Shown here one piece after another: positions 1 through 64,000 of a DNA stretch of 64,000 nucleotides. Every line of letters starts with the position of its first letter. The first letter of the stretch is position 1. The stretch is from Aestuariibaculum sp. M13 (GTDB lineage: Bacteria; Bacteroidota; Bacteroidia; Flavobacteriales; Flavobacteriaceae): NCBI RefSeq assembly GCF_024723255.1, contig NZ_JANIAC010000002.1, forward strand, positions 186,001 to 250,000, written 5' to 3'. The position numbers and the translations under genes are program-made. Below the pieces are notes generated by a model. It made no database searches, was not told the DNA's origin, and worked only from the letters and a program-made list of their open reading frames with translations.

Positions 1-1
1 G

Positions 2-1288
2 AATCAATACTATAGCATGCTTACGCAGTATAGAGAATTACAAAAAGTGTATAATGCATCTTCATCTGAAGACCAAGCTAAAAATGAGATATTCATGTTA
101 GCTTCTACCATTTATTTGTATGATCATACTCAAGATATGGTAGATTTATTTGGATATATTCCATTTACTGAAGCTGGTATGCTAAGTACTAACGGAGGAG
201 ATTACATTTCTTCGTTACCTGCTTATGACTCATCAACTAGTCTCTATACAATGATGTTAGATGATTTAGCAACTATCGCAGATCAGTTAAATAGTATCTC
301 TTTAGATGCCGTAACAGCTACGATATTTACAAATCAGGATTATGTAAATCATGGAGATTTATCAATTTGGAAAAAATACTGTAACTCTTTACGTTTACGT
401 TTACTTAATAGAGTTTCAGGAACTTCTGAGTTTGCTTCTCGTGCGAGTTCTGAAATGGCTACAATTTTAAGCGGAAGCACCTATTCTGTAGTTGATTCAA
501 ATGATGAAAACGTACAAATAGAAGTAGTTAATGTTGATTCTGATATCAACTCAAAAGGATTCGAAAATGGATTCGGAAGTGACGGTTGGTATACAAACTT
601 TGCTGGTAAATTGATGGTAGACCATATGGTAGCCAATACCGACCCGAGATTACGTGTTTATTTTGAGGAAATTACCGGAGGTGGTTATGCTGGGATTGAC
701 CCATTAGCAGATGCTACAGCGCAGCAGGCAGCTGCAGATGCTGGACAAATTAGTTTATTTAACAGATCTACTTTCAATTTAAATCAGGTATTTCCTGGTG
801 TTATTATAGATGCTGCTGAAGTTAACTTTATTAAAGCAGAGTATTATTTACGTGCTGGTAATGACGCTATGGCAAAAACAGCTTACGAAACAGCTATCGA
901 GCAGTCTGTGGAGTGGTATTTTTGGGTAAGATCAATTACTAATAACACTATTGCTGGAGCAGTAACGGCTTTAGGAGCTACTGAGGTATCCGATTATATC
1001 GCTGGTTCAGGTATTGCTTGGTCTGGAACAGCAGCTGAAAAGTTAGAGTTAATTGCTACTCAAAAATGGATTCATTATGGAGTTGTAAACTTACGTGAGA
1101 GCTGGGCAGAGCAACGTCGTTTAGACTTACCTGCACTTTCATTTATGGAGGATAATTCAGATGTTCAGTCATTACCACCTGTAAGATGGATTTATCCAGA
1201 TAAAGAGAGAGCTCTTAATACAGAGAATTTCTCAGAAGTATCTTCAATGGATAATATGACAACCCCAATTTTCTGGGACGTTAATTAA
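2..1288 (+). CDS. SusD/RagB-family outer-membrane lipoprotein, C-terminal part (5' end outside window)
   Basis: The reading frame is open to the left edge of the window, so the signal peptide and lipobox are missing and only about 429 residues are seen. The sequence has the look of the SusD-like family: the helical stretch with YLYDHTQDMVDLFGYIPF, a middle region with LRLRLLNRVSG, and a C-terminal end with RWIYPDKERALNTENFSE that is typical of these proteins. SusD proteins sit on the cell surface, cap a SusC TonB-dependent barrel and bind glycans or peptides before import. A susC gene would be expected just upstream, outside the window. The FGE-like gene that follows on the same strand hints at a sulfated substrate, but the substrate cannot be read from this fragment. 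Confidence 0.88.
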   Translation, partial: NQYYSMLTQYRELQKVYNASSSEDQAKNEIFMLASTIYLYDHTQDMVDLFGYIPFTEAGMLSTNGGDYISSLPAYDSSTSLYTMMLDDLATIADQLNSISLDAVTATIFTNQDYVNHGDLSIWKKYCNSLRLRLLNRVSGTSEFASRASSEMATILSGSTYSVVDSNDENVQIEVVNVDSDINSKGFENGFGSDGWYTNFAGKLMVDHMVANTDPRLRVYFEEITGGGYAGIDPLADATAQQAAADAGQISLFNRSTFNLNQVFPGVIIDAAEVNFIKAEYYLRAGNDAMAKTAYETAIEQSVEWYFWVRSITNNTIAGAVTALGATEVSDYIAGSGIAWSGTAAEKLELIATQKWIHYGVVNLRESWAEQRRLDLPALSFMEDNSDVQSLPPVRWIYPDKERALNTENFSEVSSMDNMTTPIFWDVN

Positions 1289-1311
1289 AGTTTGATTTAT
1301 ATAAGTGTTCT

Positions 1312-1346
1312 AAAAAGGCCTTTCATTAATTTGAAAGGTCTTTTTT
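1312..1346 (+). terminator. Intrinsic terminator after the SusD gene
   Basis: The stem arms AAGGCCTTTC and GAAAGGTCTT (one G-U pair) are separated by an 8-base loop and followed by a run of T. The hairpin begins 24 bases after the SusD stop codon and closes that transcript. Confidence 0.8.
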
Positions 1347-1377
1347 GTTTTCGAGAGTTTACAAATAACTTTAAAAG

Positions 1378-1411
1378 TTTGCTTATAACCCGTCTTCAAT
1401 TTTTATATTTG
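1378..1411 (+). promoter_or_regulatory. Candidate Bacteroidota promoter for the FGE-like gene
   Basis: TATATTTG at 1404-1411 matches the TAnnTTTG -7 element. A TTTG lies at 1378-1381, but the 22-base spacing is longer than the usual 19-21, so this is a moderate match. It stands about 60 bases before the start codon and downstream of the SusD terminator, so the FGE-like gene probably has its own transcript. Confidence 0.4.
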
Positions 1412-1470
1412 TTTGTATTGAAAACGAATTTTTTCAACCTATTTATTAAATAACAGTGGTCATTTCCTAA

Positions 1471-2574
1471 ATGAAAGCAACAATAAATTCTAAGATTTTA
1501 GTATTTCTTCTTACATCTTCAATTGTATTTAGTTGTAAAAATGAAAACAAAACGAATAGTTCCGAAATTAAAGAAATAGCAGAACTTAAATCAACTGGTA
1601 TCCCAAAGAGTCTTAAAGCTCCAAAGGGAATGGTTTGGGTAGAAGCAAAAACGTTTACTCAAGGTACTAAAAAAGATGATGAAATGGCTTTGCCAAGAGA
1701 AAAGCCTGGGCATGATGTATTTGTTGATGGATTTTTCATTGATGTTACTGAAGTCACCAATAAGCAATTTAAAGCTTTTGTTAAGGAGACAGGCTACATT
1801 ACGGTTGCAGAACGTCCTATAGATTGGGAAGATTTAAAAAAAGAATTACCAGAAGGTACACCAAAACCACACGATTCTGTTTTAAAGCCAGGTAGTTTAA
1901 TATTTAATAAAGAAATAAAGCAGGTAGCTAATATGCGAAACTACGAACAGTGGTGGCGTTGGCAGGTAGGAGCGGACTGGAAACATCCGGAAGGCCCTGA
2001 AAGTTCTATAAAAGGAAAAGATAATTACCCGGTAGTACATATTGCTTTAGAAGATGCTTTGGCGTATTGTAAATGGGCTAATCGAAGATTGCCTACAGAA
2101 GCAGAATGGGAGTCGGCGGCGCAAGGAAGTAACAAGGATGCTGTGTATACCTGGGGAAATAATCCAGAGATTTTAAATGAAAAGGCAAACACATGGCAAG
2201 GTGTTTTTCCTGTGAAAAACGAATCCAAAGATGGTTTTGATCTAATTGCACCTGTAAAAGCATATCCGGCAAACAGCATCGGTATTTATGATATGTTGGG
2301 CAATGTCTGGGAATTGACTGGTGATTTATTTAATGAGAATTATTACAATCAAATAGATTCTAATAAAGTTTTAAAGAACCCTAAAGGCGCTGATAAAGGC
2401 TATAGCATAGGAAAACCTTATATTGAAGAACAAGTTATTAAAGGAGGATCTTTTTTATGTAATGCTTCATATTGTGCAAGTTTTAGAATTTCAGCAAAAA
2501 TGGGTATGGAGCCTAATTCAAGTTCAGATCATATTGGTTTTAGAACCGTTGCCACTCCAGATATGTTAGAATAA
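1471..2574 (+). CDS. Exported formylglycine-generating-enzyme (SUMF1/FGE-sulfatase) domain lipoprotein
   Basis: The 367-residue protein starts with a lipoprotein signal peptide ending at VFSC, with the lipidated Cys at residue 22. A full SUMF1/FGE-sulfatase domain follows from about residue 52 to the end (GMVWVEAKTFTQG, FFIDVTEVTNKQF, RRLPTEAEWESAA, YDMLGNVWELTGD, VIKGGSFLC, HIGFRTV). FGE converts a Cys of sulfatases to formylglycine using oxygen and copper; the two copper-binding cysteines lie in the motif C-x4-C near the end. This protein keeps that pair as Cys330 and Cys335 in LCNASYC, so it may be catalytically competent rather than merely a structural homologue. Its neighbour is a SusD gene, which fits sulfated-glycan use, but no sulfatase gene is present in the window. 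It could instead be a lipoprotein of gliding or secretion machinery, since such proteins also carry this fold. Confidence 0.85.
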   Translation: MKATINSKILVFLLTSSIVFSCKNENKTNSSEIKEIAELKSTGIPKSLKAPKGMVWVEAKTFTQGTKKDDEMALPREKPGHDVFVDGFFIDVTEVTNKQFKAFVKETGYITVAERPIDWEDLKKELPEGTPKPHDSVLKPGSLIFNKEIKQVANMRNYEQWWRWQVGADWKHPEGPESSIKGKDNYPVVHIALEDALAYCKWANRRLPTEAEWESAAQGSNKDAVYTWGNNPEILNEKANTWQGVFPVKNESKDGFDLIAPVKAYPANSIGIYDMLGNVWELTGDLFNENYYNQIDSNKVLKNPKGADKGYSIGKPYIEEQVIKGGSFLCNASYCASFRISAKMGMEPNSSSDHIGFRTVATPDMLE

Positions 2575-2603
2575 TTTCAACTTGAAAAGAAATACGTTAT
2601 TGC

Positions 2604-2642
2604 AAAAAAAAATCCCGAACTCGTGGAAAACCGAGTCCGGGA
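2604..2642 (-). terminator. Strong intrinsic terminator between convergent genes
   Basis: An 11-base stem (2613-2623 with 2632-2642, one A-C mismatch) encloses an 8-base loop. The A-run at 2604-2612 becomes the T-run on the minus strand. It therefore ends transcription of the repeat-protein gene and may also block read-through from the FGE-like gene. Confidence 0.8.
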
Positions 2643-2665
2643 ATCTTTAACTAACTAATAAAAAT

Positions 2666-3304
2666 CTAATTTCTCTTTTTCACTTTCTTTACTTTACCAT
2701 TTTTCTGGTAATAGTAATAATTATCGTCGTTATCGAAATGCGTGTTGTTATTCCATGAGTCATTTTGAACAGCACATAAATCTGCATTTCGGTTATGTGT
2801 ATTTATGTATCCTCTGGTCGAAACAATTTGTCCCCAATTATTGTAATTAACTGTTAATCCACCAACTTGGTTTAACGTTGTGTTTCTTCCGCGACCGTAA
2901 CCAATAAAAACAGAACCTATTTGAGTTACATTTCCAGCACGGTCGTAATTAATTGGTACATTTCCAATAACACGAATCGTGCCATTTCTGTCTCTTGAGA
3001 TATAATTTCTGTTTGGAGAGGTAGATGTGTAGTTAATACTTACTCTGGGGCCATTATAAGAAGCATTTATAGAACTTCTTCTTGAATTTGAATTGTAATA
3101 TGCGTCATTATAAAGAAAATCAAAATCGAAATTTCCATCAGGAAAAATTGAAAATTCAATGCCATTCTCTACAAAAGTTACAGGTTGTACATAACGATAG
3201 TGTTTCGGGGTATCTGTACTGTTAGCATTTAAATCTAAGGCCGTAACACTATTTATGCTAAAAAGTATCCCTGCAAATAAAAGTACTAGTGTTTTCATAA
3301 TCAT
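2666..3304 (-). CDS. Exported protein of unknown function with short Tyr/Asn-rich repeats
   Basis: The 212-residue product begins with a signal peptide (MKTLVLLFAGILFSINSVTA). Translation may start at Met1 or at Met3 (base 3298), and Met3 gives the more normal signal peptide. The mature part is rich in Asn and Tyr. Between about residues 105 and 170 it carries three repeats of some 18 residues with the pattern V/I-G-x-x-x-I/V-x-Y-x-x-x-G-x (GNVPINYDRAGNV, GSVFIGYGRGRNT, GGLTVNYNNWGQI), suggesting stacked beta strands. The C-terminus is a run of tyrosines followed by lysines. It is probably periplasmic or outer-membrane associated. I do not recognise a functional family beyond flavobacterial exported hypothetical proteins. 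Confidence 0.75.
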   Translation of the reverse strand: MIMKTLVLLFAGILFSINSVTALDLNANSTDTPKHYRYVQPVTFVENGIEFSIFPDGNFDFDFLYNDAYYNSNSRRSSINASYNGPRVSINYTSTSPNRNYISRDRNGTIRVIGNVPINYDRAGNVTQIGSVFIGYGRGRNTTLNQVGGLTVNYNNWGQIVSTRGYINTHNRNADLCAVQNDSWNNNTHFDNDDNYYYYQKNGKVKKVKKRN

Positions 3305-3466
3305 TCAATTTTTAGATTGTACCTACTCATAAGCTTTTCGGTATCCGCTTCGATCTTAAATTAAACAATTTGCGTGCCAAAAATGTAAGTAATTGTTTAT
3401 CAGTAATCTTAGTTTTGTAGATGTGTCGGCTTTTTTATTATTTTTATATAAACCAACCTTTATTAG

Positions 3467-4444
3467 ATGAAAAAATCTATGGAAACTTGTAAAAATTGTG
3501 AAAATGATTTTGAGCAAGGTTATAATTTTTGTCCGCACTGTGGGCAGAAATCAAATGACGAACTCACGGTATCTGTTTTGTTTTATAATACGATAAGCAA
3601 TTATTTTTCGGTTGATGCTCGTTTTTTTAAAAGTTTTATTCCTTTAATGTTTAAGCCGGGGTATTTGGCTAAGCGCTTTGTTGAAGGGAAACGTTTGTTG
3701 TATTTGCATCCAGCACAAATGTATTTGTTTATTTCTGTAGTGTTTTTCTTTTTGTTTTCATTTATTAGTCGAGATCAGGTTAAAACGGTAAATAATGCAT
3801 TAAAAAAAGGTGAAATACCAGTGGTTGTTCACGATAGTTTAAAAACTCAGGTTATCGATTCCTTGAAAAATGTAACTACAGCAGATTATGTTCTTAAAGA
3901 TGATTTTTCTTTCAATCAAAGAACTGTAGATTCCTTGATAGCGATTGATGCTCGGGAAGAGGACATATATACAGCTATGGGAATGGATAGTGATGCCGGA
4001 TTTTTTAAAAGAAGATTGTATACACAAATTTTGAAATTCTACGAGCAACGAAATGGCGGGTCTATTTTACAGGTGTTTTATGATAGTATACCTATGGCTA
4101 TGTTTTTTTTATTACCCATTTTTGCTTTTATTTTAAAATTGCTCTATTACAGGAAAGCTTCATTTTCATATCACCTTGTTTTTAGCTTGTACTTTTTCGC
4201 TTTTATTTTTATGGCTTTTAGTATTTTAGTACTCGTAGATTTGATTTGGAAACCGCAATCATGGCTAAATACTCTGGTGTTAATTTTAATTTTTATTTAT
4301 TTCTATCTTTCTGTTTTAAAGTTTTATAATCAAGGTAAGTTGAAAAGTTTATTTAAGAGTATAGTTGCTGCTTTTTCTTTTATATTAATGGTTATTCCAG
4401 CTGCAGTTGTAGTGATGTTTATGGTCGCCTTTTTCTTTTATTAG
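3467..4444 (+). CDS. DUF3667-type membrane protein with N-terminal zinc ribbon
   Basis: The 325-residue protein opens with a zinc-ribbon-like knuckle, Cys8-x2-Cys11 and Cys22-x2-Cys25 (CKNC ... CPHCGQ). A conserved segment follows with YFSVDARFFKSFIPL, LMFKPGYLAKRFVEGKR and YLHPAQMYLFISVVFFF. One hydrophobic segment lies near residue 95, and at least three more fill the last 130 residues, so the middle part is a loop outside the membrane core. This layout is that of the DUF3667 family, common in Bacteroidota and without a known role. A Met at residue 5 is an alternative start. The gene faces uvrA and shares a two-way terminator with it. Confidence 0.75.
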   Translation: MKKSMETCKNCENDFEQGYNFCPHCGQKSNDELTVSVLFYNTISNYFSVDARFFKSFIPLMFKPGYLAKRFVEGKRLLYLHPAQMYLFISVVFFFLFSFISRDQVKTVNNALKKGEIPVVVHDSLKTQVIDSLKNVTTADYVLKDDFSFNQRTVDSLIAIDAREEDIYTAMGMDSDAGFFKRRLYTQILKFYEQRNGGSILQVFYDSIPMAMFFLLPIFAFILKLLYYRKASFSYHLVFSLYFFAFIFMAFSILVLVDLIWKPQSWLNTLVLILIFIYFYLSVLKFYNQGKLKSLFKSIVAAFSFILMVIPAAVVVMFMVAFFFY

Positions 4445-4450
4445 GACATA

Positions 4451-4485
4451 AAAAAAAGACTTAGGTTTTTCTAAGTCTTATCTTT
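4451..4485. terminator. Two-way intrinsic terminator between DUF3667 gene and uvrA
   Basis: The arms AAGACTTAG (4456-4464) and CTAAGTCTT (4471-4479) pair perfectly over nine bases with a six-base loop. An A-run precedes the hairpin and a T-rich stretch follows it, so it can serve both converging genes. Confidence 0.8.
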
Positions 4486-4502
4486 ATGATATTAATTAAT
4501 TA

Positions 4503-7283
4503 TTAAAGTTTATCTCTAAGATATTTAGCAATAAGTGAGTTTGAATGAATAATGTCTTCCGGTGTGCCGGATGCTACTAAGTTGCCTCCGTATTCACCGC
4601 CATTTGGACCTAAATCGATAATATGATCAGCGGATTTAATTAATTCAATGTTGTGTTCTACAACGATAATGGAGTGTCCTATTTCAATTAGAGCATTAAA
4701 TGATTTAAGTAGCTTTTTAATATCATGAAAGTGCAAACCAGTGGTTGGCTCATCGAAAATAAAAAGTGCTTTTTCTTTACTACTACCTTTTCCTAAAAAC
4801 GATGCCAGTTTTATACGTTGCGCTTCACCACCTGAAAGTGTAGAGGAACTTTGTCCTAAAGTAACATAACCAAGTCCAACATCCTGAAGCGGTTGCAGTT
4901 TGTTCTTTATTTTAGTTTCATCGTTTGCTTCAAAGAATGTGATAGCATCGTCAATGGTTAAGTTTAAAATATCGTCGATGTTTTTATTAGCAAACTGGAC
5001 TTCCAAAACTTCTTTTTTAAAACGCTTTCCTTTACAAGTTTCGCATTCTAAGTGAACATCAGCCATGAATTGCATTTCAATGGTTACTTCACCCTCGCCT
5101 TTACAAGTCTCACAACGTCCGCCATCTACGTTAAAAGAGAAGTGCTTGGCCTGGTAATTTCTAAGCTTACTTAATTTCTGTTTAGAAAATAAAGTTCTAA
5201 TATCATCGTAAGCCTTAATGTAGGTTACCGGATTTGATCTTGAAGAACGCCCAATAGGGTTTTGGTCTACAAATTCGATATGTTTTATGTTGCTGAAGTT
5301 TCCTTCTAGATCAGTAAACTGACCAGCTTTATCGCTAAAATCGGTTAGTTTTTTCTGTAAAGCCGGAAATAAAATCTTTTTAACTAAGGTGCTTTTTCCA
5401 CTTCCGGAAACTCCTGTTACCACCGTAAGCATACCTAAAGGAAAACGCACATCAATATTTTTTAAATTGTTTTCACGAGCCCCTAACACGTCTACATAGT
5501 ATTTTGAAGTACGACGTTTTTCAGGGATTTCAATCTTTAATGTTTCATTTAAATATTGAGCTGTTAGTGATTTCGAATCAAGTAGTTCTGTAAAATTACC
5601 ATATGCTACAACTTCACCTCCAAAAGTCCCTGCTTCAGGCCCGATATCGATAATAGTATCTGCCGCTTTCATGATGTCTTCATCGTGTTCTACTACAATT
5701 ACGGTATTTCCTAAATCACGTAATTGTTTTAAAACCAAAATCAATCGCTCGGTATCTTTAGGATGCAAACCAATACTTGGTTCATCTAAAATATACATCG
5801 ATCCTACAAGACTACTTCCTAAAGAGGTTGCCAGGTTAATACGCTGACTTTCTCCACCCGAAAGTGTGTTAGATTTTCTATTAAGTGTTAAATAATCTAA
5901 ACCTACATTCGATAAAAATGACAAACGGTTATTAATTTCCTTTAAAAGACGATCTGCAATTTTTGTATCGTGTTCGTTTAAAGTCAGGTTTTTAAAGAAT
6001 TCGGCTAATCGGTCTAAGGGCATTTCAACCAAATCTGTTATTGTAGCTCCAGCTATTTTAATGTAATTTGCTTCTATGCGTAAACGTTTGCCATTACAGG
6101 CTTTACATTTGGTTTTTCCGCGGTAACGCGATAACATCACTCTGTTTTGTATTTTATAGGCCTTAGCTTCTAGCTCAGCAAAGAAGGAATTTAAACCTTC
6201 AAAGTGTTTGTTGCCGTCCCAGATAAGTTGTTTCTGCTCGTTACTTAACTGGAAATAGGGTTTATGAATAGGAAAATCAAATTTATGAGAATTATTAACC
6301 AATTGGTCTCTATACCAACTCATGCTTTCGCCTCGCCAAGGAAAGATGGCATTTTCGTAAATTGAAAGTGCCGTATTTGGAATGACTAAATCCTCATCAA
6401 TCCCAATAATATCACCATAACCTTCGCACTTAGGACAAGCTCCATAAGGATTATTAAAACTAAACAGATGCACATTAGGTTCTAAAAAGCTCATGCCATC
6501 CAATTCAAATTTATTAGAAAATGGGCGCAAATTGCTGTCTGATAGCGTTTCAATAAAACATTCTCCTTTTCCTTCAAAAAATGCGGTTTGAATAGAATCT
6601 GCAAGTCTATTAAAAAAATCTTCGTCCTGTTTAATAACGATTCGGTCTACAACCAATAAAACATTGTCCTTTTCAGTAAGATGTTCAGCTTCGTCTATTC
6701 GAATAACACTTCCCTTAACTTTTATTCTGGCATATCCTTGTTGAGCTAAAGTGCTAATTTTATCATTCATCGCTCGACCTTCCTCCAAATGAATAGGAGA
6801 TAGTAACAGTAATTTTTCGCGTTCAGGAAAACTTTTTAAATATTCAAGAACATCGGTAACGGTATCTTTTTTTACTTCTAAGCCAGAAATAGGCGAGTAG
6901 GTCTTACCAATCCTGGCGAATAACAATTTTAAATAGTCGTAAATCTCTGTACTTGTTCCAACAGTTGACCTTGGGTTTGTTGAATTCACCTTTTGTTCAA
7001 TAGCTATAGCTGGCGCTATTCCTTTTATGTAATCGACTTTAGGTTTGTTTAATCGTCCTAAAAACTGACGCGCGTAACTCGATAAACTTTCAACATAACG
7101 TCTTTGTCCTTCAGCATATAATGTATCGAAAGCTAAGCTAGACTTTCCAGAACCCGATAACCCCGTAATAACTACAAGTTTATTGCGCGGTATTACAACA
7201 TCTATATTTTTTAAATTGTGCAGTTTAGCACCTTTTATAATAATATTTTCTTTCGGATTTACTTCAGAAATAGTCGTATTCAT
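4503..7283 (-). CDS. uvrA: Excinuclease ABC subunit A (UvrA)
   Basis: UvrA recognises DNA damage in nucleotide excision repair and loads UvrB. The 926-residue length is normal. Both ABC ATPase modules are complete: Walker [10 protein letters not shown] (Lys47) and GVSGSGKST, signature motifs TLSGGESQR and TLSGGEAQR, and Walker B segments ending in LDEPS and FDEPT. The zinc modules appear as [17 protein letters not shown] in the first half and [19 protein letters not shown] in the second. The gene stands alone on its strand, with a terminator shared with the DUF3667 gene on one side and a promoter-like site on the other. No SOS-type operator is visible, as expected for this phylum. Confidence 0.98.
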
Positions 7284-7306
7284 AGGTCTTAAAAGGAATG
7301 ATTTCG

Positions 7307-7314
7307 CAAAGATA
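7307..7314 (-). promoter_or_regulatory. Candidate -7 promoter element of uvrA
   Basis: Read on the minus strand the site is TATCTTTG, a full match to TAnnTTTG, lying 23 bases before the uvrA ATG. A clear TTTG -33 element is not seen at the expected distance, so only the -7 half is supported. Confidence 0.45.
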
Positions 7315-7457
7315 CTAAAGTATTTATTCTGTTAAATATAATCTGTTTTTAAATGAATTTACAGCAATCTTTTTAATTGAATTCTAAAAGAAAAACAATT
7401 TTTTAAGATAAAAGCAGTATAAATCATCGGGTTAAGAATAAAAAAAGTCGCATTATT

Positions 7458-7488
7458 TTTGTTTTGGGAACGATTGTTGCTATATTTG
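7458..7488 (+). promoter_or_regulatory. Bacteroidota promoter of the ECF sigma factor gene
   Basis: TTTG at 7458-7461, exactly 19 bases, then TATATTTG at 7481-7488 is a perfect fit to the TTTG-N19-TAnnTTTG consensus. It lies in the 300-base gap between uvrA and the sigma factor gene and predicts a transcript start near 7495, leaving a leader of roughly 100 bases. I see no other gene or structure in this gap. Confidence 0.7.
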
Positions 7489-7607
7489 AATCTATTAATC
7501 AATTTATCAAACTAACACAAACTCCGCCTATAGTATAACATTACTTTAAAAAGTTTATAACCCCAAAAGCCTGGAAGTTCACTTCTATGCCTAAAAAAGT
7601 AATGATT

Positions 7608-8192
7608 ATGCAATACGATAACATACAAGATTCTATCTTAGTTAGCAACTACATTAAAGGAGATGAAAGTGCTCTGGAAATACTAATAAACAGGCACAAA
7701 CAAAAAATTTACAGTTTTATATTCTCGAAGGTTTACGACAGAGATGTTGCCGAAGATATTTTTCAGGATACCTTTATTAAAGTGATTCGCACTTTAAAAC
7801 GAGGAGCGTATAACGAAGAAGGTAAATTTTTACCTTGGGTGATGCGAATATCTCATAACCTTGTGATTGATTATTTCAGGAAAAACAATCGTATGCCTAA
7901 ATTCGATAATACTGAGGAATTCAATATTTTTTCGGTTTTGAGTGATAATAGCTTAAATGCAGAAAGTAGTATTATTAAATATCAGGTAGAAAATGATGTA
8001 AGACGTTTGGTTGAAGAACTTCCGGACGATCAAAAACAGGTGTTGCTAATGCGTATTTATGATGACTTAAGTTTTAAAGAAATATCAGATAAAACAGGGG
8101 TGAGTATCAATACGGCTTTAGGGCGCATGCGATATGCTTTAATTAACCTTAGAAAAATAATTGATAAGCATAATATTATTTTAACGAATTAA
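7608..8192 (+). CDS. RNA polymerase sigma factor, ECF (sigma-70) family
   Basis: A short sigma factor with only regions 2 and 4. Region 2 runs from about residue 10 to 85 of this start (NRHKQKIYSFIFSKV, DVAEDIFQDTFIKV, LPWVMRISHNLVIDYFRK). Region 4 spans about 125-185 (LPDDQKQVLLMRIYDDLSFKEISDKTGVSINTALGRMRYALINLRK) and contains the helix-turn-helix that reads the -33 element. ATG codons at 7587 and 7602 would add up to seven residues; I chose 7608 because family similarity seems to begin there, but this is not proven. No anti-sigma factor gene of the usual membrane type follows; the next gene is a 48-residue protein. The regulon cannot be told from sequence. Confidence 0.9.
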   Translation: MQYDNIQDSILVSNYIKGDESALEILINRHKQKIYSFIFSKVYDRDVAEDIFQDTFIKVIRTLKRGAYNEEGKFLPWVMRISHNLVIDYFRKNNRMPKFDNTEEFNIFSVLSDNSLNAESSIIKYQVENDVRRLVEELPDDQKQVLLMRIYDDLSFKEISDKTGVSINTALGRMRYALINLRKIIDKHNIILTN

Positions 8193-8249
8193 TGCAATAA
8201 ACTGATTTTTGCCACGTTAGTAATTTAAATGAATCCTTAAATTAATATA

Positions 8250-8396
8250 ATGGCAAAACTTTACTCTGGAAATTCTATTAAAAAATCGAATGCAATGGAA
8301 CCGCGCGAAGAAACGGTAAAATTTCTTCTTGATTATTCAAAGGCTTTAAGTGTTATAAATTGTAATAAAAAGAAGTTTGAAGCGCTTCTGAATTAA
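8250..8396 (+). CDS. Small 48-residue conserved-type protein downstream of the sigma factor
   Basis: An ATG at 8250 opens a 48-codon frame beginning MAKLYSGNSIKKSN, continuing with ETVKFLLDYSKALSV and ending KKKFEALLN, followed directly by a strong terminator. From memory, short proteins of this type (MxKLYSGN..., ETVxFLLxYSKALSV) recur in flavobacterial genomes, which supports a real gene. It is hydrophilic with one amphipathic helix and no signal peptide. It lies 57 bases after the sigma factor stop codon on the same strand. A partial -7 match GATTTTTG at 8204-8211 could give it its own transcript. Function unknown; a role as a small partner of the sigma factor would be guesswork. Confidence 0.7.
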   Translation: MAKLYSGNSIKKSNAMEPREETVKFLLDYSKALSVINCNKKKFEALLN

Positions 8397-8401
8397 GTTG
8401 G

Positions 8402-8431
8402 AAAAGTCCTAATGAAAATTAGGACTTTTTT
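8402..8431. terminator. Two-way terminator with GAAA tetraloop, overlapping the nth stop codon
   Basis: A perfect 12-base stem (8402-8413 with 8418-8429) is closed by the tetraloop GAAA and flanked by A-run and T-run, so it works for both converging genes. The minus-strand stop codon of nth (8419-8421) lies inside the hairpin, so the last codons of nth form part of its own terminator. Confidence 0.88.
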
Positions 8432-9078
8432 GCTTTATAGTAATCATCGATCACAGACTTTCTTCCTATTGTTTTAGTAATAATATCTTTATCTAAATTC
8501 CAACCTCGGGCAGGCGAATATTCGCGGCCATACCAAATAATTTGAAGATGCAAATCATTCCATAATTCCATCGGGAATAGGCGTTTAGCATCTTTTTCTG
8601 TTTGAGCAACACTTTTTCCGTTACTTAAATTCCAGCGATACATTAAACGAAGAATATGTGTGTCTACCGGAAAAGCAGGAATACCAAAAGCTTGAGACAA
8701 AACCACTCCCGCAGTTTTATGACCTACAGCAGGTAATTCCTCTAAATCTTCAAAATTTTGAGGTACCTCGCCATTGTGTTTTTCAATAAGAATTTTCGAT
8801 AAGCCATGAATGCCTTTACTTTTCATAGGTGACAAACCTACAGGTTTGATGATTTCTCTAATTTCTTCAACCGTTAGTTTTACCATATCATAAGGATTGT
8901 CGGCTTTTTCAAACAACAAAGGTGTAATTTGATTAACGCGAACATCGGTACTTTGTGCAGACATTAATACCGCAATTAACAAGGTATACGGATCTTTATG
9001 ATCTAATGGTACTGGTATAGTAGGATATAACTCTTTAAGTGTTTTTATTACGAACTCAATTTTTTGTTCCTTGGTCAT
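8419..9078 (-). CDS. nth: Endonuclease III (Nth) family DNA glycosylase lacking the iron-sulfur cluster cysteines
   Basis: Endonuclease III removes oxidised pyrimidines and nicks the abasic site in base excision repair. The helix-hairpin-helix (LPAVGHKTAGVVLS) carries the catalytic Lys121, and the conserved Asp139 follows in PVDTHILRL, as Lys120/Asp138 in E. coli Nth. Length 219 is normal. The unusual point is the C-terminus: where E. coli has four cysteines binding a 4Fe-4S cluster, this protein reads WYGREYSPARGWNLDKDI, and there is no cysteine in the whole protein. Other flavobacterial Nth proteins seem, from memory, to share this end, so it is probably a lineage feature rather than decay. 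The gene diverges from the peroxiredoxin gene, a plausible pairing in oxidative-damage defence. Confidence 0.93.
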   Translation of the reverse strand: MTKEQKIEFVIKTLKELYPTIPVPLDHKDPYTLLIAVLMSAQSTDVRVNQITPLLFEKADNPYDMVKLTVEEIREIIKPVGLSPMKSKGIHGLSKILIEKHNGEVPQNFEDLEELPAVGHKTAGVVLSQAFGIPAFPVDTHILRLMYRWNLSNGKSVAQTEKDAKRLFPMELWNDLHLQIIWYGREYSPARGWNLDKDIITKTIGRKSVIDDYYKAKKS

Positions 9079-9163
9079 AAATCGTATTTTTGTACAAAAG
9101 CAAAGTTAATACAACTATTGTATTTGGCTTTGATATTGAATTTAAATTGTAAAAATTAAACAA

Positions 9164-9619
9164 ATGAATACGTTAAAAGTAGGAGATACAGTACCTGATT
9201 TTTCTTCAATAGACGAACAAGGTAATGCGGTATCGCTAAGTGATTATAAAGGTAAAAAGTTAATTGTATTTTTCTATCCGAAAGCGAGCACGCCTGGTTG
9301 TACTGCTGAAGCTTGTAATCTTAGAGATAATTTTGAGGTTTTAAAAGAAAAAGGATTTGAATTGTTAGGCGTGAGTGCCGATAGCGCAAAGCGTCAAAGC
9401 AATTTTAAAGATAAATATGAATTTCCTTTTCCTTTGTTAGCTGATGAAGATAAAACGGTGATTAATGCATTTGGTGTTTGGGGACCGAAGAAATTTATGG
9501 GACGCGAATTCGATGGAATTCACCGAATGACTTTTATTATTGATGAAAACGGGGTTGTAGAGCGTGTTATTGAAAAAGTAAAAACTAAAGATCACGCAGC
9601 TCAAATTTTAGAAGCTTAA
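9164..9619 (+). CDS. bcp: Peroxiredoxin, BCP/PrxQ type (thioredoxin-dependent thiol peroxidase)
   Basis: The 151-residue protein reduces hydrogen peroxide and organic hydroperoxides with electrons from thioredoxin. The peroxidatic Cys46 lies in FYPKASTPGCTAEAC, and a second cysteine, Cys51, sits five residues later at the place of the resolving cysteine in the E. coli BCP subclass. The rest (VGDTVPDF, FELLGVSADS, FPLLADEDK, GIHRMTFIIDENG) is typical AhpC/TSA fold. The protein is cytoplasmic with no signal peptide. It is divergent from nth across 85 bases and closed by its own terminator. Confidence 0.95.
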   Translation: MNTLKVGDTVPDFSSIDEQGNAVSLSDYKGKKLIVFFYPKASTPGCTAEACNLRDNFEVLKEKGFELLGVSADSAKRQSNFKDKYEFPFPLLADEDKTVINAFGVWGPKKFMGREFDGIHRMTFIIDENGVVERVIEKVKTKDHAAQILEA

Positions 9620-9638
9620 AGTTTGAAAATATCACATA

Positions 9639-9668
9639 AAAAAAGCAGCTTAATAAAGCTGCTTTTTT
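9639..9668 (+). terminator. Intrinsic terminator after bcp
   Basis: The arms AGCAGCTT and AAGCTGCT surround a short AATA loop, with A-run before and T-run after, so it can also serve the converging gene at 9686. Confidence 0.85.
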
Positions 9669-9685
9669 GTTTCTATATAGAAAGA

Positions 9686-11149
9686 TTATTTTCTTTTTCT
9701 GATTAGAGTTAATGGTTTTCTTGAATAACCGAATAATCTATAATCTTTAATTAATTCAGCTGTTCCGTCAGGTACCATATCTTCCCATCCGCTTTCCCCA
9801 TTGGCAATCATATTTAAGATTTCGCGAGAGAAAATATTCATAATTGTAGGATCGTATTCTTCAATGTCGATTACTTTGCCATTGTATTTAAAGAATTTAT
9901 ATAATTCTTTCATACGTGGATACACTTTTAGGTTTTCACTGGTAATTAATTCACCGGTTTCCTGATCGTGCATTGGGTATAGGTAAACTTTTAAATCCTT
10001 AAAGAATAACTTACCAAATGCTTCTAAAATACCTCCACTTAAATGTCTGTAATATTTCTCGTCGAAAATATCAACTAGATTGCTAACACCCATGGCTAAT
10101 CCCATTCTGGATTTTGTATAGTTAGAGAAGTATTCTACTACTTTATAGTATTCCTGGAAGTTCGAAATCATTACCGAATGTCCAAGCGCACAAAGTAAAT
10201 CGGCTCTATCAATGAAATCCTGCTCGTCAATTTCACCTTCAGCTCTTAAATTAGATAAGGTAATCTCGAAAACAACTTCGGTTTTTTCTTTATCAACTTT
10301 ATTTTCTTTGATAAACATTTCGTATGATTTTTCATACATCTCCATGTTTACCTTGGTTACGGGTCTAAAACTTCCGCGAAGCGCTAAAATGTTTTTTTTG
10401 TAAAATATTTTAGCAGGCAAAACATTTGTTCCGTCAGGCCCAAACATTACGGCATCGGTCATGCCATTCTTAACCAGTTGTAAACTCATTAAACGGTTGT
10501 CTACATTTTTAAAGACAGGACCAGAGAAGTTTATGGTATCGATTTCTAATCGATCTTTATCTAAATGGTCGTATAAATAACGAAGTAATTTTTTAGGTTC
10601 GTTATATTTATAAAAAGCGCCATAAATTAAGTTAGTTCCTAAAACTCCAAGGGTTTCTTGTTGTAATCTGGCATCGGTTTCTTTAAAACGAAGGTGTAAA
10701 ATAATTTCGTTGTAATCGCCACCAGCTTCAACCTGATATTTAATACCAACCCAACCGTGTCCTTTAAATTGCTTAGCAAAATCTATAGTTGCTACAGTAT
10801 TGGCATAGGTAAAGAAGATTTTATTCGGATTTTTTTCACGTGTTAAGCGGTTTTCCATAAGATTCATCTCATGGGTTAACATTTTTCTTAAACGCGCTTC
10901 AGTTACATATCGACCGTCGTCTTCGGCACCATATATAGCATCACTAAAATCTTTATCGTAAGCAGACATTGCCTTTGCAATGGTTCCAGAAGCACCCCCG
11001 GCTCTAAAAAAATGTCTACAGGTTTCTTGTCCGGCACCAATTTCGGCGAAGGTTCCGTAAATATTTTCGTTTAAGTTAATTCGAAGGGCTTTAGTTTTTA
11101 ACGAAGGAATATCATCAAATTCTCTATCACCTTTAATGGTTATTTCCAT
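9686..11149 (-). CDS. Conserved 487-residue protein of unknown function
   Basis: A large soluble protein with no signal peptide or membrane segment. It opens with MEITIKGDREFDDIPSLKTKALRINLNENIYGTF in full-length form and carries striking conserved-looking segments such as EIGAGQETCRHFFRAGGASGT, ANTVATIDFAKQ, GTNLIYGAF, ADLLCALGHSVMISN and a C-terminal YSRKPLTLIRKRK. From memory, flavobacterial homologues are sometimes labelled nicotinate-nucleotide adenylyltransferase, but I see no HxGH nucleotidyltransferase motif and do not adopt that label. It ends against the bcp terminator and is divergent from the MBL-fold gene. The gene is intact and long, so a house-keeping enzymatic role in this phylum is likely but unassigned. 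Confidence 0.8.
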   Translation of the reverse strand: MEITIKGDREFDDIPSLKTKALRINLNENIYGTFAEIGAGQETCRHFFRAGGASGTIAKAMSAYDKDFSDAIYGAEDDGRYVTEARLRKMLTHEMNLMENRLTREKNPNKIFFTYANTVATIDFAKQFKGHGWVGIKYQVEAGGDYNEIILHLRFKETDARLQQETLGVLGTNLIYGAFYKYNEPKKLLRYLYDHLDKDRLEIDTINFSGPVFKNVDNRLMSLQLVKNGMTDAVMFGPDGTNVLPAKIFYKKNILALRGSFRPVTKVNMEMYEKSYEMFIKENKVDKEKTEVVFEITLSNLRAEGEIDEQDFIDRADLLCALGHSVMISNFQEYYKVVEYFSNYTKSRMGLAMGVSNLVDIFDEKYYRHLSGGILEAFGKLFFKDLKVYLYPMHDQETGELITSENLKVYPRMKELYKFFKYNGKVIDIEEYDPTIMNIFSREILNMIANGESGWEDMVPDGTAELIKDYRLFGYSRKPLTLIRKRK

Positions 11150-11246
11150 AGGTTTTTAAAGTTAGTTTCTATTGTGGAGTAAAGATATTAAATAAGTAAG
11201 GGAAACAAAAAAACATTCTTATTTTTGTGATAAACTTAAGAATCGA

Positions 11247-12008
11247 TTGAAAATAACATTTCTTGGTACAGGTACATCTCAAGGAGTTCCTATAATAGGG
11301 AGCGATCATCCAGTTTGTTTAAGTAAAGATCCTAAGGATAAGCGACTAAGAGTGTCCGTTTTAGTTGAATGGAATAATTACACTTATGTAATAGATTGTG
11401 GTCCTGATTTCAGATATCAAATGTTACGTTCAGGTTGTAAAAGAATAGATGGTATTGTGTTCACTCATGAACATGCCGACCATGTTGCGGGTTTAGATGA
11501 TATTCGTCCGTTTTATTTCAGACAAGGCGACATTCCTATTTATGCACACAAGCGTGTTTTAAAATCTTTAGTAAAGAAGTACGATTATATATTTGCTACA
11601 AAAAACAAATATCCGGGAGCACCAACAGTCCTTACAAACCGTGTTAAAAATAAACCGTTTCAGTTAAAGAATTTGGAAGTTATTCCGGTAAACGGAAAGC
11701 ATGGAGACTTACAGGTTTTTGGATATAAATTTGGAGATTTTGCATATCTCACCGATATGAAGACCTTAAAAGAAAAGGAGATTGAAAAAATAAAAAATGT
11801 AAAAGTTTTAGTTGTTAATGCATTACGTTACGAACCACATTATTCTCACTTTAATTTAGACGAGGCTTTAGACTTTATAAATAAGGTAAATCCGGGAAAA
11901 GCATATTTAACTCATATTAGTCATTTGTTAGGTTTTCACGAAGAAGTAGAGAAAACTTTGCCAGAAAATGTATTTTTGGCCCACGATGAATTACAAATTA
12001 TCATTTAA
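11247..12008 (+). CDS. Metallo-beta-lactamase-fold hydrolase, PhnP/RNase Z-like group
   Basis: The 253-residue protein starts with MKITFLGTGTSQGVP, the usual beginning of this family, which fixes the start at a TTG codon. The metal site is complete: HxHxDH in THEHADHVAGLDD (about residues 75-80), a further His in PVNGKHG, an Asp in YLTDMK and a late His in LTHISH. Family members include cyclic phosphodiesterases such as PhnP and tRNA-processing RNase Z; the short GTGTSQG opening and length point to the PhnP-like side. Substrate unknown. The gene lies ten bases upstream of the following gene and probably shares its transcript. Confidence 0.88.
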   Translation: MKITFLGTGTSQGVPIIGSDHPVCLSKDPKDKRLRVSVLVEWNNYTYVIDCGPDFRYQMLRSGCKRIDGIVFTHEHADHVAGLDDIRPFYFRQGDIPIYAHKRVLKSLVKKYDYIFATKNKYPGAPTVLTNRVKNKPFQLKNLEVIPVNGKHGDLQVFGYKFGDFAYLTDMKTLKEKEIEKIKNVKVLVVNALRYEPHYSHFNLDEALDFINKVNPGKAYLTHISHLLGFHEEVEKTLPENVFLAHDELQIII

Positions 12009-12018
12009 AAAATAGAAG

Positions 12019-12519
12019 ATGAAGCAAAGAATTTTTATGTATTTGTTTGTGTTTGCCATGTTATTGGTATTGTTTCAGTTTGTTAACTCGAAACGCGTGT
12101 TTGAAGACATGAACAAAAACATTGGTGATTATAAAGAACAATTACAGCAATACAAAGATTCACTGGTAACCATGCAACACGAAATTGCAGATTTATCACA
12201 TTTCAATTTAAATAGAAATGAAGACGCGATTAGCTATTTTGAAAATCAAGGTTACAATACAAGTGAATTAATTCCTATTATAAAAGACGAACTTTACAAG
12301 TTGAATGAAGTAAAAGGAGAACATCCTATGGTACCATATGCCGCAAGTGAAGGTAAACGTATGATGATTAACACTATTAAATTGTTAAATCACAAATGGA
12401 TTATTGCAGATTTCACGGATGGAAAATACTGGGGAGAAATGTTTTTAACCTATTACATTAACGAAGATCAACAAATTGAATTTAATGTTGTTGAGTCGTT
12501 TTTGTATCCATTCGATTAA
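12019..12519 (+). CDS. Membrane-anchored protein with coiled coil, unknown function
   Basis: The 166-residue product has one N-terminal membrane segment (about residues 5-22, FMYLFVFAMLLVLFQFV) followed by a coiled-coil stretch (about 28-65, KNIGDYKEQLQQYKDSLV). A small globular domain follows, with FNLNRNEDAISYFENQGY, EVKGEHPMVPYA, NHKWIIADFTDGKYWGEM and a C-terminal FLYPFD. The domain probably faces the periplasm. Flavobacterial relatives are often simply called hydrolase, for which I see no catalytic motif. It follows the MBL-fold gene by ten bases, suggesting one operon. Confidence 0.75.
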   Translation: MKQRIFMYLFVFAMLLVLFQFVNSKRVFEDMNKNIGDYKEQLQQYKDSLVTMQHEIADLSHFNLNRNEDAISYFENQGYNTSELIPIIKDELYKLNEVKGEHPMVPYAASEGKRMMINTIKLLNHKWIIADFTDGKYWGEMFLTYYINEDQQIEFNVVESFLYPFD

Positions 12520-12593
12520 ATTCTGAATTTTACTCGATAACCGAAATGTCAATATTTTGAAGCTTGCTTCAAAATTAAACTAAGTTTCTTTAT

Positions 12594-12625
12594 AACGCCT
12601 CGTGTACTTGTATCGAGGTGTTTTA
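12594..12625 (+). terminator. Probable terminator after the MBL-fold operon
   Basis: The nine-base arms 12594-12602 (ACGCCTCG core) and 12614-12622 pair with one G-U, followed by TTTTACTTT. A second perfect hairpin, TTTTGAAGC/GCTTCAAAA, lies at 12555-12574 but has almost no loop and no T-run. Confidence 0.6.
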
Positions 12626-12991
12626 CTTTGTTCTATAAGCTATTCCCTTTTGTTTTTTGGTTTCGCCAACATACGAGTATTCGTAAGTGTAAGAGCTGTC
12701 GGTGGTTGTTAAGATTTTTAAATGAATATCTTTTCGTTCGGCCATGTTTTTCGGATTAATGGTTTTAAAAATAACTTCACAATCATTAATCCATCGTAAA
12801 GAAGAAGAATCTACTTTATTGTTGTAGGTTTCCACCTGAAGATCTTCAGTACGTTTAAACTTTGACTTAAATAATTCGCCGTTAATAGTTACTTCGCTAT
12901 AAAATTCTCCGGTTTTGTAATCACTACAATTACGTGTCGTTTCATAACAGCTAAATAAGCTTAAAAAGATTAGAGCGTATAAAAATTTCAT
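12623..12991 (-). CDS. Small lipoprotein of unknown function (flavobacterial family)
   Basis: The 122-residue product has a short lipoprotein signal peptide ending LFSC, lipidated at Cys15. The mature part contains RNCSDYKTGEF, a beta-rich middle and RWINDCEVIFKTINPKNMAE. As I recall, close relatives in Flavobacteriaceae carry the transferred name DNA topoisomerase IV, which the sequence does not support in any way. It is likely an inner-face or periplasmic lipoprotein. It lies 56 bases downstream of the XRE regulator on the same strand and may be cotranscribed with it. Confidence 0.78.
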   Translation of the reverse strand: MKFLYALIFLSLFSCYETTRNCSDYKTGEFYSEVTINGELFKSKFKRTEDLQVETYNNKVDSSSLRWINDCEVIFKTINPKNMAERKDIHLKILTTTDSSYTYEYSYVGETKKQKGIAYRTK

Positions 12992-13047
12992 CTGGACGAA
13001 TTATATGGTTTTAAAATTTCAGGCAAAGGTACTAAACAATCTTAATT

Positions 13048-13467
13048 TTAATTGTGATAGTTCTTAAAAGTACCATCTGAATAAAAAACAACAATACGCT
13101 CTATAGTTTTGTCATTTGCATTTTCAGAAAATATTTTTTCTTCTGGAAGATTTATGGGCGCTCTGGAAATTGGTGGTGTATTTACAACCTGATTAATTTT
13201 TGGAGGAGCTTCAACCGGAGGTGAAGGTGTAATTTCTTTTTTCGCAGGAAAACTTCCTTTGCCATTTAACAACCAATACAATTCTACTTCCGGATAAGCT
13301 GAAAGAATTTTTAGAACAAACTCTAAACTTGGTTTATTTCGCCCGGATAAAATGTGCGATATGCTTGAGCGTTGAACACCTATTTTTTCTGCAAAAGAAG
13401 AGGCAGATTCACCGTAAAAATTGATGACTCTCTCCAGGCGTGTTGTGAATTCTTCTGTGTTTATCAT
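13048..13467 (-). CDS. XRE-family helix-turn-helix transcriptional regulator
   Basis: The 139-residue protein has an N-terminal HTH_3 domain at about residues 5-68 (RLERVINFYGESASSFAEKIGVQRSSISHILSGRNKPS in the full sequence). A Pro-rich linker follows (PSPPVEAPPKI ... PPISRAPINLPEE), and the short C-terminal end is IERIVVFYSDGTFKNYHN. That end is common in flavobacterial regulators of this kind and may be a dimerisation or ligand tail. It is divergent from the M14 peptidase gene across 335 bases that carry seven copies of a palindromic ACAAWTGT site, strongly suggesting that it binds there and controls both genes. Effector unknown. Confidence 0.88.
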   Translation of the reverse strand: MINTEEFTTRLERVINFYGESASSFAEKIGVQRSSISHILSGRNKPSLEFVLKILSAYPEVELYWLLNGKGSFPAKKEITPSPPVEAPPKINQVVNTPPISRAPINLPEEKIFSENANDKTIERIVVFYSDGTFKNYHN

Positions 13468-13474
13468 TGTAATC

Positions 13475-13538
13475 GTTTACAAATGTTTACCATGTCACAA
13501 ATGTAACAAAAATATATTTACAGTATACAAATGTATAC
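13475..13538 (-). promoter_or_regulatory. Operator-like site cluster A, next to the XRE gene start
   Basis: Three copies of a palindrome-like motif, consensus GTTTACAAATGTAWAC, lie at 13475-13490, 13494-13507 and 13523-13538; the last, GTATACAAATGTATAC, is symmetric except for the central base pair. On the minus strand copies two and three contain TACATTTG, a TAnnTTTG -7 element, so the operators overlap possible promoters of the regulator. Centres are 18 and 30 bases apart. Confidence 0.6.
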
Positions 13539-13693
13539 AAAAAACAAGTAAAAAATGTAAATTTATATAAAGCTTTACTTTAATGTAATATCATTAAATA
13601 ACTGAAATATAATATTTTAAATATATATTGCTGTTTGTCGATAAACAACTAAGTTATTATGGAGATTAAAGGGTTATCCGACGAAACACCAGT

Positions 13694-13791
13694 GTTTACA
13701 AATGTATACAACTAATTTTAAATTAATGTTTACAATTGTAAATCACCGATTGTTGACAATTGTAACTTTTTAAATTCTTACATTTGTCAAC
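13694..13791 (+). promoter_or_regulatory. Operator-like site cluster B, next to the M14 peptidase gene start
   Basis: Four further copies lie at 13694-13709, 13728-13743, 13752-13766 and, inverted, 13777-13791. TTTACAATTGTAAA at 13729-13742 is a perfect 14-base palindrome. The last copy holds TACATTTG (13779-13786), a full -7 promoter match 16 bases before the peptidase ATG, so binding there should block RNA polymerase. Centres are 34, 24 and 24 bases apart. Between clusters A and B (13539-13693) I see only AT-rich sequence. Confidence 0.6.
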
Positions 13792-13802
13792 AAATTATTA
13801 TC

Positions 13803-14936
13803 ATGCAATTAGAGACCATAAAATCACTTTACTTAAACAACAAAGAGTCGCGTTTAAGTCATCGATATATAACCAACAATCACATTAAACCTGTTCTAGA
13901 TTCTTTAAACAACCAATTAAATATTGAGTGTATTGGGCAATCTGTTTTAAAAGACGATATATATGCATTTAAAATTGGTAAAGGTGATAAACGGATTCTT
14001 ATGTGGTCGCAAATGCACGGTAACGAATCGACAACAACTAAGGCTATTTTTGATCTTACAAACACCTTATTAAGCAACGATGCTTCTGTAAAACACATTT
14101 TAGAAGCTTGTACTTTGTATGTTATTCCAATTTTAAATCCGGATGGCGCTAAGGCTTATACTCGAATAAATGCCAATGAAGTGGATTTAAACAGGGATGC
14201 TCAAAATTTAACTCAGCCTGAAAGTTTGGTTCTGAAAGCAGCTTTCGAAGCTTTTAAACCACATTATTGTTATAATCTACATGGTCAGCGTACTATTTTT
14301 AGTGCTGGGAGAGCTGAAAAATCGGCTACAATATCATTCTTGTCACCAGCGCAGGACCAGGAATGTACTATTACGCCTAACAGAAAGGTGGCTATGGAGA
14401 TTATAAGTGTAATGAATGAGGCTCTGCAAAAGGAGATACCAGGGCAGGTTGGGGTGTATGATGATGCCTTTAACTTAAATTGTGTAGGAGATACGTTTCA
14501 AAGTAAAAATGTGCCAACCATTTTATTTGAAGCAGGTCATTTTCATGATGATTACGGAAGGGAAAAGACACGAGAGCTTATTTATATATCTTACATCACT
14601 TCCTTTGATTATATAGCTAAAAACAACGTTTCAGGGGGTAATTATGAAGCTTATTTAGAAATTCCTGAAAACGAAAAACTATTTTTAGATGTTATTATTA
14701 GAAATGCATCTATTGGTGATATTGGCATTATGTTTCAGGAGACATTGGTTGATGATGAAGTTGTTTTTATTCCTAAAGTTGATAAAATCGAGGATTTGAA
14801 AGAATTTTATGCACATAAAACGATTCAGGCCAATGGTTTAGAAGTGTTAAATGAATCAGGGAATCCTATTAAGATAGGTGACGAAAACGTTTTCGTGATT
14901 ATGAATAATGAAAAAATCTCATTAATTTCAAAATAA
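13803..14936 (+). CDS. M14-family zinc carboxypeptidase-like protein
   Basis: The 377-residue protein has the M14 metallopeptidase core in its first 260 residues. The zinc ligands are His72 and Glu75 in MHGNE and His160 in NLHGQ, the substrate-binding Asn130-Arg131 lies in VDLNRD, and the probable catalytic Glu is in ILFEAGHFHDD. The last 110 residues form a smaller extra domain. There is no signal peptide, so it acts in the cytoplasm, unlike digestive carboxypeptidases. The family also includes deacylases such as succinylglutamate desuccinylase and peptidoglycan-peptide carboxypeptidases, so the substrate is open. The divergent XRE regulator and the operator sites upstream suggest tightly regulated expression; an Lrp/AsnC regulator follows 70 bases later. 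Confidence 0.85.
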   Translation: MQLETIKSLYLNNKESRLSHRYITNNHIKPVLDSLNNQLNIECIGQSVLKDDIYAFKIGKGDKRILMWSQMHGNESTTTKAIFDLTNTLLSNDASVKHILEACTLYVIPILNPDGAKAYTRINANEVDLNRDAQNLTQPESLVLKAAFEAFKPHYCYNLHGQRTIFSAGRAEKSATISFLSPAQDQECTITPNRKVAMEIISVMNEALQKEIPGQVGVYDDAFNLNCVGDTFQSKNVPTILFEAGHFHDDYGREKTRELIYISYITSFDYIAKNNVSGGNYEAYLEIPENEKLFLDVIIRNASIGDIGIMFQETLVDDEVVFIPKVDKIEDLKEFYAHKTIQANGLEVLNESGNPIKIGDENVFVIMNNEKISLISK

Positions 14937-14947
14937 AGCCTATTATT

Positions 14948-14982
14948 AATGTATTATTTTTAAAGAAAATGTACTATTTTTG
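14948..14982 (+). promoter_or_regulatory. Tandem 14-base repeat with -7 element upstream of the Lrp-type gene
   Basis: AATGTATTATTTTT (14948-14961) and AATGTACTATTTTT (14968-14981) are direct repeats 20 bases apart, i.e. about two helical turns. The second ends in TATTTTTG (14975-14982), a TAnnTTTG match 24 bases before the ATG. This could be a tandem promoter or an autoregulatory site for the Lrp-type protein. Confidence 0.4.
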
Positions 14983-15006
14983 CTTTATACTTAAGAATAA
15001 TTAATT

Positions 15007-15486
15007 ATGGGGAAAATTAAATTAGACGAGATTGATCACCAAATCCTTGATATGTTAATCGATAACACTAGGATTCCGTTTACAGACATTGCAAAAAAAT
15101 TACTAATATCGGCAGGTACTGTGCACGTAAGAGTGAAGAAAATGGAAGAACATGGTATTATTAAAGGTTCTTCTTTAATGTTAGATTATAAAAAATTAGG
15201 ATATTCTTTCATAGCATACGTAGGAGTATTTTTAAATAAAACTTCGGAAACTAAATTTGTTTTAGAAAGAATTAATCAGATTCCTTACGTTACCGTTGCG
15301 CATATTACAACAGGTAAATTTAATGTTTTCTGTAAGATTCGTGCAAAAAGTACAGAACACGCTAAGGAAGTAATCTTTATGCTGGATGATATTGAAGGTG
15401 TTTACAGAACAGAAACTATGATATCGTTAGAAGAGAGTATCAATGATAAAAAACGATTAATGCATACTATTTTCAATGAAATGTAA
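15007..15486 (+). CDS. Lrp/AsnC-family transcriptional regulator
   Basis: The 159-residue length is standard. The N-terminal winged helix-turn-helix spans about residues 5-58 (LDEIDHQILDMLIDNTRIPFTDIAKKLLISAGTVHVRVKKMEE overall). The C-terminal RAM domain from about 70 binds small effectors, usually amino acids, and drives oligomerisation (FIAYVGVFL, IPYVTVAHITTGKFNVFCKI, GVYRTETMISLEES). No effector can be predicted. The upstream M14 gene is on the same strand, but a direct repeat with its own -7 element precedes this gene, so it is probably transcribed separately. Confidence 0.92.
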   Translation: MGKIKLDEIDHQILDMLIDNTRIPFTDIAKKLLISAGTVHVRVKKMEEHGIIKGSSLMLDYKKLGYSFIAYVGVFLNKTSETKFVLERINQIPYVTVAHITTGKFNVFCKIRAKSTEHAKEVIFMLDDIEGVYRTETMISLEESINDKKRLMHTIFNEM

Positions 15487-15506
15487 GCTTAATCTCTATG
15501 CATAAG

Positions 15507-15540
15507 AAAAACGCTGATTTATATAATCAGCGTTTTTTTT
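15507..15540. terminator. Intrinsic terminator after the Lrp-type gene
   Basis: The arms AAAAACGCTGATT and AATCAGCGTTTTT pair over 12-13 bases with a TATAT loop and a long T-run. The converging dehydrogenase gene ends four bases beyond it, so it may serve both. Confidence 0.88.
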
Positions 15541-15543
15541 GTT

Positions 15544-16827
15544 TTATAGCCTTCCGTTAACAGGTTCTTTTAAAAAACCTTTTACGTCGTATAGAACGCT
15601 ATTTGGTTTTAAAAGATTCTTTATAGTTATGTTTAGAAATTCGCTGTGAGAAACAGCTAATACTACAGCGTCAAATGTGTTATCTGGTAATTCTGTAATT
15701 GTTTTAAGGTTGTATTCGTAAAATACTTCGTCTGGTTCGGCCCAAGGGTCGTAAATCGTTACTTCTGTACCGTAACTTTGTAATTGATTAATTACATCTA
15801 CAACTTTGGTATTTCTAACATCAGGGCAATTTTCTTTAAATGTGATGCCGAGGATTAAAATTTTAGCATCCTTGATTCGAATATCTTTTTGCGCCATAAG
15901 TTTAATAACCTCAGAAGCCACATAATGCCCCATGCTGTCATTCACGCGACGTCCGGCTAAGATGATTTCCGGGTGATAACCTATTTCGATAGCTTTTTGA
16001 GCTAAATAATAAGGATCAACACCTATGCAGTGTCCTCCAACTAAGCCAGGTTTAAAAGGAAGAAAGTTCCATTTGGTTCCGGCAGCTTCTAAAACGGCTT
16101 GTGTGTCAATATTCATTAGGTTGAAAATCTTTGCTAACTCATTCACAAAAGCAATATTAATATCGCGTTGTGAGTTTTCAATAACTTTTGCAGCTTCAGC
16201 AACTTTTATAGATGGGGCTAAATGAGTGCCTGCAGAAATAACACTAGCGTATAATTGGTCTACTTTTTTACCAATTTCTGGGGTGGAGCCAGAAGTGACC
16301 TTTAGAATTTTGTCTACCGTATGCAATTTATCTCCTGGGTTAATACGCTCCGGAGAATAACCTGCAAAAAAGTCTTTGTTGAATTTTAATCCGCTTATAT
16401 TTTCTAAAACAGGGATGCATTCATCTTCTGTTACTCCCGGGTAAACTGTGGACTCGTAAATAACAATATCGCCTTGTTTTAAAACTTTAGCAATCGATTC
16501 AGTGGATTTATAAAGAGGTGTTAAATCAGGTTTATTGTTTTTGTCAATAGGAGTAGGGACAGTTACAATGTAATAATTACATTCTTTAATGTCTTCTAAT
16601 TGAGAAGAACAAAAAAGACCATTAGACATGCTTTCTGTTGAAGATTTTAAAACCGCTTTCAGTTCATCTTCTTCAACTTCTAGTGTTATGTCATTGCCTT
16701 TGTTTAATTCTTCTATGCGTTTTTGACTGATATCAAAACCTATAACGGGGTATTTTGTAGCAAATAATCTTGCGAGGGGTAAGCCAACATAGCCTAAGCC
16801 TACAATAGCAATTTTAATATCCTTCAT
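15544..16827 (-). CDS. Nucleotide-sugar dehydrogenase, UDP-GalNAc/GlcNAc 6-dehydrogenase type (WbpO/TviB-like)
   Basis: A 427-residue member of the UDP-glucose/GDP-mannose dehydrogenase family. It has the N-terminal NAD-binding GLGYVGLP, the conserved YESTVYPG and FAGYSPERINPGD, the catalytic Cys in GGHCIGVDPYYLA at about residue 265, and the C-terminal NAD domain with LGITFKENCPDVRNTKV. This subgroup oxidises C6 of UDP-N-acetylhexosamines to give uronic acids for capsule or O-antigen. The next gene is a WbpP/TviC-type C4-epimerase, and the same pair makes UDP-GalNAcA in Vi-antigen and O6-antigen synthesis. The genes are 15 bases apart and clearly one operon. A UDP-glucose dehydrogenase role is less likely given the partner. 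Confidence 0.9.
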   Translation of the reverse strand: MKDIKIAIVGLGYVGLPLARLFATKYPVIGFDISQKRIEELNKGNDITLEVEEDELKAVLKSSTESMSNGLFCSSQLEDIKECNYYIVTVPTPIDKNNKPDLTPLYKSTESIAKVLKQGDIVIYESTVYPGVTEDECIPVLENISGLKFNKDFFAGYSPERINPGDKLHTVDKILKVTSGSTPEIGKKVDQLYASVISAGTHLAPSIKVAEAAKVIENSQRDINIAFVNELAKIFNLMNIDTQAVLEAAGTKWNFLPFKPGLVGGHCIGVDPYYLAQKAIEIGYHPEIILAGRRVNDSMGHYVASEVIKLMAQKDIRIKDAKILILGITFKENCPDVRNTKVVDVINQLQSYGTEVTIYDPWAEPDEVFYEYNLKTITELPDNTFDAVVLAVSHSEFLNITIKNLLKPNSVLYDVKGFLKEPVNGRL

Positions 16828-16842
16828 ATGTATTAAAGTCTT

Positions 16843-17841
16843 TTATCTCAAATGATTCCAATACCACTTAACAGCTTCTTGTAATCCTGATTTTATATCG
16901 TATTTTGGGTTGTAATTTAATAAATCTTTTGCCTTGTCTATTGAGGCTAAGGAATGGGGGATGTCACCAATTCTATTGTCTTTGTGTTTAATTTCAATGT
17001 GTTTTATATTTTCATCATAAGATGACAGGTAGGTTTTTAGTAAAGACGTAAGTTCTAAAAGTGTTGTACGCTCACCATAGGCTACATTGTAAACGGTATT
17101 TAACGCATTTTCATTTGTAGTTGTTAATGCATTAATATTAATTTGAACAACATTATCTATATAAGTAAAATCCCTTGAGTAGCTTCCATCTCCATTAATT
17201 ACGGGAGATTCATGTTTTATAAGTTGCTGAACAAATTTTGGGATAACAGCAGCATACGCTCCGTTTGGGTCTTGACGTCTTCCAAATACATTGAAATATC
17301 GCAATCCGATAGAATCCAAACCATATGTAGAATGGAAAATATCAGCATATAATTCGTTAACGTATTTTGTAATAGCGTATGGAGAAAGCGGTTTTCCTAT
17401 TTTATGTTCTACTTTAGGTAAAGATTTGCTATCTCCATAAGTTGAGGAGCTTGCGGCATAAATAAAACGCTTTACATTAGCTTCTTTTGAGGCAACAAGC
17501 ATATTTAAAAAACCAGAAACATTAACCTCGTTTGTGGTGATTGGGTCACTTATAGATCGGGGAACAGAACCTAGAGCGGCTTGATGTAAAACATAATCTA
17601 CATTGTAGCATGCAGCTTTACAATCATTCAGATTTCTAATATCTCCTTCAATGAGCTTAAAATTCGGATGATTTTTAAAACCCTCCAGATTTTCTCTTTT
17701 TCCGGTGGAAAAATTATCCAGACAAGTCACCTTTATATGGTAAGATAGAAGATATTCACAAAGATTTGAGCCTATAAAACCAGCGCCACCCGTTACTAAA
17801 ACGTGTTTATTTTTTAGGATGTCTAATTGTTCAGGTGTCAT
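16843..17841 (-). CDS. UDP-N-acetylglucosamine 4-epimerase type SDR (WbpP/TviC-like)
   Basis: The 332-residue extended short-chain dehydrogenase has the NAD motif GGAGFIG near residue 18, the catalytic YAITK, and hallmarks of the WbpP/TviC group (HQAALGSVPRSISDP, ASSSTYGDSKSLPK, GRRQDPNGAYAAVIPKF, GDGSYSRDFTYIDNV). It interconverts UDP-GlcNAc and UDP-GalNAc. It is the first gene of a two-gene operon with the 6-dehydrogenase, giving UDP-GalNAcA from UDP-GlcNAc. The intergenic gap to the divergent aminotransferase gene is 131 bases and should hold both promoters. Confidence 0.9.
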   Translation of the reverse strand: MTPEQLDILKNKHVLVTGGAGFIGSNLCEYLLSYHIKVTCLDNFSTGKRENLEGFKNHPNFKLIEGDIRNLNDCKAACYNVDYVLHQAALGSVPRSISDPITTNEVNVSGFLNMLVASKEANVKRFIYAASSSTYGDSKSLPKVEHKIGKPLSPYAITKYVNELYADIFHSTYGLDSIGLRYFNVFGRRQDPNGAYAAVIPKFVQQLIKHESPVINGDGSYSRDFTYIDNVVQININALTTTNENALNTVYNVAYGERTTLLELTSLLKTYLSSYDENIKHIEIKHKDNRIGDIPHSLASIDKAKDLLNYNPKYDIKSGLQEAVKWYWNHLR

Positions 17842-17972
17842 TTTATAGTTCTTTTTAGAAAACGGATTAAAAATATAAATGTATTTTTAATTGCTAAACT
17901 AATTCATGTATTGTTTTCTTTTTTTATTCAATTTTAAATGATTTAATTTAGTTTTAAACCTACTAAAAGAAT

Positions 17973-19103
17973 TTGATGAGCAGTAGTAAGAGGATTTATT
18001 TATCGTCTCCGCATATGAGTGGGTTAGAGCAGGATTTTGTAAATCATGCTTTTGAAACAAATTGGATAGCTCCTGTAGGGGATAATATTGAAGGGTTTGA
18101 ATCCGATTTGGAAAACTTTCTGAATAATAAAGCTTATGCGATTGCATTAAATTCGGGAACATCAGCAATTCACCTGGCTATGCTGTTATTGGGAATAACA
18201 AAAGGCGATGAAGTTTTATGTCAGAGTTTTACGTTTGTAGCTTCAGTGAATCCTGTGATTTATGCTGGTGCAACACCTGTTTTTGTGGATAGTGAAGCTG
18301 AAACCTGGAATATGTCCCCAAAACTTCTGGAAGAAGCTATTCAAAACAGAATAAAAAATTACAAAAAACCCAAAGCAATTATTACGGTACATCTTTATGG
18401 AATGCCTTATAAAGTTGATGAAATAAATACTGTTGCTAAAAAATATGATATTCCGGTTATTGAAGATGCTGCCGAAGCCCTGGGTAGTTTCTATAAAGGT
18501 GAGCCTTGTGGTATTTTTGGGGATTTTAGCGTGTTTTCGTTTAATGGAAATAAAATTATTACGACTTCGGCAGGAGGAGCTTTAATGGTGAAAAATTTAG
18601 ATGAAAAGAGTAATGCAATATTCTTGTCTAGTCAGGCAAAAGAAGAATCTGAACATTATGAGCATTCTAAAATAGGGTTTAACTATAGGATGAGTAATGT
18701 TTTGGCAGGAATTGGGCGAGGACAAATGAAAGTTTTAAAAGGCAGAGTGGAAGCGAGACGGAATAATTTCGAGTTTTATAAAACAGAATTATCTACACTT
18801 AAAAATATTACATTCTTAGAGGAGCCTAGTAATAGTGTGTCTAACCGTTGGTTAAGCTGTGTTGTGTTGGAGTCTTTTGAGGAAAGGGAGTGTATTCGTT
18901 TAGCTTTAGAAGCCGAAAACATAGAATCACGACCTTTATGGAAGCCTATGCATTTGCAACCTGTTTTTAAAAATTGTTTGAGTTTTACTAATGGAATTTC
19001 TGAAGACCTATTCAGAAGGGGGCTATGTTTACCAAGCGGATCCAACCTAAGTCAGGAAGATTTGAAGAAAGTAGTAAACGTGATATTGAAATTGGTTGAC
19101 TAA
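17973..19103 (+). CDS. DegT/DnrJ/EryC1/StrS-family sugar aminotransferase
   Basis: The 376-residue PLP enzyme transfers an amino group to a nucleotide-linked keto-sugar. Family marks are GDNIEGFESDLENFL, ALNSGTSAIHLAM, EVLCQSFTFVAS, VIEDAAEALGSF and FSFNGNKIITTSAGGALM with the PLP-binding Lys. The sequence resembles the PglE/PseC-type enzymes that act on UDP-4-keto-6-deoxy-GlcNAc. The required 4,6-dehydratase (21489) and a PglC-type transferase (22619) are in the window, but an acetyltransferase of the PglD type is not. A Met at residue 2 and the start at 17973 differ by one codon only. A strong terminator closes the gene. Confidence 0.9.
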   Translation: MMSSSKRIYLSSPHMSGLEQDFVNHAFETNWIAPVGDNIEGFESDLENFLNNKAYAIALNSGTSAIHLAMLLLGITKGDEVLCQSFTFVASVNPVIYAGATPVFVDSEAETWNMSPKLLEEAIQNRIKNYKKPKAIITVHLYGMPYKVDEINTVAKKYDIPVIEDAAEALGSFYKGEPCGIFGDFSVFSFNGNKIITTSAGGALMVKNLDEKSNAIFLSSQAKEESEHYEHSKIGFNYRMSNVLAGIGRGQMKVLKGRVEARRNNFEFYKTELSTLKNITFLEEPSNSVSNRWLSCVVLESFEERECIRLALEAENIESRPLWKPMHLQPVFKNCLSFTNGISEDLFRRGLCLPSGSNLSQEDLKKVVNVILKLVD

Positions 19104-19106
19104 TAA

Positions 19107-19136
19107 AAAAAGCCTGCAATTATATTGCAGGCTTTT
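19107..19136. terminator. Intrinsic terminator between the aminotransferase gene and aroB
   Basis: The 12-base arms AAAAGCCTGCAA and TTGCAGGCTTTT form a perfect stem with a five-base loop, flanked by A and T runs; it can act for both converging genes. Confidence 0.85.
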
Positions 19137-19141
19137 GGTTT

Positions 19142-20209
19142 TTATGATGCATAAAAATTAAAAGCATCAATTATAATGTTATCATCGACCAAACAGTCTA
19201 TTTTCGGTTTACCTATGTCTTCTAAAAGAACGAAATTGATATTCCCATGATTGTTCTTTTTGTCGTATTTCATTAAATCCATAATCGGCTGACGTTCATC
19301 TTCACTTATGTCAATCTTTCCGTAGTATTCAGTAAAGAACTCTTTGATTTTTAATGTTGTTTCTTTTGGGAATCCGGTTAACTCTGTTGAGATGTAAGCG
19401 GCTAAAATCATACCTATTACAATGGCTTCTCCGTGTAAGAGCGTTGTTTTTTCCGGGGTACTTAAAAAATAAGTTTCAATAGCATGACCTAAGGTGTGGC
19501 CGAAATTCAATGTCTTTCTTAATCCGTTTTCGAAAGGATCAATTTCAACGACATTCTTTTTAATTAAAACCGATTCATGAATCAGTTGATCTAAATCGTT
19601 CGTGTTTAATTCTGAAAGGTTTTGAAACTTATTCCAATAGTTCTCACTGCTTATAAGTCCGTGTTTTAGCATTTCAGCTAAACCTGAACGCATTTGGTTT
19701 TGAGGTAATGTAGCTAGGAATTGGGTATCGATTAATACTAGGTTGGGATTACTTATGACTCCAATTTGATTTTTCAAATGACCAAGATCAACGCCGGTTT
19801 TTCCTCCAACAGAAGCATCAACCATGGAAAGAAGAGTTGTTGGGACATTTACATAAGCAATACCACGTTTAAAAGTGCAGGCTACAAAACCTCCTAAATC
19901 GGTAATAACTCCGCCGCCAATATTAATTAATAAACTTTTTCTATCGGCATCTAATTCAGATAGGGTGTTCCACACACCAACGCAGGTGTCGATTGTTTTG
20001 TTTATTTCGCCAGATTCTATTTCTATAATTTCTATAACAATCTCCGTTTCTAATTGTTTTAAGAAAAATGGTAAGCAAAATTCATGTGTATTTTCATCAA
20101 CTAAAATAAATATTTTTGAAAAATTATTTTCATTAATGTGCTTATTTAAAGCAGGATATATAATGTCATTAAAATGAATAGTACAGTTGTTTGTTTGAAT
20201 AGAATCCAT
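19142..20209 (-). CDS. aroB: 3-dehydroquinate synthase
   Basis: The 355-residue enzyme makes 3-dehydroquinate from DAHP in the shikimate pathway. Clear family segments are GGGVITDLGGFVACTFKRG and VPTTLLSMVDASVGGKTGVD, KNQIGVISNP, GLAEMLKHGLI, RKTLNFGHTLGHAIET and LLHGEAIVIGM, which include the NAD and metal ligands (Glu in LAEMLKHG and His in GHTLGHA and LLHGEA). The last part ends MKYDKKNNHGNINFVLL as usual. It stands alone on its strand between polysaccharide genes and proline dehydrogenase, diverging from the latter. Confidence 0.97.
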   Translation of the reverse strand: MDSIQTNNCTIHFNDIIYPALNKHINENNFSKIFILVDENTHEFCLPFFLKQLETEIVIEIIEIESGEINKTIDTCVGVWNTLSELDADRKSLLINIGGGVITDLGGFVACTFKRGIAYVNVPTTLLSMVDASVGGKTGVDLGHLKNQIGVISNPNLVLIDTQFLATLPQNQMRSGLAEMLKHGLISSENYWNKFQNLSELNTNDLDQLIHESVLIKKNVVEIDPFENGLRKTLNFGHTLGHAIETYFLSTPEKTTLLHGEAIVIGMILAAYISTELTGFPKETTLKIKEFFTEYYGKIDISEDERQPIMDLMKYDKKNNHGNINFVLLEDIGKPKIDCLVDDNIIIDAFNFYAS

Positions 20210-20310
20210 TGATTTTTTTAACTTTTTTTTAAGTTGTGAAATTTAAGGAGATTTTACATAAAATGATAACTTCGCCTGCATTATCTTTATATAAATTTTG
20301 ATTTTTCGTT

Positions 20311-21486
20311 ATGAGTGTAGAACGCATATTCGACAACACGGAAGTAGCCTTTGCGCTTAAAAGTGACTCTGAATTAGAGCGCGCTTATTTTTTATTCAAA
20401 ATGATATCTATAGAGCCTTTGGTTCGAATAGGGACAGCAGCGACAAATTTTGCAATTAAAGCACATTTGCCGGTTAAAGGTCTTATTCGCGCCACGGTAT
20501 TCGATCATTTTTGTGGCGGCGTAAATGAAGAGGACTGCTTACCTGTCATTAATAAAATGTATGAAAAAGGCGTGAGCTCTGTACTTGATTTTTCTGTTGA
20601 AGGAAAAGAAAGTGAAAAAGAGTTTGATAACGCTTGCAATGTGGTTCTTAAAATCATGGAATTTTCAAAGGAACTAAAAGCTATTCCAATTGCTGTATTT
20701 AAACCAACAGGCTTTGGTCGTTTTTATTTATATGAAAAATTAGGAAAAGGAGAAGCTTTTACAGATAAAGAGCAAGAAGAATGGAATAAGGTTGTAGCTC
20801 GATTTGATGCTGTTTGTAAAAAAGCGAAAGATTATAATATAGCGGTTCTAATCGATGCTGAAGAAAGCTGGATGCAAGATGCTGCTGATGATTTGGTAAC
20901 TGAGATGATGAAAAAATATAACACTGAGAAACCAGTTGTATATAATACACTTCAAATGTATCGTCACGATAGAATGGAATTTCTAAAGAAGGAATATGCG
21001 AAAGCTAAAGCTGAAGGTTATTTTTTAGGGTATAAGATTGTTCGTGGTGCTTACATGGAAAAGGAAAATGAAAGAGCAGAAGAGAATGGATATCCAACAC
21101 CTATTTGTGCAAGTAAAGCCGCTACAGATGATAACTTTAATGATTGTTTAAATTATATTTTAGATCATATTGAAGATATATCGCTGTTTGCTGGGACACA
21201 TAACGAAGAGAGTTCATATTTATTAATGAACTTGATGAAACAAAAAGGATTAGAGAATAATGACTCTCGAGTTTGGTTTGGTCAGTTATATGGAATGAGT
21301 GATCATATAAGTTTCAATTTATCAAGCTTAGGTTATAATGTAGCTAAATATATTCCTTTTGGCCCGGTTAGAGATGTGATGCCTTATTTAATTCGTCGTG
21401 CAGAAGAAAACACTTCAGTGGCGGGGCAAACAGGAAGAGAGTTAACATTATTGACCAAAGAAAAGAAGCGAAGAAAGAAACTTTAA
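20311..21486 (+). CDS. Proline dehydrogenase (single-domain PRODH)
   Basis: The 391-residue flavoenzyme oxidises proline to pyrroline-5-carboxylate and passes electrons to quinones. Segments that mark the PutA PRODH barrel are AVFKPTGFGRF, VLIDAEESWMQ, YNTLQMYRHDRM, YKIVRGAYMEKENERA, FAGTHNEESSYL, VWFGQLYGMSDHIS and the C-terminal YIPFGPVRDVMPYLIRRAEEN with the substrate-binding arginine pair. It is not fused to the P5C dehydrogenase, which must be encoded elsewhere. It converges with the CapD-type gene with only two bases between the stop codons. Confidence 0.95.
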   Translation: MSVERIFDNTEVAFALKSDSELERAYFLFKMISIEPLVRIGTAATNFAIKAHLPVKGLIRATVFDHFCGGVNEEDCLPVINKMYEKGVSSVLDFSVEGKESEKEFDNACNVVLKIMEFSKELKAIPIAVFKPTGFGRFYLYEKLGKGEAFTDKEQEEWNKVVARFDAVCKKAKDYNIAVLIDAEESWMQDAADDLVTEMMKKYNTEKPVVYNTLQMYRHDRMEFLKKEYAKAKAEGYFLGYKIVRGAYMEKENERAEENGYPTPICASKAATDDNFNDCLNYILDHIEDISLFAGTHNEESSYLLMNLMKQKGLENNDSRVWFGQLYGMSDHISFNLSSLGYNVAKYIPFGPVRDVMPYLIRRAEENTSVAGQTGRELTLLTKEKKRRKKL

Positions 21487-21494
21487 TATTAAAG
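21481..21494. repeat. 14-base perfect palindrome holding two convergent stop codons
   Basis: CTTTAATATTAAAG is self-complementary. The TAA of proline dehydrogenase (21484-21486) and, on the other strand, the TAA of the dehydratase gene (21489-21491) lie symmetrically within it. It is followed by a T-run on the plus strand (21498-21504) and may be a weak terminator. Confidence 0.6.
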
Positions 21495-22553
21495 AAGTTT
21501 TTTTAAAATCGACTTAATTTCCTGAGTTGATGATTCTGGAGAAATATTTTCCAAAGATTTAAAGTCTACTATTTGTTTAGTAGGCTTTTTTTTGTGTTCA
21601 ATCTGAAAGATTTCGGGGTGATTTGTTGGAGTTAGTAATTCACTTTCAGCTACCATAGTTTCGTGCATTTTTTCTCCAGAACGAACACCTGAAACTTCAA
21701 TTTTTAAATCACTCTTTTTTGAAATGGAAATAATAGCTTTTGCTAAATCTAAAATCTTTACGGCTTGACTTGTTTTAAATATTAAAGTATTGTTTTTGTT
21801 CGTTTTAAGACAGGTAGACTCAAGTATTAGTTGACATGCTTTTTCTTTGCCTATAAAGTAGCGCGTCATGCTATTATCAGTAATTGTTAGAGTTGAATTC
21901 AACTCAATTTGTCTTAAAAACACAGGTAGCACAGAGCCATTCGAACCTAGTATATTTCCAAACCTAGTTATTATAAATTGTGTATTTGAATTTGGAGTAA
22001 TTTGTTTGAGATACTGTTCTGAAATATTTTTAGTCATTCCCATAATACTGGTGGGTTCAACAGCTTTGTCGGAAGAAATAAAAACAAAGGTCTTTACATT
22101 ATAGTTAATAGCAAAATCTGAAAGGTGCTTTGTTGCTAAAATGTTTGTTTTTATAGCTTCGTAAGGATGAGTTTCCATTAGAGGCACATGCTTATAAGCA
22201 GCGCAATGAAAAATAATGGTTGGTTTGTAGGTGTTAAATAAACATTCAACCGAAGTTTTATCGTTTATGTTTGTTATTTTGAAAACTATTGAACTGGTGA
22301 GTTGTGTTTCAAAATCAATAAAAAGGTTATAAAGTGCAGATTCTGCAATATCGACCAGGATGATTTTTTTATAAGAACATTTTATAAGTTGATTAAATAG
22401 TTCTTTACCAATCGTACCTGCAGCACCAGTAATTAAGATGGTTTCTTCAGAAAAATCGAAAGTTTTATTCGGATTGAAATTATTAATATTAGTATCAAAT
22501 ATATTGGTATGGTTAATAAGTTGATCTATATAATAATCAATCGAGTAGTTCAT
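21489..22553 (-). CDS. CapD/FlaA1-type UDP-GlcNAc 4,6-dehydratase, short soluble form
   Basis: The 354-residue extended SDR has the NAD-binding ITGAAGTIGKEL near residue 40 and the inverted catalytic motif SSDKAVEPTSIMGMTK, where Met replaces the usual Tyr, as in CapD/FlaA1/WbpM-type dehydratases. RFGNILGSNGSVLPVF, NSMTRYFI and SGVRSGEKMHETM complete the family pattern. The membrane domain of long WbpM/PglF proteins is absent. The reaction gives UDP-4-keto-6-deoxy-GlcNAc (or its C5 epimer), the substrate for DegT-type aminotransferases such as the one at 17973. It is followed on the same strand by the sugar transferase gene at 22619 lying upstream in transcription, so the two are likely cotranscribed. 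Confidence 0.9.
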   Translation of the reverse strand: MNYSIDYYIDQLINHTNIFDTNINNFNPNKTFDFSEETILITGAAGTIGKELFNQLIKCSYKKIILVDIAESALYNLFIDFETQLTSSIVFKITNINDKTSVECLFNTYKPTIIFHCAAYKHVPLMETHPYEAIKTNILATKHLSDFAINYNVKTFVFISSDKAVEPTSIMGMTKNISEQYLKQITPNSNTQFIITRFGNILGSNGSVLPVFLRQIELNSTLTITDNSMTRYFIGKEKACQLILESTCLKTNKNNTLIFKTSQAVKILDLAKAIISISKKSDLKIEVSGVRSGEKMHETMVAESELLTPTNHPEIFQIEHKKKPTKQIVDFKSLENISPESSTQEIKSILKKLL

Positions 22554-22618
22554 TCGGTTTAATTTAAGTAGCTACAAAGTAGAAATAATAAAAATTTAGT
22601 GCAAATAGAAGTTATTTC

Positions 22619-23215
22619 TTATTCTACGATAATCTTGGTAAAAGTTTGTAATAATAATTTTATATCGAACAATAAACTTCTTTTTTTAATATATTCCTTG
22701 TTGAGTTTTAATTTATCCGGCATGATAGAATGAATGTAGAATTTTTCTGGGTTTTCAGCTGATTTTAATAACTCTGCTTCATGCCTGTATTTTATAGATG
22801 CCAAACCTGTAACGCCTGGTTTAACGGCTAATACTTCTAAATCAGATTGAGAATACAAGTTAACATAATGTCGCAATTCAGGTCTTGGGCCTACAAAACT
22901 CATGTCTCCAATTAAAACGTTGATTAGCTGAGGGAGTTCGTCTAATTTATATTTGCGTAAAATACAGCCTAGTTTCGTTATTCTTTTATCGTTGTTCCCT
23001 AAGGTAAGAAGGTTTTTATCTTCAGAATTAACAATCATAGTACGAAACTTAAAGATATTGAAATCTTTATTCATTTTGCCGACACGCGATTGTTTAAAAA
23101 TAACAGGTCCTTTTGAATCTAGTCTTATGAGAAGAGCTAATAATAGGAGCAAAGGAGTAAATAAAACGAGCGATAAAAAAGAAAAAACAATATCAAATAT
23201 TCGTTTTATTACCAT
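22619..23215 (-). CDS. Undecaprenyl-phosphate sugar phosphotransferase, small monotopic type (PglC/WcaJ family)
   Basis: The 198-residue product corresponds to the minimal catalytic unit of bacterial sugar transferases. It has an N-terminal re-entrant hydrophobic helix (IVFSFLSLVLFTPLLLLLALLI), then FKQSRVGKMNKDFNIFKFRTM, the catalytic Asp-Glu dyad and anchor in KYKLDELPQLINVL, GDMSFVGPRPE and KPGVTGLASI. It starts glycan assembly by moving a sugar-1-phosphate from a UDP-sugar to undecaprenyl phosphate on the inner membrane. Size and neighbours (4,6-dehydratase, aminotransferase) suggest a di-amino or amino trideoxy sugar. No glycosyltransferase, flippase or polymerase gene is in the window. 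Confidence 0.93.
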   Translation of the reverse strand: MVIKRIFDIVFSFLSLVLFTPLLLLLALLIRLDSKGPVIFKQSRVGKMNKDFNIFKFRTMIVNSEDKNLLTLGNNDKRITKLGCILRKYKLDELPQLINVLIGDMSFVGPRPELRHYVNLYSQSDLEVLAVKPGVTGLASIKYRHEAELLKSAENPEKFYIHSIMPDKLKLNKEYIKKRSLLFDIKLLLQTFTKIIVE

Positions 23216-23223
23216 GCCCCATT

Positions 23224-23571
23224 TTATTTGTATGCAATATTGCTTATGGTTGCAATACTATCGCAGTTTTCAATCGTTAATAAAATATTTTTTTCTTCAT
23301 ATTCTCCTTCAACAACATAAACTCCGCATGGTTTTTTATGCACATCACTTTCAGAGAAATTAACATCCCCTTTTTTTAAAATATAATTCACCATAATAGT
23401 GTCCGATAATTCTGAAGGATAAACAATTTGCTTTTCTCTTATATTTTTAAGCACTCTGGCATCTGGCCCGTAACTGCATGATACTTTTTTTCCGTTTAAA
23501 AAGAATGCCAAAATGATTAAACCGAATGAAAATCCGCCAAGATAATACCCAATACGTTGAATTAATTTCAT
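23224..23571 (-). CDS. Small membrane-anchored protein, DUF4258-like
   Basis: The 115-residue protein has an N-terminal membrane segment (IGYYLGGFSFGLIILAFFL) followed by GKKVSCSYGPDARVLKNI and a small domain with ENCDSIATISNIAYK at the end. It resembles, from memory, the flavobacterial DUF4258 proteins often encoded next to alanine dehydrogenase, which fits its position 41 bases downstream of ald. Function unknown. The gene is followed nine bases later by the sugar transferase gene, so all may share a transcript. Confidence 0.7.
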   Translation of the reverse strand: MKLIQRIGYYLGGFSFGLIILAFFLNGKKVSCSYGPDARVLKNIREKQIVYPSELSDTIMVNYILKKGDVNFSESDVHKKPCGVYVVEGEYEEKNILLTIENCDSIATISNIAYK

Positions 23572-23612
23572 GTATAAAATTTATGGTTGGCTTTAATTAA
23601 AACAGGATGAGA

Positions 23613-24812
23613 TTAAAATATAATTAAATTAATGTCGCTGTAATTAAGGTTAAACCATTCACCAACCGATTTGTTTGTTAAAATTCCGTGGTAAAAGTAC
23701 AACCCATTTTTTAAACCTTTGTCAAATCTTATAGAATTTTCAACGCCGCCATCTTCAGCAATCTTTAAGAGGTATGGTGTAAAAATGTTACTGATTGATA
23801 ATGATGATGTTCTGGAATATCTTGCTGGAATGTTAGGCACGCAATAGTGTACAACGTCATGTTTTAAAAATGTTGGTTGTTTGTGAGAAGTGACTTCACT
23901 GGTTTCAAAGCAACCACCCATATCAATGCTAACGTCAATAATGATACTGCCTTTCTTCATGACTTGAACCATGTTTTCGGTAACAATAATAGGGGAGCGG
24001 TTATTTCCTCGAATCGCACCAATAACCACATCACAGCGCTTAAGAGCTTTCGTTAATATTTTAGGTTGTATGGTGGAAGTATATAATGGACGACCTAAAT
24101 GTGTTTGAATACGTCTTAACTTGGTAATTGAATTATCGAAAATCTTTACACTTGCACCTAAACCAATGGAACTTCGTGCAGCAAATTCACCAACGGTCCC
24201 TGCTCCAAGTATAACGACTTCCAATGGAGGTACACCACTGATATTGCCAAACATACGTCCGTTTCCGCTTTTAGCGTCTGTTAAAAGTTCTGAAGCAATT
24301 AAAACCGCAGCTGTCCCTGCAATTTCACTCTGCGATTTAACAGCAGGGTAGTTGCCGTCAGTATCACGAATAAATTCAAAAGCCAAGGCTGTAATGCGTT
24401 TAGCTGCAAGGGCTTCGAAATATTTTTTAGATTGTGTTTTAAGTTGTAATGCTGAAATGAGAATCGTTTGTGGATTCATCATTTTGATTTGTTCTAAGCT
24501 TGGTGGTTCAACTTTTAAAATCATCGGGCAAGCAAAAACTTTAGCCGTGTCTTTTGTGATTTCGGCCCCAGCTTCACTATACTCCTTGTCACTAAAATTT
24601 GCACCATCACCAGCTCCAGACTCTAAAAGAACACGGTGACCATTACTAACAATAGCAAAAACAGCATCAGGTGTTAAGCAAATACGGCTTTCTTGAAAAG
24701 CTGTTTCTTTTGGGATCCCTATAAAAAGCTCACCTTTTCGTTTAAAAATTTCCAGTGTTTCCTCTTGGGGTAAGAGTTGTTGTTTTGTGAAAGGAGATAA
24801 TTGTTTAGACAT
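23613..24812 (-). CDS. ald: Alanine dehydrogenase (AlaDH/PNT family)
   Basis: The 399-residue protein belongs to the alanine dehydrogenase / transhydrogenase alpha-subunit family. The N-terminal domain has GIPKETAFQESRICLTPDAV and ALQLKTQSKKYFEAL, and the NAD domain has VVILGAGTVGEFAARSSIGLGA followed by VVIGAIRGNNRSPIIVTENM and SIIIDVSIDMGGCFETS. It would oxidise alanine to pyruvate and ammonia. Compared with classical Ald it carries an N-terminal extension of some 30 residues, which is usual in Flavobacteriia as far as I recall. The Lys/His catalytic residues cannot be placed with full certainty by eye, so a distinct AlaDH/PNT-family activity remains possible. Confidence 0.88.
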   Translation of the reverse strand: MSKQLSPFTKQQLLPQEETLEIFKRKGELFIGIPKETAFQESRICLTPDAVFAIVSNGHRVLLESGAGDGANFSDKEYSEAGAEITKDTAKVFACPMILKVEPPSLEQIKMMNPQTILISALQLKTQSKKYFEALAAKRITALAFEFIRDTDGNYPAVKSQSEIAGTAAVLIASELLTDAKSGNGRMFGNISGVPPLEVVILGAGTVGEFAARSSIGLGASVKIFDNSITKLRRIQTHLGRPLYTSTIQPKILTKALKRCDVVIGAIRGNNRSPIIVTENMVQVMKKGSIIIDVSIDMGGCFETSEVTSHKQPTFLKHDVVHYCVPNIPARYSRTSSLSISNIFTPYLLKIAEDGGVENSIRFDKGLKNGLYFYHGILTNKSVGEWFNLNYSDINLIIF

Positions 24813-25017
24813 GCTTTATGCTTGGTTGATATCAAAAAGTTAAATTACAAATTATTTAGTTAGCACATTTAAGTAAAAAGGAAATTTTTCGATTTATATC
24901 TTTAATATGTTATTCGTCTGATATTTTACAGGTTAACAAATAAAGTTTTGGCTTTTATGGATTTCCCTCAAAATATTTTAAATAAATTATTTTATGTTTG
25001 TATGTAGAAATCGCTCT

Positions 25018-27456
25018 ATGTTAAAAAAACTACCACTACTTTTTATATGCTTCTTTCCTTTGTTTGCTTTGACGCAAAACTACATTATTTCCGGACATGT
25101 AGTAGATGAAAATAAAATCTCGGTTGCTTTTTCTAATGTTATTTTAATGGATAGCGATTCTGAAGTAAAAAGTGGAACAACAACAGATGATTCAGGTGAT
25201 TTTAAATTTGAAAACATTCAAGAGGGTACTTATATTCTTAAGATTTCGTATTTAGGTTTTGAAGATTACAGTTTGACTTTTGAGTTGTACAAAAATATAG
25301 CATTTAACAATATTGTTTTAAGTGAAAAGGCTGAGGCATTAGAAGGAGTTTTGGTTACCGCTAAAAGACCCACTGTAAAACGATTGATTGACCGTGTTGT
25401 TTTTGATGTTGAAAATTCTACATTGTCAAATTATAATGTTTTAGATGTTTTAAAGAATACACCAGGTGTAATGGTGGCAGATAATAAGATTACTGTTAAA
25501 AACGGAGAGCCGATAATTTACTTAAATGATAAACGGGTTTATTTGTCTTCTAATGAAATTCAGCAACTCTTAGAAGGCACTACAGCTCAAAACTTGAAAT
25601 CAATTGAGGTTATAACTAATCCTCCAGCAAGATACGATGCAGAAGGAAATGCTGTAATAAATATTGTAACTAGTAAAAATATTGTAGCAGGCTATAATGG
25701 TAGTGTTTATGGAAATTACAAGCAAGGTTATAAATACCCGAAGTATTCTTTAGGAACAAGTCACTTTTTTAAAGCTGATAAATTAAATGGGTATTTAAAC
25801 TATAGTGGAAATCCAAGAAAAGATTACAGGCATAATAGTGAAATTGTAAATTTCAAAGATGAATTAAACGAAACATCAGCTATTTGGGAAACAGATTTTA
25901 AACGCACTAAAGAAACTCTTAATCATAATTTAAACGCTAATATAGATTATGAGTTAAATGAAAATAACACTTTAAGTTTTTCTTCCAGTATTTTAATTGC
26001 CCCAGAAAAAAACACAAATACAGATATTAATTCAACTACCGAAATGTTTAGTGTGAATTATATTTTAGATTCTTTATTCGACACAACTAATAGGGCTAAT
26101 CTTAAAACCAATAATTTGGCTTTTAATCTTGATTTTGTTCATGATTTCAAAAAAGAAGGAGAAAAGTTATCTGTAAATTTTCATCATACAAATTATGATT
26201 TTACAAGTTTACAAAATGTAAATACAAAATATTATTTGCCAAATGGAAACGTCTCTTTTAGAGAAAATGTGTTTCAAACAAATGCAAATCAAAAAACACA
26301 ATTATATACTGGGCAATTAGATTATCAATTACCTTTAAATCATAACATTCAAATCGAAGCAGGCATTAAGGTTTCTGACATTGATTCAGAAAGTTTTATT
26401 AATCAGTTTGTTTTAAATAACGGTCAGATATCGGAAGATATTGACGAGCAAGACACCTTTCTTTATGGAGAAAAAAATTACGCTGTTTATTCAAGTTTTG
26501 CAAAAGACTGGGATAAATGGAGTTTTAAAACAGGATTGCGAGTTGAGCACACCAGCTTGATCGGGGAGTTATTGTTAGCGGCAAGTTCGAATAAAATAAA
26601 TTATACTAAATTCTTTCCTTCATTTTATTTATCTGATCAAATTAATGATAATAATCAGATTTACTTTAGTTATAATAAACGAATATCAAGACCAAGATAT
26701 AATGATTTAAATCCATTTAAATATTACTTAAACGATAACACCTATATCGTTGGAAACCCGAATTTACAACCACAAATTGATGATGTTTTTACTTTAGGCT
26801 ATACTTTAAAAAGCACCTATACATTTGAGGTTTATTACAGAAACGAAAACAATCCGTCGTTACAATTATTACAGCAGGATAATGAAAATAATAAGGTTAG
26901 ATATATAAATACAAATATTGACAGAAATATATCTTATGGATTGGATTTTATGACGTATACCAACATTGTCACGAACTGGAATTTGTATGTATTGTCTTCT
27001 TTGTTTTATTACGAAGGAAAGTACTATGGAGGGTTAAATAAAAATCAACTATACACAAATGATAAATGGTCTGTTTACGGTCAGATTATTAACTATTTTT
27101 CTTTTTTACAAGACAAAAGTTTAACCGCTGATATATCCTATAATTATATTTCCGCAATAGTTGATGGGCCTTCAGTGTATAGTTTACGTCACGGACTTGA
27201 TGTGAATTTAAGAAAATCTTTTTGGAGTAATAGAGCTTCGTTAAGTATTGGTGTTACAGATGCTTTTAATACTCAAAATTTTGATATGACAAATAATTAT
27301 GCTAACCAAGATCTATACATGAAGTCCAGAATGGAAAACAGAATGTTTACTTTTGGTTTTAATTATAAGTTTGGTAATTATAAGTTATCTTCAAATAAGA
27401 AAGAAATTAATATAGATGAACGAGATCGATTAGAAAATAATAATTCGAATCATTAA
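25018..27456 (+). CDS. TonB-dependent-receptor-like outer-membrane beta-barrel protein
   Basis: The start is taken at the ATG at 25018, because it gives a normal signal peptide (MLKKLPLLFICFFPLFALTQ); the frame is open from an ATG at 24994. After export come a carboxypeptidase-regulatory-like beta-sandwich (about residues 20-100, YIISGHVVDENKISVAFSNV ... YILKISYLGFEDY) and a plug-like domain (LDVLKNTPGVMVADNKITVKNGEP, SIEVITNPPARYDAEGNAVINI). A long barrel with ISRPRYNDLNPF and YNYISAIVDGPSVYSLRHG follows, ending in NYKFGNYK. This order is typical of the outer membrane beta-barrel family 3 proteins of Bacteroidota. A TonB box is not obvious. No SusD gene follows, so it is not a sus pair. Cargo unknown. 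It converges with the 27453 gene with a four-base overlap. Confidence 0.88.
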   Translation: MLKKLPLLFICFFPLFALTQNYIISGHVVDENKISVAFSNVILMDSDSEVKSGTTTDDSGDFKFENIQEGTYILKISYLGFEDYSLTFELYKNIAFNNIVLSEKAEALEGVLVTAKRPTVKRLIDRVVFDVENSTLSNYNVLDVLKNTPGVMVADNKITVKNGEPIIYLNDKRVYLSSNEIQQLLEGTTAQNLKSIEVITNPPARYDAEGNAVINIVTSKNIVAGYNGSVYGNYKQGYKYPKYSLGTSHFFKADKLNGYLNYSGNPRKDYRHNSEIVNFKDELNETSAIWETDFKRTKETLNHNLNANIDYELNENNTLSFSSSILIAPEKNTNTDINSTTEMFSVNYILDSLFDTTNRANLKTNNLAFNLDFVHDFKKEGEKLSVNFHHTNYDFTSLQNVNTKYYLPNGNVSFRENVFQTNANQKTQLYTGQLDYQLPLNHNIQIEAGIKVSDIDSESFINQFVLNNGQISEDIDEQDTFLYGEKNYAVYSSFAKDWDKWSFKTGLRVEHTSLIGELLLAASSNKINYTKFFPSFYLSDQINDNNQIYFSYNKRISRPRYNDLNPFKYYLNDNTYIVGNPNLQPQIDDVFTLGYTLKSTYTFEVYYRNENNPSLQLLQQDNENNKVRYINTNIDRNISYGLDFMTYTNIVTNWNLYVLSSLFYYEGKYYGGLNKNQLYTNDKWSVYGQIINYFSFLQDKSLTADISYNYISAIVDGPSVYSLRHGLDVNLRKSFWSNRASLSIGVTDAFNTQNFDMTNNYANQDLYMKSRMENRMFTFGFNYKFGNYKLSSNKKEINIDERDRLENNNSNH

Positions 27457-27995
27457 AAATAATTTCTAAGCCTATCCCAGAAGTTTTTAGGAGTCATTTT
27501 AAATTCATCTTCAAGTTCCTCCATAGTTTTATCTGCATTATTGATTTTGTTAAAAATCTGCGCTCGAATAAGATATATAGAAGGTACAATAACTGCCATT
27601 ATAGGAATTAGATATATTAATTGATTAGAATCAACATAATCTAAATCATCATTTAATGTGATGAAAATTTGATAGGCATACATAGCAATAGGAACAAGTA
27701 AAACATGATACCACCAATGACGACAAGTAAAGAACCAAATAAAAATTAAATATAATGGTATAACTTTACCGGTTAAAGTCCAGGCTAAAACAAAGATGCT
27801 ACCATAGTATTTACTGTCGTATGTAAATAAAAAAGTGTCCCAAACTTGAATGTCTGGAGCACTTTCATATAGGTAAAATAAATAGGGTGTAATTGCTATC
27901 AATGTAGCTATAATACTCCCTATAATCAAGCTTTTTTTATCCAGCCGATGGAACTTTAATTCTTGATCTTTCAATTTTTGCTGTTTGTTGCTCAT
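27453..27995 (-). CDS. Multi-spanning membrane protein of unknown function
   Basis: About 180 residues with four probable membrane segments (IIGSIIATLIAITPYLFYL, YGSIFVLAWTLTGKVIPLYLIF, WYHVLLVPIAMYAYQIF, LIYLIPIMAVIVPSIYLI) and a charged C-terminal tail MEELEDEFKMTPKNFWDRLRNYF. The start is uncertain. The frame is open to an ATG at 28019, but Met9 at 27995 looks better, and a TTG at 27929 would avoid overlap with the 47-residue peptide gene. The overlap in another frame with that gene suggests translational coupling. I recognise no family. Its stop codon overlaps the end of the barrel-protein gene by four bases. Confidence 0.7.
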   Translation of the reverse strand: MSNKQQKLKDQELKFHRLDKKSLIIGSIIATLIAITPYLFYLYESAPDIQVWDTFLFTYDSKYYGSIFVLAWTLTGKVIPLYLIFIWFFTCRHWWYHVLLVPIAMYAYQIFITLNDDLDYVDSNQLIYLIPIMAVIVPSIYLIRAQIFNKINNADKTMEELEDEFKMTPKNFWDRLRNYF

Positions 27996-28080
27996 CTTGG
28001 TTAACTGCGTTAGCTGCATAAGCTGTAAACAACATTCCTCCGAAGATCGCTAATGCGATTAAATACTTTTTAGTTTTCAT
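27937..28080 (-). CDS. 47-residue exported peptide overlapping the membrane-protein gene
   Basis: An ATG at 28080 opens 47 codons starting MKTKKYLIALAIFGGMLFTA, a textbook signal peptide with possible cleavage after AYA or ANA. A short polar mature part follows (VNQDEQQTAKIERSRIKVPSAG). The end of the frame overlaps the start of the 27453 membrane-protein gene by about 59 bases in a different frame. A TACATTTG -7 element stands 30 bases upstream. From memory, small exported proteins with a similar opening and an ending like RIKVP occur in other flavobacteria, which argues for a real gene. Mature size would be about 22-25 residues. Function unknown. Confidence 0.65.
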   Translation of the reverse strand: MKTKKYLIALAIFGGMLFTAYAANAVNQDEQQTAKIERSRIKVPSAG

Positions 28081-28109
28081 TTTTTAAGGGATTTAATTAA
28101 TTAATTACC

Positions 28110-28117
28110 CAAATGTA
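28110..28117 (-). promoter_or_regulatory. Candidate -7 promoter element for the small exported peptide
   Basis: Read on the minus strand the site is TACATTTG, matching TAnnTTTG, 30 bases before the peptide ATG. The -33 element is not clear. This gives a short leader and supports transcription of the peptide and membrane-protein genes together. Confidence 0.45.
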
Positions 28118-28265
28118 ACTAAAGGCTGATTTGAAGTTTTTCTTAAAATGTTAAAAAAATGTTAAAAACTAATGTTTTTGTTTTTTTTGTTACGGGTTTG
28201 CCGTAAAACTTCAAATTTCGGAGCAAATGTGTGTTTATATCATGTAACTTAAACGTTATTAATTA

Positions 28266-28691
28266 CTATTTTAGAACTAATAATCTATTATTAGCTTCCT
28301 TTACATCAATTGATATGATGTCAAATTTATTTGGCAATAAATCATCTATGACATCTGGCCACTCAATTAAATTCCAGTATCCCGAATCTAAATAATCTTC
28401 TATGCCAAAATTATAAGCCTCTTCAATATCTTTAATTCTATATAAATCGAAATGATAAATTTTGTCATTTGTCAATTCATATTCATTAACTATTGAAAAG
28501 GTAGGGCTGCTCACTTCGTCATGACTTCCTAAAGCTTTAATTAAAGCCTTAATTAGTGTTGTTTTTCCAGCGCCCATATTACCATGAAATAATAATGTCT
28601 TGGTTTTTAGGTTTTTGATGATTTGCTCAGCAACATTATCAAGTTGATCAAGATTATAATTTATTTCCAATTCAATCAAATTTAAAAACAA
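28266..28691 (-). CDS. tsaE: tRNA threonylcarbamoyladenosine biosynthesis ATPase TsaE
   Basis: The 141-residue P-loop protein has Walker A GNMGAGKTTL (residues 37-46), then SSPTFSIVNEYE, IYHFDLYRI and NLIEWPDVIDDLL, the standard TsaE sequence. TsaE works with TsaB and TsaD to put the threonylcarbamoyl group on A37 of tRNAs reading ANN codons. The gene lies directly downstream of porX on the same strand (69 bases), an arrangement that is common in Bacteroidota. The N-terminal few residues could be trimmed if a TTG start is used. Confidence 0.95.
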   Translation of the reverse strand: MFLNLIELEINYNLDQLDNVAEQIIKNLKTKTLLFHGNMGAGKTTLIKALIKALGSHDEVSSPTFSIVNEYELTNDKIYHFDLYRIKDIEEAYNFGIEDYLDSGYWNLIEWPDVIDDLLPNKFDIISIDVKEANNRLLVLK

Positions 28692-28760
28692 TATTACAAA
28701 TTATATACGAAAATTGCTAATCATTTTAGCTTTTTATCGGATTTTTATGTATTTTATAGA

Positions 28761-30314
28761 TTATTTTGGTAGAAAAACGGAAAAAGGAATAATCATCTCT
28801 TCTAGCGAAACACCACCATGTTGGTATGTGTTTCGGTAATAACTAACATAATGGTTATAGTTATTAGGATATGCAAAGAATGAATCACTTTTCGCGAAAA
28901 TATAAGAACTACTCATATTTATTGAAGGCAAATGCACTTCTTTTGGATCTTTAAACACAAGTACTTCCTTCTCTTCATACGTTAAGCTTCTACCGGTTTT
29001 ATAGCGCAAATTTAAACTAGTATCTCTATCTCCAATAACTTTAGATGGGTTTTTTACATTAATAGTACCATGATCTGTAGTTATGATTAATTTAAAACCT
29101 AATTGCTGAGCTTGTTGAATCATTTCTAAAAGAGGTGAATTTTTAAACCAGCTAAGAGTTAAAGATCTGTAAGCCTTATCGTTGGAAGCTAATTCCTTTA
29201 CAACTTCCATTTCTGTTTTAGCATGCGAAAGCATATCAACAAAATTATAAACGACTACTGTGAGATCGTTGTTTTTGAGTGATTTAAAATTATCGACTAG
29301 CTTTTTTCCTGTTTTAAGATTAGTGATTTTATGAAATTCACAAGTCAAGTGACTCAGGTTTAATCGCTTCATTTGTGCCTGTAAGAAATCTTCCTCATGC
29401 AGATTCTTGCCTCCCTCGTCAGTGTCGTTTTTCCAGTACTGAGGATATAGTTTCTCCATGTCGCCTGGCATTAGCCCGGAAAAAATAGCATTTCTAGCAT
29501 ATTGAGTTGCTGTTGGTAATATGCTAAAAAAAGCTTCTTCATGATTTTTTTTATAATGATTGTTAACAATAGGCTCGAAAACTTTCCATTGATCATAACG
29601 TAAATTATCAACTACAACTAATAGTGTTGGTTGGTCTTTGCTTAGTTCCGGAACAATTTTTTCTCTGAATAAAGTGTGAGACATTACAGGAGCTTTGGTG
29701 TGAGGACTGAACCAATCGGCGTAATTTTTCTCAATAAACTTCCCGAATTGAATGTTAGCTTCTGTTTTTTGAGATTCCAGAATTTCAAACATACTCGGGT
29801 CTTCAATATTTTCTAATTGAATCTCCCAATACAGTAATTTTTGATATAAACTCACCCATTCTTCAAAAGAATTTACCATAGCTAAATCCATGGCTATTTT
29901 TCTAAATTCTTGTTGGTAGCTTGATGTTGTTTTTTCAGAAACCAATCTGGAATGGTCTAAGTTTTTTTTCAGACTTAATAATATTTGATTCGGATTTACT
30001 GGCTTTATGAGGTAGTCGGCTATTTTACTGCCAATAGCTTCTTCCATAATATATTCCTCCTCACTTTTTGTAATCATGACAACTGGAAGATTGTCTTGCT
30101 TGGCTTTTAACTCATTTAAGGTTTCAAGACCTGTAAGTCCAGGCATATTTTCATCTAAAAATACAATATCAAATTTTTCATTTTCTAAAACATCGATGGC
30201 TTCAGTACCGCTTTTGCAGGTGGTTACATTGTAATTGCGTTGCTCTAAAAATAAAATATGTGGTTTTAGTAAGTCAATTTCATCATCTACCCAAAGTATT
30301 TGTATTGCACCCAT
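28761..30314 (-). CDS. porX: PorX-type response regulator with PglZ phosphatase-like domain
   Basis: The 517-residue protein combines a CheY-like receiver (residues 1-120; acidic pocket Asp10/Asp11, phosphorylation site Asp54 in FLDENMPG, switch Lys in MITKSEEE), a helical linker and a PglZ / alkaline-phosphatase-superfamily domain from about 200. Metal ligands of the latter are visible in VVVDNLRYDQW, YNFVDMLSHA, ITTDHGTI and QHGGVSLEEM. This architecture is that of PorX, which with the histidine kinase PorY controls the type IX secretion system and has been shown to have phosphodiesterase activity. The gene predicts a T9SS in the genome, although no T9SS structural gene lies in the window. 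Confidence 0.93.
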   Translation of the reverse strand: MGAIQILWVDDEIDLLKPHILFLEQRNYNVTTCKSGTEAIDVLENEKFDIVFLDENMPGLTGLETLNELKAKQDNLPVVMITKSEEEYIMEEAIGSKIADYLIKPVNPNQILLSLKKNLDHSRLVSEKTTSSYQQEFRKIAMDLAMVNSFEEWVSLYQKLLYWEIQLENIEDPSMFEILESQKTEANIQFGKFIEKNYADWFSPHTKAPVMSHTLFREKIVPELSKDQPTLLVVVDNLRYDQWKVFEPIVNNHYKKNHEEAFFSILPTATQYARNAIFSGLMPGDMEKLYPQYWKNDTDEGGKNLHEEDFLQAQMKRLNLSHLTCEFHKITNLKTGKKLVDNFKSLKNNDLTVVVYNFVDMLSHAKTEMEVVKELASNDKAYRSLTLSWFKNSPLLEMIQQAQQLGFKLIITTDHGTINVKNPSKVIGDRDTSLNLRYKTGRSLTYEEKEVLVFKDPKEVHLPSINMSSSYIFAKSDSFFAYPNNYNHYVSYYRNTYQHGGVSLEEMIIPFSVFLPK

Positions 30315-30363
30315 TTAAATATGTTTAATAATTAATTTATTTCAATTTGTTTTGTAAATGTCT

Positions 30364-30394
30364 TTTGTTGAGACTGTCTATATATTTATATTTG
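30364..30394 (+). promoter_or_regulatory. Bacteroidota promoter of the HD phosphohydrolase gene
   Basis: TTTG at 30364-30367, exactly 19 bases, then TATATTTG at 30387-30394: a perfect match to the phylum consensus. The predicted transcript start near 30401 leaves a leader of about 20 bases before the TTG start codon at 30421, which in turn supports that start. Confidence 0.72.
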
Positions 30395-30420
30395 TTAGTA
30401 TAAACCTTAATGATTAAAGT

Positions 30421-31641
30421 TTGAACAAACTTAAAATATTAAACGACCCAATTTACGGATTTATTACTATTCCGAATTCTCTAATATTCGATTTAATTCA
30501 GCATAAATATTTTCAACGTTTACGTAGAATAACCCAAATGGGGATGTCTTATACGGTTTATCCGGGAGCGCATCACACGCGTTTTCATCATGCTATTGGC
30601 TGCGTGCATTTAATGCAGCAGGCGGTTAATGTACTTCGTTTTAAAGGGGTTACAGTATCTGAAGAAGAAGAAAACGGACTCTATATAGCAATTTTATTGC
30701 ATGATATTGGTCATGGGCCATTTTCGCACGCCATGGAACATAGCATTGTGAATAGCGTGTCTCATGAGCAACTTTCATTGCTTTTCATGGAACGTTTAAA
30801 CGAGGAATTTAACGGAAGTTTAACGTTAGCAATTGAGATTTTTAAAGGAGAATACCCGCGCGCTTTTATGTGTCAGTTAATCTCTGGTCAATTTGATATT
30901 GATCGTGCCGATTATTTAAAGCGGGATAGTTTTTACACAGGTGTTGCTGAAGGTAATGTGAATAGCGAGCGTTTAATTACGATGCTCAATGTGGTTGATG
31001 ATAATTTGGTTGTTGAAGAGAAGGGTATTTATAGTGTAGAAAAGTTTATTGTAGCCCGGCGATTAATGTACTGGCAGGTGTATCTTCATAAAACAGGATT
31101 GGTTGCCGAACAATTATTGATAAGGGTACTGCAACGTGCTAAAGAGTTATATAGTGAAGGTTATAAATTAACTGCAAGTAAGGCTTTAATCTATTTCTTG
31201 GAAAATAAAATTAAACTAGAAGATTTTAATGAACACAGACTTAATGTTTTTGCACAATTAGACGATTATGACGTTATAAGCGCCATGAAGGAATGGCAGT
31301 TTGAAGATGATTTTGTATTGAGTCATTTATGTGAAATGATTATCAATAGAAATCTTTTAACCATAAAATTGAAAAAGAAACCCATAAAACCTGAAAGTCT
31401 GGAAAGGTTTTTAGAGGAATTAATAGCTAAATATAATATAAGTAGAGAAGAGGCGTCTTATTTTGTTTTTACTGGAGATATTTCAAATCAGGCTTATCAG
31501 CTTAAAAATAAGAGTATAAATATTTTACATAAATCGGGTAAAATTCAGGATGTGGTTAAGGCGTCGGATCATTTAAACATAAAAGCCTTATCAAAACCGG
31601 TAACAAAATATTATATATGTTACCCAAAACAAACAACTTAG
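30421..31641 (+). CDS. HD-domain phosphohydrolase (dNTPase-like)
   Basis: The 406-residue protein starts at a TTG codon (MNKLKILNDPIYGFITIP is the usual family opening, and a perfect promoter lies just upstream). The HD metal site is complete: TRFHHAIGCVHL (His), LLHDIGHGPFSHAMEH (His-Asp and two His) and FDIDRADYLKRDS (Asp). This is the pattern of the SAMHD1/dGTPase-related proteins of COG1078, which cleave dNTPs or related nucleotides; the true substrate of the Bacteroidota members is not known to me. The gene diverges from porX across 106 bases. Confidence 0.9.
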   Translation: MNKLKILNDPIYGFITIPNSLIFDLIQHKYFQRLRRITQMGMSYTVYPGAHHTRFHHAIGCVHLMQQAVNVLRFKGVTVSEEEENGLYIAILLHDIGHGPFSHAMEHSIVNSVSHEQLSLLFMERLNEEFNGSLTLAIEIFKGEYPRAFMCQLISGQFDIDRADYLKRDSFYTGVAEGNVNSERLITMLNVVDDNLVVEEKGIYSVEKFIVARRLMYWQVYLHKTGLVAEQLLIRVLQRAKELYSEGYKLTASKALIYFLENKIKLEDFNEHRLNVFAQLDDYDVISAMKEWQFEDDFVLSHLCEMIINRNLLTIKLKKKPIKPESLERFLEELIAKYNISREEASYFVFTGDISNQAYQLKNKSINILHKSGKIQDVVKASDHLNIKALSKPVTKYYICYPKQTT

Positions 31642-31719
31642 GCTATATGGCGTTGAAAAGTGACGTTAATCTTTAAAACAATAAGCGGGTAGAGATGAAA
31701 AACTTTAGGACATTTTTCC

Positions 31720-31727
31720 TATTTTTG
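31720..31727 (+). promoter_or_regulatory. Candidate -7 element of the lipid A operon
   Basis: TATTTTTG matches TAnnTTTG and lies 31 bases before the GTG start of lpxD. No good TTTG is seen at -33. It is the only promoter-like site in the gap before lpxD, so it may drive the lpxD-lpxC/fabZ transcript and perhaps beyond. Confidence 0.4.
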
Positions 31728-31758
31728 CCCAATATATTAAATCATCAAACTCTAAAGT

Positions 31759-32781
31759 GTGAAATTTACAGCAGAACAAATAGCAGGGATTTTAATGGGT
31801 GATGTCGTTGGAAATCCTGATGCTGAAGTGTCTAAACTTTCTAAAATAGAGGAAGGAACCGAAGGCTCTTTAACGTTTTTAGCGAATCCAAAATACAAAC
31901 ACTATATCTACACCACAAAGGCTTCAATCACCATAGTTAATAAAACTTTTGAACCTGAGGAAGAAATCAATACGACGTTAATAAAAGTTGATGATGCTTA
32001 TCTGGCATTTTCAAAAATTCTCGAATATTACAATTCTGTAAAACTTAATAAAACTGGTATTGAACAACCTTCATTTATAGCTGAATCCTCTAGTTATGGA
32101 GACGATATTTATGTAGGAGCATTTTCCTATATAGGTGAAAATGTCACTATTGGGAATAATGTTAAGATTTTCCCTAATTCATATATAGGGGATAATTCTG
32201 TTGTAGGAGATAATACCATTATTTTCTCAGGGGCAAAAATATATTCAGAAACTGTTATTGGTAAGAATTGTGTGATCAACTCAGGTTCTATTATTGGTGC
32301 CGATGGATTTGGTTATGCGCCTAACGAAGAGGGGGGATACAATAAAGTACCGCAGACAGGAAATGTAATTATTGAAGATTATGTAGATGTTGGTGCGGCC
32401 ACCACAATAGATAGAGCAACTCTAGGTTCAACCATAATTAGAACGGGAGTTAAGCTAGACAATCAGATTCAGATTGCTCATAATGTCGAGATTGGAAAAA
32501 ACACCGTTATTGCTGCACAAACCGGAATAGCAGGATCGACCAAAATTGGTGAAAACTGTGTAATTGGAGGTCAGGTTGGTATTGCCGGACATATTGTTAT
32601 TGGTAATAATGTGAAAGTTCAGGCACAATCTGGCATTGCCAGAAAAGTAAAAGATAACGAAGTGTTACAAGGGTCTCCTGCGATAACACTTAGTGATTAT
32701 AATAAATCGTACGTTCACTTTAAGAACCTACCTAAGATTGTTAAAAACATTAATGATTTAGAAAAAAATAAATGGGAATAG
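31759..32781 (+). CDS. lpxD: UDP-3-O-acylglucosamine N-acyltransferase LpxD
   Basis: The 340-residue enzyme adds the N-linked hydroxyacyl chain in lipid A synthesis. It has the N-terminal uridine-binding domain (about 1-100, [17 protein letters not shown]) and a left-handed beta-helix of hexapeptide repeats (about 105-315) with the catalytic His in [15 protein letters not shown]. The start is a GTG; the opening [16 protein letters not shown] is normal for the family. It overlaps lpxC/fabZ by ten bases and is first in a lipid A cluster. A second LpxD-like gene lies at 35687. Confidence 0.95.
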
Positions 32782-34184
32782 TAGTTACTGAAACGAAGCA
32801 AAAAACTATTGAGAAAGAAATTTCTTTAACTGGTGTTGGTTTACATACAGGTAAAGACGTTACCTTGACTTTTAAACCAGCTCCTGCTAATACCGGATTA
32901 GCATTTAAGCGAGTGGATTTAGAGGGTGCGCCTGTTATTGAAGCTGATGCAAATTATGTTACAAACACCCAAAGAGGGACATGTTTAGAAAAAAACGGAG
33001 TTACTATTCAAACTTCAGAACATGTACTTGCAGCGTTAATTGGTTTAGATATCGATAACGTTATTTTAGAATTAAATGCTTCAGAACCTCCAATTATGGA
33101 TGGATCTTCAAAGTTTTTTGTGGAAGCTATCGAAAAAGCAGGTATTGTTGAGCAAGATGCTTTTCGTGAAGAATTTGTAGTGACCGACATTGTTGCTTAT
33201 ACCGATGAAGATTCAGGAAGCGAAATTCTTGTTATGCCGGCAAATCAGTATCAAATTACTACTATGGTAGATTTCGGCACTAAAGTTTTAGGAACTCAAA
33301 ATGCCACTTTAAATCAGATGTCTGATTTTAAAGAGGAAATATCTACGTCAAGAACATTTAGTTTTTTACACGAAATAGAAATGCTTTTAGAGCATGGTTT
33401 AATTAAAGGGGGTGATTTAAACAATGCTATTGTTTACGTAGATAAACCTTTATCTCCTGAAACAATGGAGAAATTGAAAGTGGCATTCAAGAAAGATGCT
33501 ATTGCGGTTAAACCAAATGGTATTTTAGACAATTTAACTTTGCATCATCCAAATGAAGCAGCCAGACACAAACTGTTAGATGTTGTTGGTGATTTAGCTT
33601 TAGTAGGAACTAAAATTAGAGGTAAGGTTATTGCTAACAAACCAGGACACTATATTAATACACAATTCGCTAAAAAATTATCTAAAATAATTAAAAACGA
33701 GCGTCGTAACAATGTACCAAATATCGATTTAAATCAGCCTCCATTAATGGATGTGACTCAGATTATGGCTATGTTACCTCACAGACAGCCGTTCTTATTA
33801 ATCGATAAAGTTTTCGAGCTTAGTGACCAGCACGTAACAGCTACAAAGAATGTGACTATGAATGAGGATTTCTTCAGAGGTCATTTCCCGGGAGCACCTG
33901 TTATGCCAGGTGTTTTAATTGTAGAAGCGATGGCCCAGACAGGAGGTATTTTAGTTTTAAGTACAGTTCCGGATCCTGAAAATTATTTAACATTCTTCAT
34001 GAAAATGGATAATGTTAAATTCAAACAAAAAGTATCTCCAGGAGATACGTTAATATTTAAATGTACATTAATAACACCTATTAGAAGAGGTATTTGCCAC
34101 ATGCAGGGATATGCGTATGCTAACGGAAAATTATGTGCTGAAGCAGAGCTTATGGCGCAAATTTCAAAGGTGAAAAACGATTAA
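32772..34184 (+). CDS. lpxC/fabZ: Fused LpxC deacetylase / FabZ dehydratase
   Basis: The 470-residue bifunctional protein is typical of Bacteroidota. LpxC covers about residues 1-305: [16 protein letters not shown] and [21 protein letters not shown] hold the zinc ligands (His, His, Asp) and [15 protein letters not shown] the catalytic His. It deacetylates UDP-3-O-acyl-GlcNAc, the committed step of lipid A. FabZ covers about 315-470: [14 protein letters not shown] with the catalytic His and [21 protein letters not shown] with the catalytic Glu; it dehydrates 3-hydroxyacyl-ACP. The fusion ties the two enzymes that compete for hydroxyacyl-ACP. The start overlaps the end of lpxD. Confidence 0.97.
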
Positions 34185-34290
34185 TAATAACGAGCCGTTA
34201 TATGGCTTAAAGACTGATTTCGATAAAAGCATCGAAGCAATAAATCTCGATTATTGAGGAAAATAAACTTTTAAAGACAAAACTAAACAA

Positions 34291-35076
34291 ATGAATCAAC
34301 CTCTTGCATACGTTCATCCAGGAGCTAAAATCGCAAAAAATGTTGTAATCGAGCCGTTTACAACTATTCATAACAATGTAGTTATTGGTGAAGGAACCTG
34401 GATAGGAAGTAATGTGACTATTATGGAAGGTGCTCGCATCGGAAAAAATTGTAACATCTTTCCTGGTGCGGTTATTTCAGCAGTTCCACAAGATTTAAAA
34501 TATAACGACGAAGAAACTACTGTAGAAATCGGTGATAACGTAACCATTAGAGAATGTGTTACTATTAACCGTGGAACTACAGATAGAATGAAAACCGTAA
34601 TCGGGAACAATTGTTTAATCATGGCTTATTGCCATATCGCTCATGATTGTGTTGTAGGCGATAACTGTATATTTTCTAATAACAGTACCTTGGCAGGTCA
34701 TATAACCGTTGGGAATTATGTGGTGTTAGCAGGTATGGCTGCGGTGCATCAATTTGTTTCTATTGGTAATCACGCCTTTGTGACCGGAGGGTCATTAGTA
34801 CGTAAAGACGTGCCACCGTTTGTTAAAGCAGCAAGAGAGCCGTTATCATATGTTGGGATTAACTCAGTAGGGTTAAGACGTCGTGGTTTTTCAACGGAAA
34901 AAATCAGAGAAATACAAGACATTTACAGAATCCTTTATCAAAAGAATTATAATAACACCCAGGCGGCAGAAATTATTGAAGCTGAAATGGAAGCAACACC
35001 GGAGCGTGATGAAATCCTTCAATTTATTAAAGATTCTCAGCGTGGTATTATGAAAGGATACTTTAAATCAAATTAA
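34291..35076 (+). CDS. lpxA: UDP-N-acetylglucosamine O-acyltransferase LpxA
   Basis: LpxA catalyses the first step of lipid A synthesis, moving hydroxyacyl from ACP to UDP-GlcNAc. The 261-residue protein has the beta-helix of hexapeptide repeats (about 1-190), the catalytic His in MAYCHIAHDCVVGDNC, and the typical GMAAVHQFVSIGNHAFVTGGSLVRKDVPPF. The C-terminal helices (NSVGLRRRGFSTEKI) follow. It lies 106 bases after lpxC/fabZ and is likely in the same operon. Confidence 0.97.
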   Translation: MNQPLAYVHPGAKIAKNVVIEPFTTIHNNVVIGEGTWIGSNVTIMEGARIGKNCNIFPGAVISAVPQDLKYNDEETTVEIGDNVTIRECVTINRGTTDRMKTVIGNNCLIMAYCHIAHDCVVGDNCIFSNNSTLAGHITVGNYVVLAGMAAVHQFVSIGNHAFVTGGSLVRKDVPPFVKAAREPLSYVGINSVGLRRRGFSTEKIREIQDIYRILYQKNYNNTQAAEIIEAEMEATPERDEILQFIKDSQRGIMKGYFKSN

Positions 35077-35110
35077 AAAAAATAAAAATACAATTTTAGA
35101 TACATAAATT

Positions 35111-35680
35111 ATGGCAGTTACAACGAGCGATATTAGAAACGGATTATGTTTAAGATTCAATAACGATATCTATAAAATTATAGAGTTTTTACACGTAAAG
35201 CCAGGAAAAGGACCTGCTTTCGTAAGAACAAAATTAAAAAGTGTAACAACAGGAAAAGTATTAGATAATACCTTTTCGGCAGGACATAAATTAGAAGATG
35301 TTCGTGTTGAAACTCACAAATTCCAGTTTTTATACAACGATGGTGAGTATTACCACTTTATGAATACAGAAGATTATTCTCAAATTCAATTATCTGAGGC
35401 TGCTTTAGATAACCCAGGTTTAATGAAAGAAGGAGAAGTAGTTACGGTTATGATTAACGCTGAAGATAACATGCCGCTTTCTGTAGAGATGCCTGCAAGT
35501 GTTGTTTTAGAAGTTGTTGCAACTGAGCCTGGAGTTAAAGGAAATACTGCAACTAACGCAACAAAGCCTGCTACTGTTGAAACTGGAGCGATTGTAAACG
35601 TACCCTTATTCATCAACGAAGGTGATAAAATTAAAGTTGAAACTGAAAAAGGAACTTACAAAGAACGCGTTAAAGAATAA
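35111..35680 (+). CDS. efp: Translation elongation factor P
   Basis: EF-P rescues ribosomes stalled at proline stretches. The 189-residue protein has the three usual domains: an N-terminal KOW-like domain with FLHVKPGKGPAFVRTKLKS, in which Lys33 is the counterpart of the modified Lys34 of E. coli, an OB domain (TEDYSQIQLSEAALDNPGLMKEG), and a C-terminal domain ending LFINEGDKIKVETEKGTYKERV. The PGKG loop indicates the lysine-type factor; whether it is modified is not visible. It is embedded between lpxA and the second lpxD-like gene, with gaps of 34 and 6 bases, so it is cotranscribed with lipid A genes. Confidence 0.97.
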   Translation: MAVTTSDIRNGLCLRFNNDIYKIIEFLHVKPGKGPAFVRTKLKSVTTGKVLDNTFSAGHKLEDVRVETHKFQFLYNDGEYYHFMNTEDYSQIQLSEAALDNPGLMKEGEVVTVMINAEDNMPLSVEMPASVVLEVVATEPGVKGNTATNATKPATVETGAIVNVPLFINEGDKIKVETEKGTYKERVKE

Positions 35681-35686
35681 TTTCAG

Positions 35687-36625
35687 TTGAAATTTCCAAA
35701 ACCACATACTTTAAAACAAATTGCTCAATTAATCGATTGTGAATTTGTTGGGGGTGACGATTTTCCTGTTTTAGGAATGAACGAAATACATGTTGTCGAG
35801 CCTGGCGACATTGTATTTGTTGATCATCCAAAATATTACGATAAAGCTTTAAATTCAGCTGCAACTATTGTTTTAATTAACAAAGAAGTTGAATGTCCTG
35901 AAGGCAAAGCTTTGTTGGTAAGTGATGACCCTTTTAGAGATTTTAATAAGCTTACTAATCATTTTAAGCCTTTTAAACAGGCTAATGCTCAGGTTTCGGA
36001 TTCAGCTCAAATAGGAGAGGGAACCGTTATTCAACCTAATTGTTTTATCGGCCATAATGTTGTTATTGGTAAAAATTGTGTCATTCATTCTAATGTAAGT
36101 ATTTATGATGATGCTGTTATTGGTGATAACGTAACTATTCATGCTAATACCGTTTTAGGAGCTAATGCATTTTATTATAAAAAACGTCCAGAAGGTTTCG
36201 ATCGATTAAAATCTAGTGGGCGAGTGGTTATTCAGGATAATGTTGATATCGGAGCTTCTTGTACAATTGACAGAGGAGTTACAGGAGATACTATTATTGG
36301 TGAAGGTTCTAAACTTGATAATCTTATTCAAATTGGTCATGATACTGTTGTAGGTAAAAAATGTTTAATTGCCTCTCAGGCCGGAATTGCTGGATGTGTT
36401 ATTATTGAAGATGAAGTGACTATTTGGGGACAGGTTGGTTGTGCTAGCGGAATAACGATAGGAACTAAAGCTGTAGTGCACGCTCAAGCTGGTATTAGTA
36501 AATCGTTAGCAGGACATACAACCTATTGGGGAACACCTGCTCAGGAAGCTAAAGAACACCTAAAAGGCTTAGCTTTAGTGAAACAAATTCCTAAAATTTT
36601 AGAAGAATTAAAATATAAAAAATAA
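35687..36625 (+). CDS. Second LpxD-like UDP-3-O-acylglucosamine N-acyltransferase family protein
   Basis: The 312-residue protein is distinct from the LpxD at 31759 but has the same layout: an N-terminal domain (about 1-95, MNEIHVVEPGDIVFVDHPKYYDKAL) and a beta-helix of hexapeptide repeats (about 100-285) with an equivalent His in NLIQIGHDTVVGKKC. It starts at a TTG codon six bases after efp; MKFPKPHTLKQIAQLIDCEF is a natural opening and no ATG is nearby. Because the first copy is in the standard lpxD place, this one may use another acyl chain or another sugar nucleotide. It probably acts in envelope synthesis. Confidence 0.85.
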   Translation: MKFPKPHTLKQIAQLIDCEFVGGDDFPVLGMNEIHVVEPGDIVFVDHPKYYDKALNSAATIVLINKEVECPEGKALLVSDDPFRDFNKLTNHFKPFKQANAQVSDSAQIGEGTVIQPNCFIGHNVVIGKNCVIHSNVSIYDDAVIGDNVTIHANTVLGANAFYYKKRPEGFDRLKSSGRVVIQDNVDIGASCTIDRGVTGDTIIGEGSKLDNLIQIGHDTVVGKKCLIASQAGIAGCVIIEDEVTIWGQVGCASGITIGTKAVVHAQAGISKSLAGHTTYWGTPAQEAKEHLKGLALVKQIPKILEELKYKK

Positions 36626-36660
36626 ATTAAAAATGCTGCCCAAAGTATATTCAAAAAAAG

Positions 36661-36668
36661 TATTTTTG
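36661..36668 (+). promoter_or_regulatory. Candidate -7 element of sucD
   Basis: TATTTTTG matches TAnnTTTG, 30 bases before the sucD ATG. No clear -33 TTTG is visible. It separates sucD transcriptionally from the envelope genes before it. Confidence 0.4.
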
Positions 36669-36697
36669 TGCAGCTTTATTCAAAATAATAATAAAAA

Positions 36698-37570
36698 ATG
36701 AGTGTTTTAGTAAACAAAGATTCAAAAATAATAGTTCAAGGGTTTACTGGAAGTGAAGGTACTTTCCACGCTAGCCAAATGATTGAATACGGAACAAACG
36801 TAGTAGGTGGTGTTACTCCAGGAAAAGGAGGACAAACTCACTTAGATAAGCCTGTTTTTAATACAGTTAAAGACGCTGTAGAGCAAGTAGGTGCCGATAC
36901 TACTATTATTTTTGTACCGCCAGCTTTTGCTGCTGATGCGATTATGGAAGCTGCTGATGCAGGTATTAAAGTAATTATTACAATTACTGAAGGTATTCCT
37001 GTTGCAGATATGATTATTGCTTCAGATTACATTAAAGATAAAGACTGTCGTTTAATTGGTCCTAACTGTCCAGGTGTAATTACTCCGGGAGAAGCTAAAG
37101 TTGGTATCATGCCAGGATTTGTATTTAAGCAAGGTAAAGTAGGTATTGTTTCTAAATCAGGTACATTAACTTATGAAGCTGCAGACCAAGTTGGAAAACA
37201 AGGTTTAGGTATTACTACTGCAATTGGTATTGGTGGAGATCCAATCATTGGAACAACTACTAAAGAAGCTGTTGAGTTATTAATCAACGATCCTGCTACA
37301 GAAGCTGTAGTTATGATTGGTGAGATTGGTGGTCAGTTAGAAGCTGATGCTGCACAATGGTACAAAGCTAGCGGAAGTAAAAAACCTATCATCGGTTTCA
37401 TCGCTGGTGAAACTGCTCCGGCAGGACGTACAATGGGGCACGCAGGTGCAATTGTAGGTGGTAGCGATGATACTGCTCAGGCTAAAAAGAAAATTATGAG
37501 AGAATGCGGAATTCACGTGGTGGATTCTCCAGCTGAAATCGGTAAGAAAGTTGCTGAAGTTTTAGGATAA
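36698..37570 (+). CDS. sucD: Succinate-CoA ligase alpha subunit
   Basis: The alpha subunit of succinyl-CoA synthetase of the citric acid cycle. The 290-residue protein has the CoA-binding Rossmann domain ([32 protein letters not shown]), the conserved [22 protein letters not shown], and the phosphohistidine region [13 protein letters not shown] containing the active-site His. The beta subunit gene sucC is not adjacent and must lie elsewhere, which is usual in Flavobacteriia. A strong terminator follows. Confidence 0.97.
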
Positions 37571-37588
37571 TCTCTCTAAACATATCTG

Positions 37589-37619
37589 AAAAACCTCGCA
37601 ATAATTTGTGAGGTTTTTT
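37589..37619 (+). terminator. Intrinsic terminator after sucD
   Basis: The arms AAAACCTCGCAA and TTGTGAGGTTTT pair with one G-U around a short loop, followed by a T-run. Confidence 0.82.
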
Positions 37620-37620
37620 A

Positions 37621-37649
37621 TTTGTTGCAATTTGTATTTGTTATATTTG
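37621..37649 (+). promoter_or_regulatory. Candidate promoter of fabG
   Basis: TTTG at 37621-37624, 17 bases, then TATATTTG at 37642-37649. The -7 element is perfect and the spacing slightly short. It would give a long leader of about 160 bases before fabG. Confidence 0.45.
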
Positions 37650-37726
37650 AAATAAGGAAAAATTTCCAACCATGTACATGACTCTTTTTAATAGAGTTAT
37701 GTTCAAATAAAATTAAAGTAATCACA

Positions 37727-37781
37727 ATGAAACACCTAACATTTTGATTTAACAATATTAAGCAGTGTTAAATTTGGTGTT
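37727..37781 (+). promoter_or_regulatory. Possible structured leader with six-codon reading frame before fabG
   Basis: AACACC (37731-37736) with GGTGTT (37776-37781) and TAACA (37737-37741) with TGTTA (37766-37770) can form a bipartite stem in the fabG leader. An ATG at 37727 opens the frame Met-Lys-His-Leu-Thr-Phe-stop, which overlaps the left arm. No T-run follows, so any control would act on translation or stability rather than termination. Confidence 0.3.
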
Positions 37782-37815
37782 GCATGTGACTATTAAAAAA
37801 CAATAAATATTACAC

Positions 37816-38562
37816 ATGAAATTATTAGAAGGTAAAACCGCCATTATCACAGGAGCAAGTAGAGGTATTGGAAGAGGTATTGCACAAGTTTTTGCTGCTC
37901 AAGGTGCTAATGTAGCGTTTACATATAGTTCTTCTGTTGAAGCTGCTAACGAGCTTGAAAAAGAATTAATCGCTTTAGGAGTTAAAGCTAAAGGTTATAA
38001 AAGTAACGCAGCAAGTTTTGATGAAGCTCAAAAATTAGCTGACGATGTTGTTGCCGAATTTGGTAGTATCGATGTATTAGTAAATAATGCAGGTATCACT
38101 AAAGACAACTTATTAATGCGTATCTCTGAAGAAGATTTCGACACCGTTATTGAAGTGAACTTAAAGTCGGTTTTCAACATGACTAAAGCAGTACAACGCA
38201 CCATGTTAAAGCAACGTGCAGGTTCTATTATTAACATGAGTTCTGTTGTTGGTGTTAAAGGAAATGCTGGTCAAACAAACTATGCGGCTTCTAAAGCGGG
38301 TATCATCGGATTCTCTAAGTCTGTTGCTTTAGAGTTAGGTTCTCGTAACATTCGTAGTAACGTTGTTGCTCCAGGTTTCATTGAAACTGAAATGACAGCT
38401 AAATTAGATGAAGAAGTGGTTAAAGGATGGAGAGCTGGTATTCCATTAAAACGTGGTGGGACTCCTGAAGATGTTGCTAACGTATGTGTATTCTTAGCAA
38501 GTGATATGAGTGCATACGTAACAGGGCAAACATTAAACGTTGACGGTGGAATGTTAACCTAA
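37816..38562 (+). CDS. fabG: 3-oxoacyl-ACP reductase FabG
   Basis: The 248-residue classical SDR reduces 3-oxoacyl-ACP with NADPH in fatty acid elongation. It has the cofactor motif TGASRGIGRGIA near residue 12, NNAG, the catalytic Ser in SIINMSSVVG, the YAASKAG Tyr-Lys pair, and the FabG-type ending GQTLNVDGGML. FabG paralogues are common, but the close match to the full family pattern supports the fatty acid role. It has its own promoter-like site and a 160-base leader. Confidence 0.95.
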   Translation: MKLLEGKTAIITGASRGIGRGIAQVFAAQGANVAFTYSSSVEAANELEKELIALGVKAKGYKSNAASFDEAQKLADDVVAEFGSIDVLVNNAGITKDNLLMRISEEDFDTVIEVNLKSVFNMTKAVQRTMLKQRAGSIINMSSVVGVKGNAGQTNYAASKAGIIGFSKSVALELGSRNIRSNVVAPGFIETEMTAKLDEEVVKGWRAGIPLKRGGTPEDVANVCVFLASDMSAYVTGQTLNVDGGMLT

Positions 38563-38614
38563 TTTTCAATTTCTGCGAAAGCGGAAATCTCACTTTTAAA
38601 CTTTATGTAAATTA

Positions 38615-40648
38615 ATGAGTTCTGAAACTCTGGTATACATCATAATTTCTGGAATAACTGCTTTATTAATAGCGGGATTTCAGTATTATAAAAACAAAAA
38701 AGGCATGTCTAAATTAAGCATGCTTTTTTTGTTTCTGCGTTTTATCACAATTTTCTCGGTTATTTTATTGTTAATCAATCCTAAATTTGAGCAAGTTGTT
38801 TTATCTGTAGAAAAACCAAATTTAGTCTTAGCCATAGATAATTCATCTTCAATAAAGTATTTAGGTCATGACACAGAAGCCAACACATTATTAAATCAAT
38901 TAAGGACTAATAAGGAATTACAGGATAAATTCAATTTAAGTATTTATAGTTTTGGAAATACTATAAAAGCTTTTGATTCGCTTTCCTTTACAGAACAAGA
39001 GACAAATATCAATCAGGCGTTTTCTCAATTAACGCAAATATACAAGCAAAGTACATCGCCTACAGTACTTATAACCGATGGTAATCAAACCTACGGTAAT
39101 AATTATGAGTTTGCTTATCTCGATTATAAACAACCTGTATATCCTGTTATTTTAGGTGATACAATTAGTTATGTTGATTTAAAAATTCAGCAGCTTAGCG
39201 TTAATAAATACGCATATTTAAAAAATAAATTTCCTGTTGAAACCATTTTAGTTTACAACGGAATAGGTTCAGTAAAATCCCAATTTACAGTAACAATAGG
39301 GAATTCTATAATTTATTCTGAACCAGTTAATTTTTCGCAAGAGAACAATTCCAAGGTTATCAATTTCACTTTACCTGCAAATCAGGTAGGTGTGCAGGTG
39401 TACAAAGCGACACTATCGCCTTTAAATTCAGAAAAAAACACCATAAATAACTCTAAAAATTTTGCAATAGAAGTTATTGATCAAAAAACAAAAGTGGCTA
39501 TTGTTAGCGATATTATACATCCGGATTTGGGTGCTTTAAAAAAGAGTATTGAAAGTAACGAACAACGCTCTGTTAGCTTTTTTAACTCAAAATCGATTTT
39601 AAATCAAATAAATGATTTTCAATTAATTGTGCTGTATCAGCCAAATGATAAGTTTAAAGAATTGTTTGAGCAATTAGACAATGAAAACAAAAACAGATTT
39701 ATTATCGTAGGGCCAAAAACAGACATTGAATTCTTAAATAATATCAATAAAAGTTATGAGTTCGAAATCACCTATAATACAGAAAATTATCAGGCAGCTT
39801 TAGAGAAAAATTACACGCCATTTTTTGTTGATGATATCGATTTTGAATCCTTCCCTCCATTACATTCATATTACAGTTCGTTGATTGCCTTGGTGCCTTT
39901 TGAAACGATTCTGTATAAAACGCTAAACGGAATAGATGTTGGAGAGCCTTTACTTGGAACTTTTGAAACCCAAGGTAGAAGGGAAGCGTTGTTGTTAGGT
40001 GAAAACATCTGGCAATGGCGATCGCAAAGTTATGTGGAAACCAAATCGTTTCACGGATTTGATAATTTCTTCAATAAATTAATTCAGTATTTAGCTTCAA
40101 ATAAATTAAAAAGCAGACTGAATGTCGATTATCAATCGTTTTACAATGGCTCCGGAAATGTTATTGTAACAGCGCAATATTTTGACAAGAACTATATTTT
40201 TAATGAACGGGAAACTCTTAATATTACCGTAGCAGATAAAATATCGAAAGAATCTAAAACATTTCCACTCATTCTAAAAAATAATAATTACGAGGTAGAT
40301 TTAAGTAGTTTATCACCTTCGGAGTATGATTTTAAGGTTCATGCTGAAGAAGCTAATATTTCAAAAACCGGTAGTTTTACTATTCTTGAATATAATGTAG
40401 AGCAACAATTCTTAAATGCTAATGTAACAAAGCTTCAACAACTAGCGTCTAATAGTTCAGGAAAGGCATATTTTATTGATAATCCAGATGCTTTAATTGA
40501 TGATTTGCTTAATGATAATCGTTTTAGCACAATTCAGAAAAGCCATAAAAATAGCTTACCTTTAATAGATTGGAAATATTTACTAGCCGTAATCGCTCTG
40601 AGCCTAAGTCTAGAGTGGTTTTTAAGAAAATATAACGGATTAATTTAA
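38615..40648 (+). CDS. Membrane-anchored von Willebrand factor A-like protein
   Basis: The 677-residue protein has two N-terminal membrane segments (LVYIIISGITALLIAGF and LFLFLRFITIFSVILLLI), a large extracytoplasmic part and a C-terminal membrane segment (WKYLLAVIALSLSLEWFL). A VWA-like fold begins near residue 67 with LVLAIDNSSSI, a DxSxS metal-site motif, and VLITDGNQTYG. Further parts resemble the glutamine-amidotransferase-like fold seen in related Bacteroidota proteins, but I cannot show catalytic residues. Similar proteins are found with MoxR/BatA systems; here the neighbours are fabG and a prohibitin-like gene 14 bases downstream, suggesting a shared membrane role with the latter. Confidence 0.8.
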   Translation: MSSETLVYIIISGITALLIAGFQYYKNKKGMSKLSMLFLFLRFITIFSVILLLINPKFEQVVLSVEKPNLVLAIDNSSSIKYLGHDTEANTLLNQLRTNKELQDKFNLSIYSFGNTIKAFDSLSFTEQETNINQAFSQLTQIYKQSTSPTVLITDGNQTYGNNYEFAYLDYKQPVYPVILGDTISYVDLKIQQLSVNKYAYLKNKFPVETILVYNGIGSVKSQFTVTIGNSIIYSEPVNFSQENNSKVINFTLPANQVGVQVYKATLSPLNSEKNTINNSKNFAIEVIDQKTKVAIVSDIIHPDLGALKKSIESNEQRSVSFFNSKSILNQINDFQLIVLYQPNDKFKELFEQLDNENKNRFIIVGPKTDIEFLNNINKSYEFEITYNTENYQAALEKNYTPFFVDDIDFESFPPLHSYYSSLIALVPFETILYKTLNGIDVGEPLLGTFETQGRREALLLGENIWQWRSQSYVETKSFHGFDNFFNKLIQYLASNKLKSRLNVDYQSFYNGSGNVIVTAQYFDKNYIFNERETLNITVADKISKESKTFPLILKNNNYEVDLSSLSPSEYDFKVHAEEANISKTGSFTILEYNVEQQFLNANVTKLQQLASNSSGKAYFIDNPDALIDDLLNDNRFSTIQKSHKNSLPLIDWKYLLAVIALSLSLEWFLRKYNGLI

Positions 40649-40661
40649 ACTAAATATATAG

Positions 40662-41477
40662 ATGGAAAAATTACCAAAAATTGCATTTCCTGTAATTATT
40701 GTTGCAGTAGTTTTAATTGTTTTATTGTCAAAATCAGCAGTGACTATTGGTTCTGGTGAAGCAGGTGTTTTGTATAGAACCTTTGGAGGCGGGGTTGTAA
40801 CCGATGAGCCACCGTTAAGTGAAGGATTTCATATTGTGGCACCTTGGAATAAAGTGTTTGTTTATGAAGTGCGTCAGCAGGAGAAATTAGAAAAAATGAA
40901 TGTATTATCCTCAAACGGTTTAGATATTAAACTGGAAGCTTCAGTTTGGTTTCAGCCTAAATACGATCAGTTAGGAAAACTGCATCAGGAGAAAAGTGAG
41001 CAGTATATCGATCGCGTGCTGCTTCCGGCAATTCGTTCTGCGGCACGTAGTGTAGTTGGCCGTTATACCCCTGAGCAATTATATTCTAGTAAGCGTGATG
41101 CCATTCAGCAGGAAATCTTTGAAGAAACTCAAAAAATTGTTGAGGATCAATACATTCAGTTAAATGAAGTGTTGGTGAGAGATGTGACTTTACCGCCTAC
41201 TATTAAAGATGCTATTGAGCGCAAACTGAAACAAGAACAGGAGTCATTAGAGTATGAGTTTAGATTAGTGACTGCTCAAAAAGAAGCTGAAAAAGTGATT
41301 ATTGAAGCGCAAGGTAAAGCTGATGCTAATAAAATTCTAAGCGCTTCGTTAACCGATAAAATCCTTCAGGATAAAGGTATTGAGGCGACGGTTAAATTAT
41401 CAGAATCACCAAATAGCAAAGTGATTGTTATTGGTTCGGGAGATAGTGGTATGCCTATTATTTTAGGAAACCAATAA
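40662..41477 (+). CDS. Prohibitin-like SPFH/Band 7 membrane protein
   Basis: The 271-residue protein has one N-terminal membrane anchor (AFPVIIVAVVLIVLLS) and an SPFH domain from about 25 to 190 (GSGEAGVLYRTFGGGVV, GFHIVAPWNKVFVYEVRQQE, DIKLEASVWFQP, RSAARSVVGRYTPEQLYSSKR, VRDVTLPPTIKDAIERKLKQEQ). A coiled-coil tail follows with EYEFRLVTAQKEAEKVIIEAQGKA. This is the prohibitin subgroup, which forms ring assemblies in the membrane and often works with FtsH-type proteases. It follows the VWA gene by 14 bases and is probably cotranscribed. The next transcript begins in the his leader. Confidence 0.92.
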   Translation: MEKLPKIAFPVIIVAVVLIVLLSKSAVTIGSGEAGVLYRTFGGGVVTDEPPLSEGFHIVAPWNKVFVYEVRQQEKLEKMNVLSSNGLDIKLEASVWFQPKYDQLGKLHQEKSEQYIDRVLLPAIRSAARSVVGRYTPEQLYSSKRDAIQQEIFEETQKIVEDQYIQLNEVLVRDVTLPPTIKDAIERKLKQEQESLEYEFRLVTAQKEAEKVIIEAQGKADANKILSASLTDKILQDKGIEATVKLSESPNSKVIVIGSGDSGMPIILGNQ

Positions 41478-41586
41478 ACAGTCGATTAATAGATTATTTA
41501 GCTTTGTATTTAAATATTGAATTTTAGTTAACAGAATTGAGCTAAAACTTTTAAATGTTAAATACTTTAAAAAAATAATAGCATTA

Positions 41587-41619
41587 TTTGGAATTAAACG
41601 TTTTTATTTTAAATATTTG
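41587..41619 (+). promoter_or_regulatory. Candidate promoter of the histidine operon
   Basis: TTTG at 41587-41590, a 21-base spacer and AATATTTG at 41612-41619, one base off TAnnTTTG. It lies 20 bases before the leader-peptide ATG, at the right distance for a leader transcript starting near 41626. Confidence 0.45.
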
Positions 41620-41638
41620 TGAAACAGAAATAGAACAA

Positions 41639-41695
41639 ATGACATTTATTCAAGCACATTATCATCATTTTCAAATTTGCCCTCAAGCGAAGTGA
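41639..41695 (+). CDS. hisL: Histidine operon leader peptide (18 residues, three His)
   Basis: The frame from ATG 41639 to TGA 41693-41695 encodes MTFIQAHYHHFQICPQAK, with His at positions 7, 9 and 10 (CAT codons at 41657-41668). Clustered codons for the end product just ahead of a terminator hairpin and a complete his operon are the mark of an attenuator leader peptide. The codons after the His cluster (41682-41689) form the antiterminator arm, so the ribosome position decides which hairpin forms. The name hisL is used by analogy with enterobacteria; the peptide is not homologous in a meaningful sense. Confidence 0.82.
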   Translation: MTFIQAHYHHFQICPQAK

Positions 41696-41757
41696 AAATG
41701 TATTGAATAAATTCAACATATTTTAAAACCCGTTTGAGACAATCAAGCGGGTTTTTT
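41682..41757 (+). promoter_or_regulatory. Transcription attenuator of the histidine operon (antiterminator and terminator)
   Basis: The terminator is AAAACCCGTTTGA (41725-41737) paired with TCAAGCGGGTTTT (41743-41755) over 13 bases with one G-U, loop GACAA, then T-run. The antiterminator is CTCAAGCG (41682-41689, inside the leader peptide frame) paired with CGTTTGAG (41731-41738), using the left arm of the terminator; the two are mutually exclusive. TCAAGCG occurs identically at 41683 and 41743. A small stem TTGAA/TTCAA (41703-41716) between them brings the arms together. A ribosome stalled at the His codons leaves 41682-41689 free and lets hisG be read; one that reaches the stop codon covers it and allows termination. 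Confidence 0.82.
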
Positions 41758-41807
41758 ATTTCTAAACCAACTAATTGTTTCAAACTCATATAAACCGAAA
41801 TGAACTA

Positions 41808-42665
41808 ATGAGTAAATTACGAATTGCAGTACAAAAAGCTGGTCGTTTACACGACGAATCCATGGAATTGTTAAAAAATATCGGTATATCTATCGATAAC
41901 GGAAAAGATCAATTAAAGGCTTCTGCCAGAAACTTCCCTGTCGAAGTGTTTTATTTAAGAAATGGCGATATCCCTCAATATCTTAAAGATGGTGTTGTTG
42001 ATGCCGCGATTATTGGAGAAAATGTTCTAATTGAAAAGGGTGAAGATATTGGCATTGCCGAAAAATTAGGGTTTTCATCTTGTCGTGTTTGTATTGCTGT
42101 GCCAAAATCTATGAAATATAACGGACTTACAGATTTAGAAGGTAAGCGCATTGCGACATCTTATCCGAATACTGTTCAAAAATATCTTGATACTAAAGGG
42201 GTTTCTGCAAACATTCACATTATTAACGGGTCGGTTGAAATTGCGCCAAACATAGGGCTCTCTGAAGCTATTTGTGATATTGTTTCTAGTGGAAGCACCT
42301 TGTTTAAGAATAACTTAAAGGAAGTTGAAACGCTGTTAAGGTCGGAAGCTGTTTTAGCTGTATCTCCAGTGCTAAACAAAGAAAAACAAGCTATTTTAGA
42401 TAAAATCCAGTTTAGAATTCAATCGGTTTTAAAAGGAAGAGAATCTAAATATGTATTATTAAATGCACCAAACGATAAAGTTCAGGATATTATTAATGTT
42501 CTGCCGGGAATGAAAAGCCCAACAGTTTTACCGTTAGCTCAGGAAGGGTGGAGTTCAATACACTCGGTTATTAGTAAAAATGAATTCTGGGATGTTATTG
42601 ATGAATTGAAAGCCAAGGGCGCCCAAGGTATTTTAGTATGTCCTATTGAAAAAATGGTTCTTTAA
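41808..42665 (+). CDS. hisG: ATP phosphoribosyltransferase HisG
   Basis: First enzyme of histidine synthesis, joining ATP and PRPP. The start is set at the ATG at 41808 (MSKLRIAVQKAGRLHDES); an upstream TTG in frame would add eleven residues that lie next to the attenuator and look non-coding. Of about 285 residues, the N-terminal part is the catalytic bilobed domain (DAAIIGENVLIEKGEDI, RIATSYPNTVQKYLD, EIAPNIGLSEAICDIVSSGSTL) and the last 75 form the long-form regulatory domain (VLLNAPNDKVQDIINVLPGMKSPTVLPL), so HisZ is not needed and feedback inhibition by His is expected. Confidence 0.97.
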   Translation: MSKLRIAVQKAGRLHDESMELLKNIGISIDNGKDQLKASARNFPVEVFYLRNGDIPQYLKDGVVDAAIIGENVLIEKGEDIGIAEKLGFSSCRVCIAVPKSMKYNGLTDLEGKRIATSYPNTVQKYLDTKGVSANIHIINGSVEIAPNIGLSEAICDIVSSGSTLFKNNLKEVETLLRSEAVLAVSPVLNKEKQAILDKIQFRIQSVLKGRESKYVLLNAPNDKVQDIINVLPGMKSPTVLPLAQEGWSSIHSVISKNEFWDVIDELKAKGAQGILVCPIEKMVL

Positions 42666-42677
42666 TTTTTTGATGAT

Positions 42678-43961
42678 ATGCAGATAATTAATAATCCTAA
42701 ACAATCGAAATGGGCAGAAGTCTTGAAGCGACCTACGCAGACTGTCGACGATATAGAAGCTACTGTCAATAAAATATTCAATGAAGTTAAAAAGGAAGGT
42801 GATAAAGCGATTAAAAATTATACGCTTCAGTTTGATCAAGTTGATTTAGAAACGAATATCGTGTCTGCTGAAGAAATTCAATTGGCTGCCGATAGAGTTT
42901 CAGAAGATTTAAAAAAAGCCATAACTGAGGCAAAACAGAATATAGAGACTTTTCACAGCGCTCAAAAAACTTCAAGAGTTAAAGTTGAAACCACTAACGG
43001 AGTCGTTTGCTGGCAGGAAAAACGTCCCATTGAAAAAGTGGGATTATACATTCCGGGAGGAACAGCGCCTTTGTTTTCAACAGTTTTAATGTTGGCTGTG
43101 CCTGCGCAAATCGCTGGATGCAAGGAAATTGTTTTATGTTCTCCTCCAAACAAAGAAGGGCAATTGGCAAACGAAATTCTATTTGCAGCACAGCTTTGTG
43201 GGGTCACTAAAATTATAAAAGTCGGAGGTATTCAAGCGATTGCCGGATTAACTTTCGGTACAGAAATTATCCCTAAGGTTTATAAAATTTTCGGACCAGG
43301 GAATCAGTTTGTAACTGTAGCTAAGCAATTGGCGACAAAATTTGGCGTGGCTATCGATATGCCTGCAGGACCAAGTGAATTATTGGTGGTGGCCGATGAC
43401 ACCGGGAATCCAGCCTATATTGCTTCAGATCTCCTTAGTCAGGCAGAGCACGGCGTCGATAGCCAGGTGATTTTAGTGTCAACTTCTAAAAATGTGGTTC
43501 AAAAAGTATCTGAGGAAGTTGAAAAACAATTAGAGGTTCTTCCGCGTAAAGCCATTGCAGAAAAAGCTATTGCAAATTCGAAGTTGATTTATGTTGAAAA
43601 TGACAATGCTGCATTAGAATTAATCAATGAATACGGCCCGGAACACTTTATTATTTGTGCTAAAAATGAAGATTTTTATGTAAATGGTATTGCCAATGCA
43701 GGCTCTATTTTTATTGGTGATTATACCCCTGAAAGCGCTGGTGATTATGCTTCTGGTACGAATCATACTTTGCCTACTAATGGATTTTCAAAAGCGTATT
43801 CTGGTGTGAATTTAGATAGTTTTCAAAAGAGTATGACCTTTCAGAAAATTTCTAAAGAAGGCTTGTTGAACATAGGTAACACTATTGAGCAAATGGCGGA
43901 AGCTGAAGGATTGCAAGCCCATAAAAACGCAGTGTCAATTCGATTAAAGGATATTGAATAA
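42678..43961 (+). CDS. hisD: Histidinol dehydrogenase HisD
   Basis: Carries out the last two oxidations from histidinol to histidine with NAD and zinc. The 427-residue protein has the family segments WQEKRPIEKVGLYIPGGTAPLFSTVLML in order, then KVYKIFGPGNQFVTVAKQ, DMPAGPSELLVVADD, LSQAEHGVDSQVILVS with zinc ligands Gln and His, and EYGPEHFIIC plus GDYASGTNHTLPTNGFSKAYSG. It lies twelve bases after hisG, and its stop codon shares a base with the hisC start. Confidence 0.98.
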   Translation: MQIINNPKQSKWAEVLKRPTQTVDDIEATVNKIFNEVKKEGDKAIKNYTLQFDQVDLETNIVSAEEIQLAADRVSEDLKKAITEAKQNIETFHSAQKTSRVKVETTNGVVCWQEKRPIEKVGLYIPGGTAPLFSTVLMLAVPAQIAGCKEIVLCSPPNKEGQLANEILFAAQLCGVTKIIKVGGIQAIAGLTFGTEIIPKVYKIFGPGNQFVTVAKQLATKFGVAIDMPAGPSELLVVADDTGNPAYIASDLLSQAEHGVDSQVILVSTSKNVVQKVSEEVEKQLEVLPRKAIAEKAIANSKLIYVENDNAALELINEYGPEHFIICAKNEDFYVNGIANAGSIFIGDYTPESAGDYASGTNHTLPTNGFSKAYSGVNLDSFQKSMTFQKISKEGLLNIGNTIEQMAEAEGLQAHKNAVSIRLKDIE

Positions 43962-44995
43962 TGAATATAAAAGATTTATTAAGGCCCACCATTAAGGCAT
44001 TAAAGCCGTATTCTTCTGCGCGTGATGAGTTTCAGGGTGCTTCCGATAATATGGTGTTTTTAGATGCTAATGAAAATCCGTTCGAGAACGGGGTTAACCG
44101 GTATCCAGATCCGTTACAACGTACTTTAAAATCACTTTGGTCAGACATTAAAGGTGTGCCAACGCAAAATATCATGTTTGGAAATGGAAGCGACGAAGTT
44201 TTAGATTTAATCTATCGTGCGTTTTGCGAACCCAACCAGGATAATGTTATCACCTTACCGCCAACATACGGGATGTATGAGGTGTTGGCCAATTTAAATG
44301 CGATTAGCATTAAGAAAGTTAGCTTAGATGAAAATTTTCAACCTAAAGTCGATAAGATTTTAAGTGTTGTAGACGAGAATAGTAAACTGTTGTTTGTTTG
44401 TTCACCAAACAATCCGTCAGGAAATAGTTTTAATGCTAAAGCTATTGAAAGATTGGTTTCAGAGTTTAAAGGTATTGTAGTAATTGACGAAGCTTATATC
44501 GACTTTTCAAAAGAACAAAGCTGGGTCTCTAAATTAGAACAATTCCCTAATTTAATTGTAACGCAAACCGTTTCTAAGGCTTATGCTATGGCAGGAATCC
44601 GTTTAGGAATTTGTTATGCGTCAACTGAAATTATTTCGGTGTTAAACGCCATAAAACCACCATATAACATCAATGAGCTCACTCAGAAGAAAGCCATTGA
44701 ATTATTAAGTATTAAAGATATAGCAACTAACCAAATTCAAGATATCCTTTCAGAAAGAGAAAAGTTAATAGAGGCTTTAACATCGGTGAATTATATTTCT
44801 AAAATTTACCCAACCGATGCCAATTTTGTATTAGTTAAGGTTGATGATGCCAATAAACGTTATAATCAGCTAATTGAAAAGGGGATTGTAATTAGAAACA
44901 GAACAACACAACCAGGCTGTGAAAATACGTTAAGATTAACGGTTGGAACAGCTGATGAAAATAAAATATTAATAGATACCTTAAAATCTATATAA
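43961..44995 (+). CDS. hisC: Histidinol-phosphate aminotransferase HisC
   Basis: PLP enzyme that converts imidazole-acetol phosphate to histidinol phosphate. The 344-residue protein has [57 protein letters not shown], and the PLP-binding Lys in [16 protein letters not shown]. The start codon overlaps the hisD stop by one base and its own stop overlaps the hisB start, showing tight translational coupling. A second, exported HisC-like protein is encoded at 62248. Confidence 0.97.
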
Positions 44996-46131
44996 TGAAA
45001 AAAGTATTATTTATAGACCGCGATGGTACATTGGTGTTAGAGCCACCCGTAGATTATCAGTTAGATAGTTTAGAGAAATTGGAGTTCTATCCCAAAGTAT
45101 TTCAATATATGGCTAAAATAGCCAGTGAATTAGATTACGAACTGGTTATGGTAACCAATCAGGACGGCTTGGGAACCGATTCATTTCCTGAAGACACTTT
45201 TTGGCCGGCTCAAAATAAAATTATTGATGCCTTTGTTAAAGAAGGTGTTGAATTTGCAGATATTCATATCGATAAAACATTTCCACACGAAAATGCACCA
45301 ACGCGAAAACCAAGAACCGGTTTATTAACCAAATATTTTTCTCAAGATTACGATTTAGAAAACTCCTTCGTTTTAGGTGATCGTATTACCGATATGGAAT
45401 TAGCAAAGAATCTTGGGGCAAAAGGGATTTATCTTTCTGAAGACCCGAATCTTGGAGCAGATGAAATAGAATCCTCAACCAAAGAAATCTACGACGCTAT
45501 TGCATTAACATCGACTGACTGGAAAGAAATCTACGAGTTTTTAAAACTGAAGGATCGCGTTTCTGAAATTACCAGAAATACAAACGAAACCAAAATTTAT
45601 ATCAAACTGAATTTAGACGGTTCAGGTAAAAATGATATCGAGACTGGTTTGTCGTTTTTCGATCATATGTTAGATCAGATTGGGCGTCACGGTGCTATGG
45701 ACTTAACCATTAAAGTTGATGGTGATTTAGAGGTTGATGAACACCATACTATCGAAGACACTATGATTGCTTTAGGGGAAGTGTTTAGTAAAGCTCTTGG
45801 TAATAAATTAGGCATTGAACGTTACGGGTTTTGTTTGCCAATGGACGATTGTTTAGCTCAGGTAGCTGTAGATTTTGGTGGTCGTAACTGGCTAGAATGG
45901 GATGCCGAATTTAAACGTGAAAAAATCGGCGATATGCCAACCGAAATGTTCTTTCATTTATTTAAATCGTTTACTGATGGTGCTAAATGTAATTTAAATG
46001 TAAAAGCCGAAGGTGTAAACGAACATCACAAAATCGAAGGTATTTTTAAAGCCTTTGCTAAAGCCATGAAAATGGCGGTAAAACGAGATTCGAATAAGAT
46101 GTTTTTACCATCAACAAAAGGAATGTTATAA
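44995..46131 (+). CDS. hisB: Bifunctional histidinol-phosphatase / imidazoleglycerol-phosphate dehydratase HisB
   Basis: The 378-residue fused enzyme carries out two steps. The N-terminal HAD phosphatase (about 1-165) has the nucleophile Asp8 in [20 protein letters not shown] and [14 protein letters not shown]. The C-terminal dehydratase (about 195-378) has [43 protein letters not shown] and [23 protein letters not shown], with the manganese-binding His clusters. In the phosphatase half the zinc-loop cysteines of E. coli HisB are absent: the loop reads [17 protein letters not shown]. Fused HisB is normal in this phylum. Confidence 0.97.
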
Positions 46132-46713
46132 ATGAAACTAGTTATTATAAATTACGGAGCAGGAAATATTAAAAGTATTCAGTTTGCTTTTAAGCGTCTG
46201 GGTGTTGATGCTGTGCTTTCAAACGACCCAGAAGAAATTCTTGCTGCCGAGAAAATCATATTTCCTGGTGTAGGTGAGGCCAGTAGTGCTATGGCAATGC
46301 TGGAAGAATCCGGATTAGATAAACTTATCCCAAAATTAAAACAACCGGTTTTAGGGATTTGCTTAGGGATGCAACTACTTTGTGAATTCACCGAAGAAGG
46401 CAATACCAAGGGACTTGGTGTATTTAAAACGGTAGTAAAACGTTTTGATAACTCCGTTAAAGTACCTCAAATGGGCTGGAATGTCATTAAAGAGCTGAAA
46501 TCGAATCTATTTAAAGATGTTAAAGAAAAGGAATACATGTATCTTGTACATAGTTATTATGCTGAGCATTGCCCTGAAACCATCGCAACCACAGATTACG
46601 GATTAAACTATGCTTCGGCTTTGCAACATAAAAACTTTTACGGCGTGCAGTTTCACCCAGAAAAGAGTAGCTTAGCAGGAGAACAAATTTTAAAAAACTT
46701 TTTAGAGCTATAA
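46132..46713 (+). CDS. hisH: Imidazole glycerol phosphate synthase, glutaminase subunit HisH
   Basis: The 193-residue class I glutamine amidotransferase supplies ammonia to HisF. The catalytic triad is visible: Cys in [12 protein letters not shown], and His and Glu in [14 protein letters not shown]. The oxyanion-strand motif [11 protein letters not shown] and VPQMGWN are also present. The gene begins immediately after the hisB stop codon. Confidence 0.97.
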
Positions 46714-46714
46714 C

Positions 46715-47449
46715 ATGAGAATTATACCAGCCATAGATATTATAGATGGGAAATGTGTCCGTCTAACCAAAGGCGATTACGACACAAAAAAAGTATACAA
46801 CGAGAATCCGTTAGAAGTTGCTAAAATGTTTGAAGATGCAGGTATTCAGTATTTGCATTTAGTCGATTTAGATGGCGCAAAAGCCCAGCACATCGTTAAT
46901 TACAAGGTTTTAGAGCAAATTGCATCAAAAACCAAGTTAAAGGTAGATTTTGGCGGCGGATTAAAAACTAATGAAGATTTACATATTGCCTTCAATTCAG
47001 GAGCCCGACAAATTACAGGAGGTAGTATTGCAGTAAAGGACGCTAAGACTTTTGAAGGTTGGATTTCAAAATACGGATCTGAAAAAATTATTCTGGGGGC
47101 CGACAGTAATGCAGGAAAAATTGCAATTAGCGGTTGGCAGGAAGATAGTCAGGAAGAGTTAATTCCGTTTATAAAAGGTTATCAGAAAAAGGGCATTCAA
47201 TATGTGATTTGTACAGATATTTCCAAAGACGGTATGCTGCAGGGACCTTCAGTAGATTTATATAAAGAAATTATTACTGAGTGTTCAAGCGCGAGTAACG
47301 GCCAATCAGTTAAATTAATTGCTTCAGGAGGTATTTCAATTATTGATGAATTGCCGGTTTTAAAAGAATTGGGTTGCGAAGGTGTTATTATTGGTAAGGC
47401 GATTTACGAAAATAGAATCACCTTAAAACAGCTCGAAAAATTTATATAG
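46715..47449 (+). CDS. hisA: ProFAR isomerase HisA
   Basis: The 244-residue beta-alpha barrel isomerises ProFAR to PRFAR. The opening [23 protein letters not shown] holds the catalytic Asp8, and the second catalytic Asp is in [13 protein letters not shown]. Phosphate sites are [14 protein letters not shown] and [12 protein letters not shown]. It starts one base after the hisH stop codon. Confidence 0.97.
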
Positions 47450-47450
47450 T

Positions 47451-48206
47451 ATGCTAACAAAACGAATAGTTCCTTGTTTGGACATAAAAAACGGACGCAC
47501 CGTAAAAGGCGTGAATTTTGTTGATTTACGTGATGCTGGTGATCCAGTGGAATTAGCGAAGCAATATGCCGAAGTTGGCGCTGATGAATTGGTGTTTTTA
47601 GATATTGCAGCGACGTTAGAAGGTCGTGCTACAACCTTAGACATGGTGTTGCGTGTTGCGGAACAAGTAAATATTCCATTTACCGTTGGCGGCGGAATTT
47701 CTTCGGTAGAGCACGTTGATGCTTTGCTTCAGTGTGGTGCAGATAAGGTATCTATCAACTCTTCGGCAGTTAAACGCCCGGAGCTGGTTAACGAATTAGC
47801 CGATAAATTCGGGAGCCAATGCGTGGTAGTGGCTATTGATGCCAAACAGATTGATGGTGATTGGAAAGTACATTTGGCTGGCGGGAGTATTCCAACAGAT
47901 ATCGATTTATTTGAATGGGCTAAAGAAGTTGAAGATCGCGGCGCTGGTGAAATTCTATTCACATCCATGGATCATGACGGTACCAAAAACGGATTTGCAA
48001 ATGAAGCTTTAGCTCGACTTTCTGAGGAATTAAACATCCCGATTATTGCCTCAGGAGGCGCTGGAAATGTACAGCATTTTGTAGATACGTTTACAGAGGG
48101 GAAAGCCGATGCCGCTTTGGCTGCCAGTGTGTTTCACTTTGGAGAAATCCCAATCCCTGAATTAAAAAAAGAATTGAAAAAACATAATATAGAAGTGCGA
48201 TTATGA
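47451..48206 (+). CDS. hisF: Imidazole glycerol phosphate synthase, cyclase subunit HisF
   Basis: The 251-residue barrel partner of HisH makes imidazole glycerol phosphate and [27 protein letters not shown] carries the catalytic Asp11, and [14 protein letters not shown] the second Asp. Phosphate loops are FTVGGGISS and [12 protein letters not shown]. It follows hisA by one base, and its stop overlaps the hisI start by four bases (ATGA). Confidence 0.98.
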
Positions 48207-48796
48207 CTACAAAATATGATGATAATGGACTAGTTCCAGCTATTATTCAAGATGCTACAACAAAAACGGTATTGATGTTGGGGTATATGAATGAAGCAGC
48301 TTATCAAAAGACTTTAGAAACTCAAAAGGTTACGTTTTTTAGTAGAAGTAAGCAACGCCTTTGGACGAAAGGAGAAGAAAGCGGTAATTTTTTAAACCTT
48401 GTTTCTATTAAGAACGACTGTGATAATGATACCTTGTTGGTTCAAGTGAATCCTGATGGACCAACTTGCCACAAAGGAACAGATAACTGTTGGGGAGAAG
48501 AAAATCAGTCTTCTTACGGATTTTTTTCAACTCTGGAAGATGTGATTAAAGAGCGCGTTGAAAACAAAGACACCAGCAAATCGTATGTAGCAAGCTTGTT
48601 TGCAAAGGGGATTAATAAAGTGGCTCAAAAAGTAGGAGAGGAGGCTGTAGAAACGGTTATTGAAGCTATGGATAATAATGATGAGTTGTTTCTGTACGAA
48701 TCAGCTGATTTGTTGTTCCACTATTTAATGTTGTTACAAGCAAAAGGTTTCACTTTAAAAGATATTGAAGCCCAATTAAAAGGGAGGCATAAATAA
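48203..48796 (+). CDS. hisI: Bifunctional phosphoribosyl-AMP cyclohydrolase / phosphoribosyl-ATP pyrophosphatase HisIE
   Basis: The 197-residue fused enzyme performs steps two and three of the pathway. The cyclohydrolase half (about 1-105) has [35 protein letters not shown] and the zinc and magnesium ligands in [12 protein letters not shown] and [12 protein letters not shown]. The pyrophosphatase half (about 110-197) has [24 protein letters not shown] with its acidic helix and [13 protein letters not shown]. It is the last gene of the his operon, followed by a strong terminator. Confidence 0.97.
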
Positions 48797-48800
48797 AATA

Positions 48801-48832
48801 AAAAAGGCATTAGAATTTCTAATGCCTTTTTT
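48801..48832. terminator. Intrinsic terminator closing the his operon
   Basis: AAAAAGGCATTAG pairs with CTAATGCCTTTTT through a five-base AATTT loop, with T-rich sequence after it and an A-run before it; it can also end the converging gene at 48851. Confidence 0.88.
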
Positions 48833-48850
48833 ATTTATTGAGATTCTTGA

Positions 48851-49267
48851 TTAAACAATCCAATGTTTTGAAATGGATTTTTTAGCAAACCAAACCAAAA
48901 ATACGGCAAAAGCAATAATACTAATCGTCATGCCTATGTGATCTGTGTAGCCGTTGATTAGAAAATACCCCATTTGAATAATTACTGCAATTAAAGAAAT
49001 TACGAGTAACGAATAAGAAGCTTTCTTTCTTAATAGTAAACCCAAACTGCCAATTGCTGCTGTGAATACTGCGATGGCAAAAGCGGCTGTTAACCATGAA
49101 GGTAGTGTGGATGCTAATTCTATTTGTTCTGAAGTCATTGATGCTTTCCAGCGGTCTGTTTTGTAAGCCTGACCAATATATTGATCAACGCCCATGAGAT
49201 TCCATAAAAGGGCGATAACACTCACCACCCAAAACCAGAAAGGAGGCTTTTGTTTTAAATTTGTCAT
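48851..49267 (-). CDS. Four-helix membrane protein of unknown function
   Basis: The 138-residue protein has four hydrophobic segments (WFWVVSVIALLWNLMGV, LTAAFAIAVFTAAIGSLGLLL, YSLLVISLIAVIIQMGYFLI, IGMTISIIAFAVFLVWF) and a polar loop TDRWKASMTSEQIELASTLPSW between the first two. From memory, relatives in Flavobacteriaceae are sometimes named sugar transporter, which is not supported by this small size. Probably an inner-membrane protein of unknown role. Confidence 0.75.
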   Translation of the reverse strand: MTNLKQKPPFWFWVVSVIALLWNLMGVDQYIGQAYKTDRWKASMTSEQIELASTLPSWLTAAFAIAVFTAAIGSLGLLLRKKASYSLLVISLIAVIIQMGYFLINGYTDHIGMTISIIAFAVFLVWFAKKSISKHWIV

Positions 49268-49367
49268 AATAATCGGTTTGTTAGTTAGTATTTACACTAT
49301 ACAATTTAGAAAATTTTTGCCATAACTAATAAAATAAGTTTACTTTGCTCGCGGATTAAATACAATA

Positions 49368-50144
49368 ATGAAAAAGCATTTTTACGTTATCACCATTCAA
49401 TATTTGGGTTATAGATTTCACGGCTGGCAAAAACAACCAGATGTAAAAACCCTGCATTTAATGGTTGATCGCACTTTGAATTTTATTTTAGAAGGTAAAA
49501 CCTTTAAAAGTTTAAGCTCAGGTAGAACCGATGCCATGGTGTCTGCGGAATGTGCCAAATTCGAATTATTTTTAGCTGAACCTTTGGAGGACATGCAAGC
49601 GTTCTTAAATTTGTTTAATTATAATTTACCACAAGATATTCGTGCTTTAGATATTACGGAAGTTGATGCTAAATTTAATATTATCAATCATTCAAAAACA
49701 AAGGAATACCTATATCTGTTTACGTTTGGAGAAAAATGTCATCCGTTTTGCGCGCCAATCATGACAACTATTCTTGATGATTTAGATATTGAATTAATGA
49801 AGGAAGGTGCAAAACTGTTTCAAGGGGAACATTACTTTAAATCGTATTGCTTTAAACCAACTGATAACGGAATTTATAATCGTGAAATCATGACCTGTGA
49901 AATTGTAGAAAACAATATTTACACCGCCAATTATTTCCCAAAGCAATCGTATGTATTACGAGTAAAAGGAAAAGGATTTATGCGTAATCAAATCCGACTC
50001 ATGATGGGAACTTTAATCGATTTAGGAAAAGGTAAATTAACTCTGGAAGATATAAAATACAGTTTGCAACAAGATGTTTTTGTGAAAATGGAATATATCG
50101 CTCCAGCATCAGGGCTGATTCTAAATAATATAGAATTTGAATAA
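49368..50144 (+). CDS. tRNA pseudouridine synthase of the TruA family
   Basis: The 258-residue protein has the TruA layout: an N-terminal TIQYLGYRFHGWQKQPD, the catalytic Asp in SSGRTDAMVSA, KTKEYLYLF in the middle and LRVKGKGFMRNQIRLMMGTLIDLG in the C-terminal half. TruA modifies positions 38-40 of tRNA anticodon arms. The sequence around the active site (GRTDAMVSAECAKF) departs from the usual GRTDAGVHA, so this may be a paralogue with other target sites; I leave the symbol empty for that reason. Confidence 0.85.
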   Translation: MKKHFYVITIQYLGYRFHGWQKQPDVKTLHLMVDRTLNFILEGKTFKSLSSGRTDAMVSAECAKFELFLAEPLEDMQAFLNLFNYNLPQDIRALDITEVDAKFNIINHSKTKEYLYLFTFGEKCHPFCAPIMTTILDDLDIELMKEGAKLFQGEHYFKSYCFKPTDNGIYNREIMTCEIVENNIYTANYFPKQSYVLRVKGKGFMRNQIRLMMGTLIDLGKGKLTLEDIKYSLQQDVFVKMEYIAPASGLILNNIEFE

Positions 50145-50190
50145 CGAAACTCCTTTTGTAATTTAGACTTCTAATTAAAAACCAATCTAT

Positions 50191-50865
50191 ATGAAAACCG
50201 TATCTGCAAACGTATTTAAGTTTTTTAAACAGTTAGAGCAAAACAATAACAGAGATTGGTTTAATGAACACAAAAAGGAATTTAAAGCGGTCGAGAAAGA
50301 TATTAAGGGGTTTTACAATAGCGTTTTAGAAACGTTAAAAACACACGACGAGGTTGATAAACTAAAAATCTTCCGTATCTATCGTGATGTGCGTTTTTCT
50401 AAAAACAAATTGCCATATAAAACACATTTTGGAGGTGCATTTCATAGAGTGAAACCACAGTTGAGAGGTGGGTATTATGTTCATATTCAGCCTAACAACG
50501 AAAGTTTTATAGCTACAGGATTTTGGGAGCCAAACCCAGCAGATTTACTGCGTATTCGCAAGGAGTTTGAAATGGATGCCAGTGAGATGAGAGCTATTTT
50601 AAAAGACGAAAAATTTAAAAATAATTGGGGAGCGCTTGTTGGAGATGAAGTCAAAACTGCTCCTAAAGGTTTCAGCAAAGATCATGAAAACATCGATTTA
50701 ATAAAGAAAAAACAATATATATTTATTAGAAAATATACTGACGCACAAGTTTTAGACGAAGGTTTTATAGATGATGTTGGCTTGGCATTTAAAGCTATTC
50801 GCCCATATTTTAATTATATGAGCGATGTGCTTACTACTAATTTAAACGGGGAAAGTTTGCTTTAA
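50191..50865 (+). CDS. DUF2461-family protein
   Basis: The 224-residue protein shows the DUF2461 pattern: FFKQLEQNNNRDWFNEHKKEF at the start, KIFRIYRDVRFSKNKLPYKTHFGG in the middle, GGYYVHIQPNNESFIATGFW and KKKQYIFIRKYTD later. The family is widespread in bacteria and has no established function. It has no signal peptide. It follows the TruA-family gene on the same strand and converges with the next gene, the stop codons overlapping by four bases. Confidence 0.88.
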   Translation: MKTVSANVFKFFKQLEQNNNRDWFNEHKKEFKAVEKDIKGFYNSVLETLKTHDEVDKLKIFRIYRDVRFSKNKLPYKTHFGGAFHRVKPQLRGGYYVHIQPNNESFIATGFWEPNPADLLRIRKEFEMDASEMRAILKDEKFKNNWGALVGDEVKTAPKGFSKDHENIDLIKKKQYIFIRKYTDAQVLDEGFIDDVGLAFKAIRPYFNYMSDVLTTNLNGESLL

Positions 50866-51278
50866 ATAGCTTTTAGAATTTCTGGTTTTTCAAAAAGCTG
50901 AACATTGTCAATTAGGCGTTGTCTTACCAAATTCATCATGCGTTTATTTAATGCAGACGAATTTTGAATATAGATTACATATTCTTCAACCGTAAACAAT
51001 CCAATAATCATTCCTTTTAAGGAGTTCCTAAATTTCATATCCTTAATAATAGCATTTTCAATGTAATCAATACGCTTTTCAATCGACAAGCTGTAAAACA
51101 CATTTTTATGTTTGCCAACATAATTCAGGAAAACTTCGTTTAGTAAATTGTTCTGAAATTTCACAATAGGGCGCAATACTAAATTCTGAAAACGTTCGTC
51201 ACTACTCATATTGTCGTTAATTGTAGTGGTTTTAAATTCAGGACGAATTTTTGTCAAGTTAATCTGTCTAGTATCCAT
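50862..51278 (-). CDS. Conserved flavobacterial protein of unknown function
   Basis: The 138-residue, mostly helical, soluble protein contains MSSDERFQNLVLRPIVKFQNNLL, EVFLNYVGKHKNVFY, IEKRIDYIENAIIKDMKFRNSLKGMIIG and NSSALNKRMMNLVRQRL. From memory, similar flavobacterial proteins are labelled glyoxalase, but there are no vicinal-oxygen-chelate metal motifs, so I do not use the name. The stop codon overlaps that of the DUF2461 gene on the other strand. Confidence 0.75.
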   Translation of the reverse strand: MDTRQINLTKIRPEFKTTTINDNMSSDERFQNLVLRPIVKFQNNLLNEVFLNYVGKHKNVFYSLSIEKRIDYIENAIIKDMKFRNSLKGMIIGLFTVEEYVIYIQNSSALNKRMMNLVRQRLIDNVQLFEKPEILKAI

Positions 51279-51407
51279 AATTATAAGAGTTTTACTAAAA
51301 CTATAAAATTAAAAAGCTTGATTTTGTATAGTAAATTATAATTGTTAACGACTTTATTAACAAATGATCTTTTTATCTTTATTCCAAAATTGATTTAAGA
51401 AGAAAAA

Positions 51408-52295
51408 ATGAAGTTTGGAAGTGTTGAAAATCCACAGGATATTGACTTTAGTTTACCTCCGGACCATCCGGAAACTAAGAAAACTTTAGAGAAATTTAAA
51501 GACGATAATATTCCTGAAATCTATGTAGGCTGTGCCAAATGGAATAGAGCTGATTTGAAAGGCTTTTATCCGCGGGGTACCAAGGATGAATTAGCGTATT
51601 ATTCGTCTCAGTTTAATTCAATTGAGCTAAACGCTACGTTTTACAGAATATTTCCAGCCGAACAATTTGAAACCTGGCATAATAAAACACCGGATAATTT
51701 TAAGTTCTTCCCAAAGCTAAATCAGGAGATTAGCCATTGGAAACGTTTGCAGGAAACCACAGATGTGGTTAATCATTATCTAATTAATGCGGCGAACCTG
51801 AAAGAAAAATTAGGAACCATATTTTTACAAATGCATAATAATTTTGCGCCTAAAGATTTTGATAGGGTTGTGAAATTTGCTGAAACCTGGCCTAGGGAAA
51901 TACCATTAGCAATGGAGTTCAGACATACAGATTGGTATAACGATAATGGAGTTGCTGATGAATTATACCAATTGCTTGAAGCAAATAATATTTCAAATGT
52001 CATTGTCGATACTGCGGGAAGACGCGATTTAATACATATGCGTTTAACCAATGCCACAGCTTTTGTGCGTTATGTTGGAGCAAATCATCCAAGTGATTAC
52101 GCACGTTTAGATGACTGGATAGAACGTTTGAAACTTTGGACAGAGCAAGGAGTAAAAGAAATAGATTTTTTTATTCATCAGAACATCGAAAAAGAATCCC
52201 CTTTGTTATCGGCTTATTTTATTAAAAAGCTGAATTCAGAATTGGGATACAATTTGAAAATTCCTAATGACAATGACCAGCAGTCGTTATTCTAA
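51408..52295 (+). CDS. DUF72-family protein
   Basis: The 295-residue protein matches the DUF72 (YecE-like) barrel family: YVGCAKWNRADLKGFYPRG, YYSSQFNSIELNATFYRIFP, FKFFPKLNQEISHWKRL, GTIFLQMHNNFAP, PLAMEFRHTDWY and AFVRYVGANHPSDYARLDDWIERL. The family has a TIM-barrel-like fold and no settled function. The protein is cytoplasmic and of normal length. It is followed 18 bases later by the thioesterase gene, probably in one operon. Confidence 0.9.
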   Translation: MKFGSVENPQDIDFSLPPDHPETKKTLEKFKDDNIPEIYVGCAKWNRADLKGFYPRGTKDELAYYSSQFNSIELNATFYRIFPAEQFETWHNKTPDNFKFFPKLNQEISHWKRLQETTDVVNHYLINAANLKEKLGTIFLQMHNNFAPKDFDRVVKFAETWPREIPLAMEFRHTDWYNDNGVADELYQLLEANNISNVIVDTAGRRDLIHMRLTNATAFVRYVGANHPSDYARLDDWIERLKLWTEQGVKEIDFFIHQNIEKESPLLSAYFIKKLNSELGYNLKIPNDNDQQSLF

Positions 52296-52313
52296 CTTTA
52301 AAAATATATAATT

Positions 52314-52700
52314 ATGAAATTTCACACTAGAAAATGGGTTAAACCCGAAGACTTAAATGCAAATGGCACCTTGTTTGGAGGGCGTCTTTTAGAATGGATA
52401 GACGAAGAAGCTGCTTTATATACTATCATTCAGTTGGAAAACCAAAAAGTGGTTACCAAATACATGAGTGAAATCGACTTTAAAGCTTCGGCAAAGCAAG
52501 GCGATATTGTTGAAATAGGTATGGAAGTCGTGAAATTCGGTAAAGCCTCCTTAGTCTTAAGTTGTGAGGTTCGTAATAAAATGACCCATGAAACCATTAT
52601 TACTATTTCCAGTATAGTCATGGTAAATTTAGGGCCAGACGGCAAGGCAAAACCACACGGAAAGACCGAAGTAGAATATGTAGCCGACAGGTTGAAGTAG
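52314..52700 (+). CDS. Acyl-CoA thioesterase, YciA-like hotdog fold
   Basis: The 128-residue hotdog protein has WVKPEDLNANGTLFGGRLLEWIDEEAALY, where Asn and Asp match the active-site residues of the YciA/BACH group, then VTKYMSEIDFKASAKQGDIVEIGMEV and TISSIVMVNLGPDGKAKPHG. It would cleave acyl-CoA esters in the cytoplasm; chain-length preference cannot be read. It is the last gene before the leucine operon gap. Confidence 0.9.
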   Translation: MKFHTRKWVKPEDLNANGTLFGGRLLEWIDEEAALYTIIQLENQKVVTKYMSEIDFKASAKQGDIVEIGMEVVKFGKASLVLSCEVRNKMTHETIITISSIVMVNLGPDGKAKPHGKTEVEYVADRLK

Positions 52701-52715
52701 ATTACGGATTGTGGC

Positions 52716-52733
52716 GCTTTAAAATTTTAAAGC
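52716..52733. repeat. 18-base perfect palindrome after the thioesterase gene
   Basis: GCTTTAAAATTTTAAAGC is fully self-complementary and lies 15 bases past the thioesterase stop codon. Without a GC-rich stem or T-run it is a poor terminator, so it may be a protein-binding site or a weak transcript end. Confidence 0.45.
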
Positions 52734-52764
52734 AATTTTACGATTCTGTTAGAAAATTATCGAT

Positions 52765-52839
52765 TTTTTTCAGCTTCGCTAATAATCCTATAAAAATATC
52801 ACAACGATGCGCCATATGTATTGGTAAATGCTGAAAAAA
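52765..52839. repeat. Long-range inverted repeat upstream of leuC
   Basis: TTTTTTCAGC (52765-52774) and GCTGAAAAAA (52830-52839) are exact complements 55 bases apart, enclosing AT-rich sequence. The right arm runs into a short Leu-rich reading frame. It may form a stem if transcription starts upstream of it. Confidence 0.35.
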
Positions 52840-52878
52840 TTAGAGTATTTATTAACTTTGTCTGCCTTGGTTATTTGA
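52828..52878 (+). other. Leu-rich 16-codon reading frame upstream of leuC
   Basis: ATG 52828 to TGA 52876-52878 encodes MLKKLEYLLTLSALVI, with six Leu plus Val and Ile in 16 residues. It lies 58 bases before leuC and could be a leader peptide, but I find no terminator hairpin between it and leuC, and the frame overlaps the best promoter candidate, so its status is doubtful. Confidence 0.25.
52853..52860 (+). promoter_or_regulatory. Candidate -7 element of the leucine operon
   Basis: TAACTTTG matches TAnnTTTG, 76 bases before the leuC ATG, predicting a leader of about 70 bases. At the -33 distance only CTG (52831-52833) is seen. If this is the promoter, the Leu-rich frame at 52828 is not fully transcribed. 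Confidence 0.4.
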
Positions 52879-52936
52879 ACTTCATTAACCAACATCATTC
52901 ACTAAGATTTAAAACTAAAATTAGAGATATATTATT

Positions 52937-54331
52937 ATGAGCAAGACATTGTTTGACAAAGTATGGGATTCACATGTGGTTAGGAAAATTGAAGGTGGTC
53001 CGGATGTGTTTTTTATAGACCGTCATTTTATTCATGAAGTTACAAGTCCTGTGGCATTTCTTGGGTTAAAAAATAGAGGATTAAAAGTATTATACCCAGA
53101 GCGTACGTTTGCTACAGCAGACCATAACACGCCAACAATTAATCAGCATTTACCGGTAGAAGATCCGTTATCTGCAAATCAGTTAAAAGCCTTAGAAGAA
53201 AACTCTAACGAATATGGTATTAGTCACTGGGGATTAGGACACAAAAAGAACGGTATTGTTCACGTTGTAGGTCCTGAAAACGGAATTACATTCCCAGGAG
53301 CAACGATTGTTTGTGGAGATTCACACACCTCTACGCACGGTGCATTTGGTGCTATTGCTTTTGGTATTGGGACTTCAGAGGTAGAAATGGTATTGTCTAC
53401 ACAATGTATTATGCAGCCTAAGCCTAAAAAAATGCGTATTAACGTAAATGGCGAATTAAGTAAAGGGGTGACGCCAAAAGATGTTGCGTTATATATTATT
53501 TCACAATTAACAACATCTGGCGCAACAGGTTATTTTGTAGAATATGCAGGTGATGTTTTTGAAAATATGACTATGGAAGGCCGTATGACGGTGTGTAATT
53601 TATCTATCGAGATGGGTGCACGTGGCGGTATGATTGCTCCAGACGAAACGACTTTCAATTACTTAAAAGATAAACCATTATCTCCAAAAGGCGAGGAGTG
53701 GGATAAAGCAGTTGCTTATTGGAAAACTTTAAAAACGGACGAAGGGTCTACTTTTGATAAGGAAATCAATATCGAAGCAAAAGATATCGAACCAATGATT
53801 ACCTACGGAACCAATCCAGGTATGGGTATCGGTATTTCTAAACACATTCCAACAGCAGAATCTGTAGAAGGTGGTGTAGCTACATTTAAAAAATCTTTAG
53901 ATTACATGGGGTACCATGAAGATGAGGCTATGGTTGGTAAGAAAATCGATTACGTTTTCTTAGGAAGTTGTACAAACGGTCGTATTGAAGATTTCCGCGC
54001 CTTTGCTTCTATTGTAAAAGGACGTAAAAAAGCCGACCACGTAACGGCTTGGTTAGTTCCAGGATCGCACGAAGTTGAAGATAAAATTAAAGAAGAAGGT
54101 ATTTTAGATATCATTACTGAGGCTGGATTTACGTTAAGACAACCAGGATGTTCTGCATGTTTAGCAATGAACGACGATAAAATTCCTGCTGGAAAATATG
54201 CGGTTAGTACGTCTAATAGAAATTTCGAAGGACGTCAGGGACCTGGGTCAAGAACTTTATTAGCATCTCCTTTAGTGGCTGCTGCAGCTGCTGTAACAGG
54301 GGTAGTAACCGATCCAAGAGAATTATTATAA
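52937..54331 (+). CDS. leuC: 3-isopropylmalate dehydratase large subunit LeuC
   Basis: Aconitase-family enzyme of leucine synthesis, isomerising 2- to 3-isopropylmalate together with LeuD. The 464-residue protein has [57 protein letters not shown], the 4Fe-4S cysteines in [16 protein letters not shown] and [11 protein letters not shown], and [22 protein letters not shown]. It opens a four-gene operon leuC-D-A-B. Confidence 0.98.
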
Positions 54332-54387
54332 TCATTGAATTAAAAATCGATTAAATCAAGGATTAAACACAAAAATTAGAATTTAAA

Positions 54388-54984
54388 ATGGCTTACGATA
54401 AATTTAATATACTAACAAGCACTGCGGTACCATTACCGTTAGAAAATGTAGATACAGATCAAATCATCCCGGCACGTTTCTTAAAAGCAACAAAGCGTGA
54501 AGGATTTGGTGATAACTTATTCCGCGACTGGCGATACAATGGAGATAATACTCCAAAAGAAGATTTCGTTTTAAACAATCCTATTTACACTGGTAAAATC
54601 TTAGTAGGAGGAAAGAACTTTGGTTCCGGATCTTCAAGAGAGCACGCGGCATGGGCGGTTTACGATTACGGATTCCGTTGTGTGGTATCGAGTTTCTTTG
54701 CTGATATCTTTAAAAATAACTGTTTAAATATTGGGGTTTTACCTGTGCAGGTATCTCCGGAATTTTTAGAGCAAATCTTTACAGCAGTTTACGACGACCC
54801 TAAAACGGAAATTGAAGTAAATCTACCTACACAAACTATTACTATTCTTTCTACTGGCGCTCAGGAATCTTTTGATATTAATAGCTACAAAAAAGGGAAT
54901 ATGGAAAATGGCTTTGATGATATCGATTATTTACAAAGCATGAAAGGTGAAATAGAAGCATTCGCTGAAACTTTACCGTTATAA
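54388..54984 (+). CDS. leuD: 3-isopropylmalate dehydratase small subunit LeuD
   Basis: The 198-residue swivel-domain subunit pairs with LeuC. It has PLPLENVDTDQIIPARFLKATKREGFGDNLF, the substrate loop FGSGSSREHAAWAVYDYGFRCVV, and SFFADIFKNNCLNIGVLPV. It lies 56 bases after leuC and three bases before the LeuA-type gene. Confidence 0.98.
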   Translation: MAYDKFNILTSTAVPLPLENVDTDQIIPARFLKATKREGFGDNLFRDWRYNGDNTPKEDFVLNNPIYTGKILVGGKNFGSGSSREHAAWAVYDYGFRCVVSSFFADIFKNNCLNIGVLPVQVSPEFLEQIFTAVYDDPKTEIEVNLPTQTITILSTGAQESFDINSYKKGNMENGFDDIDYLQSMKGEIEAFAETLPL

Positions 54985-54987
54985 TAC

Positions 54988-56511
54988 ATGGCATCTAAAA
55001 GAATTGAAATAATGGATACGACACTCCGCGATGGTGAACAAACCTCGGGAGTGTCGTTTTCTGCTTCAGAAAAACTCACCATCGCTAAACTTCTTTTAGA
55101 AGAATTAAAAGTAGACCGTATTGAAATAGCATCGGCTCGCGTATCTGAAGGCGAATTTCAGGCGGTTAAAAATGTGACAAAATGGGCTAAAGACAATAAC
55201 TATTTGAGTAAAGTTGAAGTCTTAACCTTTGTGGATAAAGGTGTTTCTATCGATTGGATGATTGAAGCAGGAGCAGTAGTTCAAAACCTATTAACTAAAG
55301 GCTCATTAAATCATTTAACTTATCAACTTAAAAAAACTGAAGATCAGCATTTTAAAGAAATTTCAGAAGCCATTTCACTAGCCACTTCCAAAGGTATTAA
55401 AACAAATGTTTATTTGGAGGACTGGAGTAATGGTATGCGTAATTCTAAAGACTATGTTTTTGAGTTTTTAGAGTTTTTAAGCACACAGAATGTAGACCGT
55501 ATTATGCTTCCTGATACCTTAGGTATTTTAACACCTCCTGAATCGTATGAGTTCGTTAAAGAAATCAAGGAGAAGTATCCGGATTTGCATTTCGATTTTC
55601 ACGCGCACAACGATTACGATTTAAGTGTTGCTAATGTGATGTCTGCTTTAAATGCTGGTGCCGATGGTTTGCATCTTACAGTAAATGGTATGGGTGAGCG
55701 TGCAGGTAACGCACCAATGGCGAGCACCATTGCTATGATTAATGATTTTATGCCGACTATTGAAATTGGTGTAAACGAGAAGGTGTTATTCACGGTTAGC
55801 AAACTGGTCGAAAACTTTTCTGGTATTATGATTCCGGCCAATAAACCGGTAATTGGAGCAAATGTATTTACACAAACGGCTGGTATTCATGCTGATGGTG
55901 ACAATAAAAAGAACCTGTATTTCAGCGATTTAATGCCGGAACGTTTTGGGAGAACACGTAAATATGCGCTTGGAAAAGCCTCAGGGAAAGCTAATATTCA
56001 GAAGAATTTACAGGAATTAGGCTTATCGCTTAATGATGAGGATTTAAAGAAAGTTACTCAGCGTATTATTGAGTTGGGGGATAAAAAAGAAGTGGTTACC
56101 AAAGAAGACCTTCCTTATATCATATCGGACGTTTTAGATAGCTATTCATACGAAGAACACACTAAGGTTAATTCGTATGTTTTAACGCATGCTAAGGGCT
56201 TAAAACCATCAACAACAGTATCTCTTACTATCGATGGAGAAACTTACGAGGAAAACGCTTCTGGTGACGGACAATTTGATGCGTTTATGAAAGCATTGCA
56301 TAAAATCTATAATATGCGTGACGAAAATCTTCCGGATTTGATAGATTATGCTGTGCGTATTCCTCCGGGAAGTCATTCTGATGCGTTGTGTGAAACCATT
56401 ATTACCTGGAAAAACGGTAAAAATGAATTTAAAACACGTGGTCTGGATTCCGATCAAACGGTATCTGCAATTAAAGCCACAGAAAAAATGTTGAATATAA
56501 TTACTAACTAA
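54988..56511 (+). CDS. LeuA-type acyltransferase: 2-isopropylmalate (or citramalate) synthase
   Basis: The 507-residue protein has a DRE-TIM catalytic barrel (about 1-280) with MDTTLRDGEQTSGVSF, the metal His in LHFDFHAHNDYDLSVANVMSALNAG and GLHLTVNGMGERAGNAP. A linker follows (TQTAGIHADGDNKKNLYF), and a C-terminal LeuA-dimer regulatory domain (about 385-507). Its place between leuD and leuB argues for isopropylmalate synthase, the first committed step of leucine synthesis. However, the motif DGEQTSGVSF and the length are also compatible with (R)-citramalate synthase, which would feed isoleucine synthesis through the same LeuCDB enzymes. I lean to a leucine role without excluding the other. 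Confidence 0.88.
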   Translation: MASKRIEIMDTTLRDGEQTSGVSFSASEKLTIAKLLLEELKVDRIEIASARVSEGEFQAVKNVTKWAKDNNYLSKVEVLTFVDKGVSIDWMIEAGAVVQNLLTKGSLNHLTYQLKKTEDQHFKEISEAISLATSKGIKTNVYLEDWSNGMRNSKDYVFEFLEFLSTQNVDRIMLPDTLGILTPPESYEFVKEIKEKYPDLHFDFHAHNDYDLSVANVMSALNAGADGLHLTVNGMGERAGNAPMASTIAMINDFMPTIEIGVNEKVLFTVSKLVENFSGIMIPANKPVIGANVFTQTAGIHADGDNKKNLYFSDLMPERFGRTRKYALGKASGKANIQKNLQELGLSLNDEDLKKVTQRIIELGDKKEVVTKEDLPYIISDVLDSYSYEEHTKVNSYVLTHAKGLKPSTTVSLTIDGETYEENASGDGQFDAFMKALHKIYNMRDENLPDLIDYAVRIPPGSHSDALCETIITWKNGKNEFKTRGLDSDQTVSAIKATEKMLNIITN

Positions 56512-56524
56512 GAATACAAAATAA

Positions 56525-57583
56525 ATGAAATTTAATATAGCACTTTTAGCAGGTGACGGAATTGGACCTGAGGTGATTGAACAAGCAGTAAAAGTAAGTG
56601 ATGCAGTTGCTAAAAAATTTGGACATGAAATAACCTGGAGACCGGCTTTAACTGGAGCTGCAGCTATTGATGCCGTAGGAGAACCTTATCCGGACGAAAC
56701 TCATGAAGTTTGTGCAACTTCAGATGCTGTTTTATTTGGTGCTATCGGGCATCCAAAATTTGATAACGATCCATCGGCTCCTGTACGACCTGAGCAAGGA
56801 TTGTTAAAGATGCGTAAAAAATTAGGCTTATTCGCTAACGTACGTCCAACCTTTACATTTCCATCGTTATTAGATAAATCGCCTTTAAAACAAGAACGTA
56901 TTGAAGGTACAGATTTAGTGTTTTTACGCGAATTAACGGGAGGTATTTACTTTGGTGAAAAAGGAAGAAGAGACGAAGGTGAAACAGCTTTCGATAACTG
57001 TGTATACACACGTGAAGAAGTGCAGCGTTTAGCTAAAAAAGGTTTCGAATTAGCTATGACACGTTCTAAAAAATTGTGTTGTGTAGATAAAGCTAACGTT
57101 TTAGAAACATCACGTTTATGGAGAGAAACGGTTCAGGCTATGGAAAAGGATTATCCAGAGGTTGAAGTAAGCTACGAGTTTGTTGATGCTGTTGCGATGC
57201 GTTTAGTACAGTGGCCAAACAGTTACGATGTTCTAATTACAGAAAACCTTTTTGGTGATATCTTAACCGATGAAGCTTCTGTGATTTCAGGATCTATGGG
57301 ATTAATGCCTTCGGCGTCTATGGGTGCTGATATCGCGCTATTTGAGCCTATTCACGGGTCATACCCACAAGCTACAGGCTTAAATATTGCTAATCCAATG
57401 GCAACGGTATTGTCTGCAGCCATGATGTTCGAAACGGCGTTTAATTTACCTGAAGAGGGACAAGCGATTAGAGATGCTGTTAATAAAGCTTTAGCTGAAG
57501 GTATTGTAACTGAAGATTTAGCTGACGGCGGAAAAGCTTACGGAACTAAAGAAGTAGGAGACTGGTTAGCAGCAAATATTTAA
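56525..57583 (+). CDS. leuB: 3-isopropylmalate dehydrogenase LeuB
   Basis: The 352-residue NAD-dependent decarboxylating dehydrogenase has [17 protein letters not shown] at the start, [42 protein letters not shown], the catalytic Lys in [32 protein letters not shown] and SAGMM-type end [13 protein letters not shown] binding is indicated by [18 protein letters not shown]. It is the last gene of the leu operon, 13 bases after the LeuA-type gene, with a terminator behind it. Confidence 0.98.
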
Positions 57584-57607
57584 GCTATCAATTCTATATA
57601 AAAACAG

Positions 57608-57640
57608 AAAGGTGAATTCTTATGAACTCACCTTTTTTTT
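57608..57640. terminator. Intrinsic terminator closing the leu operon
   Basis: The arms AAAGGTGA and TCACCTTT pair perfectly; after an A-C mismatch the stem continues TTC/GAA around a TTAT loop. A T-run follows at 57632-57640. Confidence 0.82.
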
Positions 57641-57674
57641 ATGTGGTTACTGAAATAAATTCAGCATAACAATT

Positions 57675-58961
57675 TTAGTTTCCTTTAAAACTTGAATCAC
57701 TTGGCAATTCAAAAATTTCTAAATCGAAATAAGGAAGTGCCGCTATCAGGTGATCGAAAATATCAGACATAATATACTCGTAGTTTTCCCAGCGTTTATC
57801 ACTACTAAACGCATAAATTTCTAAAGGAATACCTTGTGTTGTTGGTGCTAATTGGCGTGCCATAATCATCATATCTTTATTGATGGCAGAATGTTGCTTA
57901 AGGTATGAATCTATATACTTTCTGAACACCCCTAAATTTGTCAGGTTTCTTCCGTTTAGTAAAATGGACTTGTCAATATTGTGAGAAGCATTAAACGACT
58001 TAATGTCTTCTTGTCTGCTTTCTAAATAACTAGTGATTAAATGAATGCCTTTTAATTTTTCAACCGCTGTGTCATCTAAATATTTCACTCCACTTTGCTT
58101 GATGTAAAGGGCACGTTTAATACGACGACCATCAGAACTTGTCATGCCTCGCCAGTTCTTAAAAGAATCGGAGATTAAAGCGTAGGTTGGAATGGTTGTA
58201 ATAGTTTTGTCGAAATTCTGAACTTTAACCGTTGCCAGACTTATTTCAATAACGTCTCCATCGGCACCGTATTTTTCAAATGTAATCCAGTCGCCAATAC
58301 GAACCATATCGTTTATAGACACCTGAATACTGGCTACAAACCCTAAAATTGTATCTCTAAATACTAAAATAACGACAGCCGATCCAGCTCCTAAAGCAGT
58401 TATGAATTTATAAAATGGAATGCCTGTAACAATTGCAAAAGATGAAAATATACCAATAACCCAGGCAAAAATCATAAACACCTGAATATAACTCGCAATA
58501 GGTTTGTCTTTAAAATTAGGCAGCGTTTTTAGATAGTCTTTAATAGTATTTAAAAAGCTTCGAACTACCCATAAGGTTAAAACAATTGCAAAAACCTGTA
58601 ATGTTTTTTCTGCGAAATTTTCAAAATCAGGAAAATCGGTAAACACTAAAGGAACAAACTCTAAAGTGATAAGTAGCGGAATGATGTGGGCAATATTTCT
58701 CGGGACTTTATTTGTGATTAAAAGATCATCGAAATTTGTTTTCGATCTGGTCGCGAATTGCGTAAACAACCCTCTTAAAAACTTTCTTATAATAAAGTCT
58801 ATAATAAAAACCAGTACCACTAAAGCTAAGAGCAACGCAAACATGTTTAAAAATTTAGCATTGGTTTCGCTTAGACCTAATGATACAAAATGATCGTAAA
58901 GCCAGTGTTTTAGATCTAACCCTGTGGTTTCCATAATATTTTCAGTTTCTTTTTGAAACAT
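57675..58961 (-). CDS. Mechanosensitive ion channel, MscS family
   Basis: The 428-residue protein has three to five membrane segments in the first 200 residues (FLNMFALLLALVVLVFIIDFII, IAHIIPLLITLEFVPLVF, FAIVLTLWVVRSFLNTI, IQVFMIFAWVIGIFSSFAIV), the pore-lining helix with GAGSAVVILVFRDTILGFVASIQVSIND, and the cytoplasmic beta domain (MVRIGDWITFEKYGADGDVIEISLATVKVQNFDKTITTIPT overall). It is of the longer YbdG/MscM-like group rather than minimal MscS. Translation may start at Met1 or Met10. Met1 at 58961 lies two bases after the upstream gene's stop codon, which favours coupling. Confidence 0.9.
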   Translation of the reverse strand: MFQKETENIMETTGLDLKHWLYDHFVSLGLSETNAKFLNMFALLLALVVLVFIIDFIIRKFLRGLFTQFATRSKTNFDDLLITNKVPRNIAHIIPLLITLEFVPLVFTDFPDFENFAEKTLQVFAIVLTLWVVRSFLNTIKDYLKTLPNFKDKPIASYIQVFMIFAWVIGIFSSFAIVTGIPFYKFITALGAGSAVVILVFRDTILGFVASIQVSINDMVRIGDWITFEKYGADGDVIEISLATVKVQNFDKTITTIPTYALISDSFKNWRGMTSSDGRRIKRALYIKQSGVKYLDDTAVEKLKGIHLITSYLESRQEDIKSFNASHNIDKSILLNGRNLTNLGVFRKYIDSYLKQHSAINKDMMIMARQLAPTTQGIPLEIYAFSSDKRWENYEYIMSDIFDHLIAALPYFDLEIFELPSDSSFKGN

Positions 58962-58963
58962 TA

Positions 58964-59254
58964 TTAAAGAGCAGGTTTTAAATATTTTTTATCGACATAA
59001 AATGTTCCGAAAGGTAAAATAGCAGCAAATAGAATAAATGAAAATTGCTTACCATTCCAGCTAAAATCAGGTTTAATTAAAAAAGTTAAAACAATATACC
59101 CTATAAATAGTAAACCGTGAGGCATGCCCAGTAATTTAACATACTGAGGCTCATTTAGCATGTATTTTACAGGTGTAGCAATAAAAAGTAATAGAATGTA
59201 TGACAGACCTTCTAAAAAGGCAACGATTCTAAAAATGTTAAGCAATGAAAACAT
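58964..59254 (-). CDS. DUF3817-family small membrane protein
   Basis: The 96-residue protein has three membrane segments (FRIVAFLEGLSYILLLFIATPVKY, LPHGLLFIGYIVLTFLI-type stretch MPHGLLFIGYIVLTFLI, and FSFILFAAILPFGTFYV) with LEGLSYILLLFIATP, YVKLLGMPHGLLFI and PFGTFYVDKKYLK, the pattern of DUF3817. This family lacks a known function. The gene is directly upstream of the MscS-type gene in the same operon. Confidence 0.85.
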   Translation of the reverse strand: MFSLLNIFRIVAFLEGLSYILLLFIATPVKYMLNEPQYVKLLGMPHGLLFIGYIVLTFLIKPDFSWNGKQFSFILFAAILPFGTFYVDKKYLKPAL

Positions 59255-59319
59255 AGTGTAAATTTTTGCCTGTAAAAATAATGCACAATGATGACATAGA
59301 GCGTTACTTTAAGACTTTT

Positions 59320-59937
59320 TTAAAACGCATGGAAAATTACTATTCCATAGATTAAAAAGCGTAGTAAACGCAATGAGCCAAAAAGCATTACATTTCTGAA
59401 CGGAAAAGAAATGATTCCTGCTGCCATGCACGAAATTGAAAAGGGTAGTGGAAGTAGGGCTCCAACAACAATTAAGAAACCACCCCATTTTTTGGAGTTT
59501 TTTAATTGCTTTTCCATTTTATCTTCCAGGTAGTTATGAATAGCTGGAATTTTAGTGATAACCCGGCCTATGTAGTAAGAAACTAATCCGCCAGAATACG
59601 ATAAAATAGCCAGTAAAGCTAGGTATCCCCAAGGCGCATACATTTTTCCTGCCCAGGCTATAAAAATTTCTGGAGGAACCAATCCTAACAAAGTTTCGGA
59701 AATAAAAAAGAAGCTTAATACTCCGTAAACAGGTAGTGTTTTTGTAAGTTGAACCAGTAAATCGTTAATATTAAAATAATGATTTACAATATAAATTCCC
59801 GCAACAGCTAAAACAATATAAGGTAGTGCTTTTTTTACAGCATTCCAAACAAAACCGTAAAACCCGGTATAACTATAATACTGGTGTAATAGTTGCCATC
59901 TGGATTTCTCAGATTTTGTTTTTGGTTTGGATTTCAT
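59320..59937 (-). CDS. DedA/VTT-family membrane protein
   Basis: The 205-residue integral membrane protein carries the VTT (DedA-like) domain: GVLSFFFISETLLGLVPPEIFIAWAG, GYLALLAILSYSGGLVSYYIGR and FLIVVGALLPLPFSISCMAAGIISFPFRNVMLFGSLRLLRF in sequence, including the arginine-rich end. DedA proteins act in undecaprenyl phosphate or phospholipid translocation in other bacteria; which applies here is unknown. The N-terminus is basic (KSKPKTKSEKSRW). The gene lies 66 bases upstream of the DUF3817 gene and may be cotranscribed. Confidence 0.83.
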   Translation of the reverse strand: MKSKPKTKSEKSRWQLLHQYYSYTGFYGFVWNAVKKALPYIVLAVAGIYIVNHYFNINDLLVQLTKTLPVYGVLSFFFISETLLGLVPPEIFIAWAGKMYAPWGYLALLAILSYSGGLVSYYIGRVITKIPAIHNYLEDKMEKQLKNSKKWGGFLIVVGALLPLPFSISCMAAGIISFPFRNVMLFGSLRLLRFLIYGIVIFHAF

Positions 59938-60060
59938 GGTAAAAGCAATTTTTTAGGCTAACAAATATAACAGATAAAAAGGCTTAACCTGAGTAATGGC
60001 GGGTTTTTTAATAAAGATTTAAGACTTTTCTAATCTAAAATTAACGAAATCTTAAACAAG

Positions 60061-60098
60061 AAAAAAAGCTGTCTAAACCTTATTAGACAGCTTTTTTT
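60061..60098 (-). terminator. Strong intrinsic terminator after the OmpA-type gene
   Basis: AAAGCTGTCTAA pairs with TTAGACAGCTTT over 12 or more bases with a six-base loop; both flanks are homopolymer runs. It ends the OmpA-type transcript and separates it from the DedA-type gene. Confidence 0.88.
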
Positions 60099-60124
60099 AC
60101 AATGGATTAATAGAGAGATATTTT

Positions 60125-60952
60125 TTATTGTTCTGCATCCATAAGTGCAAAAAACTTATCGATGTTAGGTAAAATAACAATTCTTGTTCTTCTGTTTTTA
60201 GCTCTGTTTTCAGCAGAATCATTATCAACTAAAGGTTGGTAAAAACTTCTACCAGCTGCAATTAATTTTTCAGGAGCTACAGCGAAATTGTTTTGTAAAC
60301 GCTTAACAACAGATGTTGCACGTAACACACTTAAATCCCAGTTATCTTTAACAGCTGCATTTTCAACCATCTTTTTATCATCGGTGTGTCCTTCAACCAT
60401 AACATCTAAGCTTTCTTCAGAATTGATTACATCGGCAATTTTTTGTAAAATAGCATCAGCCTTATCTGTTACTTTGTAGCTTCCAGATTTAAATAACATT
60501 TTATCTGAAATAGAAATCATTACTACAGTTTCTTCAACTTTTACAGCAATATCATCACTTTCGTCAATATCGTTAGCTGAATTTTTAATATTGTAGGCAA
60601 TGGCAGCATTCATTGAATCTTTAAGGGTAGTGGCGCCAACTAAATATTCTGCAGGCACATTTTTAAGTGTTTCACGCATTTTAACTTTAGCATCTTCACT
60701 CATAACAACACCATCAACGTTTACCATTTTGGCGTTACTTTCTTCGGTTAATGAATTAATTTTGTTGTTATACTCATCAACTCTTTGTTGAATTTTGGCA
60801 AATTTAGCTTCTAATTCTTCGTTTTCAACTCTTGTTTTGGTTAATTCACTTTTAAGTTGACCATTTTCTGTTTCTAAAGCAACATATTTCTTTTTAGAAA
60901 CACAAGACGATAATAAAATCGCAGATAATACTACTAATGATATTTTTCTCAT
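60125..60952 (-). CDS. OmpA-family peptidoglycan-binding lipoprotein with coiled coil
   Basis: The 275-residue product has a lipoprotein signal peptide (MRKISLVVLSAILLSSC, lipidated Cys17). A coiled coil spans about residues 25-70 (VALETENGQLKSELTKTRVENEELEAKF overall) and an OmpA C-terminal domain about 140-260 (ISISDKMLFKSGSYKVTDKADAIL, VMVEGHTDD, WDLSVLRATSVVKRL, AAGRSFYQPLVDN, NRAKNRRTRIVILP). The Asp and Arg that bind diaminopimelate in peptidoglycan are present in the DNDSAENRAKNRRTRI segment. It links the outer membrane to the cell wall. It stands alone with its own terminator. Confidence 0.92.
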   Translation of the reverse strand: MRKISLVVLSAILLSSCVSKKKYVALETENGQLKSELTKTRVENEELEAKFAKIQQRVDEYNNKINSLTEESNAKMVNVDGVVMSEDAKVKMRETLKNVPAEYLVGATTLKDSMNAAIAYNIKNSANDIDESDDIAVKVEETVVMISISDKMLFKSGSYKVTDKADAILQKIADVINSEESLDVMVEGHTDDKKMVENAAVKDNWDLSVLRATSVVKRLQNNFAVAPEKLIAAGRSFYQPLVDNDSAENRAKNRRTRIVILPNIDKFFALMDAEQ

Positions 60953-61421
<469 letters not shown>

Positions 61422-61424
61422 GTG

Positions 61425-62054
61425 ATGAAACGATTTTACAAATTAACTCCCCAAATCGTCATTTGTTTAACCCTAATCTTTTTTATGTTCTCTTGTAATT
61501 CAGAAGAAATTTCTACCATGCAAGATGATTCATCGGTGTCTCTTTATGAAATTATTGAGGCTAATTCAAGTTACAGTACAGCTAAAGCTGCGCCCAAAAA
61601 GGGTTCAGATCCTATAGCTGCAATTGCAATTGATAACGGAAGTTTTACGCAGTTGGTAGCTGCTTTAATGTATGTAGATGAACAACTTGGCACAGGTTTG
61701 GTTGATTTATTTTTAAACGGAAAGGATCAATTCACTGTTTTCGCTCCAAATGATGACGCTTTTAATGCTTTGTATGACGCATTAGAAATTACAGGAATTA
61801 CCGATTTAGATGCTGAACTTGTTTTAAGTGTATTACAATATCACGTAACTACAGGTCGTAGAGCATCAAACAGCGTAGTTCCAAAAAATGGCATGCGCAC
61901 GATTGAAACATTATTACCCGAAGCTACTTTTAATGTTTATCCAGACTTGAGTATTATGGCTATCGGAAATTCAGCAAACATCCTGGCAGCTGATATTTCT
62001 GCTTCTAACGGAATTATTCACGTAATCGATACGGTTATACTCCCTATAGAATAA
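61425..62054 (+). CDS. Fasciclin (FAS1) domain lipoprotein
   Basis: The start is the ATG at 61425; a GTG three bases earlier is in frame but unneeded. The signal peptide MKRFYKLTPQIVICLTLIFF ends with the lipobox MFSC, so the product is a lipoprotein. After a low-complexity linker a single FAS1 domain spans about residues 70-208 (FTQLVAALMYVDEQLGTGLVDLFL, QFTVFAPNDDAFNALYDAL, VLSVLQYHVTTGRRAS, GIIHVIDTVILP). FAS1 domains mediate cell adhesion or matrix contact. It stands alone between a promoter candidate and a terminator. Confidence 0.92.
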   Translation: MKRFYKLTPQIVICLTLIFFMFSCNSEEISTMQDDSSVSLYEIIEANSSYSTAKAAPKKGSDPIAAIAIDNGSFTQLVAALMYVDEQLGTGLVDLFLNGKDQFTVFAPNDDAFNALYDALEITGITDLDAELVLSVLQYHVTTGRRASNSVVPKNGMRTIETLLPEATFNVYPDLSIMAIGNSANILAADISASNGIIHVIDTVILPIE

Positions 62055-62086
62055 TTTGTTTGTAGTTTAATTGGTTTATTAGGTAT

Positions 62087-62119
62087 AAAAGCTATCAAAA
62101 TTTTGATAGCTTTTATTTT
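62087..62119 (+). terminator. Intrinsic terminator after the fasciclin gene
   Basis: AAAAGCTATCAAAA is followed directly by its exact complement TTTTGATAGCTTTT, then ATTTTA. The centre must open to form a four-base loop. Confidence 0.75.
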
Positions 62120-62247
62120 ACATTTTTCTCAATAAAAACCAACTAATTCATTAATGAAAGTTAATTAAATATACTTTTTAGGTAATATTTATCATGAATT
62201 ATACGTAATCTAATGTTAAATTAGCAATTAAATATAAGCTTCAAAAA

Positions 62248-63438
62248 ATGAAAAACACAAAAATCAGCAGACGAGATTGGTTAAAAAAGGGATCTTTATC
62301 ATTAGCAGGAATGGCACTGGTACCATCTGATGTATGGGCAGAATCTGTGAAAATGGCGCAAGCTAATAACAGTACTTTTTTATATAGTACCGATAACAAT
62401 TTTAATGAATTTACGCCTCCTGATTTATTTGAATCTGAACTCAAAGCGATTTTAAGAGCTAATGAAAATCCTTATGGACCTCCTCCCCTTGCGGCTAAAG
62501 CTTTCCAGGAAGAAGTGTTTTCTGGAAACAGGTATGCTTGGTCTACACTTAACAATCTGATTGAAATGATTGCCAAAAAAGAAAATGTAAAACCTGAACA
62601 AATACTAATGGCTCCCGGGTCGTCTGATATTTTGGAGAAAGTAGCTATGGTATTCTTTCAGCATGGTGGAAATGTTGTTAGTGCCGATCCGAGTTACATG
62701 TCTTTAATAAATGTTTCCGAATCGTTTGGAGGGCAATGGAAGTCTGTTGAATTACTTGAAGATTATCAGCATGATTTAGAAGAAATGAATTCTGCTATTG
62801 ATGCGAACACTAAACTTATCTATATATGTAATCCAAATAACCCTACAGGCTCTATAACCGATGCTAAAAAACTTAAAAATTTCTGTAGTAAAGTATCTGA
62901 AAAAGTTCCTGTTTTTGTTGATGAAGCCTATATTGAATTATCCGATAATGGTTTAAAGGATAGTATGGTTAGCTTGGTTAGTGAAGGAAAGGATGTTATG
63001 GTAGCCAGAACATTTTCTAAAATACACGGAATGGCTGGTTTGCGGATAGGTTATTTAATAGGAAAAGAGGAAACGATTGATAGAATTAATCAAATCACTA
63101 GAGGTGGTATGGGTATTACCGGTCCTTCTATCATGGCTGCCACAACAAGCTTAAAAGGGTCTGAATTTTTAGAAATGACTAAAACTAAAATAGCTGAGGC
63201 TCGTTCCTATACAAAAGCTTATTTAGAGCGTAAAGGATTTAACTATATGCCTTCTCAAACCAATTTTATGATTTTTGAAATAGACATGGACGGTAAAGAA
63301 TTTTTAGAAAAAATATACAGTAAACAGGTTGGCGTTAGGGCATTTACATTCTGGGGGAAAAACTGGTGTCGGGTTAGTATGGGAACTATGGATGAAATGA
63401 AACTTTTTACCAATGCTATGGATGAAATATTTGCTTAA
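62248..63438 (+). CDS. HisC-like class I/II aminotransferase with a twin-arginine export signal
   Basis: The 396-residue protein opens with SRRDWLKKGSLSLAGMAL, a twin-arginine (Tat) signal, followed by a probable cleavage region near VWAES. The rest is a complete fold-type I aminotransferase closest in feel to histidinol-phosphate aminotransferase: RANENPYGPPPLAA, MAPGSSDILEKVAM, YICNPNNPTGS, FVDEAYIELS and the PLP-binding Lys in ARTFSKIHGMAGLRIGY, ending WCRVSMGTMDEM. Tat export of a folded PLP enzyme to the periplasm or membrane surface is consistent with the cofactor. A cytoplasmic hisC is already present in the his operon, so this has another substrate. The gene overlaps the permease gene behind it by one base. 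Confidence 0.88.
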   Translation: MKNTKISRRDWLKKGSLSLAGMALVPSDVWAESVKMAQANNSTFLYSTDNNFNEFTPPDLFESELKAILRANENPYGPPPLAAKAFQEEVFSGNRYAWSTLNNLIEMIAKKENVKPEQILMAPGSSDILEKVAMVFFQHGGNVVSADPSYMSLINVSESFGGQWKSVELLEDYQHDLEEMNSAIDANTKLIYICNPNNPTGSITDAKKLKNFCSKVSEKVPVFVDEAYIELSDNGLKDSMVSLVSEGKDVMVARTFSKIHGMAGLRIGYLIGKEETIDRINQITRGGMGITGPSIMAATTSLKGSEFLEMTKTKIAEARSYTKAYLERKGFNYMPSQTNFMIFEIDMDGKEFLEKIYSKQVGVRAFTFWGKNWCRVSMGTMDEMKLFTNAMDEIFA

Positions 63439-64000
63439 TGACTGAATCTCTTACCAAAATTGTTTCTTTCATTTTATTTATTCTTGTTGGAGTTTTATTA
63501 AAGAAAAAATTCGCAAACAGTGAAGAACTAAATGGGTTAAAAAAAATAATACTGTTATTAGCACTTCCCGCTACTATTTTTATAGCACTCCTAAAGATTG
63601 ATTTACAGCTAAACCTAATATTATTACCTGTTTTAGCATTAGGATTTAATCTGTTCTTGTTTTTGGTTACTCCTGTATTATTAATCTTTCTAGATATTAC
63701 GAATGAATCTCAAATTAAAACAGCTAAATTACTTATACCTTCTTTAGCTCCCGGGTTATCTTGTTTTCCGTTTATTTTTGAATTTTTAGGAAATTCATAC
63801 TTAGCCAAAGCTGCCATGGCTGATTTAGGGAATAAATTTTTTGTTCTTTTTGTATTGTATATAATTGCTATAAAATGGTATTACAGAAACAATAAAAACA
63901 ATGAAGAATCTCTAAAAGATAAAATGACGTCTTTGGCTAAAGTCATGTTTTTTGAACCTGTAAATATTTTAATAATAATCGCATTATTGCTTTTAGCATT
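63438..64000 (+). CDS. AEC-type (auxin efflux carrier family) permease, N-terminal part cut by the window
   Basis: An ATG at 63438, sharing its A with the TAA of the aminotransferase gene, opens a frame that runs to the window edge (about 187 residues). It begins MTESLTKIVSFILFILVGVLL and contains about five membrane segments, with LKKIILLLALPATIFIALLKID and GNKFFVLFVLYIIAIKWY, as in the AEC permease family of small-molecule exporters. The overlap shows translational coupling with the Tat aminotransferase, suggesting that the permease moves its substrate or product. The C-terminal half is not visible, so the family call is tentative. Confidence 0.65.
   Translation, partial: MTESLTKIVSFILFILVGVLLKKKFANSEELNGLKKIILLLALPATIFIALLKIDLQLNLILLPVLALGFNLFLFLVTPVLLIFLDITNESQIKTAKLLIPSLAPGLSCFPFIFEFLGNSYLAKAAMADLGNKFFVLFVLYIIAIKWYYRNNKNNEESLKDKMTSLAKVMFFEPVNILIIIALLLLA

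Follow-up and report, generated by a model that had tools for sequence, protein, structure and literature searches.

Locus and palindromes

At positions 13048–13467 of the window, the 64-kb stretch of DNA analyzed here, the minus strand encodes a 139-residue XRE/HTH_3 regulator (Pfam HTH_3), and divergently from it, at 13803–14936 on the plus strand, lies the gene for a 377-residue M14 zinc carboxypeptidase-like protein (Pfam PF00246). The divergent gap between the two measures 335 bp; these coordinates, strands, lengths, and the gap itself are as a first-pass annotation of the window had given them. On the 3′ side of the regulator gene, a small gene on the minus strand (12623–12991) is predicted to encode a lipoprotein, a call made by eye from its N-terminus, and has no family match in Pfam or NCBIfam. 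In 74 of the 79 loci with enough sequence, such a gene shares the strand of the regulator and lies less than 600 bp downstream of it, and the pair is possibly co-transcribed. The lipoprotein gene still adjoins the peptidase in 8 of 14 loci that have no regulator. Downstream of the peptidase, at 15007–15486, sits an Lrp/AsnC-family regulator of very high conservation, which is 97–98% identical in loci L075–L077 and ~84–96% identical in the remaining loci among the matches listed.

The first-pass annotation had claimed seven ACAAWTGT palindromes at 13475–13791, and seven are present, starting at 13475, 13493, 13523, 13694, 13728, 13752, and 13776, six with the exact core on the plus strand and the seventh on the minus strand. 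Against the 16-mer GTWTACAAWTGTAWAC, on the better strand and in site order, they show 1, 5, 0, 0, 1, 3, and 3 mismatches; the outer letters of the 16-mer are weaker, at 0–5 mismatches, than the title of that annotation suggests. An eighth copy, absent from it, lies at 13459–13474 over the regulator start codon (13465–13467), and we designate this putative site R0. On the regulator side follow an extra putative site at 13475–13490 (1 mismatch); putative site R1 at 13493–13508, centered 33 bp upstream of the HTH gene; and a further extra putative site at 13523–13538 (0 mismatches). Four putative sites lie on the peptidase side: 13694–13709 and 13728–13743, which a 34-24 spacing pattern equates with canonical sites P3 and P2, respectively; 13752–13767, 24 bp from either neighbor; and the promoter-proximal site, 13776–13791. 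The second of these contains the perfect 14-base palindrome noted previously, TTTACAATTGTAAA at 13729–13742. On the plus strand of the 64-kb window there are nine exact ACAAWTGT cores, six of them within the gap, and three copies of TACAAWTGTA, all within the gap.

A genome-wide search, proposed in the first-pass annotation as a check on confinement, gave a result that depends on the length of the motif. With no more than one mismatch allowed, the 4.16-Mb genome has the 16-mer in this gap alone, whereas the 10-mer TACAAWTGTA is also found elsewhere (genome-wide, 51 strand-counted matches, against 30 for the reversed control). Allowing up to three mismatches yields 311/317 matches to the 16-mer genome-wide; the reversed control gives 272/244, and any excess outside the gap is therefore small. 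In 60 relatives, a limit of one mismatch gave 52 distinct places, of which 38 adjoin the regulator by our own count of the list; the others are dispersed and amount to 17 strand-counted matches, where the reversed control has 39. Because most matches in relatives adjoin the regulator and the rest fall below the control, we treat the operators as local. No 16-mer match at this threshold was found in 27 of the 60 relatives, including genomes that have the regulator. A regulon elsewhere was rejected on searches of the window's own genome to three mismatches and of the 60 relatives to one. An RNA leader or riboswitch was likewise rejected: in 12500–15600 no Rfam model exceeded its gathering score, and the one weak match in the gap is to a microRNA model (E 0.21).

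Conservation of the gap layout

A scan of the collection retained the best 80 loci, 79 of which have a divergent peptidase; together with the window they provide 80 gaps, referred to below as the best-80-locus set. Every one of these gaps holds at least one ACAAWTGT, and the mean is 3.18 per gap compared with 0.155 in dinucleotide shuffles. Homologous gaps in relatives thus retain the sites; given also the confinement of the 16-mer at high stringency, neither of the two outcomes that the first-pass annotation named as refuting its proposal was seen. Not only the sites but also their positions recur in this set. R0 lies over the start codon in 68/80 gaps and R1 ~34 bp upstream of the regulator in 70/80, while on the other side P1 lies ~20 bp upstream of the peptidase in 78/80, P2 ~44 bp upstream in 79/80, and P3 near 79 bp upstream in 50/80. 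Wherever both members of a pair are found, the spacing is nearly invariant: 24 bp for P1–P2 (78/78), 34 or 35 bp for P2–P3 (50/50), and 33–37 bp for R0–R1 (66/66). The P1–P2 and P2–P3 spacings differ by one helical turn.

Adding 120 further regions brought the total to 231 divergent loci and 202 unique gaps. At least two sites are scored in all 202 and four to six in 172 of them, so the data do not support treating the seven sites of the window, originally singled out as unusually elaborate, as special. The regulator itself is widespread: of 395 evenly sampled family genomes, all at least 90% complete, 369 have a match to it at E 1e-15 or better. In other families of the order the gaps range from 231 to 1572 bp and are mostly without this geometry. 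For instance, in L317–L319, from one such family (f5), the divergent gap is 808–970 bp long and its weak sites are dispersed, with no constant arrangement. L200, from another (f2), still shows sites spaced 33-24 bp next to the peptidase.

Probable operators in coding DNA and over both promoters

The position of R0 over the start codon is reflected in codon choice. Within the best-80-locus set, 75 regulator genes have isoleucine at codon 2, 73 of them as ATA, and the asparagine at codon 3 is AAC in 78 of 80, compared with 31% ATA and 25% AAC elsewhere in the two genes. Other conserved isoleucine and asparagine positions are unbiased (ATA 10–35%, AAC 9–38%). The commonest start context, found in 40 of the 80, is GTTTACAATGATAAAC, a near-palindrome enclosing the ATG. 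Binomial p values for the codon bias are not taken literally because the species are related; the pattern itself suggests that operator sequence reaches into regulator coding DNA.

Both promoters appear to lie beneath operators. The flavobacterial −7 box, TAnnTTTG, spans −12 to −5 (PMC9723704). In the best-80-locus set, this box is found inside P1, directed toward the peptidase, in 79/80 gaps; 10–32 bp upstream of the M14 gene in 79/80; and inside R1, directed toward the regulator, in 65/80. By the numbering in that source, transcription is predicted to start at 13791 for the M14 gene and at 13493 for the HTH gene. The initial claim that several copies in the window contain TACATTTG in the orientation of the adjacent gene stands for the promoter-proximal copy (13779–13786, toward M14) and for R1 (13505–13498, toward HTH), and one lies inside the 13523 copy; it does not stand for the 13694 copy, where the element points away from M14, or for the 13475, 13728, and 13752 copies, which lack it. 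A bound regulator would, as was first proposed, cover both −7 boxes, and from this overlap we infer repression rather than activation.

Many divergently encoded regulators activate their neighbor and repress themselves. The divergent layout seen here would suit such a scheme, with or without a loop, as would the placement of P2 and P3, which lie on the upstream side of the M14 −7 box in a position open to activators. However, P1 holds the −7 box in 79/80 gaps of the best-80-locus set and, when occupied, would block RNA polymerase; moreover, all 14 peptidase loci that lack the regulator (described below) also lack a site within two mismatches, and expression without the regulator is presumably possible there. 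Activation of the peptidase coupled to self-repression therefore seems unlikely to us, though it deserves some weight.

The sites follow the regulator

Loci that have lost one or other gene allow the sites to be assigned to a partner. The regulator-less sample was assembled from six loci plus 12 M14 loci (L324–L335), the latter being those with M14 among 14 genomes taken from the 20 family genomes listed without a regulator match. Four of these 18 were left out: L332 and L334, for which no DNA upstream was available; L331, which a contig end truncates and which carries sites; and L333, where a regulator as well as sites turned up. Paralog matches L336–L343 were also excluded. None of the 14 remaining peptidase loci, each with 450 bp upstream, has a site within two mismatches, and weaker scoring matches occur in four. 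Where the regulator is present and the peptidase absent, 7 of 8 loci retain a pair of sites, proximal and distal, separated by 192, 191, 179, 202 (with a weak distal site), 191, 192, and 177 bp, and so by 179 or 191–192 bp in five of the seven; L187, also regulator-only, shows several weak sites and no clear pair. In L191 (genome G025, 3784–4448), no peptidase gene separates the regulator from the Lrp gene, and palindromes of the peptidase promoter side remain, some with extra mismatches.

These loci indicate that the sites follow the regulator, not the peptidase. Because peptidase-less genomes retain the two-site regulator region (7/8), autoregulation looks like the core function, and the far site kept in regulator-only genomes suggests that a loop would serve autoregulation first. 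At the level of sequence, the original proposal that the XRE regulator has operators of its own, probably bound cooperatively, is supported, and its corollary, that the peptidase is what needs elaborate control, is not. The same loci bear on whether the sites might belong to a global regulator, or be promoter repeats unrelated to the XRE protein. In favor of this, TACATTTG fits the flavobacterial −7 box TAnnTTTG (PMC9723704); yet the 16-mer at one mismatch or fewer is found in this gap only, and the sites are lost with the regulator and retained when the peptidase alone is absent, which leaves a global or unrelated origin very improbable.

Helical phasing between the clusters

The distance between the two clusters, taken from R1 to P2, could be measured in 172 of the 202 unique gaps, 30 being unmeasurable. 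It falls at 202–204 bp in 8 gaps, 211–215 bp in 75, 221–225 bp in 76, and 233–235 bp in 8, such that 167 of the 172 lie at ~203, 213, 223, or 234 bp; the five out-of-phase distances are one each at 190, 209, 230, 239, and 258 bp. Adjacent R–P spacings peak at 178–179 and 188–189 bp, equal to 17 and 18 turns of 10.5 bp. The integral-turn operator spacing that characterizes a Gal-type loop is thus found in these gaps.

On a tree of the M14 proteins, which accommodates 170 of the 172, the distance class changes a minimum of 28 times, with FastTree (29) and IQ-TREE quick (28) in agreement. Of the 28 reconstructed changes, 23 depart by no more than 1.5 bp from whole multiples of 10.5 bp (binomial p 6e-9; V-test p 8e-8), a count that comes from a single tree reconstruction and leaves aside drift within a class, 1–3 bp of which is concealed by pooling neighboring lengths. 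No 10.5-bp periodicity is seen in the neighboring HTH–lipoprotein intergenic length (R 0.08, n 45). The M14–LRP spacing (61–79 bp, mostly 70–75) was too narrow to be used as a phasing control.

Relatedness might mimic such a pattern if the length classes had been inherited from a few ancestors rather than selected for helical phase; indeed, 151 of the 172 gaps belong to the ~213 and ~223 classes, and these two classes form groups on the tree. Set against this are the number of class changes that the tree requires (28 or more, 23 of which are whole turns), the stepping of both arms of the spacer by a turn (described below), and the unphased HTH–lipoprotein length, and we consider inheritance of the classes improbable.

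How the distance is assigned matters for the genus of the window. A first rule, which took the last 24-bp pair, put this genus out of phase. A second rule, which took the 34–36 pair with its 24-bp partner where present, altered 6 of 119 shared gaps, moving five into phase and one, L132, out (222 to 258). The genus of the window measures 235 bp, in phase, when aligned by the 34-24 pattern, and 259 bp, out of phase, by the promoter-proximal 24-bp pair; it is the weakest evidence for phasing, because it is in phase only under the 34-24 alignment.

An IHF-type element in mid-spacer

Between the clusters, at 13595–13607 on the minus strand, lies an element that matches 8 of the 9 specified positions of WATCARNNNNTTR, the IHF consensus. 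A match of at least 8/9 to this consensus occurs at R1 +78 to +89 in 132 of 167 gaps, compared with 62 of 1002 control windows, and 35 of the 167 have no good match. When matches of at least 7/9 are considered, 147 of 157 lie at an offset of 83 or 84. The element divides the spacer into two arms, which could be measured in the 125 gaps where it is unambiguous. The R-side arm, which runs to R1, is 82–85 bp in 110 gaps, 93–94 bp in four (three of them from the genus of the window), and 70–71 bp in two, with nine out of step. The P-side arm, which runs to P2, is 119–120 bp in four, 128–131 bp in 46, 139–141 bp in 64, and 150 bp in one, with 10 out of step. From these length classes, each arm steps by a turn. 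A match of at least 8/9 in the same orientation also lies between both sites in 6 of the 7 peptidase-less loci, and reaches 9/9 in two, the chance level for an 8/9 match being ~6% of control windows. The genome carries two HU/IHF-family genes. The middle element is a candidate binding site for IHF or HU.

These data also weigh on an alternative arrangement, in which two independent operator groups each shut their own promoter by local cooperativity and no loop forms. Either cluster alone covers a −7 box, and cooperativity of a local kind might account for the constant 24- and 35-bp spacings inside the clusters. Such an arrangement nevertheless leaves unexplained the whole-turn moves of cluster distance on the tree, the constant phase of the IHF-type element between the clusters, and the distal site that persists ~180–190 bp away in peptidase-less genomes. 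We regard it as unlikely.

The regulator and peptidase proteins

The regulator belongs to the XRE/HTH_3 family, scoring 36.3 bits against the Pfam HTH_3 cut-off of 23. In its AlphaFold model, residues 1–70 have a pLDDT of 85–92 by block, residues 83–111 fall below 50, and a hairpin stands at ~80. The model suggests an N-terminal HTH, a disordered linker, and a C-terminal beta-hairpin; this short hairpin is a candidate contact for regulator oligomerization. The top Foldseek matches are C.BclI, C.AhdI, HigA, SinR, and 434 repressor, none with an E-value below 0.001. Several other identities were considered and rejected. A LexA/CI-type protein with an S24 domain fits neither the Pfam scan, which at E 0.001 gives only HTH families, nor the model, which after residue 70 contains only the linker and hairpin. 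For a HigA antitoxin, the TIGR02607 score is 20.1 bits against a cut-off of 47.7, and for a toxin–antitoxin pair more generally, the divergent neighbor is an M14 protein and the downstream neighbor has no Pfam or NCBIfam match. Membership of the GalR/LacI family was set aside, the regulator being an XRE/HTH_3 protein.

The M14 protein scores 56.1 bits against the PF00246 cut-off of 21.6, and its model (pLDDT 86.3) has a fold resembling M14 carboxypeptidase structures. M14 metallocarboxypeptidases are recognized by the zinc ligands of an HxxE motif, a second histidine, a catalytic glutamate, and an NR pair. Residues H72, E75, N130, R131, H160, and E243 are invariant in 31/31 sequences and, on these general residue roles, supply that signature. 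Identity as the murein tripeptide amidase MpaA was rejected (NF007897, 26.1 bits against a cut-off of 157). In L198 an M14 homolog (4579–5721) directly follows a DNA ligase gene, in a genome with a contig of 344,793 bases (0.34 Mb); its retention there hints at an important cellular role. A lysine/DapE-like role for the M14 protein, prompted by its presence in very small genomes, found no support in a literature search and was set aside. Several family genomes carry a second, longer M14 homolog, with open frames of 469–523 residues (L336–L343).

A proposed looped, autoregulated repressor

The simplest account of these patterns, and the reading that we favor with a probability of about 0.72, is of an autoregulated XRE repressor that would bind cooperatively at both clusters and close an HU/IHF-bent loop covering both −7 boxes. 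The palindromes would be operators of the adjacent XRE regulator, bound by dimers. On the regulator side, R0 would occupy the start codon and R1 the HTH −7 box; on the peptidase side would stand P3, P2, and P1, the last over the M14 −7 box. Contacts between regulators would keep the clusters in register across a spacer of ~180–190 bp, in the middle of which an HU/IHF-family protein would bend the DNA. The closed loop would repress regulator and peptidase alike, and its loss in response to a signal would free both genes. That the regulator binds, oligomerizes, loops the DNA, and represses rather than activates, and that the bending protein is of the HU/IHF family, are all deductions from sequence patterns. 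The cluster distance, helical spacing, IHF-type middle element, and start-codon operator go beyond the first-pass annotation and, as read from the DNA, are new here.

In a broader form, to which we give somewhat better than an even chance, the regulator would represent an undescribed, family-wide class of small XRE proteins that control themselves through an IHF-shaped loop, with an operator at the start codon and the peptidase promoter as the far anchor; peptidase-less genomes would keep the loop for autoregulation alone. A literature search, with most subscription journals outside its reach, found no description of this unit or of looping repressors in this group. Should the model hold, the gaps amount to a natural and much-replicated helical-phasing experiment, comprising at least 28 changes of spacer length class, 23 of them by whole turns. 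The family would gain a dedicated loop regulator, found in 369/395 sampled genomes, and a simple reporter system would be at hand for testing looping.

Comparison with known systems

Short autoregulating XRE proteins are well represented by the C proteins of restriction–modification systems, SinR, and HigA. These include the closest folds to the regulator by Foldseek, at weak E-values. Unlike in those systems, no restriction, toxin, or SinI partner adjoins the regulator, and the array is long-range and phased.

The LexA-like SOS repressors of Bacteroidetes offer a likeness at the level of DNA. In Elizabethkingia anophelis, such a repressor binds TTAC-AAATT-GTAA (PMC8565304). Palindromic self-operators with similar half-sites would be common to both, but the center here has four bases (TTAC-AAWT-GTAA) rather than five. 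No S24 domain was found in the regulator, in contrast to those repressors, and the genes beside it encode a peptidase and a lipoprotein instead of SOS functions.

Lambda CI has an XRE-like DNA-binding domain, and its neighboring operators lie ~24 bp apart. Both features resemble the present system, as does the grouping of sites into clusters: in phage lambda, a CI octamer bridges the OR and OL site clusters (PMC8053113). The regulator described here differs in that no S24 C-terminal domain was found in it, in acting, on our reading, at short range within one divergent gap, and in being encoded by a conserved chromosomal gene rather than a phage.

GalR, the namesake of the Gal repressosome, is a LacI-family protein. 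In the Escherichia coli Gal repressosome, two operators 113 bp, or 11 turns, apart close a loop around the promoters, and HU binds at the loop apex (PMC4693257). Here, by contrast, the protein is of the XRE type, clusters of two to four sites replace single operators, the promoters are divergent, the spacer is ~180–190 bp, the middle element is an IHF-type sequence, and the operator appears to reach regulator coding DNA. What the two systems would share is a pair of operator groups set integral turns apart and, on our reading, a loop between them; in the present gaps an IHF-type sequence at a fixed offset marks a candidate place for a bend.
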